Source: an uncultured Myxococcales bacterium (GTDB lineage Bacteria > Myxococcota_A > UBA9042). From it: a stretch of 32,711 nt of DNA. Below the pieces are notes generated by a model that searched no databases, was not told the origin of the DNA, and saw only the letters and a list, made by a program, of their open reading frames with translations. Of this stretch, positions 1-32,711 are shown piece by piece (the stretch's first letter is position 1; each line of letters opens with the position of its first letter). A program made the position numbers and the translations under genes. The DNA lies in NCBI GenBank assembly GCA_903955385.1, contig CAJBNH010000169.1, positions 1-32,711 of the forward strand, written 5' to 3'.

Positions 1-24
1 CAGCAGCAAATGCGCAAGTCTCAT
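1..24 (-). CDS. Start of a further efflux-operon gene (partial)
   Basis: Only the first eight codons (MRLAHLLL) are inside the window; the gene runs off the left edge. An ATG lies 11 nt after the stop of the adaptor gene and is preceded by a clear GGAGG ribosome-binding site 6 nt upstream, so translation almost certainly starts here. Downstream of a TolC-like and a CusB-like gene the expected product is the inner-membrane RND pump, but eight residues cannot show that; a small metal-binding protein is equally possible. Confidence 0.55.
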
Positions 25-35
25 GGGCACCTCCG

Positions 36-1316
36 TCAGTCCGCGCAGCCCGCGCCCATCTTCGAGCGCAGGACATCGGATTTCAGAAGGAAGGCGCCTT
101 CGGCCACCACGACCTGACCCGCCTGCAATCCCTTGGTGATCTCGACCCAGCCCTCCCAAGTGCGACCGGTCACAACCGGCCGTCGCAGATAGAACTCGCC
201 TTGGAGGTGCACGAACACGAACGAGCGGCCCTCGTCCTCCAGCACCGCGACGCGCGGAACCGCCAGCGTCTCGTCCAGCCCGGGCAGGTACAGCCGAACG
301 GCCGCGAACATCCCGGCCAGCAGCCTGCGGTCCGTGTTCGCCGCGTCGACCCGCACCTTGACCGTGCGCGACGACTCGTCCATCGCCGGGCTGACCAGGT
401 CGACGGTGCCGGGAAACGCCATGCCGGGATAGGCCTTGACCGAGACCGACGCCGCAAGCTTCTGCGCCGCCTGTCCCAGCGTCACTTGCGCGATGTCCCG
501 CTCGTACAGGTCTGCCCACACCCACACCCGCGTATTGTCGCCCACCGTGATCAGCGACTCGTCGGTCTTCGCCACTTCTCCCGACACCGCGTGCATCACC
601 AGCACCGAGCCGTCCATGGGCGCCCGCAGCGTCAGTCGTCCCTCGCCGCCGTAGTCGGTGCCCAGTCGCTTCAGCTTGCCCATCGCCCCGTCCGACCGGA
701 TCCGCGCGGCGTCGAAGTCCCGCTGGGCCTGCAACAACTCCTTTTCCGACGCGATGTTCTCTGACCTCAGCGCCGACACCCGCTCCAGGCTGCGGCGCGC
801 GAGCTGGCGCATCCCTTGGGCCTCGAAGAAGTCGGCCTGCGCCTCGCCGACCACGACGCTCTCGATCTCCATCAGCGGCTGGCCCGCCACCACCGCGTCG
901 CCCAGCGCGACATGCACCCGCTTGACGATGCCCTCGACCTGCGAGCTCACGTGGCCCACCCGCCGCTCGTCGAACCGCACCTCGCCGGTGAGCGCGATGG
1001 GGACGGCGACCTTGCGCCGCTCGGCCGTCACGGTGGTCAACAGCCCCTCATCGGTCAGGCTGGTGGGCGCCCGCGCCACGCCCACCTCGAAGCGGCACTC
1101 GTCGCACTCGAACATCTTCTTGTGGTGTTCGCAGGTTTGGGCCAGTAGCTGGGCGATGGGCTGGTCCAGATCCGACGGTTCCGCGGCCTCTTCGCCGTGG
1201 TCGGGCTCGCTGGCTGCGGCGGGCGCAGGCGGGACGGGTTCGTCCACGCGGGTGCACGCCGCGGACGCCGCCAGGATCAGGAACACCATGGGATGGGTGA
1301 AGAGTCTCGTGTTCAT
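36..1316 (-). CDS. CusB/CzcB-like RND efflux periplasmic adaptor lipoprotein
   Basis: Membrane-fusion (HlyD-type) adaptor of a heavy-metal RND efflux pump, linking the inner-membrane transporter to the TolC channel in the periplasm; 426 aa. The N-terminus has a lipoprotein signal with lipidated Cys21 (ASAAC). A Cys/His cluster follows at about residues 62-74 (CEHH, then CDEC), a metal-binding motif that is usual in CzcB/CusB-like adaptors. Next come a barrel-sandwich half (VEGIVKRVHVALGD), a coiled-coil hairpin (about 160-215) and the second barrel half (LRAPMDGSVL). The start is the ATG at 1316 because it gives the signal peptide and overlaps the TolC stop (ATGA), which implies translational coupling; a longer open frame to 1664 is only overlap with tolC. 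Substrate is probably Cu/Ag or Co/Zn/Cd; the sequence does not decide. Confidence 0.9.
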   Translation of the reverse strand: MNTRLFTHPMVFLILAASAACTRVDEPVPPAPAAASEPDHGEEAAEPSDLDQPIAQLLAQTCEHHKKMFECDECRFEVGVARAPTSLTDEGLLTTVTAERRKVAVPIALTGEVRFDERRVGHVSSQVEGIVKRVHVALGDAVVAGQPLMEIESVVVGEAQADFFEAQGMRQLARRSLERVSALRSENIASEKELLQAQRDFDAARIRSDGAMGKLKRLGTDYGGEGRLTLRAPMDGSVLVMHAVSGEVAKTDESLITVGDNTRVWVWADLYERDIAQVTLGQAAQKLAASVSVKAYPGMAFPGTVDLVSPAMDESSRTVKVRVDAANTDRRLLAGMFAAVRLYLPGLDETLAVPRVAVLEDEGRSFVFVHLQGEFYLRRPVVTGRTWEGWVEITKGLQAGQVVVAEGAFLLKSDVLRSKMGAGCAD

Positions 1317-2572
1317 GGGGTTGCCTCGCCTATCAGGGATTGCAAGCGGCCGCACTCGATGCGGGCCTGGGCCAGTGCGCTGGTCGACAAGCGCCGGGCG
1401 TCGAGCAGGGTGCGGCGGGCGTCGATGACCTCGAGCAGGCTGACCTCGCCCAGACGAAACGTCTTTTCCATCGTCGCCGCGGCCAGTTCCGAGCGCGGCA
1501 CGATCTGCTCGCGAAACCGCCGCGCCGTCTCGACCGCGGTCTGGCACGACGACTGGGCCTCGATGACCGCGACGTCCAGCTCTGCGGTCGCGGCGTCGGC
1601 CTGCTGGCGCGCGGCGGCCACCCTGGCGTCGGCGCGGGCGATGCGGTCCGTGTTCCAGTTCCACAACGGCAGGTCCATCGTCAGCGCCACGCCAAACGCC
1701 CTGCGGTCCAGCTCAGAGGCAGCAAAGCCCGTCGCGGACACTTGAGGCACGCGGGCGCCCCGTTCCGCGTCGGCCTCGGCCTGCGTCAGTCGCGTCCGAG
1801 CCGCAGCGAGCGCGAGCGACGGGTGTGCCTTGCGGGCCTGGGTCAGCGCCGCGTCGCGGTCCGTCACCGGCGGTACGTCGGCCAGATCCGCCACGGCCCG
1901 CAGCCCCTGGTCGGCCGGCACCCCGATCCACACGCCCAGCTCGGCCTGCCGCGCGGCCAGCGACGCCTGGGCCGCTTGTCGTTCACCCGCCACCTTCTCG
2001 AGTTCGATCTCGACGCGAATCGCCTCGACAGGCCGGCTCTCGCCCTTGTCCACGCGGCTGCGGACGCTTTGGGCCAGCGCGGCCGTCTGCGTCTCCAACT
2101 CGTCGAACGTCCGCACCTTGTCCTGTTCGTACGCAAGGTTCCAGAACAGCGTGCGCAGCCGCAGCAGCACGTCACGCGTCAGCACCGCCTGCTCGGCCAG
2201 CGCAACGTCCAGCTCGGCCCGCGCGGCGCCTTTGCGGGCGCCGCGTTGGGCGATCCAGCCCAGGGGAACGTCGAGCGCCAGGCCCCACTCGGCCGAAACG
2301 TCCACGCCCGCCTGCGCGGCGCCACGCCCCGCGCTGACCTCGAGCGTCGGGTTGGGTACCGCGCCGGCCACGCCCACGCCCGATCGGGCCGCGTCGACCT
2401 CGCTGCGGCCGGCGGCCAAGCGCGGGTGCGCGGCCACGCGACGCACGACGTCTGGCCAGGTGACGTCGAGGCAGGGCGGTGCCGCCCGCGCCGGGAGCGC
2501 GAAGAACAGCAAGAGGAACCAGAAGATCGGGGCGCTCCTCCACCAAAGGGGGCGCAAGCGGGAACGTCGCAT
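1313..2572 (-). CDS. TolC-family outer-membrane efflux channel
   Basis: Outer-membrane factor of a tripartite efflux system, 419 aa, the usual length for CusC/CzcC-like proteins. Signal peptide at residues 1-31 (Arg-rich start, then FWFLLLFFALPARAA). Two OEP-type repeats are visible: an N-terminal half with VVRRVAAHPRLAAGRSEVDAA and long heptad-rich helices, and a C-terminal half with LTQARKAHPSLALAAARTRL, followed by FRLGEVSLLEVIDARRTLL, a typical TolC-family C-terminal helix. Start chosen at ATG 2572, which places the signal peptide at the N-terminus and has AGGT about 9 nt upstream; a longer frame to 2650 adds an unlikely Arg-rich extension. Its stop overlaps the start of the adaptor gene by 4 nt. 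Confidence 0.88.
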   Translation of the reverse strand: MRRSRLRPLWWRSAPIFWFLLLFFALPARAAPPCLDVTWPDVVRRVAAHPRLAAGRSEVDAARSGVGVAGAVPNPTLEVSAGRGAAQAGVDVSAEWGLALDVPLGWIAQRGARKGAARAELDVALAEQAVLTRDVLLRLRTLFWNLAYEQDKVRTFDELETQTAALAQSVRSRVDKGESRPVEAIRVEIELEKVAGERQAAQASLAARQAELGVWIGVPADQGLRAVADLADVPPVTDRDAALTQARKAHPSLALAAARTRLTQAEADAERGARVPQVSATGFAASELDRRAFGVALTMDLPLWNWNTDRIARADARVAAARQQADAATAELDVAVIEAQSSCQTAVETARRFREQIVPRSELAAATMEKTFRLGEVSLLEVIDARRTLLDARRLSTSALAQARIECGRLQSLIGEATP

Positions 2573-2749
2573 GCTCGAAGACCTGCCTTGTCCGCGGCGC
2601 GGCCCGCAACGTCCGATGGGGACGGGGGAACGCGCGAGCGGAATGCGCAAGGGTCCGACGTCCGCAGCGCGCGGACGGTACGGAACCGTGACGAGGCAAA
2701 CGCCCCGGCAGCGCGGACGACGGTCCGACGCACACCGGGAACGCGAGCG

Positions 2750-3106
2750 TCAGGCGCGGGGCGGGTGGAAGATGGGGAACGGGATCTCTTTCGGGTCCAG
2801 GTCGTTGACCACCGAGCCGCAAGCGACGGCCGAGGTCAGGGTCGAGAACTCCGCGGAATGCGAGACGATCACGGCTGCGCCCGAGTGGCCGGGGCAGCAG
2901 GTGCAGGGGCAAGTGGGACCGCAGGGCGCGCCGTCGGTGTCGGAGTCGGGGCACGAGGCTCCCTCGGCCAGGTCGGCGTGCCCGGCATGTCCGGATTCGT
3001 GCACGGCCTGGCCGAATGCGCCGGCCACGAAAGCGACGACGAACAGCGACAATACGGTGCCGGCGACACGTCGGAGGATGGCGCGTTTGCGATGCGGGTC
3101 GGCCAT
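2750..3106 (-). CDS. Small exported Cys/His-rich protein of the metal-efflux operon
   Basis: 118 aa, family not recognised. An N-terminal hydrophobic segment (about residues 15-32, GTVLSLFVVAFVAGAFGQA) would export or anchor it. It is followed by HESGHAGHAD and a dense Cys cluster (CGPTCPCTCCPGH, around residue 65), then a Val/Ser-rich tail ending IPFPIFHPPRA. The Cys/His cluster and its position as first gene before the TolC/CusB-like pair (177 nt gap) suggest a periplasmic metal-binding or metal-handling role; this is inference. Start is uncertain: ATG 3106 and ATG 3178 are both in frame and neither has a good ribosome-binding site; 3106 puts the hydrophobic segment close to the N-terminus. 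Confidence 0.6.
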   Translation of the reverse strand: MADPHRKRAILRRVAGTVLSLFVVAFVAGAFGQAVHESGHAGHADLAEGASCPDSDTDGAPCGPTCPCTCCPGHSGAAVIVSHSAEFSTLTSAVACGSVVNDLDPKEIPFPIFHPPRA

Positions 3107-3211
3107 CGTGCGGACCGCTGCTGTGCCACCGGCGGTGGTACGTTCGAAGGCGTCTGCGGTGGTGCGGTCGAGGTCCATCCGGTCCGGCGAGCCCCACGGT
3201 GGGGAGGGCGC

Positions 3212-3240
3212 AGGGTCTGGAGATTCGGGGCTGGTGTCAA
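3212..3240 (-). promoter_or_regulatory. Possible promoter of the metal-efflux operon
   Basis: TTGACA (3235-3240 on the minus strand), a 17-nt spacer and GACCCT (3212-3217). The -35 is perfect but the -10 is poor, so a metal-responsive activator may be needed. Weak call. Confidence 0.3.
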
Positions 3241-3300
3241 GGGTTGCGGGCGGTCGTGCCAGGGCAGTCGCAAGAACGGTCGAGCCGCATGTTCCGGCAC

Positions 3301-3558
3301 GCCCCCGGACTGAAGTCCGTGGGCTACCTGTCGAGAAGTCTGCGGCGATGACTTCGCAGACTGGAAGCTGGACCAGATGCGTTGGACCGCGACTCAGTCT
3401 CAGACGAGGGTCCGCTGGCCGTCGCCGTCTGCGTTTGGCCAGTCCATCACCGGCGCACGCTCCGGCCGGTCACGGAACTCCTTGGACGGATCGTGGCGCT
3501 CGGTCGAGTCCCGGCAGGGACTTCTTGAACGGTAGCCCACGGACTTGAGTCCGGGGGC
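3301..3558. repeat. Non-coding element with 40-bp inverted ends (REP/MITE-like)
   Basis: Positions 3301-3340 and 3519-3558 are inverted copies matching at 36 of 40 bases. Each outer end folds into an imperfect hairpin around CGGACT-nn-AGTCCG (3302-3323 and 3536-3557, flanked by CCC/GGG). Each inner side has a second hairpin: AGTCTGCG/CGCAGACT with a 10-nt loop (3337-3362) and AGTCCC/GGGACT with a 4-nt loop (3507-3522). The interior of about 180 bp has no convincing gene. Paired inverted hairpins resemble BIME/REP units mobilised by RAYT transposases, or a MITE; neither enzyme is in this window. It sits between the divergent efflux operon and the gene at 3676. Confidence 0.75.
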
Positions 3559-3615
3559 GGCTGTCGGACGGGCGCTCCAGCGATCGCCCTGCGCTCGTCC
3601 CCCGCCCCCCCCGCA

Positions 3616-3644
3616 TTGAGTCGGCCCGACCGCGCTGCTAGGCT
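3616..3644 (+). promoter_or_regulatory. Sigma-70-like promoter of the 3676 gene
   Basis: TTGAGT (3616-3621), 17-nt spacer, TAGGCT (3639-3644). A start near 3651 would leave a leader of about 25 nt before ATG 3676. Confidence 0.55.
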
Positions 3645-3675
3645 CGCCGCCTCACCCCCCCACCGGCAGGTAACG

Positions 3676-5370
3676 ATGCGCTCTCCACTCCCCCCCGGCC
3701 GCCGCTGGCACCTGCAACTCGTCCTGTGCGTTGCACTTGCGCCGTTCGTCGGCTGCGAGAACGACACCTCGACCCCCGCCGACCCGGCCCCCGTCGCGAC
3801 CCTGGGCGCCGCCTACGCGCAGACCAAGATCGCCTACCTGACCGGCTTTCCGCGCCTGCCCGCGCCGTTTGTGGTGCGCGATTGGAAGGCGACGGCAAAG
3901 GCCTACGACGCCTAGGCGTTCGACGAGACGCTGACGGGGCCGCACCTGCCGCTCGTGACCTTCGACGGCCCCACCTTCAGCCTGCCATCGTATCTGGGCA
4001 GCCCCGACGGCGGCGAGGCGCTGGCCGTGCTGGGGGCGGTGCTGGGCGGCAGTCTGGCGGGCGTAGACAAGACCGCGGTGCCGGGCAAGCGCGACTGGGT
4101 CGCCATGGCGCAGGCGTACTACCACACCGTCGACGGGCACGGGCAGGTGTTCAACGGGCTGGATTCGGAGGGCGCGGGCTCGTACTGGTACGACATGATG
4201 CCCGCGTGCCTATTCTTTGGCATCGCCGCGCACTATCCCGAGCGCGACGCCACCCTGGTGCCGGCATTGCGAGGCATCGCAGACAGTTGGCGCGCCGCAC
4301 TGCCGTCGCTGGTGCACAACTGGGAGCACGCGGGCTTTCTGTTCACGACCATGCAGACCGTCGACGAGGACTGGGTCGAGCCCGACGCGGCAACCGGCAT
4401 CGCGTATCTCGAGTACCTGGCGTTCGCCAAGACCGGCGACCCCGCGTACCTGGACGCCGCGAAGCAGGCGATGGGAGAACTGGAATCCCGCCAGACCAAC
4501 CCGATGTACGAGGTGCTGGGCTACTACGGCCCGCTGGTCGCCGCGCGGATGAACGCAGAGCAGGGCACCGAGTACGGGCTCGCCAAGCACCTGGACTGGG
4601 TGTTCGCCGCCACGTCTGCCGCCCGCCCGACCTGGGGCGTGATCAAGGACCGCTGGGGCAACTACGACGCCTACGGCCTGACCGGCAGCACCGACGACTT
4701 TGGCGGCTATGCGTTTGCGATGAACACGTTCGTGGCCGCGGGCATGATCGCCCCGGTGGCCCGGTACGCGCCGCGCTATGCCCACGCCATCGGCAAGTGG
4801 CTGCTGCACCTGTCGGCCAACGCCAACCTGTTCTATCCCGACACCCTGCCCGCGAACATGCAGTCGCCCAAGGCCAGCGCGTGGTTTCAAGAGACCGGGC
4901 TGTTGCTGTCGTTCGAGGGCGTGAAGAAGCAGGGCAAGACGACCCCGTATGCCACCGGCGACGCCCCCGTCAGCGCGGCCAACCCGACCACCGACCTGAC
5001 GCCGTATGGGGCCTGGGGGGCGGGCTACCTGGCGGCCCTGGTCGACAGGACCAACGTGCCGGAAGTGTTGCGGTTCGACATGCTCGCCACCGATGCCTTC
5101 CACCCGCCGGCGCATCCCACGTGGCTGTATTACAACCCGCGCGAGGACGCCGTGCAGGTCGAGGTCGACGTGGGACCGACGCCGCGCGACGTGCTGGAGA
5201 TCGTGTCGGGCGTCTATGTGGCCAGGTCAGCGAGCGGCAAGGTCGTGCTGCACCTGGCGGCCGACACCGCGGCGCTGGTCGTGGTCGTGCCGGCCGGGGG
5301 CAAGCCGACGCGCGACGGCCGCAAGACGCTGATCGATGGCGTGGTGGTCGATTGGAACCGGCCGGAGTAG
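3676..5370 (+). pseudogene. Lipoprotein gene with in-frame TAG; possible alpha-toroid enzyme
   Basis: One reading frame of 565 codons broken by a single TAG at codon 80 (3913-3915); the frame is otherwise intact on both sides. The N-terminus is a lipoprotein signal with Cys27 (FVGC) followed by a Thr/Pro/Ala tether. The body is rich in paired helices and aromatic motifs (GSYWYDMMPACLFFG, LVHNWEHAGFLFTTM, WGNYDAYG, DDFGGYAFAMNTF), like (alpha/alpha)6-toroid carbohydrate-active enzymes, with a beta-rich C-terminal part (about residue 480 on). I do not recognise the family. The lesion may be a recent nonsense mutation, a base-call error or a read-through site. TAG is an ordinary stop for at least six other genes here, so recoding is unlikely. 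Confidence 0.7.
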
Positions 5371-5386
5371 TGGCGCGGTCAGACGG

Positions 5387-6223
5387 TCAGAGCTGGTTCG
5401 TCAGCAGCACCCGGCGCACGAGACCGCAGTGGATGCCGTCGTACTTGGCCGTCGCGACGAACGTCCCGGGGATACGCAACTCCGCGACATACTGGGGCTT
5501 GTTGTTCTCGGGAAGGGTGACGGTCACGCTCGTGTCCGTCGCCGAGACCTTGGGCATGTCGAGCGGCGAGTAGCCCAGGAACGTGCCGCTGGAGGCATGG
5601 TAGCGGTACAGGCCAAAGGCGGGATCCAGCAGCGGGTGGTCGTAGCCGATGACGCCGGTCCAGGCGACGGTCAGGGACTGCCCCTCGGTGACGGGGGCGT
5701 CCTCGACCGGTGCGGTGATGACGACCTCGGTCGGGCACGGGACGTCGTAGGTCAGGGTGTCGCCTGCGTCCTTGACCACGACCTTCAGCGTGGCCCCGGC
5801 GGCGGCGCCCGTGACGTCGGTCGTGTTCGGTATTTCGTAGTCGCCGTTGCCGATGGAGACCAGGGCGACGCCGTTCACGGTCACTTCAGCCGTGTCTACG
5901 GGCGCAGACTTGCGGCGGACGGAAAGGATGCCCTCGACCGCGCCCTCGGACTGCGCAGGATCCAACGGGTTCTTGACGGGGTGTTGGACCAGGTTGACGC
6001 CAAAGGGGCTCGCGAGTGTCAGGCCGTTGGCGGCGATGGCGTCGGCGCCGATCGTGTCGGCTTCGACCGTGTCGGATCCGGCAGTGTCGCCGGCGACGTC
6101 CGACGCCGTGTCGCCGGTGGTGTCGGTCGTGGTGGCGCCGCTGTCGCCGTCGGAGCTGCCGCAGGCGGGCAGGGCGAACAGCAGGGTAGTCAGGGAAGCA
6201 AAAGCGAGTACGCGCAAGGACAT
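5387..6223 (-). CDS. Asp/Thr-rich lipoprotein of unknown function
   Basis: 278 aa. Signal peptide with lipobox LPAC (Cys21), then a low-complexity Asp/Thr/Gly/Ala tether at about residues 22-60. The remainder looks all-beta: an Ig- or carboxypeptidase-regulatory-like stretch (SAPVDTAEVTVNGVALVSI) and a later stretch (VVITAPVEDAPVTEGQSLTV, AWTGV) that resembles Ig/fibronectin-like domains in surface proteins. No catalytic motif seen. Start ATG 6223 has GAGGT 6 nt upstream. It converges with the 3676 gene, 16 nt apart, and has its own promoter at 6297-6325. Probably an envelope or cell-surface protein; function unknown. Confidence 0.8.
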   Translation of the reverse strand: MSLRVLAFASLTTLLFALPACGSSDGDSGATTTDTTGDTASDVAGDTAGSDTVEADTIGADAIAANGLTLASPFGVNLVQHPVKNPLDPAQSEGAVEGILSVRRKSAPVDTAEVTVNGVALVSIGNGDYEIPNTTDVTGAAAGATLKVVVKDAGDTLTYDVPCPTEVVITAPVEDAPVTEGQSLTVAWTGVIGYDHPLLDPAFGLYRYHASSGTFLGYSPLDMPKVSATDTSVTVTLPENNKPQYVAELRIPGTFVATAKYDGIHCGLVRRVLLTNQL

Positions 6224-6296
6224 CGGTGACCTCGGAGGAAGAATGCAAGGGGTTGGTCAGGCGCCGGGACACGGGCCGACGGAGAATGTGGCGCGG

Positions 6297-6325
6297 AGGC
6301 TACGCGGTGGGGCGGTGGCCTTCAA
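6297..6325 (-). promoter_or_regulatory. Sigma-70-like promoter of the 6223 lipoprotein gene
   Basis: On the minus strand TTGAAG (6320-6325), 17-nt spacer, TAGCCT (6297-6302), giving a leader of about 67 nt. Just upstream (6326-6360) is an unusually AT-rich patch for this genome, which could act as an UP element. Confidence 0.55.
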
Positions 6326-6485
6326 GATCGCAATTGAATTCGATCCCGTTTGAATATGTGGTGGGCGGCGGGGGCGCGGCGACCCATCGGTAGCGGATGA
6401 CACCTGGGTGCCGCGCCATCGCGAGAAGGCTTGGGCGGGGCCAAAGGCGGTGTGGCTGTGGGGTGGGTGTGGCCAGACGCCCCGC

Positions 6486-6514
6486 TTGCTCGCATCGCAC
6501 TCCAGCGCTAGCCT
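6486..6514 (+). promoter_or_regulatory. Sigma-70-like promoter of the beta-barrel operon
   Basis: TTGCTC (6486-6491), 17-nt spacer, TAGCCT (6509-6514). Predicted transcription start is about 6521, which coincides with an in-frame ATG at 6521; the signal-peptide start of the first gene is 168 nt further on. Confidence 0.55.
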
Positions 6515-6688
6515 GCGACGATGGTTTGTCGGCGACCCCAGTCGTTTTCCCCAGTTCAGCGGTGGTCAACTCAGCGGCTCAGGCCGGGGGCAACGGCTTT
6601 GGCTGTGGCGTGGACACGACGTCTCCGGTCGGCATGGTCGCCATCCCAGCACTCCGCAACAGGACTTGGTCGGACGCAGCACCGCCGT

Positions 6689-7159
6689 GTGCCTTCGCTC
6701 GTCTGCGCGTTGGTGCTGGCGTGTGGTGTCGCGGTCTCCGGCGTTGCGCAAGCTGCCGGCGCGGTGGTGGACTCGCCGTCGTCTCAGGCGCCCGAACCCG
6801 CGATGCCCCCGAGCCGCACGTACTTCGGCATTGGCCTGGGCGCGCCCTTTCCTGTCGGAGGCGCGCTCGGCGTCGACGTCTACCACCGGCTCGACGCCCG
6901 GTCGTTCGTGCAAGTCGGTGCCGGCACTTCACTTCTCGTGGCGGGTTTCTATGCAAGCTATGGCTACGTCTACGCCCCAGCTAGCTTCCTGCTCGCCGGA
7001 CTCGACGCGGACACCTATGGGATCTTCGACACCAAGCGCTCGCCCGGCGCCCACGTGGGACTCGGGTGGGAATGGTTCCCCGGGCCGACGCGGCTGGGCT
7101 TGGCGCTGACCACGGGCTTTCCCTGGATGGGCGGCGCCCGCGTCACGGTGGGGTTGTGA
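6689..7159 (+). CDS. Small outer-membrane beta-barrel-like protein
   Basis: About 156 aa from GTG 6689; family not recognised. A hydrophobic export signal (LVCALVLACGVAVSGVAQAA) is followed by alternating hydrophobic/Gly-rich strands (YFGIGLGAPFPVGGALGVDV, FVQVGAGTSLLVAGFYASYG, RLGLALTTGFPWMGGARVTV), typical of small outer-membrane barrels. The start is uncertain: GTG 6689 puts the signal near the N-terminus but lacks a ribosome-binding site and positive residues. ATG 6521 is in frame and falls at the predicted transcription start (leaderless) but adds a 56-residue Arg/Ser-rich extension. It overlaps the next gene by one base (TGATG), indicating an operon. Confidence 0.6.
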   Translation: MPSLVCALVLACGVAVSGVAQAAGAVVDSPSSQAPEPAMPPSRTYFGIGLGAPFPVGGALGVDVYHRLDARSFVQVGAGTSLLVAGFYASYGYVYAPASFLLAGLDADTYGIFDTKRSPGAHVGLGWEWFPGPTRLGLALTTGFPWMGGARVTVGL

Positions 7160-7704
7160 TGGCCGGACGCCGAGCAATCGGGCTGGGCGGGTTGCTGCTG
7201 GTGACGCTGCTGGCTTGCCCGGGGCTGTGCACACCCGTAGCGGACGCTCTGCCGGTGACCGAAGCGCGAAATTCGGTCCTGCTGTCGCTTGTTCCGTTGG
7301 GCGCGGCGTTTGGCGAGGTCCGCTACGAGCGGGCGCTGCTGCAGCGCGTGTCGGGCGTCTTGATTCTGGGATACGGCCGTCCGGTCGAGGACCGCCCGAC
7401 CGACCATGTGGGTGAACTGGGCGCCCAGCTGCGCTATTTCGTGGCGGGCGACTTCCGCGACGGTGCCGTGCTGGCGCTTGAGGGCATCTGGCTGCAGCAC
7501 ATGGACAGCCCGCTCCACGAGCGGGGGCTCGCGACGGGCGCCAAGCTCGGCTGGAAGTACGCGCACCCCATCGGCTGGACCGCAGAATTCCTGGTCGGCG
7601 GCGCCTGGGTCGTTGCGTGGGGCGATCAACTCGGCTCCGGCAAGCTCCACACCCACGGGCGCCTGCAGCCCTCGGTCAACCTGGGGGCGGGATGGACGTT
7701 CTGA
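7159..7704 (+). CDS. Outer-membrane beta-barrel-like protein
   Basis: 181 aa, family not recognised. Signal peptide at about residues 1-30 (Arg-rich start, then LGGLLLVTLLACPG). The mature part is built of short amphipathic strands (SVLLSLVPLGAAFGEVRYER, GAQLRYFVAGDF, GAVLALEGIWLQH, TGAKLGWKYAHP, AEFLVGGAWVVAWG) and ends in a strand with terminal Phe (NLGAGWTF), the usual C-terminal signal for BAM-dependent barrel insertion. The ATG shares a base with the TGA of the preceding gene, and its own 3' end overlaps the next gene by 13 nt, so the three are probably co-translated. Confidence 0.75.
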   Translation: MAGRRAIGLGGLLLVTLLACPGLCTPVADALPVTEARNSVLLSLVPLGAAFGEVRYERALLQRVSGVLILGYGRPVEDRPTDHVGELGAQLRYFVAGDFRDGAVLALEGIWLQHMDSPLHERGLATGAKLGWKYAHPIGWTAEFLVGGAWVVAWGDQLGSGKLHTHGRLQPSVNLGAGWTF

Positions 7705-8297
7705 ACCGCGACCGCGCCACGACGCGGTGGACGCGGCGACTAGCGCTGCTTGTGCCGCTGCTGGCCTCCACCTGTGTCTACGACGTCACGCAAGGTCAGT
7801 GCGACCTCGACCCGGAGCTCTGTTCCAACAGCGACGACTGGACCACAGTTGTGGGCTGTGCCGACGGTTTCGCGCCGCAGGTCGAGGCGGGACAGGGCGA
7901 CGAGGCGTTTTCGCCACTGCTGCCAGGCCAGCACCCGACGGTCCTCGACGACGGCTGGAACACCTACGTGACGCTGGCGGTGCGCGTTCGTGGACTGGAT
8001 CCCGCCCATCGGCGCAGTCTGGTCTCGGCCCAGGTGGTCCGGATCGAGTCCTGCACCACTGCCGCGTATTGGCAAGACAAGCCTGCCTCGTGCAAGCTGC
8101 CGTACGAGCTGTACACCTTCCAGTCGGTAGAGCAGCACGACGTCATCGTGGACGAGTCGTGGGTCACGGCCGCAGACGGCGCCCTCGTGCGCGGTGGGAT
8201 CCAGGTTCCCTACGTCGGGCTGCCGAACCGGATCCGCCTGAAGGTGACCGACGAATGCGGGCGGTCGGGTGCCGCGGTGCACGAGATCGCGCCCTAG
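7692..8297 (+). CDS. Lipoprotein of unknown function, third gene of barrel operon
   Basis: 201 aa. Lipoprotein signal ending LAST-Cys28 after an Arg-rich N-terminus. The mature part begins with a Cys-rich segment (CVYDVTQGQC, CDLDPELCSNSDDW) and continues with a probable all-beta domain that contains further Cys residues (ESCTTAAYW, KPASCKLPYEL, TDECGRSG), possibly in disulfides. No known family recognised. ATG 7692 lies 13 nt inside the end of the upstream gene and is preceded by a GGGGGCGGG tract. Its stop shares the palindrome CTAG with the stop of the convergent gene at 8294. Confidence 0.75.
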   Translation: MDVLNRDRATTRWTRRLALLVPLLASTCVYDVTQGQCDLDPELCSNSDDWTTVVGCADGFAPQVEAGQGDEAFSPLLPGQHPTVLDDGWNTYVTLAVRVRGLDPAHRRSLVSAQVVRIESCTTAAYWQDKPASCKLPYELYTFQSVEQHDVIVDESWVTAADGALVRGGIQVPYVGLPNRIRLKVTDECGRSGAAVHEIAP

Positions 8298-8773
8298 AAG
8301 GTCCAGCCCAGGGCGCCCAGCGCAAGGTTGTCGCCGTCACTGATGGCGAATTGCACCTCGGCGCTCAGGTCGCGGATGCGCACGCCCGTACCGACCGTGG
8401 CCTTGGCCGAACCCCTGAATCGCGGGCCGATCCCCTGGATCCAGCCGAGCTCGGTCAGCAGGAAAGGCCCCCGGTGATACGACGTGAAGAACACGCGCAG
8501 CCCCACCGCCACGTCGGCGACGGCCGTCTGGTCGAATCGAATCGTGTCGAGCCAGAGGACGCCGGCTCGCTGCGTCCACCACGCAAAGTCCGCGATGACG
8601 TCTTCGTGGCGGACGAGGATGCCGCCGCTTCCCCAGGTCCTGCCGATGCCCGTGGCCAGGTCCACACCCCACGAAGCCGATTCCTCCGGTCCGTAGGGGT
8701 CCTCGAATCCCGCGGCCCAGGCAGGCGTGGCCACAAGCCATGTCAGGACCAAGCACAAGTACCTCAAACGCAT
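8294..8773 (-). CDS. Outer-membrane beta-barrel-like protein
   Basis: 159 aa. Signal peptide at residues 1-21 (MRLRYLCLVLTWLVATPAWA). The mature part begins GFEDPYGPEESASWGVDLAT and has alternating strands (GGILVRHEDVIADFAWW, VAVGLRVFFTSYHRGPFLL, AKATVGTGVRIRDLSAEVQF), ending LGALGWTF. The C-terminal GWTF is shared with the 7159 gene product, so the two may be related barrels. Start ATG 8773 fits the signal peptide and has GGGAGA just upstream; the longer in-frame start at 8845 has no support and would lie above the promoter. Confidence 0.75.
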   Translation of the reverse strand: MRLRYLCLVLTWLVATPAWAAGFEDPYGPEESASWGVDLATGIGRTWGSGGILVRHEDVIADFAWWTQRAGVLWLDTIRFDQTAVADVAVGLRVFFTSYHRGPFLLTELGWIQGIGPRFRGSAKATVGTGVRIRDLSAEVQFAISDGDNLALGALGWTF

Positions 8774-8816
8774 CCGCTCTCCCCCCCAAAGATGGTCTTC
8801 GTTCCCCCACCTGTGG

Positions 8817-8845
8817 AGCTTAGGACAGGCGTCCGGGATCGACAA
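8817..8845 (-). promoter_or_regulatory. Sigma-70-like promoter of the 8773 barrel gene
   Basis: Minus strand TTGTCG (8840-8845), 17-nt spacer, TAAGCT (8817-8822). Leader of about 37 nt to ATG 8773. Confidence 0.5.
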
Positions 8846-8856
8846 ACGTCGGGGAG

Positions 8857-8885
8857 TTGGCTCGCAGGACGGTTCAGGTCATGCT
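8857..8885 (+). promoter_or_regulatory. Sigma-70-like promoter of the 8908 lipoprotein gene
   Basis: TTGGCT (8857-8862), 17-nt spacer, CATGCT (8880-8885). It is back to back with the minus-strand promoter at 8817-8845. Predicted start about 8892. Confidence 0.45.
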
Positions 8886-8907
8886 GGGGTCCGGAGGTGG
8901 GGGGACC

Positions 8908-9297
8908 ATGCGGAGAGCGAATTCAAAGCGTATGCAGGTGCGAGCGGGGACAATCGCGGCGGCGCTGTGCGTCGTGGCGGCACAAGGGTGCATCCACTTC
9001 TGGAAGCCGGTGCCGCTTGGGCAGTTGCCGCGCCTCGTGGCAGAAGACCAGCCCCGCGTCCGCCTGAAGCTTCGGAATGGAGCCGACCTCGAGTCGCAGG
9101 CGACGGCCGTGCAGGACGACCAGCTCGTCGTGGCCCATCCTCGACTGGGAGAGACCTGGTTGCGGGTCGATCTGGCGGACATCCGCAAGGCCGACGTCGA
9201 GCGCGTACATCCGGGTTGGACGGGCCTCGCGTGGCTCGGCGGAACCGCGGCGGTGGTCGCAGTCCTCTTCATTCAGGCCATCTCGCAGATCCACTGA
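8908..9297 (+). CDS. Small lipoprotein with C-terminal membrane helix
   Basis: 129 aa, family not recognised. Lipoprotein signal with Cys28 (AAQGC), a short beta-rich middle (RVRLKLRNGADLESQATAVQ, VVAHPRLGETWLRVDLADI) and a hydrophobic C-terminal helix (LGGTAAVVAVLFIQAIS) close to the end. The middle part looks like a compact strand pair of the kind seen in small envelope lipoproteins with an RNG motif; this is only a resemblance. ATG 8908 has GGAGG 10 nt upstream and follows the promoter; a second ATG at 8932 is possible. A lipid anchor plus a terminal helix is an odd topology: it could bridge two leaflets or sit in one membrane. Confidence 0.7.
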   Translation: MRRANSKRMQVRAGTIAAALCVVAAQGCIHFWKPVPLGQLPRLVAEDQPRVRLKLRNGADLESQATAVQDDQLVVAHPRLGETWLRVDLADIRKADVERVHPGWTGLAWLGGTAAVVAVLFIQAISQIH

Positions 9298-9434
9298 CAC
9301 CCGGTGCCCGATCCCAGTTGTCCGCCCGGCCTGCGATTCACAGCGCCGTCAGGAACAGCGCGGGCCGGAACTCGTTGGCGACGACCCGACAAATTCCACC
9401 CATCCGCACTGGCAACCGCCCCAGACGATCCTGC

Positions 9435-9440
9435 TAGACT
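9435..9440 (+). promoter_or_regulatory. Possible -10 element of the 9527 operon
   Basis: TAGACT in the same context (CTGCTAGACT) as the -10 before 3676. The best -35 is TGGCAA 19 nt upstream, so the promoter is weak or activator-dependent. Predicted leader about 80 nt. Confidence 0.35.
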
Positions 9441-9526
9441 AGCCGAGGATCGAGCGCCGCCCCCCCGCCTCGCCTGTCCGTCGGCAGCACCCAGGGGCGG
9501 GCGGCAGACTCGCCAGCGGAGGCCCG

Positions 9527-10618
9527 ATGACGTTGCGTACCTGCCTGTTCTGCCTGCTGTTCGCGACCGCAACCGGCTGCAGCGAGCCCTCGACCCCCGC
9601 CGACACGACCAGCGCGTCCGACGTCGTCCAAGACACCGAGACCGACACCGTGTCCGACGTGCCGACCGACGCAGTCCCCGAAGTCCTGCCCGATGTCCCG
9701 CCCGACATCGCCCCCGACACGTCGGTGACCCCGGTGTGGGGCTGGATCTCGGTCATCGAGTGGAACGACACGTGCGACCAATGGAATTTGAAGACGAAGT
9801 GGTTGGGTGGCGTACGTGCCCAATTCGCGACCGAGCCGTCGTGGCCGCGGGCGCTGCCTCACACGCTCGGCTTCATGAAGCCGGTGGCCACCGTCGGCAA
9901 CTGCACGCTGTACGACCCCGGCTTGATGACCGAAAAGTGCATGACCGATTGCCTGTGCCTCGACAAGGGCATCGAGTGCTACAACGCCGATGAGACCGAG
10001 CGCTGGTGTGGCGACGACGAGATGTGCGTCGAGTCGGACCTGGACTTTCACGGCATCTGCCAGGCGTTGCCCGCGCACTATTCGGTCGGCACCTTGTCGC
10101 TGCAGGGGTTGAAGCAGCCACTGGCCCTGACGCCCGACGAGTTCGACCGCTACATGGCCCCCCAACTCACCAATCCCGACGACCTGTTCGACAAGGGCGA
10201 CGTCATCACCGCGACGACCTCGGGCGGCGACCTGCCGCCGATGACCTTCACGGCCAAGGGCGTGGCGCCGCTGGACCTGATCACGACCGACATCGAGCGA
10301 CCCAAGGGGGCGGGCAAGGCCGTGCTGGTCAAGTGGAAGACGGCCGACCCGGACGCCCGCGTGCAGGTGGCCATCCAGGCTGGCTCGCATGACCCCAATC
10401 CGCTGGCGGCGACCATCCTGTGCGACGTGCCCGACAGCGACGGTCAGGTGTCCATCGACGGTTCGCTGTTCGACAAGGCGCACGTGTTGTCGTGCAACGG
10501 CCAGTGGCTGCAGAAATGCAGTCGGGTCACGCGGTACACGCGGGACCGGCACTTGGCGGGGGGCAAGGAGGTCGAGCTGTTCGTTGGCAGTGCCCGCAAC
10601 CTGAAGGTGCTGTGGTGA
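9527..10618 (+). CDS. Asp-rich-tether lipoprotein paired with dikinase-like gene
   Basis: 363 aa. Lipoprotein signal with Cys18 (ATGC), then a long Asp/Thr/Val/Pro tether (about residues 19-65). The folded part has a Cys-rich segment around 125-170 (NCTLYDPGLMTEKC, CLCLDKGIECYN, RWCGDDEMC), probably disulfide bonded. A beta-rich C-terminal domain follows (AVLVKWKTADPDARVQVAIQ, ending RNLKVLW). No known family recognised. ATG 9527 has GGAGG 4 nt upstream. Its TGA overlaps the GTG start of the dikinase-like gene by 4 nt, so the two are translationally coupled and probably act together in the envelope. Confidence 0.8.
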   Translation: MTLRTCLFCLLFATATGCSEPSTPADTTSASDVVQDTETDTVSDVPTDAVPEVLPDVPPDIAPDTSVTPVWGWISVIEWNDTCDQWNLKTKWLGGVRAQFATEPSWPRALPHTLGFMKPVATVGNCTLYDPGLMTEKCMTDCLCLDKGIECYNADETERWCGDDEMCVESDLDFHGICQALPAHYSVGTLSLQGLKQPLALTPDEFDRYMAPQLTNPDDLFDKGDVITATTSGGDLPPMTFTAKGVAPLDLITTDIERPKGAGKAVLVKWKTADPDARVQVAIQAGSHDPNPLAATILCDVPDSDGQVSIDGSLFDKAHVLSCNGQWLQKCSRVTRYTRDRHLAGGKEVELFVGSARNLKVLW

Positions 10619-12792
10619 GGGACGAGTTGAACTGCAGGGCACACGCGGGGTTGGGCCCGATCGCGGCCGTCCTGTGCGTGCTGGCGGTGGCCTGCACCGA
10701 GTCGCCAGCATCGCCCGACGCGGACACGTCGGTGGACTTCGACGCGACCTCGTTCTCGGTCTGCGACCCTGCCGACCCGCACCCGATGGGGCCTGCCTGC
10801 TCGACTTTGGTGCAGACGGCCGCCGAATTCGACGCGTTGGCCAAGGCACCCACGGGTGTGAAGTATTGGTCCCGCGCGACGAAATACATGGTGCCGGCGC
10901 TGGACGACCCGGCGCTCGTGCCCCCCCTGATCCAGAATGCGTTTCGTTATCCCATGCACATGGAGTTTCTAACTTCACTGGTATTTCCGGGATTATCGCA
11001 GAGTGCCTACATGGCCATGGTGACCCAGCGGGCCACGCGAAAATACTATGCCGGCAATTTGGTGCGGATCGACGACCCGACCGCGGGGACGTTGTACGGC
11101 TTCACCGCCTACACCTCTGGAGGGCTGGCCGGCGCGTTGGAGCCCGTCGAAGCTCGCCACATCCGCGACGCCTTGCAGACGGTGTTCACCGCCGGGCCGC
11201 TCGCCTTCACCTTCGAGCCGTACGACGCCGCTGGACCGAAGAAGGCCAAGTCCTGGATCGACCCTGGCGTGCCCGTCTATTTCGCCGAACACGATGACGT
11301 GAAGGTCGAGGTCTACACCGCCGGCACCGCCTATGGCCGCGTGCGGCGCTATTCGCTCGACGCCTTCGAAAAGGCCGACGCGGCGGGTTTGCTGACTTAT
11401 CGCGACTTGGCCGTCGTCGACTCGGTGCCGTTTGACGTGGTCAACATCGTGGCCGGGCTGGTGACGGGCGGGCGGCAGTGGGAGCTGACCCACGTCAACG
11501 TGCGTCTGGCGCGCCGGGGGACGCCCAACCTGTTTGTGGACGCGGCCTTGGACACCCTCGCGCCTTGGGACGGTCAGTGGGTGCGCCTGGACGCCCGCAA
11601 GAAGACGGGCGACGAAAAGGTCGACGTGTACACCGTCACGCCCGCGACAGAGGCGGAGACTGACGCGTGGTGGGCCGAGCACCGCCCCAAGCTTGACCAC
11701 GTGCCTGCGATCGACAAGGCGTACGGAGGTTTGGACGCGCTGACGGCGATGGACACGGCGAACCAGACCGTGCCGTTGGTCACGCGCTTTGGCGGCAAGG
11801 CGACCAACCTGGCCAAGCTGTACGCGTTCTTGGCCGCCGAGCACCAGGTGCCGGGCTTCGGTATTCCGTTTGCGCCGTTCGAGGCCTTTCTCGACGCCAA
11901 CACCGTGCTCGACGCGCGCCAGAGTCCGCCTGAGGTCGTGACCCTGCGCAAGTACGTGCAGCGCCTGGCGATCGACCCCAAGATGGCGGCGGATCCCGCG
12001 TACCGCAAGTCGGTCCTGGCCGGACTGCGGGCGGCCATCGAGGCGGGACAGGTGCCGGCGCCACTGGTGCAGCAACTGGTCCAGCGCATCACCCAGATCT
12101 TTGGCGCGGCGAACGTGCGGGTGCGCTTCCGCTCGTCGTCCAACGTCGAGGATGGCCTGCAGTTCTCGGGCGCCGGCCTGTACGACTCCCAGACGGTCTG
12201 CGCGGCCGACTCGGTGGGCGGTGGCAGCGGCGGCGTCAGCGCGTGCGACCCGGCACAGGGCAAGCGCGACATCGAGCGGGGACTGCGCAAGGTGTGGGCG
12301 AGCCTCTACAGCGACAAGGCGTGGCAAGAGCGCGACTGGTACCAGGTGCCGCAAGATCAGGTGGGGATGGCGATTCTGGTGTCTTTGGGCTTTCCCGATG
12401 AGGTGGCCAATGGCGTGGCGTTCACCGGCGACCCGTCAGACGCGGCTGAGACGCGCTATCTGGTCAACGCGCAGGTCGGCGACGAGTCGGTCGTCAGCAA
12501 CGACGCGAGCAAGGTGCCCGAAAAGGACCTGCTTGGGCTGACCGACGGCAAGGTGACGGCCATCGTGCGCGCGCGCAGCTCGTCGCTGGCCGAACCGGGG
12601 GTGCCGGTGCTGACCGACGCGCAACTCACGCTGTTGGGCGAGCAAATGGCAGCCATCGCCAAGGCCTATCCGCTGGATCTGGAGGGGCACGACCCCGCGG
12701 AAATCCTGTTCGATCTCGAGTTCAAGGTGCAGGCAGGTACCGGGCTGCTGAAATTCAAGCAGATCCGACCCTTTCTTCGCGTATTGCCGTGA
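10615..12792 (+). CDS. Lipid-anchored dikinase-like protein (phosphohistidine + ATP-grasp)
   Basis: 725 aa. An export signal ends in lipidated Cys27 (LAVAC), placing the protein outside the cytoplasm. Around residue 293 the segment ELTHVNVRLARRGTP resembles the catalytic-His swivelling domain of PEP-utilising enzymes, closest by eye to glucan water dikinase (LSHVSVRAR). The C-terminal half is a PEP/pyruvate-dikinase ATP-grasp domain (PPDK_N type): FGGKATNLAKL with Lys395, RFRSSSNVEDGLQFSGAGLY with Glu512-Asp513, and a C-terminal metal/ATP motif ending FKQIRPF. Domain order (His domain, then ATP-grasp) matches glucan water dikinase, not PEP synthase, and no PEP/pyruvate barrel is present. Start GTG 10615 overlaps the upstream TGA and has AAGGT nearby. 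Family proteins transfer the ATP beta-phosphate via His; the acceptor here is unknown, and ATP supply outside the cell is a puzzle. Confidence 0.8.
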   Translation: MRDELNCRAHAGLGPIAAVLCVLAVACTESPASPDADTSVDFDATSFSVCDPADPHPMGPACSTLVQTAAEFDALAKAPTGVKYWSRATKYMVPALDDPALVPPLIQNAFRYPMHMEFLTSLVFPGLSQSAYMAMVTQRATRKYYAGNLVRIDDPTAGTLYGFTAYTSGGLAGALEPVEARHIRDALQTVFTAGPLAFTFEPYDAAGPKKAKSWIDPGVPVYFAEHDDVKVEVYTAGTAYGRVRRYSLDAFEKADAAGLLTYRDLAVVDSVPFDVVNIVAGLVTGGRQWELTHVNVRLARRGTPNLFVDAALDTLAPWDGQWVRLDARKKTGDEKVDVYTVTPATEAETDAWWAEHRPKLDHVPAIDKAYGGLDALTAMDTANQTVPLVTRFGGKATNLAKLYAFLAAEHQVPGFGIPFAPFEAFLDANTVLDARQSPPEVVTLRKYVQRLAIDPKMAADPAYRKSVLAGLRAAIEAGQVPAPLVQQLVQRITQIFGAANVRVRFRSSSNVEDGLQFSGAGLYDSQTVCAADSVGGGSGGVSACDPAQGKRDIERGLRKVWASLYSDKAWQERDWYQVPQDQVGMAILVSLGFPDEVANGVAFTGDPSDAAETRYLVNAQVGDESVVSNDASKVPEKDLLGLTDGKVTAIVRARSSSLAEPGVPVLTDAQLTLLGEQMAAIAKAYPLDLEGHDPAEILFDLEFKVQAGTGLLKFKQIRPFLRVLP

Positions 12793-12807
12793 ATTGCCCG
12801 TCTCCAA

Positions 12808-13113
12808 CTACCTCGACCGTCGCGCGTGCTCGCGCCGCATGAACAGGTACAGCCCCTCGACCTTGCCGCGCGCCCACGGTGTCTTGCGCAGGAATTTCAG
12901 GCTGGAACCCATGCTCGGGTCCGACGAGAAGCAACGTGCCGGGATCTGCTTGGCCAGCCCCTCCCAGCCAAAATGCGTTACGAGCGCACGCAGCATCATC
13001 TCCAGCGTCACGCCGTGCAGCGGGTTGTTCTTCTGCTGGGTGGTGTGCGTCAGGTCCGGCGCAGGGGTCTCGGGCGGCGGTTGCACGGGCGTGGGGGCGT
13101 CGGGTTCTTGCAT
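12808..13113 (-). CDS. VF530 family protein (DUF2132)
   Basis: 101 aa. The conserved VF530/DUF2132 core is plain: NNPLHGVTLEMMLRALVTHF, GWEGLAKQIPARCFSSDPS and SSLKFLRKTPWARGKVEGLY. This small helical fold is described as DNA-binding-like but its role is not settled. A Pro/Thr-rich N-terminal tail of about 35 residues precedes the core. ATG 13113 has GAAGGAA 5 nt upstream and a promoter at 13152-13179. It is convergent with the dikinase-like gene (15 nt apart). Confidence 0.88.
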   Translation of the reverse strand: MQEPDAPTPVQPPPETPAPDLTHTTQQKNNPLHGVTLEMMLRALVTHFGWEGLAKQIPARCFSSDPSMGSSLKFLRKTPWARGKVEGLYLFMRREHARRSR

Positions 13114-13151
13114 GGCTTCCTTCGCAAGGCCGCCGGACGACCGCGGCGCGG

Positions 13152-13179
13152 AGTATGGTCCCCGGCGGCAGGGGGTCAA
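13152..13179 (-). promoter_or_regulatory. Sigma-70-like promoter of the VF530 gene
   Basis: Minus strand TTGACC (13174-13179), 16-nt spacer, CATACT (13152-13157); leader about 32 nt. Confidence 0.55.
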
Positions 13180-13212
13180 GGACGACCGGGACGCGAACCG
13201 CAGCAGCTTGCG

Positions 13213-13956
13213 TCAGTCCAGCCTCGCGCCCTTGGCCTTGTAGTACGCCGCCAGCCCGGCTCGTTTCAACTTGGCGAACATGGGGACGATGCCAGCCGTC
13301 CAGCCACGTGCCTCCGTCCCGCGGGTGGCAAGGTAGTCGGCGTACTGTCGGTCGTAGTCCGCCAAGTGATTCCGCATGGTTGCGTCGTCGGGATAGCGGT
13401 CGCGCAGCAGCACGGAGGCCAGAGGCAGGCGAGGTCGGGGCAGCGGGTCCTCGGCCGGAACGCCGATGCACATGCCGAACAGGGGGTAGACGCCCTGTGG
13501 CAGGCCGCCCAGCAGCGCATCGACCTCCTCGAGCTGGTTGCGCAGGCCGCCGACGTAGCAGACGCCGTACCCCATGGCCTCGAACGCCACGGCGATGTTC
13601 TGGGCGAACAGGCTGGCGTCGATGGCGGCGACCAGCAGCGCCTCGAACCCGGCCTCATACGGCTGCCCGGCATCGCTGCACGCCAGACGATGGCGGTGGG
13701 TGTCGCCGCAGATGACCAGAAACGCACCGCAGCGTTCGACCATGCGCTGGTTGCCGGCCAGAGGGACCAGCGCGGCCCGCACCGTCGGGTCGGTCACTGC
13801 CATGACGCAATAGGCCTGTGCACCGGTGCTGGTCGACGCCGCTTGACCTGCGCGCACGGCAGCTTGCACGTCGGCGTCGGGAACCGCCGCATCGGTGAAA
13901 CGGCGGATCGAGCGGTGGCGCATCAGCAGGTCAAGGGTTGGCAGGGAGGAGGTCAT
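13213..13956 (-). CDS. NfsA/Frp-type FMN nitroreductase family protein
   Basis: 247 aa, the usual length of NfsA/Frp flavin reductases, which use FMN and NAD(P)H to reduce nitro compounds, quinones or flavins in the cytoplasm. Family marks: LLMRHRSIRRFTD at the N-terminus (FMN phosphate-binding RSIRxF), AGQAASTSTGAQAYCVMAVT, IDASLFAQNIAVAFEAMGYG, VCYVGGLRN, and LFGMCIGVPAEDPLPRPRLP, which is characteristic of the NfsA subgroup. Start ATG 13956 gives the standard N-terminus; the frame extends further upstream but that part would overlap the next gene. The substrate cannot be told from sequence. Single-gene unit, possibly read from an extended -10 (TGCTATCGT) about 50 nt upstream. Confidence 0.85.
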   Translation of the reverse strand: MTSSLPTLDLLMRHRSIRRFTDAAVPDADVQAAVRAGQAASTSTGAQAYCVMAVTDPTVRAALVPLAGNQRMVERCGAFLVICGDTHRHRLACSDAGQPYEAGFEALLVAAIDASLFAQNIAVAFEAMGYGVCYVGGLRNQLEEVDALLGGLPQGVYPLFGMCIGVPAEDPLPRPRLPLASVLLRDRYPDDATMRNHLADYDRQYADYLATRGTEARGWTAGIVPMFAKLKRAGLAAYYKAKGARLD

Positions 13957-14065
13957 CGTCGGGCTCGCGGCGGCCAGCAAGGTGGCCTGAGGGCGCGACG
14001 ATAGCATTCGCCGCCCTTGGTCGTCGCGTGGTTGCGGGTCAGCGGGCCGGCGTGGAGCGGGAGGT

Positions 14066-16201
14066 CTAGCGGACGTACGCCACGGCACCGCGGTTCTGGT
14101 CGCAATTGCCGTTGATGCAGAACCACGATCCGCTGTCGAAGCCAGAGTGGTGCAGGATCATGTGGTTGCCGTAGCTGCCGTACTGCGCGTCCAGCGTCGT
14201 GTCGTGGGTGTCGATCCAGTGATACGACGTGGTGTTGTTGTTGCTCGCAAGACCTGCCCAGTTTCCGGCCAAGGCGTTCTGCAGCGTGCTCGCGCAGCGG
14301 CGCGTGTGGGTGTTGGTCGTCGAGGACCAGCCCGCGGGCGACTCGCTGTCGTGTACGCAGTAGGTTTCGACCGGCTGGCCATCGCCGCGTGCCCGCAGCA
14401 GCGTGTACTTCAGGGCATTGACGAACGCATCGGGCAGCTTGGCTGCCGACGACATGGTGGGGCTGGTCAGGTTGCCGACGGCCCCGCCTTGGCCCCAAAC
14501 GGCGACGCTGCTGGGGTACGTGCGCAGAATCAGCGTCCAGCCACCGCCGTCGGTCGACATGTCGCAGTACACCTGAATGGCGTCGGTGGTCGGAGCGCCG
14601 TTGACGTCGACCCAATACAGGCCGTCCTTCAGGGTCGCGCCCTCGGCGGTCGCCGCGTCGCGGACATTCAGGCAGGAAGTGCCTGCCTTGGCCTTGGTCA
14701 CACCCAAGGACGCGACGCAGATGGCGCTGCAGCCGTCGCCGTTCGCGTTGTTGCCGTCGTCGCACTCTTCGGTGACCTCGACGATGCCGTTGCCGCAGGT
14801 GTCGGCGAGACTGCGCCAAACGCCCAAGGCGCAGTAGCGGATCGCGGTGGACTTGGTGTCGAAGTACACGGCGCCCAGCACCGATGCGTTGCAGGGGAAC
14901 GGCGGGTCCGCGGCGGTCTTGAGGATCAACGCTCCGCCCAGACCGACCTTTGCGTTCGCCAGAACCTGAACCTGGATGCTCCAGCTCTGAATGGCGCCGT
15001 CCTGGCCGTTGTTCAGGAACGCGGTGTCGACGACCTGCAAGTACCACTTCCCCTTGGGATTCTTGCCCACCCAAGTGGTCAGGTCGCCGCTGATCGTCTT
15101 GGTCAGGGTGGGCCAAGTGGTCTTGACCGAGGTGCCCTTCGTCGTCTTGTCCCACAGCGTGTACTTGGTGTTGGCTGGGTCGATCACGAAGATTTGCATG
15201 TTGCTGGTGTCGCTGTTCGTCACTTCGGCGGTGATGGTCAGCGACTGGGCGGTTCCGAAGTCGGGCACGTCGATCATGTCGCTCACACCGACGGGGTTGT
15301 TGTCGGGGACGGCGACAGGCGTCTTGGTGCTGGCCGCGACCTCCTGAAACTGGTTGAACAGCAAGCCGTTCGAGATCTCGTCCAGACCGTCCTTGGGCAA
15401 GTTCTCAGCCGTCACGCCCCCGGCGACGCAGTCGTACGTCCCGTCGGCCTTGATGCCCTGCATCACCAGTCCGGTACCGCACGCCTTGCCTACCAGAGGG
15501 CCGCCCGCGACGTCGGCGTATTTGCCGGTGGCGGCGACCTTGGCCAGCGCGGCCGTCTTGGCATACGCGTCCAGATTGGGCGTCCCCTCCAGGTCCGCAT
15601 ACGCACCGGAGGTCGCCACGGCCGCCAGCGCCGCAAGCTTGGCGTACACCGTCAGGTCCGGCGCACCGCTCAGGTCGGCGTACTTGCCGCTGGTGGCGAC
15701 TGTGGACAGGTCTGCCGTTTTGGCATAGTCGGCCAGGACTTGCGCGTCCAGGTGGGCCAGCTTGACGCAGCCAGAGCAATCCAGCCCTTCAGCCAGCGAC
15801 GTCCTCAGCGCAAACGGCACCGACCCGACCCGTCTGCGGGCCAGCTCCGGGTCCTCAGCCACTTGGATGCCCAGCCACACTTCCGACGCCGACGAGAACA
15901 GCTTGGGGTCCAGAGGCGTCTTCGATCCCAATGCGTGCAGAAACGCACCGGATTTCACGGTGACCTTGACGGCGGCCTCGGTCCAGACGGCGTTGCCACC
16001 GACCTCGGCGCCATACAGCCGGAACGCCAGGTCGTAGTCGCCATCGGCCGCCGGAATGCCGTTGGCAGCCGTCAGCACGCCCTCGACCTGGACGGGAGGC
16101 AGGGTCACTGCGGCGGCAGGCAGCGCGCAGGCCAAGACCAGCAGAGCAGTCCACACGGCGCACCAGCAACGCACACCACGAGAGCCTTGTCGCGCGACCA
16201 T
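14066..16201 (-). CDS. Secreted mosaic protein: tail-fibre-like, P, DUF4215, fibrinogen-like
   Basis: 711 aa. Signal peptide (about residues 1-31, ending LPAAA). An N-terminal beta domain (GDYDLAFRLYGAEVGG) precedes three degenerate repeats at about 165-230 (GKYADLSGAPDL, GAYADLEGTPNL, GKYADVAG), like the SGSYNDLSNKPTI repeats of tail fibres. A proprotein-convertase P-type jelly roll follows at about 303-415 (WVGKNPKGKWYLQVVD, GAIQSWSIQVQVL), then a DUF4215 Myxococcota Cys-rich unit at about 467-495 (CGNGIVEVTEECDDGNNANG), then a fibrinogen-like start at about 508-562 (CDMSTDGGGWTLILRT) with its own C-terminal part ending CINGNCDQNRGAVAYVR. No protease or other catalytic motif is visible, so an adhesive or lectin-like surface role is the likeliest guess. 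Start ATG 16201 has GGGGAGG 5-6 nt upstream. Confidence 0.85.
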   Translation of the reverse strand: MVARQGSRGVRCWCAVWTALLVLACALPAAAVTLPPVQVEGVLTAANGIPAADGDYDLAFRLYGAEVGGNAVWTEAAVKVTVKSGAFLHALGSKTPLDPKLFSSASEVWLGIQVAEDPELARRRVGSVPFALRTSLAEGLDCSGCVKLAHLDAQVLADYAKTADLSTVATSGKYADLSGAPDLTVYAKLAALAAVATSGAYADLEGTPNLDAYAKTAALAKVAATGKYADVAGGPLVGKACGTGLVMQGIKADGTYDCVAGGVTAENLPKDGLDEISNGLLFNQFQEVAASTKTPVAVPDNNPVGVSDMIDVPDFGTAQSLTITAEVTNSDTSNMQIFVIDPANTKYTLWDKTTKGTSVKTTWPTLTKTISGDLTTWVGKNPKGKWYLQVVDTAFLNNGQDGAIQSWSIQVQVLANAKVGLGGALILKTAADPPFPCNASVLGAVYFDTKSTAIRYCALGVWRSLADTCGNGIVEVTEECDDGNNANGDGCSAICVASLGVTKAKAGTSCLNVRDAATAEGATLKDGLYWVDVNGAPTTDAIQVYCDMSTDGGGWTLILRTYPSSVAVWGQGGAVGNLTSPTMSSAAKLPDAFVNALKYTLLRARGDGQPVETYCVHDSESPAGWSSTTNTHTRRCASTLQNALAGNWAGLASNNNTTSYHWIDTHDTTLDAQYGSYGNHMILHHSGFDSGSWFCINGNCDQNRGAVAYVR

Positions 16202-16233
16202 GTCCTACCTCCCCGACACTTGGTTTGGCAGGC

Positions 16234-16262
16234 AGGCTACGCGGGACGGGATCTGTGGGCAA
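16234..16262 (-). promoter_or_regulatory. Sigma-70-like promoter of the mosaic secreted protein gene
   Basis: Minus strand TTGCCC (16257-16262), 17-nt spacer, TAGCCT (16234-16239); leader about 26 nt. It lies in the 76-bp gap after the CoA-transferase gene. Confidence 0.6.
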
Positions 16263-16277
16263 CCCCGATGACAGGCG

Positions 16278-17612
16278 CTACATCAAGTGCAACTTGCGCG
16301 CGGCGTCCCGCAGCTCTGTCCGGAAGTCCGGGTGGGCGATGCCGATCAGCGCCTCTGCCCGTTGCCTTGCCGTCCTGCCGCGCAGTTGGGCCACTCCGTA
16401 CTCGGTGACCACGTAGTTCACGTCGTTCTTGCTGGTGGTCACGTGGGTGCCGGGCGCGAGCACCGGGACGATCCGCGAGATGGTGTCGTTCTTGGCCGTC
16501 GAGGGCAGCACGATGAAGGCCTTGCCGCCCTTGGACCGATTGGCCGCGCGGATGAAGTCGACCTGGCCACCGGTGCCGGAGTAGGGCGCGGACCCCAAGC
16601 TCTCCGAACCGCACTGACCCAGCAGGTCGACCTGCAGCGTGGCATTGATGGCGCACAGCTTGTCGTTTTGCGCGACCAGATACGGGTCATTGGTGAAGTC
16701 GACCGGGTGCATCTCAACCGTCGGATTGCGGTGCAGGAAGCGGTAGAGCTTGTGCGACCCAAGGGCGAACGTGGCCACCATCTTGCCCGGCATGAAGGTC
16801 TTGCGGCTGTTGTTGACGGTGCCGCTCTCGACCAGCGACAGGATGCCGTCGCCAAACATCTCGGTGTGGATGCCCAGGTCGTGCTTGCCCTGCAGCTGCA
16901 TCACCACCGCGTCGGGGATGCCGCCATAGCCGATCTGCAGGGTCGATCCGTCCTCGATCAGGTCCGCCACGTACTTGCCGATCGCCACCTGCACCGGGCC
17001 GATGGTGGGCAGACCGACCTCGAAGAGCTCGTCGTCGCTCTCGACGATTCCGGTGACCTGCGACACGTGCAAGTGGCAGTCGCCAAAGGCGTACGGGACG
17101 TTGGGGTTGACCTCCAGCAGGATCACCCGTGCCTTGCGCGCCGCGGCCATCGCGTAGTCGGGGGCCAGGGACAGCGAGAAGTAGCCGTTGTCATCCATCG
17201 GCGAGGCCATCGACACCAGCACATCGGCCGGCACCAGCCCCTGATCGATCAGCATCGGCAGCTCAGAGAAGTACGCGGGCACGAAGTCGATCCAGCCCGC
17301 CATCCCGCCGGGACGCGTCGCCGTGCCGAAGAAGTACGCGTCGTGGCGGATGTTTTGCCTCGTCTCCGGCGTCAGGTAGCCGAACGGACGCATGGGCAGG
17401 ATCTGGCTGACGGCGACGTCTCGCAGCTCGTGGCGGCGGTCGGACAGCGCGTTCAGCAGGGCAGGAGGCTCGGCCGCGGCGGTGGGAACGACGACGGCGT
17501 CGCCATTCCGCACCAAGGCAACGGCCTCTGCCGGGGACATTTTCCTGTCGCGATAAAGGGTTTGGGGGCAAGCCTGCTCTTGGACCTTCGACACCTGGGG
17601 GGGAGTGGTCAT
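16278..17612 (-). CDS. 4-Hydroxybutyrate/acetyl-CoA-type CoA-transferase
   Basis: 444 aa, close to the usual 430-440 of class I 4-hydroxybutyrate CoA-transferases (AbfT/Cat2), which move CoA between acetyl-CoA and a carboxylic acid through a glutamyl-CoA intermediate in the cytoplasm. Matches to the family: YRDRKMSPAEAVALVRNGD and AAEPPALL at the N-terminus, IGYGGIPDAVV, GIHTEMFGDG with the likely catalytic Glu251, GSAPYSGTGGQVDFIRAANR, STAKNDTISRIVP and VVTEYGVAQLRGRTARQRAE. Start ATG 17612 fits the family N-terminus although its ribosome-binding site is weak. No neighbouring aminobutyrate or butyrate pathway genes are present, so substrate preference (4-hydroxybutyrate, acetate, propionate or succinate) is open. 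Confidence 0.88.
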   Translation of the reverse strand: MTTPPQVSKVQEQACPQTLYRDRKMSPAEAVALVRNGDAVVVPTAAAEPPALLNALSDRRHELRDVAVSQILPMRPFGYLTPETRQNIRHDAYFFGTATRPGGMAGWIDFVPAYFSELPMLIDQGLVPADVLVSMASPMDDNGYFSLSLAPDYAMAAARKARVILLEVNPNVPYAFGDCHLHVSQVTGIVESDDELFEVGLPTIGPVQVAIGKYVADLIEDGSTLQIGYGGIPDAVVMQLQGKHDLGIHTEMFGDGILSLVESGTVNNSRKTFMPGKMVATFALGSHKLYRFLHRNPTVEMHPVDFTNDPYLVAQNDKLCAINATLQVDLLGQCGSESLGSAPYSGTGGQVDFIRAANRSKGGKAFIVLPSTAKNDTISRIVPVLAPGTHVTTSKNDVNYVVTEYGVAQLRGRTARQRAEALIGIAHPDFRTELRDAARKLHLM

Positions 17613-17755
17613 CACGGGTCGTTTGTTCCGCACTGTGCTGCGCCTACCGTGCATCGGACCTTCCGGCCGTTCGGTGCAGCGTGCGAGGCGGCTCTACGCC
17701 CGGGCCTCAGGATCGTCAAGCTCCGGACCGTCGTCGCGGGTGTGTCACCGCGTGC

Positions 17756-18241
17756 TCAACGCCCCTTGCCCGGCTTCCCCAGCGCACCCGCCTTGGCCAG
17801 TGCAGCGCGCAAGGCCTCGATTTGACTGGCTTGGTAGAAGTAGGGATAGCGCGAGTGGCCACTCGTGATCTCCTCGACCACCCGGCCGTCCGGCGCGACG
17901 ATGAACATGCGTGGGACGTAGCCGCCGTACTTGCCGAATTTGTCCTTCAGCCACGCAGGCTTCTCGTCGCTGTCCTGCCTGACCATCGTCAGTTGCTTCG
18001 ACAGGCGCACGACCTCCTTGTCCGCGAAGGCAGGAGCCAACGACCGACAGTGCGGGCACCAGTGCGCGAATACCAACAGCGCCATCGGCTTGCGCTTGGC
18101 CTGGGGGATCTTCTGCGCCTCGTCCCAAGTCTGCCAGCGCACACCGGCGGGGAAGTCGATGGGCGTGGCGGCGTGGCCGGGCAGTGCGAGCAACAGGCCG
18201 GCCACAACAAACAGGGCAGCAAACGGGCGGGTGGGCTTCAC
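17756..18241 (-). CDS. Exported thioredoxin-fold protein with CPHC active site
   Basis: 161 aa. Signal peptide (residues 1-24, ending LPGHA). A thioredoxin-like domain follows: ALLVFAHWCPHCRSLAP with active-site Cys62 and Cys65, then GGYVPRMFIV containing the cis-Pro before a strand, as in DsbD-gamma/AGR-like thioredoxins. The CPHC pair is the DsbA-type dipeptide, usually more oxidising than CGPC. Likely a periplasmic thiol-disulfide enzyme. Start is GTG 18241, set by a strong AAGGAG 6 nt upstream and the signal peptide. Confidence 0.85.
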   Translation of the reverse strand: MKPTRPFAALFVVAGLLLALPGHAATPIDFPAGVRWQTWDEAQKIPQAKRKPMALLVFAHWCPHCRSLAPAFADKEVVRLSKQLTMVRQDSDEKPAWLKDKFGKYGGYVPRMFIVAPDGRVVEEITSGHSRYPYFYQASQIEALRAALAKAGALGKPGKGR

Positions 18242-18283
18242 GGGTCTCCTTCAGCCCAGGCGCCACCGCCCGGAGCAGGTGGA

Positions 18284-18312
18284 AGCGTAGGCATTCGGCG
18301 GCACCGGGACAA
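18284..18312 (-). promoter_or_regulatory. Sigma-70-like promoter of the thioredoxin-fold gene
   Basis: Minus strand TTGTCC (18307-18312), 17-nt spacer, TACGCT (18284-18289); leader about 36 nt. The -10 context CTACGCTTCCACCTG is identical to that before the 25237 gene. Confidence 0.6.
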
Positions 18313-18376
18313 GGCGGCACAAGGCATTGGACGACCCCACGGGCAAGTGCCGAACGTGTCGTCGACGGGTGCCCCC

Positions 18377-18406
18377 TTGCGCAGGCCTTGCGGGCAGGCG
18401 TACCGT
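18377..18406 (+). promoter_or_regulatory. Possible promoter of the TrmO gene
   Basis: TTGCGC (18377-18382), 18-nt spacer, TACCGT (18401-18406). Divergent from the thioredoxin-fold promoter. Confidence 0.35.
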
Positions 18407-18477
18407 TTTGTGCCGTGTCGGCCCTCTGGCCGCTTCCCCCGGACCGCGGACGCCCTGCGCCGCATCGGCAGAACCCC

Positions 18478-18957
18478 ATGAGACAGTTGGTCTTCTCTTC
18501 TATCGGTCGCATCCGCACGCCGTTCATCGAGCAAGCGGGGACGCCCATCCAGTCGGCCAACACGCAGGGAGCTGAGGGCACGGTCGAGGTCGATCCGCAC
18601 TACCTCGAGGCGCTGTCGGACCTGGACGGCTTCGACCGAATCTGGCTGATCTATGCGTTTGACCGCACGCAAGGGTGGTCGGCCAAGGTCGTGCCGTACC
18701 TGGACACAGAAGAGCGGGGCATCTTCGCGACCCGTGCGCCGCGTCGTCCCAACCCGATCGGCATGTCGATGGTCGAGCTGTTGCGGATCGAGGGCAACGT
18801 CCTGCACGTCCGAGGCATCGACGTGTTGGACAACACCCCGCTGATCGACATCAAGCCGTATGTGCCGGACTTCGACGCGTGCCCAAACTCCCGCGCCGGT
18901 TGGTACACGGGGCTGCAGCGCTTCGACAACAAGGCCGACGATCGCTTTTCGACCTGA
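18478..18957 (+). CDS. trmO: TrmO-type tRNA (N6-threonylcarbamoyladenosine37) methyltransferase
   Basis: 159 aa, matching the single-domain TrmO/TsaA (UPF0066) family, which N6-methylates t6A37 of certain tRNAs using S-adenosylmethionine through an unusual beta-barrel SAM fold. Family marks: IGRIRTPF near the N-terminus, GAEGTVEVDP, LSDLDGFDRIWLIYAFDR, GIFATRAPRRPNPIGMSMVE (the conserved RxxxRPNPIG) and NTPLIDIKPYVPDFD. It lacks the extra C-terminal domain of the E. coli enzyme. Start ATG 18478 gives the standard N-terminus; no strong ribosome-binding site is seen. Confidence 0.92.
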   Translation: MRQLVFSSIGRIRTPFIEQAGTPIQSANTQGAEGTVEVDPHYLEALSDLDGFDRIWLIYAFDRTQGWSAKVVPYLDTEERGIFATRAPRRPNPIGMSMVELLRIEGNVLHVRGIDVLDNTPLIDIKPYVPDFDACPNSRAGWYTGLQRFDNKADDRFST

Positions 18958-18967
18958 TTTCGCACGG

Positions 18968-21439
18968 TCAGCGGAAGACCACGGTGATCTTGGCTTTGGG
19001 GGAATGGCCCATCAACACAAGCGTTCCCGTGTCGAGCTCCAGGGTGCCGGCGCCTTCGATTTGCAGCCGTCCGTCCTGGACCGCCACGACTTTGCCGTTC
19101 CACGTCGCAGACTTGGGTGCGCCGCCCGGACCCTTGAAGGCCCAACCGTAGGTCAGACCGCCCGCCTCGGTGAAGTGCGACGCTTTCATCACGCCCTCGG
19201 CTCCCGGCCACACCCACAGCTCGCGGTCGTCGCCTGAGTCCTTTAGCGTCCGCACGCCCGTACCGGCCTTGGCGGCAACCACCGTGTCGACCCCCGGGGG
19301 CAGCACAGGCAGCAGCGTGCCGCTGGGCACGAACGCCGGAATCTCGGTCACGGGCGCCTGCACCGTCACCTTGCCGCCCCCCTCCGGGATCTGGAGCGCC
19401 GCGCCGCCCAACAGCGGGTACCAGACGCCTTGCGGCAGCTCGACCTCACGGCTGGTCGCTCCCTTGGTCACGACCGGCGCCACCACGATGCGGTCGCCCA
19501 GCAGGTACTGGTCGGTGCGCGTCCAGCCCGGCACAAAAGTCGGCCAGCTCAGCGCCAGCGGCCGCATCAGGGGCAGCCCCGTGTCTGCCGCGACCTTGGC
19601 CATGCCGTACAGGTACGGAAACAGTTGCGCGTGCAACGCGGCCCACCGCTGGAAGTGCGCCGTGGTCTCTGCGTCCGACTCCCAATTCCAGTTGGCGAAC
19701 GCACTCTTGCCGTGGTGTGTGCGCATCACGGGCGACAGCGCCCCCAGCGACGCCCAGCGGAACCACAGCTCTTTGCTGGTCGGTCCCTCGGCCATCGTCG
19801 ACATGTAGCCGCCGATGTCGTGGCCGTAGTACGGAAAGCCGGTGACGCCCAGGCCCAGACCGATGGGGATCACGCTGGGCAGTCCGTCGCCCAGCTGGAA
19901 GTCGGTCTGCTGGTCGCCCGCCCACACCACCGACACCAGAGGCTGTGACCCAGGCCAAGCCGACCGGACGAAGAACAGGCGCTCGACCTTGTCTACGGTG
20001 TTCTGCTCGTCCAACAGCTGCCGGTTCAGTCGCGCGCAGTCGACGGCATAGCGGTTGTGTACCGCCAGTGGGTCCTCTCCCGATGCCAACACCGCGTCGT
20101 GGGGCAGCCACTCGCAGAAGTCGGCCATCCAGCCGTCAGCGCCCGCCTCCAAGCCCTTGCGGTACACGGACTTTGCCCAGTTCACGGCGGCGGGAGAGGT
20201 GGTGTCCAGCAGCGACGCCGGCACGAACTTGGCGCCGCCGAACAGGTACGGCTGACCCTTCGCATCGTGGATGGTGTGGCCCAGCTGGACGGCCTCAGCG
20301 AACACGTCGGCGTCTTGCGTCAGGAAGGTGTTGTTGTAGGTCAGGAACTTGTATCCCTGATCGTGCAGGTCCTGGGCCAGCTGCGCGAAGTCGGGGTACA
20401 GCTTGGTGTCGACGTTCCAGTCCTCGTCCAGCGTGTAGTCGTCGCCTTCCTTGGTGCCGCCGCGCCAGTCCTCGGTCCAGATGACCGACGCCGGAATCTT
20501 CAGGTCGCGCAGCTTCTTGGCCACGCGCCGCACGTTCTCTGATCCGTACATCGCATCGACCCACGGCGCGAATGCAAACGCCGGGGGCAGGGCGGGGCGA
20601 CCCAGACGCGCGGTCAGGCGCCCCACCGCGGTCTCCGGATCGCCCGCGAAGACATGCAGGCGTACGTTCGGCTCCCACGCCTCCAGGGTTACCGCACCCT
20701 CGTCGCCGGGAGGGCACAGCGAGAACACAGCCCGGTCGTCGGTCTCGAGCCACACCGCAGCGCTGCGGCTGGACAGGTAGATGGGCATGGGCGTGTGGGT
20801 CGAGTGACGGCGCCCCTTCAGCATCCAGTCGCCACTGAACGCGTCCGTGTCGGCCTTGCTGATGCCATCCTCCTGCACCCACAGCGGCACCACCTGTCCG
20901 CGGTGGTCGACGTCGAAGCTCTGACCGCCCAGGCCCAGAAAGTGCTCGTCGGGCAGGCACTTGGCGCGGATCGACGCGCGATTCATGCCGGTGGCCGTGC
21001 CCTTCAACCGCACGATCACTTCGCCCGGACTCCCTTCGGTCACCTCGCCTGAGCCCAGCGCAGCACCGTCGGCCGCCAGCAACGCGAACTCAACACCGTC
21101 GCCGCGTTTCACCACCTTGGCCAGTCGCGCGATCGGGGTCCACGCGGTGGGGCTGGTCTCCTCGATCTTGAAGGCGCCGAAACTGAAGGCTAAGCTGGCC
21201 TTCCCCGCGCCGAAGGAGCCTGCGCCCAGACCGTCCCACAGCTCGCGTTGCTGGGCGTCTCGGATGCGGATGCGCGCCGGAGATGACTCGACCCGGACCT
21301 GCACACCGCCGGCAAGCGTCATCTCGACGGTGCCGGTCGGTGGGGTCTCGCCGCAGTCCTGACAGGTGTCGTCGCAGCCCAGACCGGGCAAGGCAGCGGC
21401 CAGCAATGCCAGCAGCCGCGGGAAGATACGTGTGGTCAT
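18968..21439 (-). CDS. GH31-family alpha-glycosidase lipoprotein
   Basis: 823 aa. Lipoprotein signal with Cys22 (GLGC) followed by Asp-Asp. The body is a family 31 glycoside hydrolase: an N-terminal beta-sandwich, a (beta/alpha)8 barrel from about residue 305 (FAFAPWVDAMYG, VIWTEDWRGG), nucleophile Asp440 in DGWMADFCEWLP, acid/base Asp509 in VVWAGDQQTD, then FPYYGHDIGGY and SPVMRTHHG, and C-terminal sandwiches. It resembles the sulfoquinovosidase branch (WMADF, WAGDQ, SKELWFRW), but the segment after the ExDW motif (GGTKEGDDYT) does not show the Gln-Arg-Trp set that binds the sulfonate, so substrate is more likely another alpha-glycoside. Start ATG 21439 has AGGGGAG 4 nt upstream. An envelope-anchored glycan-degrading enzyme. 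Confidence 0.88.
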   Translation of the reverse strand: MTTRIFPRLLALLAAALPGLGCDDTCQDCGETPPTGTVEMTLAGGVQVRVESSPARIRIRDAQQRELWDGLGAGSFGAGKASLAFSFGAFKIEETSPTAWTPIARLAKVVKRGDGVEFALLAADGAALGSGEVTEGSPGEVIVRLKGTATGMNRASIRAKCLPDEHFLGLGGQSFDVDHRGQVVPLWVQEDGISKADTDAFSGDWMLKGRRHSTHTPMPIYLSSRSAAVWLETDDRAVFSLCPPGDEGAVTLEAWEPNVRLHVFAGDPETAVGRLTARLGRPALPPAFAFAPWVDAMYGSENVRRVAKKLRDLKIPASVIWTEDWRGGTKEGDDYTLDEDWNVDTKLYPDFAQLAQDLHDQGYKFLTYNNTFLTQDADVFAEAVQLGHTIHDAKGQPYLFGGAKFVPASLLDTTSPAAVNWAKSVYRKGLEAGADGWMADFCEWLPHDAVLASGEDPLAVHNRYAVDCARLNRQLLDEQNTVDKVERLFFVRSAWPGSQPLVSVVWAGDQQTDFQLGDGLPSVIPIGLGLGVTGFPYYGHDIGGYMSTMAEGPTSKELWFRWASLGALSPVMRTHHGKSAFANWNWESDAETTAHFQRWAALHAQLFPYLYGMAKVAADTGLPLMRPLALSWPTFVPGWTRTDQYLLGDRIVVAPVVTKGATSREVELPQGVWYPLLGGAALQIPEGGGKVTVQAPVTEIPAFVPSGTLLPVLPPGVDTVVAAKAGTGVRTLKDSGDDRELWVWPGAEGVMKASHFTEAGGLTYGWAFKGPGGAPKSATWNGKVVAVQDGRLQIEGAGTLELDTGTLVLMGHSPKAKITVVFR

Positions 21440-21493
21440 GCGGCTCCCCTTTGGCGGCGGATGGTCGTGTTCGCGAGGGGGCCTATCGCACCG

Positions 21494-24400
21494 TCACTGG
21501 CCGAAGCCGAGCACGTAGGTCGGCGTGAGCTTGCTCGCCCCTGTGGTGCCGTCGCCCATCTGACCCACGTCGTTGTGGCCCCAGCACTGCACCTTGGGGC
21601 CCTGGATCAGCGCGCAGGTGTGCGACGAGCCCACGGTCACCGCCGTCACGGCCGCGCCCAGCGGCGCCACCTGGGTCGGCGTCGTCTGGCTGGCACTTGC
21701 AGAGCCCTTCCCCGTCTGTCCATAGCCGTTGGCGCCCCAGCAGTTCACTGCGCCCGACTTCAGGATCGCGCAGGTGTGCAGCCCCTGACCGGTCGCCAGG
21801 CCGTCTACGCCAGCGGCAAGGGTCGCCACAGCGACGGGCTTGGTCTTGCCTGTGGTCGAGCCGTCGCCCAGCTGGCCCGCCGACGCGTCGCCCCAGCACA
21901 CGACAGCCTCGCCGACCAGCGCACACGCGTGCTCGAAGCCGGCCGCGACCCCCACCGTGCTGGTCGACAGGCCGAAAACCAGCGTAGGAATCGACTTCAG
22001 GTTGCCGCTGGTGCCGTCGCCGATCTGGCCCTTGTTGTTGCGTCCCCAGCATTTGGTTGCACCGTCCGCGAGCCTGACGCACGAGTGGTTCCCGGCGGCG
22101 ACAAGCTGCAGCGGGTCGGACCCCAACCATGCGACCGATAGCGGCGAAGGCAGGTTGCCTCCTGCGAAATTCGTGCCGCCTTGGCCGTACTCGTTGTTGC
22201 CCCAGCACTTGATGGTGGCATCGGTGAGGATGGCGCAAGAGTGGGTCGCGCCGGCGGCGATGGCCGTCGCTGTGGTGATGTTCTTGACGGCAACTGGGGT
22301 CTTGGCGTTTGTCGTCGTGCCGTCGCCCAACTGTGCATTCGAGTTGTAGCCCCAGCACTTGACGGCACCCGACACCAGCGCACACGAGTGGTTCAGACCC
22401 AGTGCGATGGACGACACGCCCGACAACCCTGTGACGGCGACCGGCTGCGGCGAGTCCGTGGTCGAGCCATTGCCCAGCTGGCCGTAGGCGTTCGCCCCCC
22501 AGCACACCACGGTACCGGCGGTGGTCAGGATGCACGTGTGGTCTCCGCCCGCGACGACGCTGGCTGCCTCGCCCGCCGCCTTCTCGACGCAAGAGCCCTC
22601 CTTGCAGATCATGTTGTCGCCGCACGCCGTGCCCCACTGCGCGTTGGTGTGGGAGCACTCGGCGTTCGCGCAGCCCTCCACCGTGCAGGCGTTGGCGTCG
22701 TCGCAGGACTTGGGCTCCCACAACGTCCCGTCGGCGCTGCACATGCCCAACTTGTCGGCCTGGCAGGTGGCCACGTTGGGGTCGCAGACCTTGGGCACGC
22801 ACTTGTCGACCTTGCAGACCGCCGTCTTGGCCGCGCAGTCGTCGCTCAGCTTCCACGTTGTCCCCGTCGGGTCGCACGCTTGCAGGTTGTTCACGTCGCA
22901 CTTCAGCGCGGCCGGCGTGCAGATCTTGTCCTTGCACGCGCCGGACTCGCACGCCTGATTCGCGGGGCAATCCGTCGCCGTCCACGCGGTGCCGGTCGCG
23001 TTGCAGGTCGCCAGCTTGCCCGTCTGGCACTCTGTCGCTGCGGGGGCGCACAGGGTGACGACGCACTTGTTGCCGACACACGCCTGTCCCTGCGAGCACG
23101 CCACCGACGTCCACGCGGTGCCGGTGTCGTTGCACGTCGCGACCTTGCCCTGCTGGCACTCGACCGCCTTGGCCGTGCAGACCTTGGCCAGGCACTTGTT
23201 GGTGACGCAGACCTCGTTGGCGCCGCACGCGACCTTGACCCATGCGGTGCCGGTTGCGTTGCAGGTGGCGACCTGACCGGACTGGCACTCGACCGCGCCT
23301 GCGGTGCACACCTTGGCCAGGCACTTGTCGACGACGCACACGGTGTTGACGGCGCAAGTGGCGAAAGTCCACGCGGTTGCATTGGCGTTGCAGGTCGCGA
23401 CCTTGCCGCCTTGGCACTCGATCTTGCCGGGCTCGCAAGTCGGCACGATGCACTGCGAGTCGATGCAAATGGCCTCGAACGCGCCGCAGTCCTGCTCGAT
23501 CTGATAGCCGGTGCCGGTTGCATCGCAGCGGACCACTTGCTTGGCATCGCACTTCAGCTTCTCAGGCACGCAGATGATCGGCTTGCAGGCACCCTCTGCG
23601 CAGGCGGTGTCGACGGGGCAGGATTGCATGATCCAGCCGGCGCCCACCTCGTTGCAGATCGCGAGCTTGCCCGCTTGGCATGACGACGAGTCGGGCGTGC
23701 ACAGCTTGGGCTGACACGCCCCCTTGTCGCAGTACTGCAGCTTCGCGCCGCAGTCGTCGCCCTTGAACCAGCCGGTGCCGTTGTCGGCGCACGTCATGAC
23801 GACCGCGCCCTCACACACTTTGCTGCCTGCCGGGCACATCACCGCCTGGCAGCCGCCGTTCAGGCAGTTCTTGCCCGTGACGCTGCAGTCCTCGGTGTCG
23901 GTCCATGCCGAACCAGCCGAGTTGCAGGTCTTGACGACCTTGCCCTCGCACTTGCTCTCAGCCGGGGTGCACACCTTGGCACTGCACTTGCCGGCGGCAC
24001 ACACCTGGTCGGACGGGCAGGGCATCTGCCACCAGCCGGTTCCGTCGTCCTTGCAGGTCGCGACCAGACCGTTCTGACACTCCGCCGTGCCCCCGGTGCA
24101 GACGGCCGCGCCGCACTGACCGTCGATGCACAGCAGGCCATCGGTGGCGCAGTCGTGCTGGAAAGTCGTCTCGGTGCCTGCGGGATTGCACAGGCGTTGG
24201 GACGTGCCGTCGCACTGCAGCTGGCCGGGCACGCACACGATGGGCAGGCAGTTGCCGCCTTCGCACGCCATGCCTTGGTCGCAAGCCGCCTGCTCCCAGC
24301 CCTGTCCGTCGGCCGAGCAGGTGGCCTTGGTGGCCAGGTCGGTGCAAGTCACGGCGTCGGGCAGACACACGGCCGCGACGCATTCGCCTTCGACGCAAAC

Positions 24401-25237
24401 CTGCTGCTCGCCGCCCGGGCCGGGCAGGCCGCAGTCGGCGATTTCGGTCGCGGTGGCACCCAGCAGGTCGCACTGCATCGCGAGGCCGTCCTTGCAGTAG
24501 GCGGCACCGGGCGGGCAGGACAGGGGCGTGCACGCGGCGGAACCCTCTGTCTCTGTGCAGACTTGCGGGTCTCCCTCTGCCGTGTCGGTGCAGGGCGTCA
24601 CCGTGCTGCTCTGGCCGTCGGCCGCACACGTCACGAGGTCGCCGTCCTGGTTGCACGTCACGCTCGACGCGACGCAGCTCGTGGGGACGCACACCGCATC
24701 GACGCAAGTCTGCGGCTCAGGGCACGCGACCTTGTCCCACCCCGTTCCGGCTTCGTTGCAGGTCGCCACCCCGGGCAGGTTGCAGTTGCTCTCGGTCTCG
24801 TTGCACGAAATCGCGCACTCGGTCTCGTTGGGCGTGCAAATGACGGGACCGCAGATGCCGTTGTGGCACGCCTCGCCGAATTCGCAGTTCTGGTCGATCC
24901 AACCCGATCCGTTTCCGGCGCAGAAGCTGAGGGATGTGAGGTTCTGGCAAATCGCCTCGTCGTAGCAGACGTCGGCCTTGCATGTGTCGACGTCGCACCA
25001 TTGGGACTTGGCACAGTCGTCGTCGGTCACGCACGTCTGCCCCGTCGTCTCGGTGACGTCGGAGGCGTCGTCCACGCCGTCAGGCAACGCGGCGTCGTCC
25101 GTGCCATCGTCGACCTCAGCGGCGTCCGCGGGGGCGAAAGCGTCGGCTGGGGGGATGTCCTGGGTGCCGCAGCCGATGGCAAGCAGCGTTGTCGCAAGGC
25201 AGGCGAAGAGGAAAGAGGCGGAGGGCTTGCGCAGCAT
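21494..25237 (-). CDS. Giant lipoprotein: 17 Cys-rich repeats then RCC1 propeller
   Basis: 1247 aa. Lipoprotein signal with Cys23 (AIGC), then an Asp/Ala-rich tether (about 24-66). Residues about 69-885 hold some 17 tandem units of 43-50 residues, each with about six Cys in the pattern C-x(6-7)-C, ATC, a GTAW-like turn, then C, C and C. From about 893 to the end come seven RCC1-type blades (repeats of HTC/HSCAL, CWG, GQLGDGT), a seven-bladed propeller with a Cys in most HxC and CWG motifs. Both halves are typical of Myxococcota surface proteins; function is unknown, probably binding or adhesion. Start ATG 25237 follows a good promoter. Several long open frames on the opposite strand are products of codon bias. 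Confidence 0.9.
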   Translation of the reverse strand: MLRKPSASFLFACLATTLLAIGCGTQDIPPADAFAPADAAEVDDGTDDAALPDGVDDASDVTETTGQTCVTDDDCAKSQWCDVDTCKADVCYDEAICQNLTSLSFCAGNGSGWIDQNCEFGEACHNGICGPVICTPNETECAISCNETESNCNLPGVATCNEAGTGWDKVACPEPQTCVDAVCVPTSCVASSVTCNQDGDLVTCAADGQSSTVTPCTDTAEGDPQVCTETEGSAACTPLSCPPGAAYCKDGLAMQCDLLGATATEIADCGLPGPGGEQQVCVEGECVAAVCLPDAVTCTDLATKATCSADGQGWEQAACDQGMACEGGNCLPIVCVPGQLQCDGTSQRLCNPAGTETTFQHDCATDGLLCIDGQCGAAVCTGGTAECQNGLVATCKDDGTGWWQMPCPSDQVCAAGKCSAKVCTPAESKCEGKVVKTCNSAGSAWTDTEDCSVTGKNCLNGGCQAVMCPAGSKVCEGAVVMTCADNGTGWFKGDDCGAKLQYCDKGACQPKLCTPDSSSCQAGKLAICNEVGAGWIMQSCPVDTACAEGACKPIICVPEKLKCDAKQVVRCDATGTGYQIEQDCGAFEAICIDSQCIVPTCEPGKIECQGGKVATCNANATAWTFATCAVNTVCVVDKCLAKVCTAGAVECQSGQVATCNATGTAWVKVACGANEVCVTNKCLAKVCTAKAVECQQGKVATCNDTGTAWTSVACSQGQACVGNKCVVTLCAPAATECQTGKLATCNATGTAWTATDCPANQACESGACKDKICTPAALKCDVNNLQACDPTGTTWKLSDDCAAKTAVCKVDKCVPKVCDPNVATCQADKLGMCSADGTLWEPKSCDDANACTVEGCANAECSHTNAQWGTACGDNMICKEGSCVEKAAGEAASVVAGGDHTCILTTAGTVVCWGANAYGQLGNGSTTDSPQPVAVTGLSGVSSIALGLNHSCALVSGAVKCWGYNSNAQLGDGTTTNAKTPVAVKNITTATAIAAGATHSCAILTDATIKCWGNNEYGQGGTNFAGGNLPSPLSVAWLGSDPLQLVAAGNHSCVRLADGATKCWGRNNKGQIGDGTSGNLKSIPTLVFGLSTSTVGVAAGFEHACALVGEAVVCWGDASAGQLGDGSTTGKTKPVAVATLAAGVDGLATGQGLHTCAILKSGAVNCWGANGYGQTGKGSASASQTTPTQVAPLGAAVTAVTVGSSHTCALIQGPKVQCWGHNDVGQMGDGTTGASKLTPTYVLGFGQ
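22922..23437 (-). repeat. Four near-identical 129-bp coding repeats
   Basis: Inside the giant lipoprotein gene, repeat units 12-15 (residues 601-772) are each exactly 43 codons and share cores such as VATCN(A/D)TGTAW and NKCLAKVCTA. Other units vary in length (42-55) and sequence, so these four look recently duplicated or homogenised. Confidence 0.75.
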
Positions 25238-25288
25238 GGCGGCGTCCTGGGCTCAGCTTGGGGGGGGAGCGGTGCGTGGTCAGGTGGA

Positions 25289-25317
25289 AGCGTAGTCGGC
25301 GGCAACGCGTCGGGCAA
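25289..25317 (-). promoter_or_regulatory. Sigma-70-like promoter of the giant lipoprotein gene
   Basis: Minus strand TTGCCC (25312-25317), 17-nt spacer, TACGCT (25289-25294); leader about 45 nt. Shares CTACGCTTCCACCTG with the thioredoxin-fold promoter. Confidence 0.6.
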
Positions 25318-25407
25318 GCGGGGAACGAGGGTGCCGCGGGGGTTTCTGGTGCCTGCAGGTGACCGCATTCGTTGGCGGATCGAGAACGTCGGCAATCGGC
25401 GAAAGCC

Positions 25408-26094
25408 TCACACGATCAAGACCTTGAGCTCGCCGACACCCGACAGCTCAGCCTGCAGCACGTCACCGGGGACGACGGCACCCACGCCTTCGGGGGTGCC
25501 AGTGAAGATCAGGTCGCCGGGAGCCAGCTCGATGAGGCCCGACAGGTGCTGCAGAATCTCGGAAACGTTCCAGATCATGTCGGCGATGTAGCCGTGCTGC
25601 CGAACCGCTCCGTTGACCCGCAGCGTCAGCTCGCCGTCGTCCGCCAAGCCACCGTCCGCCACCCGTCGCAACGCAGAGCAGGGCGCCGAGTGGTCGAACG
25701 CCTTGGCCATCTCCCACGGCTGTCCGGACTTGCGGGCGTTGGCCTGCAGGTCGCGCCGCGTCATGTCCAGTCCGACCGCGCAACCAAACACGGCGTCGCG
25801 TGCCGCCGCGGCATCCAGGTCGCGTCCCCCACGGTGCAGCGCCACCACCAGCTCGATCTCATGGTGCAGGTCGCGGGTGCCGGGCGGGTAGGGCATGTCG
25901 CCTCCCAGCGGCACCAGGGCGTCGGCTGGCTTGGCGAAGAAGAACGGCGGCTCACGGGTGGGGTCCGTGCCCATCTCGCGGGCGTGGGCGGCGTAGTTGC
26001 GGCCGACGCACCAGATCCGGCGCACGGGGAAGCGGTCCTGCGTGCCGAGGATCGGCAGGCTGGGCATGGGAGCGGGCGGAAACACGTAGCCCAT
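25408..26094 (-). CDS. Fumarylacetoacetate hydrolase (FAH) family protein
   Basis: 228 aa, the length of short FAH-family enzymes such as fumarylpyruvate hydrolase or acylpyruvase, Mg-dependent C-C hydrolases or decarboxylases of 2-oxo-acids in the cytoplasm. Family marks: RRIWCVGRNYAAHAREMG, PPFFFAKPADALVP, the acidic metal motif HHEIELVVAL, GCAVGLDMTRRDLQ, AKAFDHSAP and DLIFTGTPEGVGAVVPGD. This set fits the fumarylpyruvate hydrolase/YcgM-like subgroup. Start ATG 26094 has AAGGTGA about 6 nt upstream and a promoter 40 nt further up. No catabolic neighbours are present, so oxaloacetate or acylpyruvate processing is equally possible. Confidence 0.88.
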   Translation of the reverse strand: MGYVFPPAPMPSLPILGTQDRFPVRRIWCVGRNYAAHAREMGTDPTREPPFFFAKPADALVPLGGDMPYPPGTRDLHHEIELVVALHRGGRDLDAAAARDAVFGCAVGLDMTRRDLQANARKSGQPWEMAKAFDHSAPCSALRRVADGGLADDGELTLRVNGAVRQHGYIADMIWNVSEILQHLSGLIELAPGDLIFTGTPEGVGAVVPGDVLQAELSGVGELKVLIV

Positions 26095-26140
26095 GGGCGT
26101 CACCTTGATCGCCGGTCGAGGGATGAGCGGCGGGCGGCAA

Positions 26141-26169
26141 AGCGTAACCGCTTCTGCATGAGGGGGAAA
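26141..26169 (-). promoter_or_regulatory. Possible promoter of the FAH-family gene
   Basis: Minus strand TTTCCC (26164-26169), 17-nt spacer, TACGCT (26141-26146); leader about 40 nt. Confidence 0.45.
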
Positions 26170-26250
26170 CCGGGAGGAGCCGGGGGGCGGTCCTATCCTT
26201 TTGCCGACTGGCTGCATCCAACGGGTCAGAGGCCGTCGCTCAGGCCCGGC

Positions 26251-26278
26251 TTGACACTGCTCGAGCGGGGCCTATCTT
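26251..26278 (+). promoter_or_regulatory. Sigma-70-like promoter of the superoxide dismutase gene
   Basis: TTGACA (26251-26256), 16-nt spacer, TATCTT (26273-26278). The nearest to consensus in the window, fitting a highly expressed gene. Leader about 59 nt. Confidence 0.65.
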
Positions 26279-26343
26279 CGTCCACACACCCACGTCAGCC
26301 GGTCGCACTGCGCACCCGACACAACGAATTCGGAGGAATGTTC

Positions 26344-26937
26344 ATGGCTTTTCAGCAACCGCCGCTCCCGTACGCCCTTGGTGCCTTGGCTCCCTTCCTG
26401 TCGGAGGAGCAGATGTCGTTTCACTACGGCAAGCACCACGCGGCCTACTACACCAACTTGAACAATCTGGTAGACGGCAAGCCGGAGGCGGGTCAGACGC
26501 TGGACCAGATCATCGTCGGGTCGACCGGCGGCCTGTTCAACAATGCGGCCCAGGCCTACAACCACACGTTCTTCTGGCACTGCATGACGCCTGCGGGCGG
26601 CGGCGGCAAGCCTGCAGGGGCCCTGCTGGCGGCCATCGAGCGCGATTTTGGCTCGTTCGAGGCGTTCAAGGAGCAGTTCACCAAGGCGGCGGTGACCCTG
26701 TTCGGCTCTGGCTGGGCGTGGCTCGCACAGGACAGTCAGGGCAAGCTGCAGATCCTGCAACTCTCGAATGCCGACACGCCGATGAAGCACGGCCTGCAGG
26801 CACTGATGACCGTAGACGTTTGGGAGCACGCGTACTACGTCGATTACCGCAACCTGCGCGCCAAGTTCGTCGAGGGCTTCTGGAACGTGGTGAACTGGGA
26901 GTTCGTCGACCGCATGCGCCAGGGTGGATCGATCTGA
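26344..26937 (+). CDS. sodB: Iron superoxide dismutase
   Basis: 197 aa. Converts superoxide to hydrogen peroxide and oxygen; cytoplasmic, with no signal peptide. Metal ligands are visible: His27 in SFHYGKHHAAYY, the His of YNHTFFWHCM, and Asp/His of DVWEHAYYVDYRN. FNNAAQAYNHTFFW carries the AAQ signature typical of iron enzymes rather than manganese ones. ATG 26344 was chosen over ATG 26338 because GGAGG lies 7 nt before 26344 but only 1 nt before 26338. It has its own strong promoter. Confidence 0.95.
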   Translation: MAFQQPPLPYALGALAPFLSEEQMSFHYGKHHAAYYTNLNNLVDGKPEAGQTLDQIIVGSTGGLFNNAAQAYNHTFFWHCMTPAGGGGKPAGALLAAIERDFGSFEAFKEQFTKAAVTLFGSGWAWLAQDSQGKLQILQLSNADTPMKHGLQALMTVDVWEHAYYVDYRNLRAKFVEGFWNVVNWEFVDRMRQGGSI

Positions 26938-27156
26938 TCGTGACCTCAGGGAAGGCCCGACCCTTCCTGCCGATACGCGTTCCCAAGCGGCCTCGGCGCA
27001 CGACTGCGACGTGTTCCGGGGCCGTTTCTCTTGATTTGCCAACAGACTTCGGGACACTGCACCTTCATGCCGCCCAAGCGCGGCACCGCCCGACCGGTTC
27101 GGCAGGCCGTTGGGTAGCGAAGGACTCCCTGCCGGGGGAAGTGGGTCAAAACCCTG

Positions 27157-28041
27157 ATGAAGTTGCAGCAGCGATGGTTCTGGCTGGTCCTGGCGCTTCT
27201 GGCGGTGACACTCGCGCAGACTCCGGTGTACGCCTACCAGGGGGACGCCAGACCGACGGAGCGCGAAGGCGCTTCCGACCCAGCATTTCTGCCGCGCCTG
27301 CCCGACGCGGTGGCGACGGACCAGATGCGGCGAGACTTTTCGGAGTACAAGCTGCCCGTGGCTTGGGACGACGAGGCCGGCGACTGGAAGACGCGCACGG
27401 TCGATGGCCGCCTGACCCAGACCTACTACGACCACGAGAGCCGCACCAAGCTGCTGGAGCTGGCCAACTGGTATCTGGCCAGCCTGAAGAAGCACGGATT
27501 CCGCATCGACTTTGACTACAAGTTGCCCGATGGCTCCCGTCGCATCGTGGCTTCGCTGCCGCGCGGCGGACCGGTCGCCTTCGACCTCGACCTGCGCCCG
27601 GCGGCTTCAGGGCCCCAGCTGACGCTGACGATGCTGGATGACGGCCAGGGCCATCGGCCGCAGTACGACGCTCAGGCGTTGGCGGACCGACTGGGACAGT
27701 CTGCGCGGGTGCGTTTGCGCGACGTGCACTTCGAGCCGAACGGTCAGGTGGCCCCCGAGTCGGCGCTGCAGCTCGACGAGGTCGGGATGCTGCTCAAGCT
27801 GGACCCCAAGCTGCGCCTGCACTTGGAAGTGGCCACCGACGAAGCCGGCGTGCCCAAGAGGAACCGGGCCTTGTCGGCCAAACAGGCCTCAGGGGTTCGG
27901 AACTGGCTGACGAAGTACCACCGCATCCCGGCAGCAAGGCTGGTGCCTGTTGGGTTGGGCGATGTGCGGGCGGCAGGCGAAGGCGGCCCGGCGCGGTGGG
28001 TCGAGCTGGTGCGAGAGTCGGCCCCGGTTGCCGTCAAGTAG
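27157..28041 (+). CDS. OmpA-like domain periplasmic protein
   Basis: 294 aa. Signal peptide (residues 1-26, ending TPVYA). The N-terminal half is beta-rich and not recognised (KLLELANWYLASLKKHGFRI, GPVAFDLDLRPA). The C-terminal part (about 185-285) is an OmpA-like peptidoglycan-binding domain: VRLRDVHFEPNGQVAPESAL, LDEVGMLLKLDPKLRLHLEV, ALSAKQASGVRNWLTKYHRI and RLVPVGLGDVRA. The Asp and Arg that normally hold diaminopimelate (NxxLSxxRAxxV) are partly changed (NRALSAKQASGV), so binding may be weaker. No strong ribosome-binding site precedes ATG 27157. Convergent with the rhodanese gene. Confidence 0.8.
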   Translation: MKLQQRWFWLVLALLAVTLAQTPVYAYQGDARPTEREGASDPAFLPRLPDAVATDQMRRDFSEYKLPVAWDDEAGDWKTRTVDGRLTQTYYDHESRTKLLELANWYLASLKKHGFRIDFDYKLPDGSRRIVASLPRGGPVAFDLDLRPAASGPQLTLTMLDDGQGHRPQYDAQALADRLGQSARVRLRDVHFEPNGQVAPESALQLDEVGMLLKLDPKLRLHLEVATDEAGVPKRNRALSAKQASGVRNWLTKYHRIPAARLVPVGLGDVRAAGEGGPARWVELVRESAPVAVK

Positions 28042-28070
28042 TCACGGGAACCGGGAAATCGTCGAATCGC

Positions 28071-28430
28071 TCAGGCTGTCTTGCCCGGCCATCGGGTGGA
28101 CGCGCCCAAGTTCCACACGTGCTTCCACCCCTTCGACTTCAGCATGCGTGCGGCCACGCCGCTGCGGCTGCCGGACGCGCAGTAGAGCACGACCTGCGTG
28201 TCGGGGCCGCCCAACTCTGCAATCCGTGTGGACAATTCCTGCAGCGGCAGGTTCAGCGCGCCCGGCAGGTGGCCGTTGGCGAACTCGTCGCGGGTGCGGA
28301 CGTCGACCAGGCGAGCGCCATTCTGGACGAGCTGCCAGGCGTCGGGGCCAGACACGCTGGGGCGTCGAGAGAGCACCAGAAACGCGATGGCGACAAGGGC
28401 GCCGATCATGACCAGGGTCGAGGTGTCCAA
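28071..28430 (-). CDS. Membrane-anchored rhodanese-domain protein
   Basis: 119 aa. One N-terminal membrane helix (about residues 6-20, LVMIGALVAIAFLVL) then a single rhodanese domain: GARLVDVRTRDEFANGHLPG, ALNLPLQEL, and active loop CASGSRS with catalytic Cys84. Rhodaneses carry persulfide sulfur between thiols. The start is a TTG at 28430, chosen because GGAG lies 7 nt upstream; ATG 28409 has no such site and would cut the helix. The ribosome-binding site overlaps the stop of the DUF302 gene, so the two genes are one unit. Confidence 0.85.
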   Translation of the reverse strand: MDTSTLVMIGALVAIAFLVLSRRPSVSGPDAWQLVQNGARLVDVRTRDEFANGHLPGALNLPLQELSTRIAELGGPDTQVVLYCASGSRSGVAARMLKSKGWKHVWNLGASTRWPGKTA

Positions 28431-28440
28431 GCGTGGTCTC

Positions 28441-28977
28441 CTAAGCGAGCAGTGCGATGGCCCGTTGCAGACGACCGCGCACGTCCTGCGCCAGAGCGGC
28501 GAGCGCGGGGTTGCCGTCTGAGGGGATCATCTGCGCGGGGTCGACGGCCGACACGACGTTCTGGCCGTCGTCGTCCTGGTACACGATCACGTTGCAGGGC
28601 AGCAGCAGACCCACGTCCAGATCGGCCGTCAGGGCCCGGTGCGCAAACGGTGGGTTGCAGGCCCCGAGGATCCGGTACTTGCGGAAGTCGACGTCGATCT
28701 TCTTCTTCAGCGTCGCTTGCACATCGATGTCGGTCAGTACGCCGAAGCCTTCGGTCTTCAGGGCCTCGGTCACGCGCTCGATGGCGTGGTCGAAGTCGCC
28801 AGTCAGGACCTGTCGCATTCCGTAGCCTTGCATGTTCGTCTCCTCAGGCTCGGCCGGCAGGGCGGAGCGGGGTTGTCGCGGCACCATGCAGGTCGACATG
28901 CCCAGTCGAGGCAGGATCCACGCCTGCAAGGCGATCCACCCTCCCATCAAGATGGCCATGTCGATCCAGCGGTTCAT
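28441..28977 (-). CDS. Membrane-anchored DUF302 protein
   Basis: 178 aa from ATG 28977. An N-terminal segment with one membrane helix (WIDMAILMGGWIALQAWI) and LPRLGMSTCM is followed by a DUF302 domain from about residue 52 (MRQVLTGDFDHAIERVTEAL, GFGVLTDIDVQATLKKKI, YRILGACNPPFAHRAL, LLPCNVIVYQDD), a small alpha/beta fold often found beside sulfur or redox genes. A second in-frame ATG at 28833 (residue 49) has a strong GAGGAG site 7 nt upstream and would give a soluble form with the domain alone. It lies 55 nt after the sigma factor gene and is followed at once by the rhodanese gene. Confidence 0.85.
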   Translation of the reverse strand: MNRWIDMAILMGGWIALQAWILPRLGMSTCMVPRQPRSALPAEPEETNMQGYGMRQVLTGDFDHAIERVTEALKTEGFGVLTDIDVQATLKKKIDVDFRKYRILGACNPPFAHRALTADLDVGLLLPCNVIVYQDDDGQNVVSAVDPAQMIPSDGNPALAALAQDVRGRLQRAIALLA

Positions 28978-29032
28978 CGCCCAGCCCCCACGCGAAGTTC
29001 CCGCATGAGAGCCGCTGTCGCACACCAAGGGT

Positions 29033-29866
29033 TCAGCGTGGCAGCGAGATCAGCTGTCGCACCGCACCGCGCACCAGGTCCTGAACGTGGGCAGGCACTT
29101 GGGGCTCGGGTCCGGCGCTGCACATCGCGATCGTCCGCCGCAGCGAGTTGCAGGCGCCGCGGCACTTGGGGCAGGTCGACAGGTGCAACTCCATGTCCTT
29201 GCACATGTCCGGGCTGATCTCGCCCTCCGTGTGGCGTGAGAACATCATCAGCACGTCCGGGCAGGTGGCCCCGGTGGTCGGCCCGGTCTCATCGGAAATC
29301 CCCAGCATCGGCGCCAGCTTGGACCGCACCGTCAGACGCGCCCGGTGCAGGCGGCTCTTCACCGCCTCGACACGCAGCCCGGTCACCTCTGCCACCTCAG
29401 GTGCGGTCAAGCCCTCGACATCGCGCAGGATCAGCACCTCGCGGTACATCGGCTCCAGACCGCGGATGGCCAGCTCCAGCGCGGCGTCGATGTGGCGGCC
29501 GACGACTTCCTCCTCAGGACCACGCGACGGGTCGGCGACCTGAACGACCTCGTGCGCATCGTCCCCGCTCAGCGACTGCATGTGCGTGGGGGCGAATTTG
29601 GAGCGGCGGCGCTTCTTGATGCAGAAGCTGCGCGCGATGGTGTACATCCACGTGGACGCCGACGAGGCCCCGCGGAAGTCCCGGATCGTACGGGCAATCG
29701 CGATCATCGTCTCTTGCAGCACGTCGCTTGCGTCTTCCGGATTGCGGCACATCTTCATGCCGAATCGGTAGATGCGCGCCTGACTTGCGGCCAGCAGCTT
29801 GTCGAGCGCTTTGGGGTCGCCGGTACGGGCGGCATCCAGAAGAGCCTGTTCGTTCATCGCTTCCAT
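29033..29866 (-). CDS. ECF sigma factor with fused zinc anti-sigma domain
   Basis: 277 aa. Region 2 of an ECF sigma factor (RIYRFGMKMCRNPEDASDVL, then STWMYTIARSFCIKKRRR) and region 4 (YREVLILRDVEGLTAPEVAE, VEAVKSRLHRARL) are complete by about residue 185. A C-terminal zf-HC2-type segment follows: Cys202, Cys222, His228, Cys232 and Cys235 (ELHLSTCPKC), the ZAS fold normally found in separate anti-sigma factors. It probably lets zinc or thiol state control the same polypeptide. Start ATG 29866 has CGGAG about 5 nt upstream. First gene of a likely operon with DUF302 and rhodanese genes; a possible promoter is at 29912-29940. Confidence 0.88.
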   Translation of the reverse strand: MEAMNEQALLDAARTGDPKALDKLLAASQARIYRFGMKMCRNPEDASDVLQETMIAIARTIRDFRGASSASTWMYTIARSFCIKKRRRSKFAPTHMQSLSGDDAHEVVQVADPSRGPEEEVVGRHIDAALELAIRGLEPMYREVLILRDVEGLTAPEVAEVTGLRVEAVKSRLHRARLTVRSKLAPMLGISDETGPTTGATCPDVLMMFSRHTEGEISPDMCKDMELHLSTCPKCRGACNSLRRTIAMCSAGPEPQVPAHVQDLVRGAVRQLISLPR

Positions 29867-29911
29867 CGTTCTCCGGGGGCGGGGGCGAATCGGACGTCCG
29901 CCGCAACCCTG

Positions 29912-29940
29912 TGCATGGCCCGTCGAGGCTTCGGTGTCAA
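29912..29940 (-). promoter_or_regulatory. Possible promoter of the sigma factor operon
   Basis: Minus strand TTGACA (29935-29940), 17-nt spacer, CATGCA (29912-29917). The -35 is perfect, the -10 weak; the sigma factor could also use a promoter of its own type that I cannot see. Confidence 0.35.
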
Positions 29941-30051
29941 GGTCGGCCTCGCTTGGGTCGCATCGCCATTGACGCGAGCCTCCGCTCAGTCGAGCATCCT
30001 CGCCAGCCCACGAGACCGCACACAACCCACGACCCAGCAAGGAGCTTCCCG

Positions 30052-30660
30052 ATGTCGCAGACCTCTGGCCCCGCCACGCCCGGTTCTCTCGTACCTTTTC
30101 AGGGAAGTCAGTTCCTGGCCCGGCGCAAGGTGTTCAAGCTGTTCGGTGCCGCATTTCACCTCTACGGCGCCGACGGCTCGCTGCGCGCGTACGTCAAGCA
30201 GAAGGCGTTCAAGCTGCGCGAGGCCATCACGGTCTTTACCGACGAGACGATGGCGACGCCGCTGCTGGTCATTCAAGCGCGCAGCATCATCGACTTTTCG
30301 GCGATCTACGACGTCGCGACGCCTGAGGGTGTGCGCGTCGGCTCGCTGCAGCGCAAAGGCATGAAGAGCATCTTGCGCGACCAGTGGCTGCTGATGGACG
30401 CGCAGGGCACCACGATCGGGCAGATCGACGAGGACTCGATGATGTTCGCGTTGTTGCGTCGCTTTTTGTCGAACCTGATTCCGCAGGCGTATACCTTTAC
30501 GGTCAACGGCAGCCAGGTCGCGACGTTCCGCCAGCGCTTCAACCTGTTCGTGCACAAATTCGACGTCGACTATTCTCCCGATACGCAGGGGCTGCTGGAC
30601 CGTCGGCTGGGCGTGGCGGCCGTCGTGCTGCTGCTGGCCATCGAGGGCCGTCAGGGCTGA
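30052..30660 (+). CDS. LURP-one-related (LOR) family protein
   Basis: 202 aa. Resembles bacterial LURP-one-related proteins, whose 12-stranded barrel with a central helix is shared with tubby and phospholipid scramblase domains: KVFKLFGAAFHLYGADGSLR, IYDVATPEGVRVGSLQRKGM, KSILRDQWLLMDAQGTTIGQ and a C-terminal hydrophobic helix before the end (DRRLGVAAVVLLLAIEGRQG). Molecular role is unknown; tubby-type folds bind lipids or proteins. ATG 30052 has AAGGAG 8 nt upstream. Followed after 24 nt by two cyclic-nucleotide-binding genes, all reading the same way; divergent from the sigma factor. Confidence 0.8.
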   Translation: MSQTSGPATPGSLVPFQGSQFLARRKVFKLFGAAFHLYGADGSLRAYVKQKAFKLREAITVFTDETMATPLLVIQARSIIDFSAIYDVATPEGVRVGSLQRKGMKSILRDQWLLMDAQGTTIGQIDEDSMMFALLRRFLSNLIPQAYTFTVNGSQVATFRQRFNLFVHKFDVDYSPDTQGLLDRRLGVAAVVLLLAIEGRQG

Positions 30661-30684
30661 CGTCGGCTTCGCAGGAGGAACCTC

Positions 30685-31257
30685 ATGTCGGACGTGCAGT
30701 TGACCCTCGCGTTGCGCGACTCGCAGGCGTTTGCGTCCCTCTCTGACGCCCAGCTGAGGCACCTGGTCCAGGCCATGCGCCGGGTCGTGCTGGACGAGGC
30801 AGGGGTGCTGTTCGAGTCCGGCGAGGCGGGGGGCACGCTGTACCTGCTGCTCGAAGGCGTGCTGTTGGTCGAGTGGGGCGACGGTCTGGGGGCCGATCAG
30901 GTTGCGATGGCGCGCATCCAGCCCGGCGAATTTGCGGGGGAAATGGGGCTGTTCGACCAGGCGCCACGGTCGGCCACCGTCCGCGCTGAGACAGCCTGCG
31001 TGTTGTATGAATTTGCCTTCGAGGACCTGGTGTTGCTGGAGGAAGCCTGCCCGCAGGCCGCCTCGGCCCTGATCGGCGCGGTGGGCAAGAACCTGGCGGC
31101 CCGCATCCATGCCGTCAACGAGGCGCTGGAGGGACTTGTGGTGCCCGACGTCCCCCGAATGGGGTATCGACCGGCGCACGACACCCCGCCGCCCGCGCGC
31201 CCGGCGGATGCGCCGCCGCGGTCCATCGGCCACCTGTGGGCCAGACTGACGCGCTAG
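30685..31257 (+). CDS. Cyclic-nucleotide-binding domain protein 1
   Basis: 190 aa: a single CNB domain (about residues 15-125) plus a Pro/Ala-rich tail, without a DNA-binding helix-turn-helix. The phosphate-binding cassette is canonical (GEFAGEMGLFDQAPRSATVR) with Glu86, expected to hold the ribose 2'-OH, and Arg95, expected to bind the phosphate. cAMP or cGMP binding is therefore plausible. The absence of an output domain suggests that it signals through a partner. AGGAGG lies 6 nt upstream of ATG 30685. Second gene of the LOR operon. Confidence 0.88.
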   Translation: MSDVQLTLALRDSQAFASLSDAQLRHLVQAMRRVVLDEAGVLFESGEAGGTLYLLLEGVLLVEWGDGLGADQVAMARIQPGEFAGEMGLFDQAPRSATVRAETACVLYEFAFEDLVLLEEACPQAASALIGAVGKNLAARIHAVNEALEGLVVPDVPRMGYRPAHDTPPPARPADAPPRSIGHLWARLTR

Positions 31258-31266
31258 GAGGCCGAG

Positions 31267-31791
31267 ATGAAGACCGAATTCGCCCTCGAACGCTTTCCGG
31301 CGCTGCAGCACTTCACGCGCGCCGACGTGGATGCCCTGCGTGGCGCCGCGCGTGTGCGGCGGTTCGCTGCGGGAGAGCTGCTGTGTCGGCAGGGCGACCC
31401 CGGCGACGGCTGCTTCCTGCTGATGGCCGGCACGGTGGACGTCGAGCGCAGCGTGGCGGGCCAGACGGTGCCGATTGGTCGGTTGGGGCGCGGAGAATTC
31501 GTGGGGCAGCTTGCGCTGTTGGACGGGTCGGCGCGGTCGGCCACGGTGCGGGCGCTGGACGAGGTGACGACGCTGGAGCTCACGCGCGACGTGTTTCTGG
31601 CCATGCTGGAGGCGGCGAGCCCGATGGCGCTGCGGTTTCAGAAGCAGGTCGTCGTGGCGGGCATTCACCAGCTGCGGGTGGCGACGACCCGGCTGGGGCG
31701 CAAGATCGCTCAGAACCGCACCCGCGCCGCGCGGCAGTCGCAGGCCATCGAGCACGCCAGCGAAGTGCTGGCGGATCTGGCCACGTACTAA
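31267..31791 (+). CDS. Cyclic-nucleotide-binding domain protein 2
   Basis: 174 aa: CNB domain (about residues 8-115) and a helical C-terminal tail (LRVATTRLGRKIAQNRTRAA), no helix-turn-helix. The phosphate-binding cassette reads GEFVGQLALLDGSARSATVR: Arg90 is kept but the ribose-binding Glu is Gln81, so nucleotide binding may be weaker, altered or lost. Clearly a paralogue of the preceding gene, 9 nt downstream of it with AGGAGG before the ATG. Confidence 0.88.
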   Translation: MKTEFALERFPALQHFTRADVDALRGAARVRRFAAGELLCRQGDPGDGCFLLMAGTVDVERSVAGQTVPIGRLGRGEFVGQLALLDGSARSATVRALDEVTTLELTRDVFLAMLEAASPMALRFQKQVVVAGIHQLRVATTRLGRKIAQNRTRAARQSQAIEHASEVLADLATY

Positions 31792-31806
31792 CGCTTTCTG
31801 TTTGGC

Positions 31807-32711
31807 TTACAGGGGATTCCACACCACCACGGACGTCTGCGGCGTGCGGCCATCGCTGCCGCCGATGCCTCCGACCACCAGCACGTGGCCCGTCGACAGC
31901 GTGACCGCCTGACCCAGAGCGCGCGGCGCGGGCAGGCCGTTCTCGACGGGTGCCATGGCGGGCGTTGACGTCTGCGAGTCCGGGTCGGTGTAGAGCGTCA
32001 CCTGTTCGGCAGAGGCCAGCGCGATCGCGGCGTTGCTGCTGCCGCCCGCGACCAGCACCTGACCGGGATACGTCCCCAGATCGGCAACCGCGACCATCGG
32101 CGCACCGCGAGGCTGTTGCATCGGGAAGCCGTTGTCGGCTTGCAGGTAGGCGCCGGTCGCGAGATCGAACACGTCGAGGGTGCCGACGGCCGTGGAGTGC
32201 GCCAGATCGGCGAAACCTCCCAGGATGTGCACCAGGTAGCTCGGACCGTCGCTGGTGGCGAACGCGGCCGACGCCCAGGTGCGGGCGGTGGGGAGGGGGA
32301 CGGTTTGCGGCTCCCATAGGAAGTCCTTGGGGCAACTCTCGCTGGAGAAATCGGGGCACTCCGTCTGGCCCGCCTGCGACACGTAGCTGCCGGCGAACTG
32401 CACGACCTCGAAGTTGCCCAAGACGTTCTTGTCGTTCTCTCCACCGATCAACAGCAGGTAGCCGCCATCGTGACCGGGAACGCGCACCGTGGCGTGGTTC
32501 CAACGCGGCTCGTTCAACCGTCCAATGGCCAGCAAGCCATAGTCGGGATGCCAGATCTCCCAAGTGTTCGCGGCGCATGGGGTCTGACCGTCCTTGCCGC
32601 AGGCGTCGGTCTTGCCGTCGGTGCCGCCTGCGATGAGGACGTAGTCCTGACCGTCATACAGGCGGACCATCGACGTCTGGGCGCGAGCGAACTCGAGATC
32701 GGGGTACATCG
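31807..32711 (-). CDS. Kelch-like propeller protein (partial, 5' end missing)
   Basis: The last 300 or so residues of a larger protein; the frame stays open through the right edge. Kelch-type blades are visible as repeated hydrophobic-Gly-Gly cores: YVLIAGGTDG, YLLLIGGEND, LVHILGGFAD, VLVAGGSSN and VLVVGGIGG, each followed by a strand and aromatic residues (PTARTWASAAF). Inserted Cys-rich loops (DACGKDGQTPC, ECPDFSSESCPKD) suggest an extracytoplasmic location. Such propellers are common in Myxococcota surface proteins. The TAA stop at 31807 is 15 nt from the convergent CNB gene. Confidence 0.82.
   Translation of the reverse strand, partial: MYPDLEFARAQTSMVRLYDGQDYVLIAGGTDGKTDACGKDGQTPCAANTWEIWHPDYGLLAIGRLNEPRWNHATVRVPGHDGGYLLLIGGENDKNVLGNFEVVQFAGSYVSQAGQTECPDFSSESCPKDFLWEPQTVPLPTARTWASAAFATSDGPSYLVHILGGFADLAHSTAVGTLDVFDLATGAYLQADNGFPMQQPRGAPMVAVADLGTYPGQVLVAGGSSNAAIALASAEQVTLYTDPDSQTSTPAMAPVENGLPAPRALGQAVTLSTGHVLVVGGIGGSDGRTPQTSVVVWNPL

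What the first reader, a model, noticed from the sequence alone, without database searches (positions are those of the whole stretch)
10615..12792. Lipid-anchored dikinase-like enzyme predicted outside the cytoplasm
The protein has a clear lipobox, a candidate phosphohistidine segment (His293 in ELTHVNVRLAR, close to glucan water dikinase LSHVSVRAR) and an intact-looking ATP-grasp domain (Lys395, Glu512-Asp513, QIRPF). Dikinases need ATP, which is scarce outside the cytoplasm. Either it uses ATP released from lysed cells or prey, or it phosphorylates a surface glycan or lipid in an unknown way, or it has been re-purposed as a binding protein.
Basis: partly seen in the sequence, partly recalled or inferred. 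Interest (0 to 1): 0.65.

Follow-up and report, generated by a model that had tools for sequence, protein, structure and literature searches.

The report
Exported dikinase with lipoprotein partner
This bacterium carries an ATP-using phosphate-transfer enzyme that by every sequence sign is anchored by a lipid outside the cell interior, where ATP is scarce; hundreds of relatives exist, those examined keep both the export signal and the full active site, and many keep an unknown lipoprotein gene beside it, so it looks like an undescribed extracellular phosphorylation system.

Summary
Window 10615-12792 (+) encodes a 725-aa protein with a lipoprotein signal (Cys27), an unnamed N-terminal domain (about 45-232), a swivelling phosphohistidine domain (about 233-330, His293) and a C-terminal PPDK_N ATP-grasp domain (391-720, E 1.5e-20). 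In 70-73 relatives found by plain homology His293, Lys395, Arg506, Glu512, Asp513, Gln716 and Arg718 never vary. Export is equally a family trait: lipobox in most Myxococcota members, ordinary signal peptides in Planctomycetota, fusions to dockerin, FG-GAP and lamin-tail domains. The upstream gene (9527-10618), whose stop overlaps the dikinase start, is a second lipoprotein of an unnamed family that sits beside dikinases in 40 distinct loci, upstream, downstream or on the opposite strand. A second dikinase clade has a different unnamed lipoprotein beside it. Most likely this is an active extracytoplasmic water-dikinase-type phosphotransferase using ATP from lysed cells; donor, acceptor and activity are inferred. 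It resembles glucan water dikinase in domain order and rifampin phosphotransferase/PEP synthase in its ATP site, but is a member of none of these.

The parts
9527..10618 (+). Partner gene: 363-aa lipoprotein (lipobox ...FATATGC18), Cys-rich segment followed by Ig-like beta-sandwich region; unnamed family
   Evidence: Relatives lie beside dikinases in 40 distinct loci (37 clade A plus the window, L075 and L076); invariant C126, C151, C167, C178, W270, H288, C299, G306 in 39 rows; no Pfam or NCBIfam match for the window protein; model pLDDT 78.8, only weak Ig-like fold matches. GGAGG lies four bases before the ATG.
10615..12792 (+). Exported dikinase-like enzyme, 725 aa, GTG start overlapping the stop of the partner gene
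   Evidence: AlphaFold2 pLDDT 87.6, pTM 0.79
10615..10695 (+). Lipoprotein signal peptide and lipobox, Cys27
   Evidence: Sequence; family column C27 is Cys in 57 of 60; control rates
10747..11310 (+). N-terminal domain of unknown family (about residues 45-232) with Lys90 and invariant His115; candidate acceptor-side domain
   Evidence: H115 68/68 and K90 66/68; 140/140 and 137/140 in the larger set; no Pfam match
11311..11604 (+). Phosphohistidine swivel domain (about residues 233-330)
   Evidence: Motif and profile alignments; some relatives hit PF00391 and PF22973
11491..11493 (+). His293 codon, predicted phosphohistidine
   Evidence: 72/72
11785..12774 (+). PPDK_N ATP-grasp domain (residues 391-720)
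   Evidence: Pfam E 1.5e-20; Foldseek 5hv1 E 2.5e-17
11797..11799 (+). Lys395 codon, counterpart of Lys22 of PPDK and RPH
   Evidence: 73/73; GGK motif aligned with PEP synthases; role of Lys22 in PMC4844700
12148..12153 (+). Glu512-Asp513 codons in RFRSSSNVED
   Evidence: 73/73 each
12712..12768 (+). D700-x-E702 ... Q716-x-R718, end of the ATP site
   Evidence: 71/71, 70/70, 70/70, 70/70

Best explanation
A catalytically competent, exported, lipid-anchored phosphotransferase of the dikinase superfamily. Shown by sequence: the lipoprotein signal, the phosphohistidine plus ATP-grasp layout with the known key residues, conservation of both, and a conserved lipoprotein gene beside it. Inferred: it binds Mg-ATP present in the periplasm or outside the cell (released by lysed neighbours or prey), transfers the beta phosphate to His293 with release of AMP and phosphate, and the swivel domain then carries the phosphate to an acceptor held by the N-terminal domain (His115, Lys90) and/or by the partner lipoprotein. 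The acceptor is more likely an envelope or extracellular glycan or small molecule than pyruvate.
For: Active-site invariance in 70-73 relatives found by plain homology and near-invariance in a 145-row set. ATP-domain fold closest to AMPPNP-bound rifampin phosphotransferase, with profile matches to PEP synthases. Export: lipobox or signal peptide in most relatives, enriched over control ORFs; extracellular fusion domains dockerin, FG-GAP, LTD. Partner lipoprotein adjacent in 30 of 38 clade A loci with more than 0.9 kb held on both sides, and in the window and its two nearest relatives, with the order changed many times. The two other PPDK_N proteins of this genome (contigs C35 and C80) show no such N-terminal signal by eye. 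RPH has an ATP Km of 8.4 uM (PMC4844700), so micromolar ATP could suffice.
Against: No biochemistry exists. ATP outside the cytoplasm is low and transient. No acceptor can be named. The window protein departs from the family at two well-conserved columns (G169 where most have D; W289 where most have T). The phosphohistidine domain is below detection by PF00391 in the window protein itself. No coordinates were available to place His293 against the ATP site.
Confidence: 0.62

Rival explanations
1. An exported nucleotide-consuming or nucleotide-sensing lipoprotein: it binds or hydrolyses extracellular ATP (His293 phosphate goes to water) for scavenging or as a signal of nearby lysis; there is no dedicated acceptor.
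For: Same intact ATP and His sites; lysis-derived ATP is the plausible donor in any case; RPH variants that have lost the second transfer still consume ATP (PMC4844700).
Against: The separate N-terminal domain with invariant His115 and the conserved partners suggest a second substrate.
Confidence: 0.2
2. A non-catalytic binding protein that kept the fold.
For: Scarcity of ATP outside the cytoplasm (general knowledge).
Against: His, Lys, Arg, Glu, Gln and Arg of the active site invariant across deep clades at about 30% identity; a pure binder would be expected to lose some.
Confidence: 0.08
3. The export signal is misread and the enzyme is cytoplasmic.
For: The start codon is GTG and was not mapped; lipobox calls here rest on simple rules, not a trained predictor.
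Against: Signal conserved at the same alignment column (57/60), enriched over controls, replaced by other signal peptides in Planctomycetota, and extracellular domains are fused on.
Confidence: 0.04
4. The enzyme runs with a donor other than ATP (for example polyphosphate, pyrophosphate or a phosphorylated metabolite), or backwards to make ATP.
For: PPDK runs in the ATP-forming direction in bacteria and protozoa (abstract of PMC5371819).
Against: Residues that position the ATP phosphates (Lys22 and Arg117 of RPH, PMC4844700) have invariant counterparts by motif; nothing points to another donor.
Confidence: 0.06

Closest known systems
Alpha-glucan water dikinase / phosphoglucan water dikinase (GWD, PWD)
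   Same: Order of parts: acceptor-side region, phosphohistidine domain, then C-terminal ATP-grasp (order of GWD from general knowledge); His motif ELTHVNVR/TPLSHVNV like LSHVSVR; one relative hits GWD1_pHisD at 1.2e-5
   Different: No starch-binding module found by Pfam; GWD is a plastidial plant enzyme, this is an exported bacterial lipoprotein; acceptor unknown
Rifampin phosphotransferase (RPH-Lm, 5hv1)
   Same: Best structural match of the ATP-grasp domain (E 2.5e-17); Lys, Arg and Gln-x-Arg residues
   Different: Opposite order (ATP-grasp first, His last; PMC4844700), no rifampin-binding domain matched, far below the NCBIfam cut-off (28.6 against 999 bits)
PEP synthase (pyruvate, water dikinase)
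   Same: ATP-grasp profile match E 1.5e-39 to 9dae and a weak match of the swivel domain to 8a8e
   Different: Different order, no PEP-utilizers C-terminal barrel, TIGR01418 31.2 against 739.75 bits, exported
HpeHI two-component kinase (9goj)
   Same: ATP-grasp domain match; phosphohistidine mechanism on a non-pyruvate substrate (PMC12167813)
   Different: No export or membrane link in the passages searched; described as a two-component enzyme, whereas here both parts are in one chain
Exported kinases CotH and Fam20
   Same: Phosphorylation outside the cytosol as a function (PMC7821199, PMC7948968)
   Different: Unrelated kinase folds without ATP-grasp or phosphohistidine domains (general knowledge)

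Membership tests
PPDK_N / phosphohistidine dikinase superfamily | ATP-grasp domain PF01326 above cut-off | tested here: met
   74.2 bits against 27; 46 of 46 members match at E <= 0.01
PPDK_N / phosphohistidine dikinase superfamily | Swivel phosphohistidine domain with catalytic His | tested here: met
   His293 72/72; PF00391 only in 3 of 46 members, not in the window protein
Glucan / phosphoglucan water dikinase | Phosphohistidine domain before a C-terminal ATP-grasp domain | tested here: met
   Domain positions about 233-330 and 391-720
Glucan / phosphoglucan water dikinase | Starch-binding module (CBM45 or CBM20) | tested here: not met
   No such Pfam match in the window protein or 45 relatives
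Glucan / phosphoglucan water dikinase | GWD1_pHisD (PF22973) | tested here: inconclusive
   1 of 46 members at 1.2e-5; absent in the window protein; L083 at 0.0038, below cut-off
Glucan / phosphoglucan water dikinase | Phosphorylates alpha-glucan | not testable with these tools
   Needs biochemistry
PEP synthase | Whole-protein model TIGR01418 above cut-off | tested here: not met
   31.2 against 739.75 bits
PEP synthase | C-terminal PEP/pyruvate barrel (PF02896) | tested here: not met
   No match
Rifampin phosphotransferase | NF041857 above cut-off | tested here: not met
   28.6 against 999 bits
Bacterial lipoprotein | Signal peptide with lipobox Cys | tested here: met
   Sequence, and family enrichment against controls
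Bacterial lipoprotein | Lipid attachment and location outside the cytoplasm | not testable with these tools
   Needs labelling and fractionation

The most novel reading that the evidence does not exclude
A widespread, undescribed extracytoplasmic phosphorylation system: a lipid-anchored water dikinase working with dedicated lipoprotein partners (different partner families in different clades), which phosphorylates an envelope or extracellular substrate with ATP obtained outside the cell.
Probability: 0.45. Interest if true: 0.85.

Novelty: new variant of a known kind. Interest (0 to 1): 0.68.

Why it matters
The dikinases in the papers read here act on pyruvate, starch, rifampin or hydroxyphenylethanones, and no exported one turned up. 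If these exported ones work, energy-dependent phosphate transfer occurs at the bacterial surface without the cell's own cytoplasmic ATP, possibly paid for by lysed neighbours or prey. It also gives a testable context to at least two lipoprotein families that have no name.

Tried and rejected
Its search patterns contain the His motif and a GAGLY motif, so His293 in that set is biased; the unbiased count is 72/72 from the loci. An apparent downstream gene 12826-14004 (+) was rejected: it lies over VF530 and nitroreductase genes on the minus strand. No paper on an exported or lipoprotein dikinase turned up in eight searches of the held open-access library. The partner's fold search gave nothing below 1e-3. 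The His293-to-ATP distance could not be computed. Catalytic metal ligands of the SMP-30-like propeller were not established.

Full report
What is there. The frame 10615-12792 (+) is open and encodes 725 residues. It begins with GTG, overlapping the TGA of the gene upstream, with a purine-rich stretch in front. The first 27 residues form a lipoprotein signal (GLGPIAAVLCVLAVAC). Pfam finds PPDK_N at 391-720, E 1.5e-20. The predicted structure is good (pLDDT 87.6, pTM 0.79), and the ATP-grasp part matches rifampin phosphotransferase with AMPPNP (5hv1, E 2.5e-17), PEP synthase and PPDK.

Is the active site kept? A homology search in 53 genomes (the window's own and its relatives) gave matches in 35 of them, including three paralogues in the window's own genome besides the window copy. 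In the aligned members His293 is 72/72, Lys395 73/73, Arg506 73/73, Glu512 and Asp513 73/73, Asp700 71/71, and Glu702, Gln716 and Arg718 70/70. These loci were found by homology to the whole protein, not by motif. A wider set of 145 rows, part of it fetched with patterns that include the His motif and therefore biased there, gives His293, Lys395, Arg506 and Glu512 145/145, Arg718 139/139, and single exceptions at Asp513, Glu702 and Gln716. Lys22 and Arg117 of RPH, the counterparts of Lys395 and (by motif) Arg506, position the ATP phosphates (PMC4844700). The residues that make catalysis possible are under strong constraint.

Is it exported? In the homology set the Cys27 column is Cys in 57 of 60 rows with a residue there. 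A strict lipobox rule, applied equally, flags 65 of 124 dikinases, 22 of 39 clade A partners and 11 of 18 clade B partners, but 51 of 1053 other ORFs. A looser rule flags 57 of 75 5'-complete members of the wide set, and 14 more have a hydrophobic N-terminal stretch, several of them Planctomycetota with signal peptides of the ordinary kind. Some members carry dockerin, FG-GAP repeats or lamin-tail domains, which are expected outside cells (general knowledge). The two other PPDK_N proteins in the same genome, on contigs C35 and C80, show no such signal by eye.

The gene pair. The upstream gene 9527-10618 encodes a 363-aa lipoprotein with GGAGG four bases before its ATG. Its relatives form a family with invariant Cys126, Cys151, Cys167, Cys178, Trp270, His288, Cys299 and Gly306, with no convincing Pfam match, no NCBIfam match for the window protein and no PDB match; the model is beta-rich with weak Ig-like matches only. 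It lies beside the dikinase in 37 of 48 members of one clade (30 of 38 where more than 0.9 kb is held on both sides), and in the window and its two nearest relatives, which fall in a different clade. By my count of the list, in the 37 clade A loci it is downstream in 22, upstream on the same strand in 9 and on the opposite strand in 6. A link kept through so many rearrangements points to joint function. Comparing, I count 16 of 44 strong partner matches (E up to 1e-25) in 53 genomes near a dikinase on the same contig; the others lie elsewhere, so the family is not exclusive to this pair.

Other partners. A second dikinase clade (about 800 aa) has a different unnamed lipoprotein with a GGNHHND...YHSSFGFGWR motif beside it in 17 of 27 members, 9 of 11 with enough context. 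Clade A loci also carry a propeller lipoprotein of the SMP-30/gluconolactonase group (PF08450) in 21 of 48 members. No such propeller was found near the window's own pair.

How it most likely works. Shown: signal, domain order, intact site, conserved partner. Inferred: ATP from lysed cells or prey phosphorylates His293, and the swivel domain hands the phosphate to an acceptor at the N-terminal domain (invariant His115, conserved Lys90) or on the partner. RPH works with an ATP Km near 8 uM (PMC4844700), so low ATP is not prohibitive. Nothing here identifies the acceptor.

Known kinds. The order of parts is that of glucan water dikinase, for which a 2026 review says high-resolution structure is missing (PMC12892837); the starch-binding module is absent and the GWD phosphohistidine model hits one relative of 46. 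PEP synthase and rifampin phosphotransferase models fall far below their cut-offs. It therefore belongs to the superfamily but to no named family tested. I found no paper on an exported dikinase in the held library; that library is open-access only.

Spread.

Noticed in passing
L124:3686-4702, L047:633-1403, L139:7838-8662 and others: Unnamed lipoprotein family beside clade B dikinases, motif GGNHHND...YHSSFGFGWRAC, no Pfam match; second candidate partner family.
   Followed up: partly
L010:2-1141, L018:3-1160, L125:222-1493: SMP-30/gluconolactonase-type propeller lipoprotein beside many clade A dikinases; L114 and L123 hold two copies.
   Followed up: partly
L078, L083, L080 (with L079, L081, L082, L105): Planctomycetota/Omnitrophota dikinases of about 1000-1900 aa, some with dockerin or long FG-GAP propeller regions and an unnamed C-terminal region.
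   Followed up: partly
L170 (G000:C80:12386-13504): PPDK_N domain in a long frame whose N-terminus looks like a response-regulator receiver; possible signalling fusion, not scanned.
   Followed up: no
window 14066-16201 (-): Protein combining proprotein-convertase P domain, DUF4215-like and fibrinogen/collagen C-terminal-like matches.
   Followed up: no
window 21494-25237 (-): 1247-aa protein with RCC1 repeats.
   Followed up: no
window 12808-13179 (-) and 13213-14088 (-): VF530 DNA-binding protein and nitroreductase genes, convergent with the dikinase.
   Followed up: partly
L122:7579-8682 and 8657-9772: Two tandem copies of the clade A partner gene next to one dikinase.
   Followed up: no
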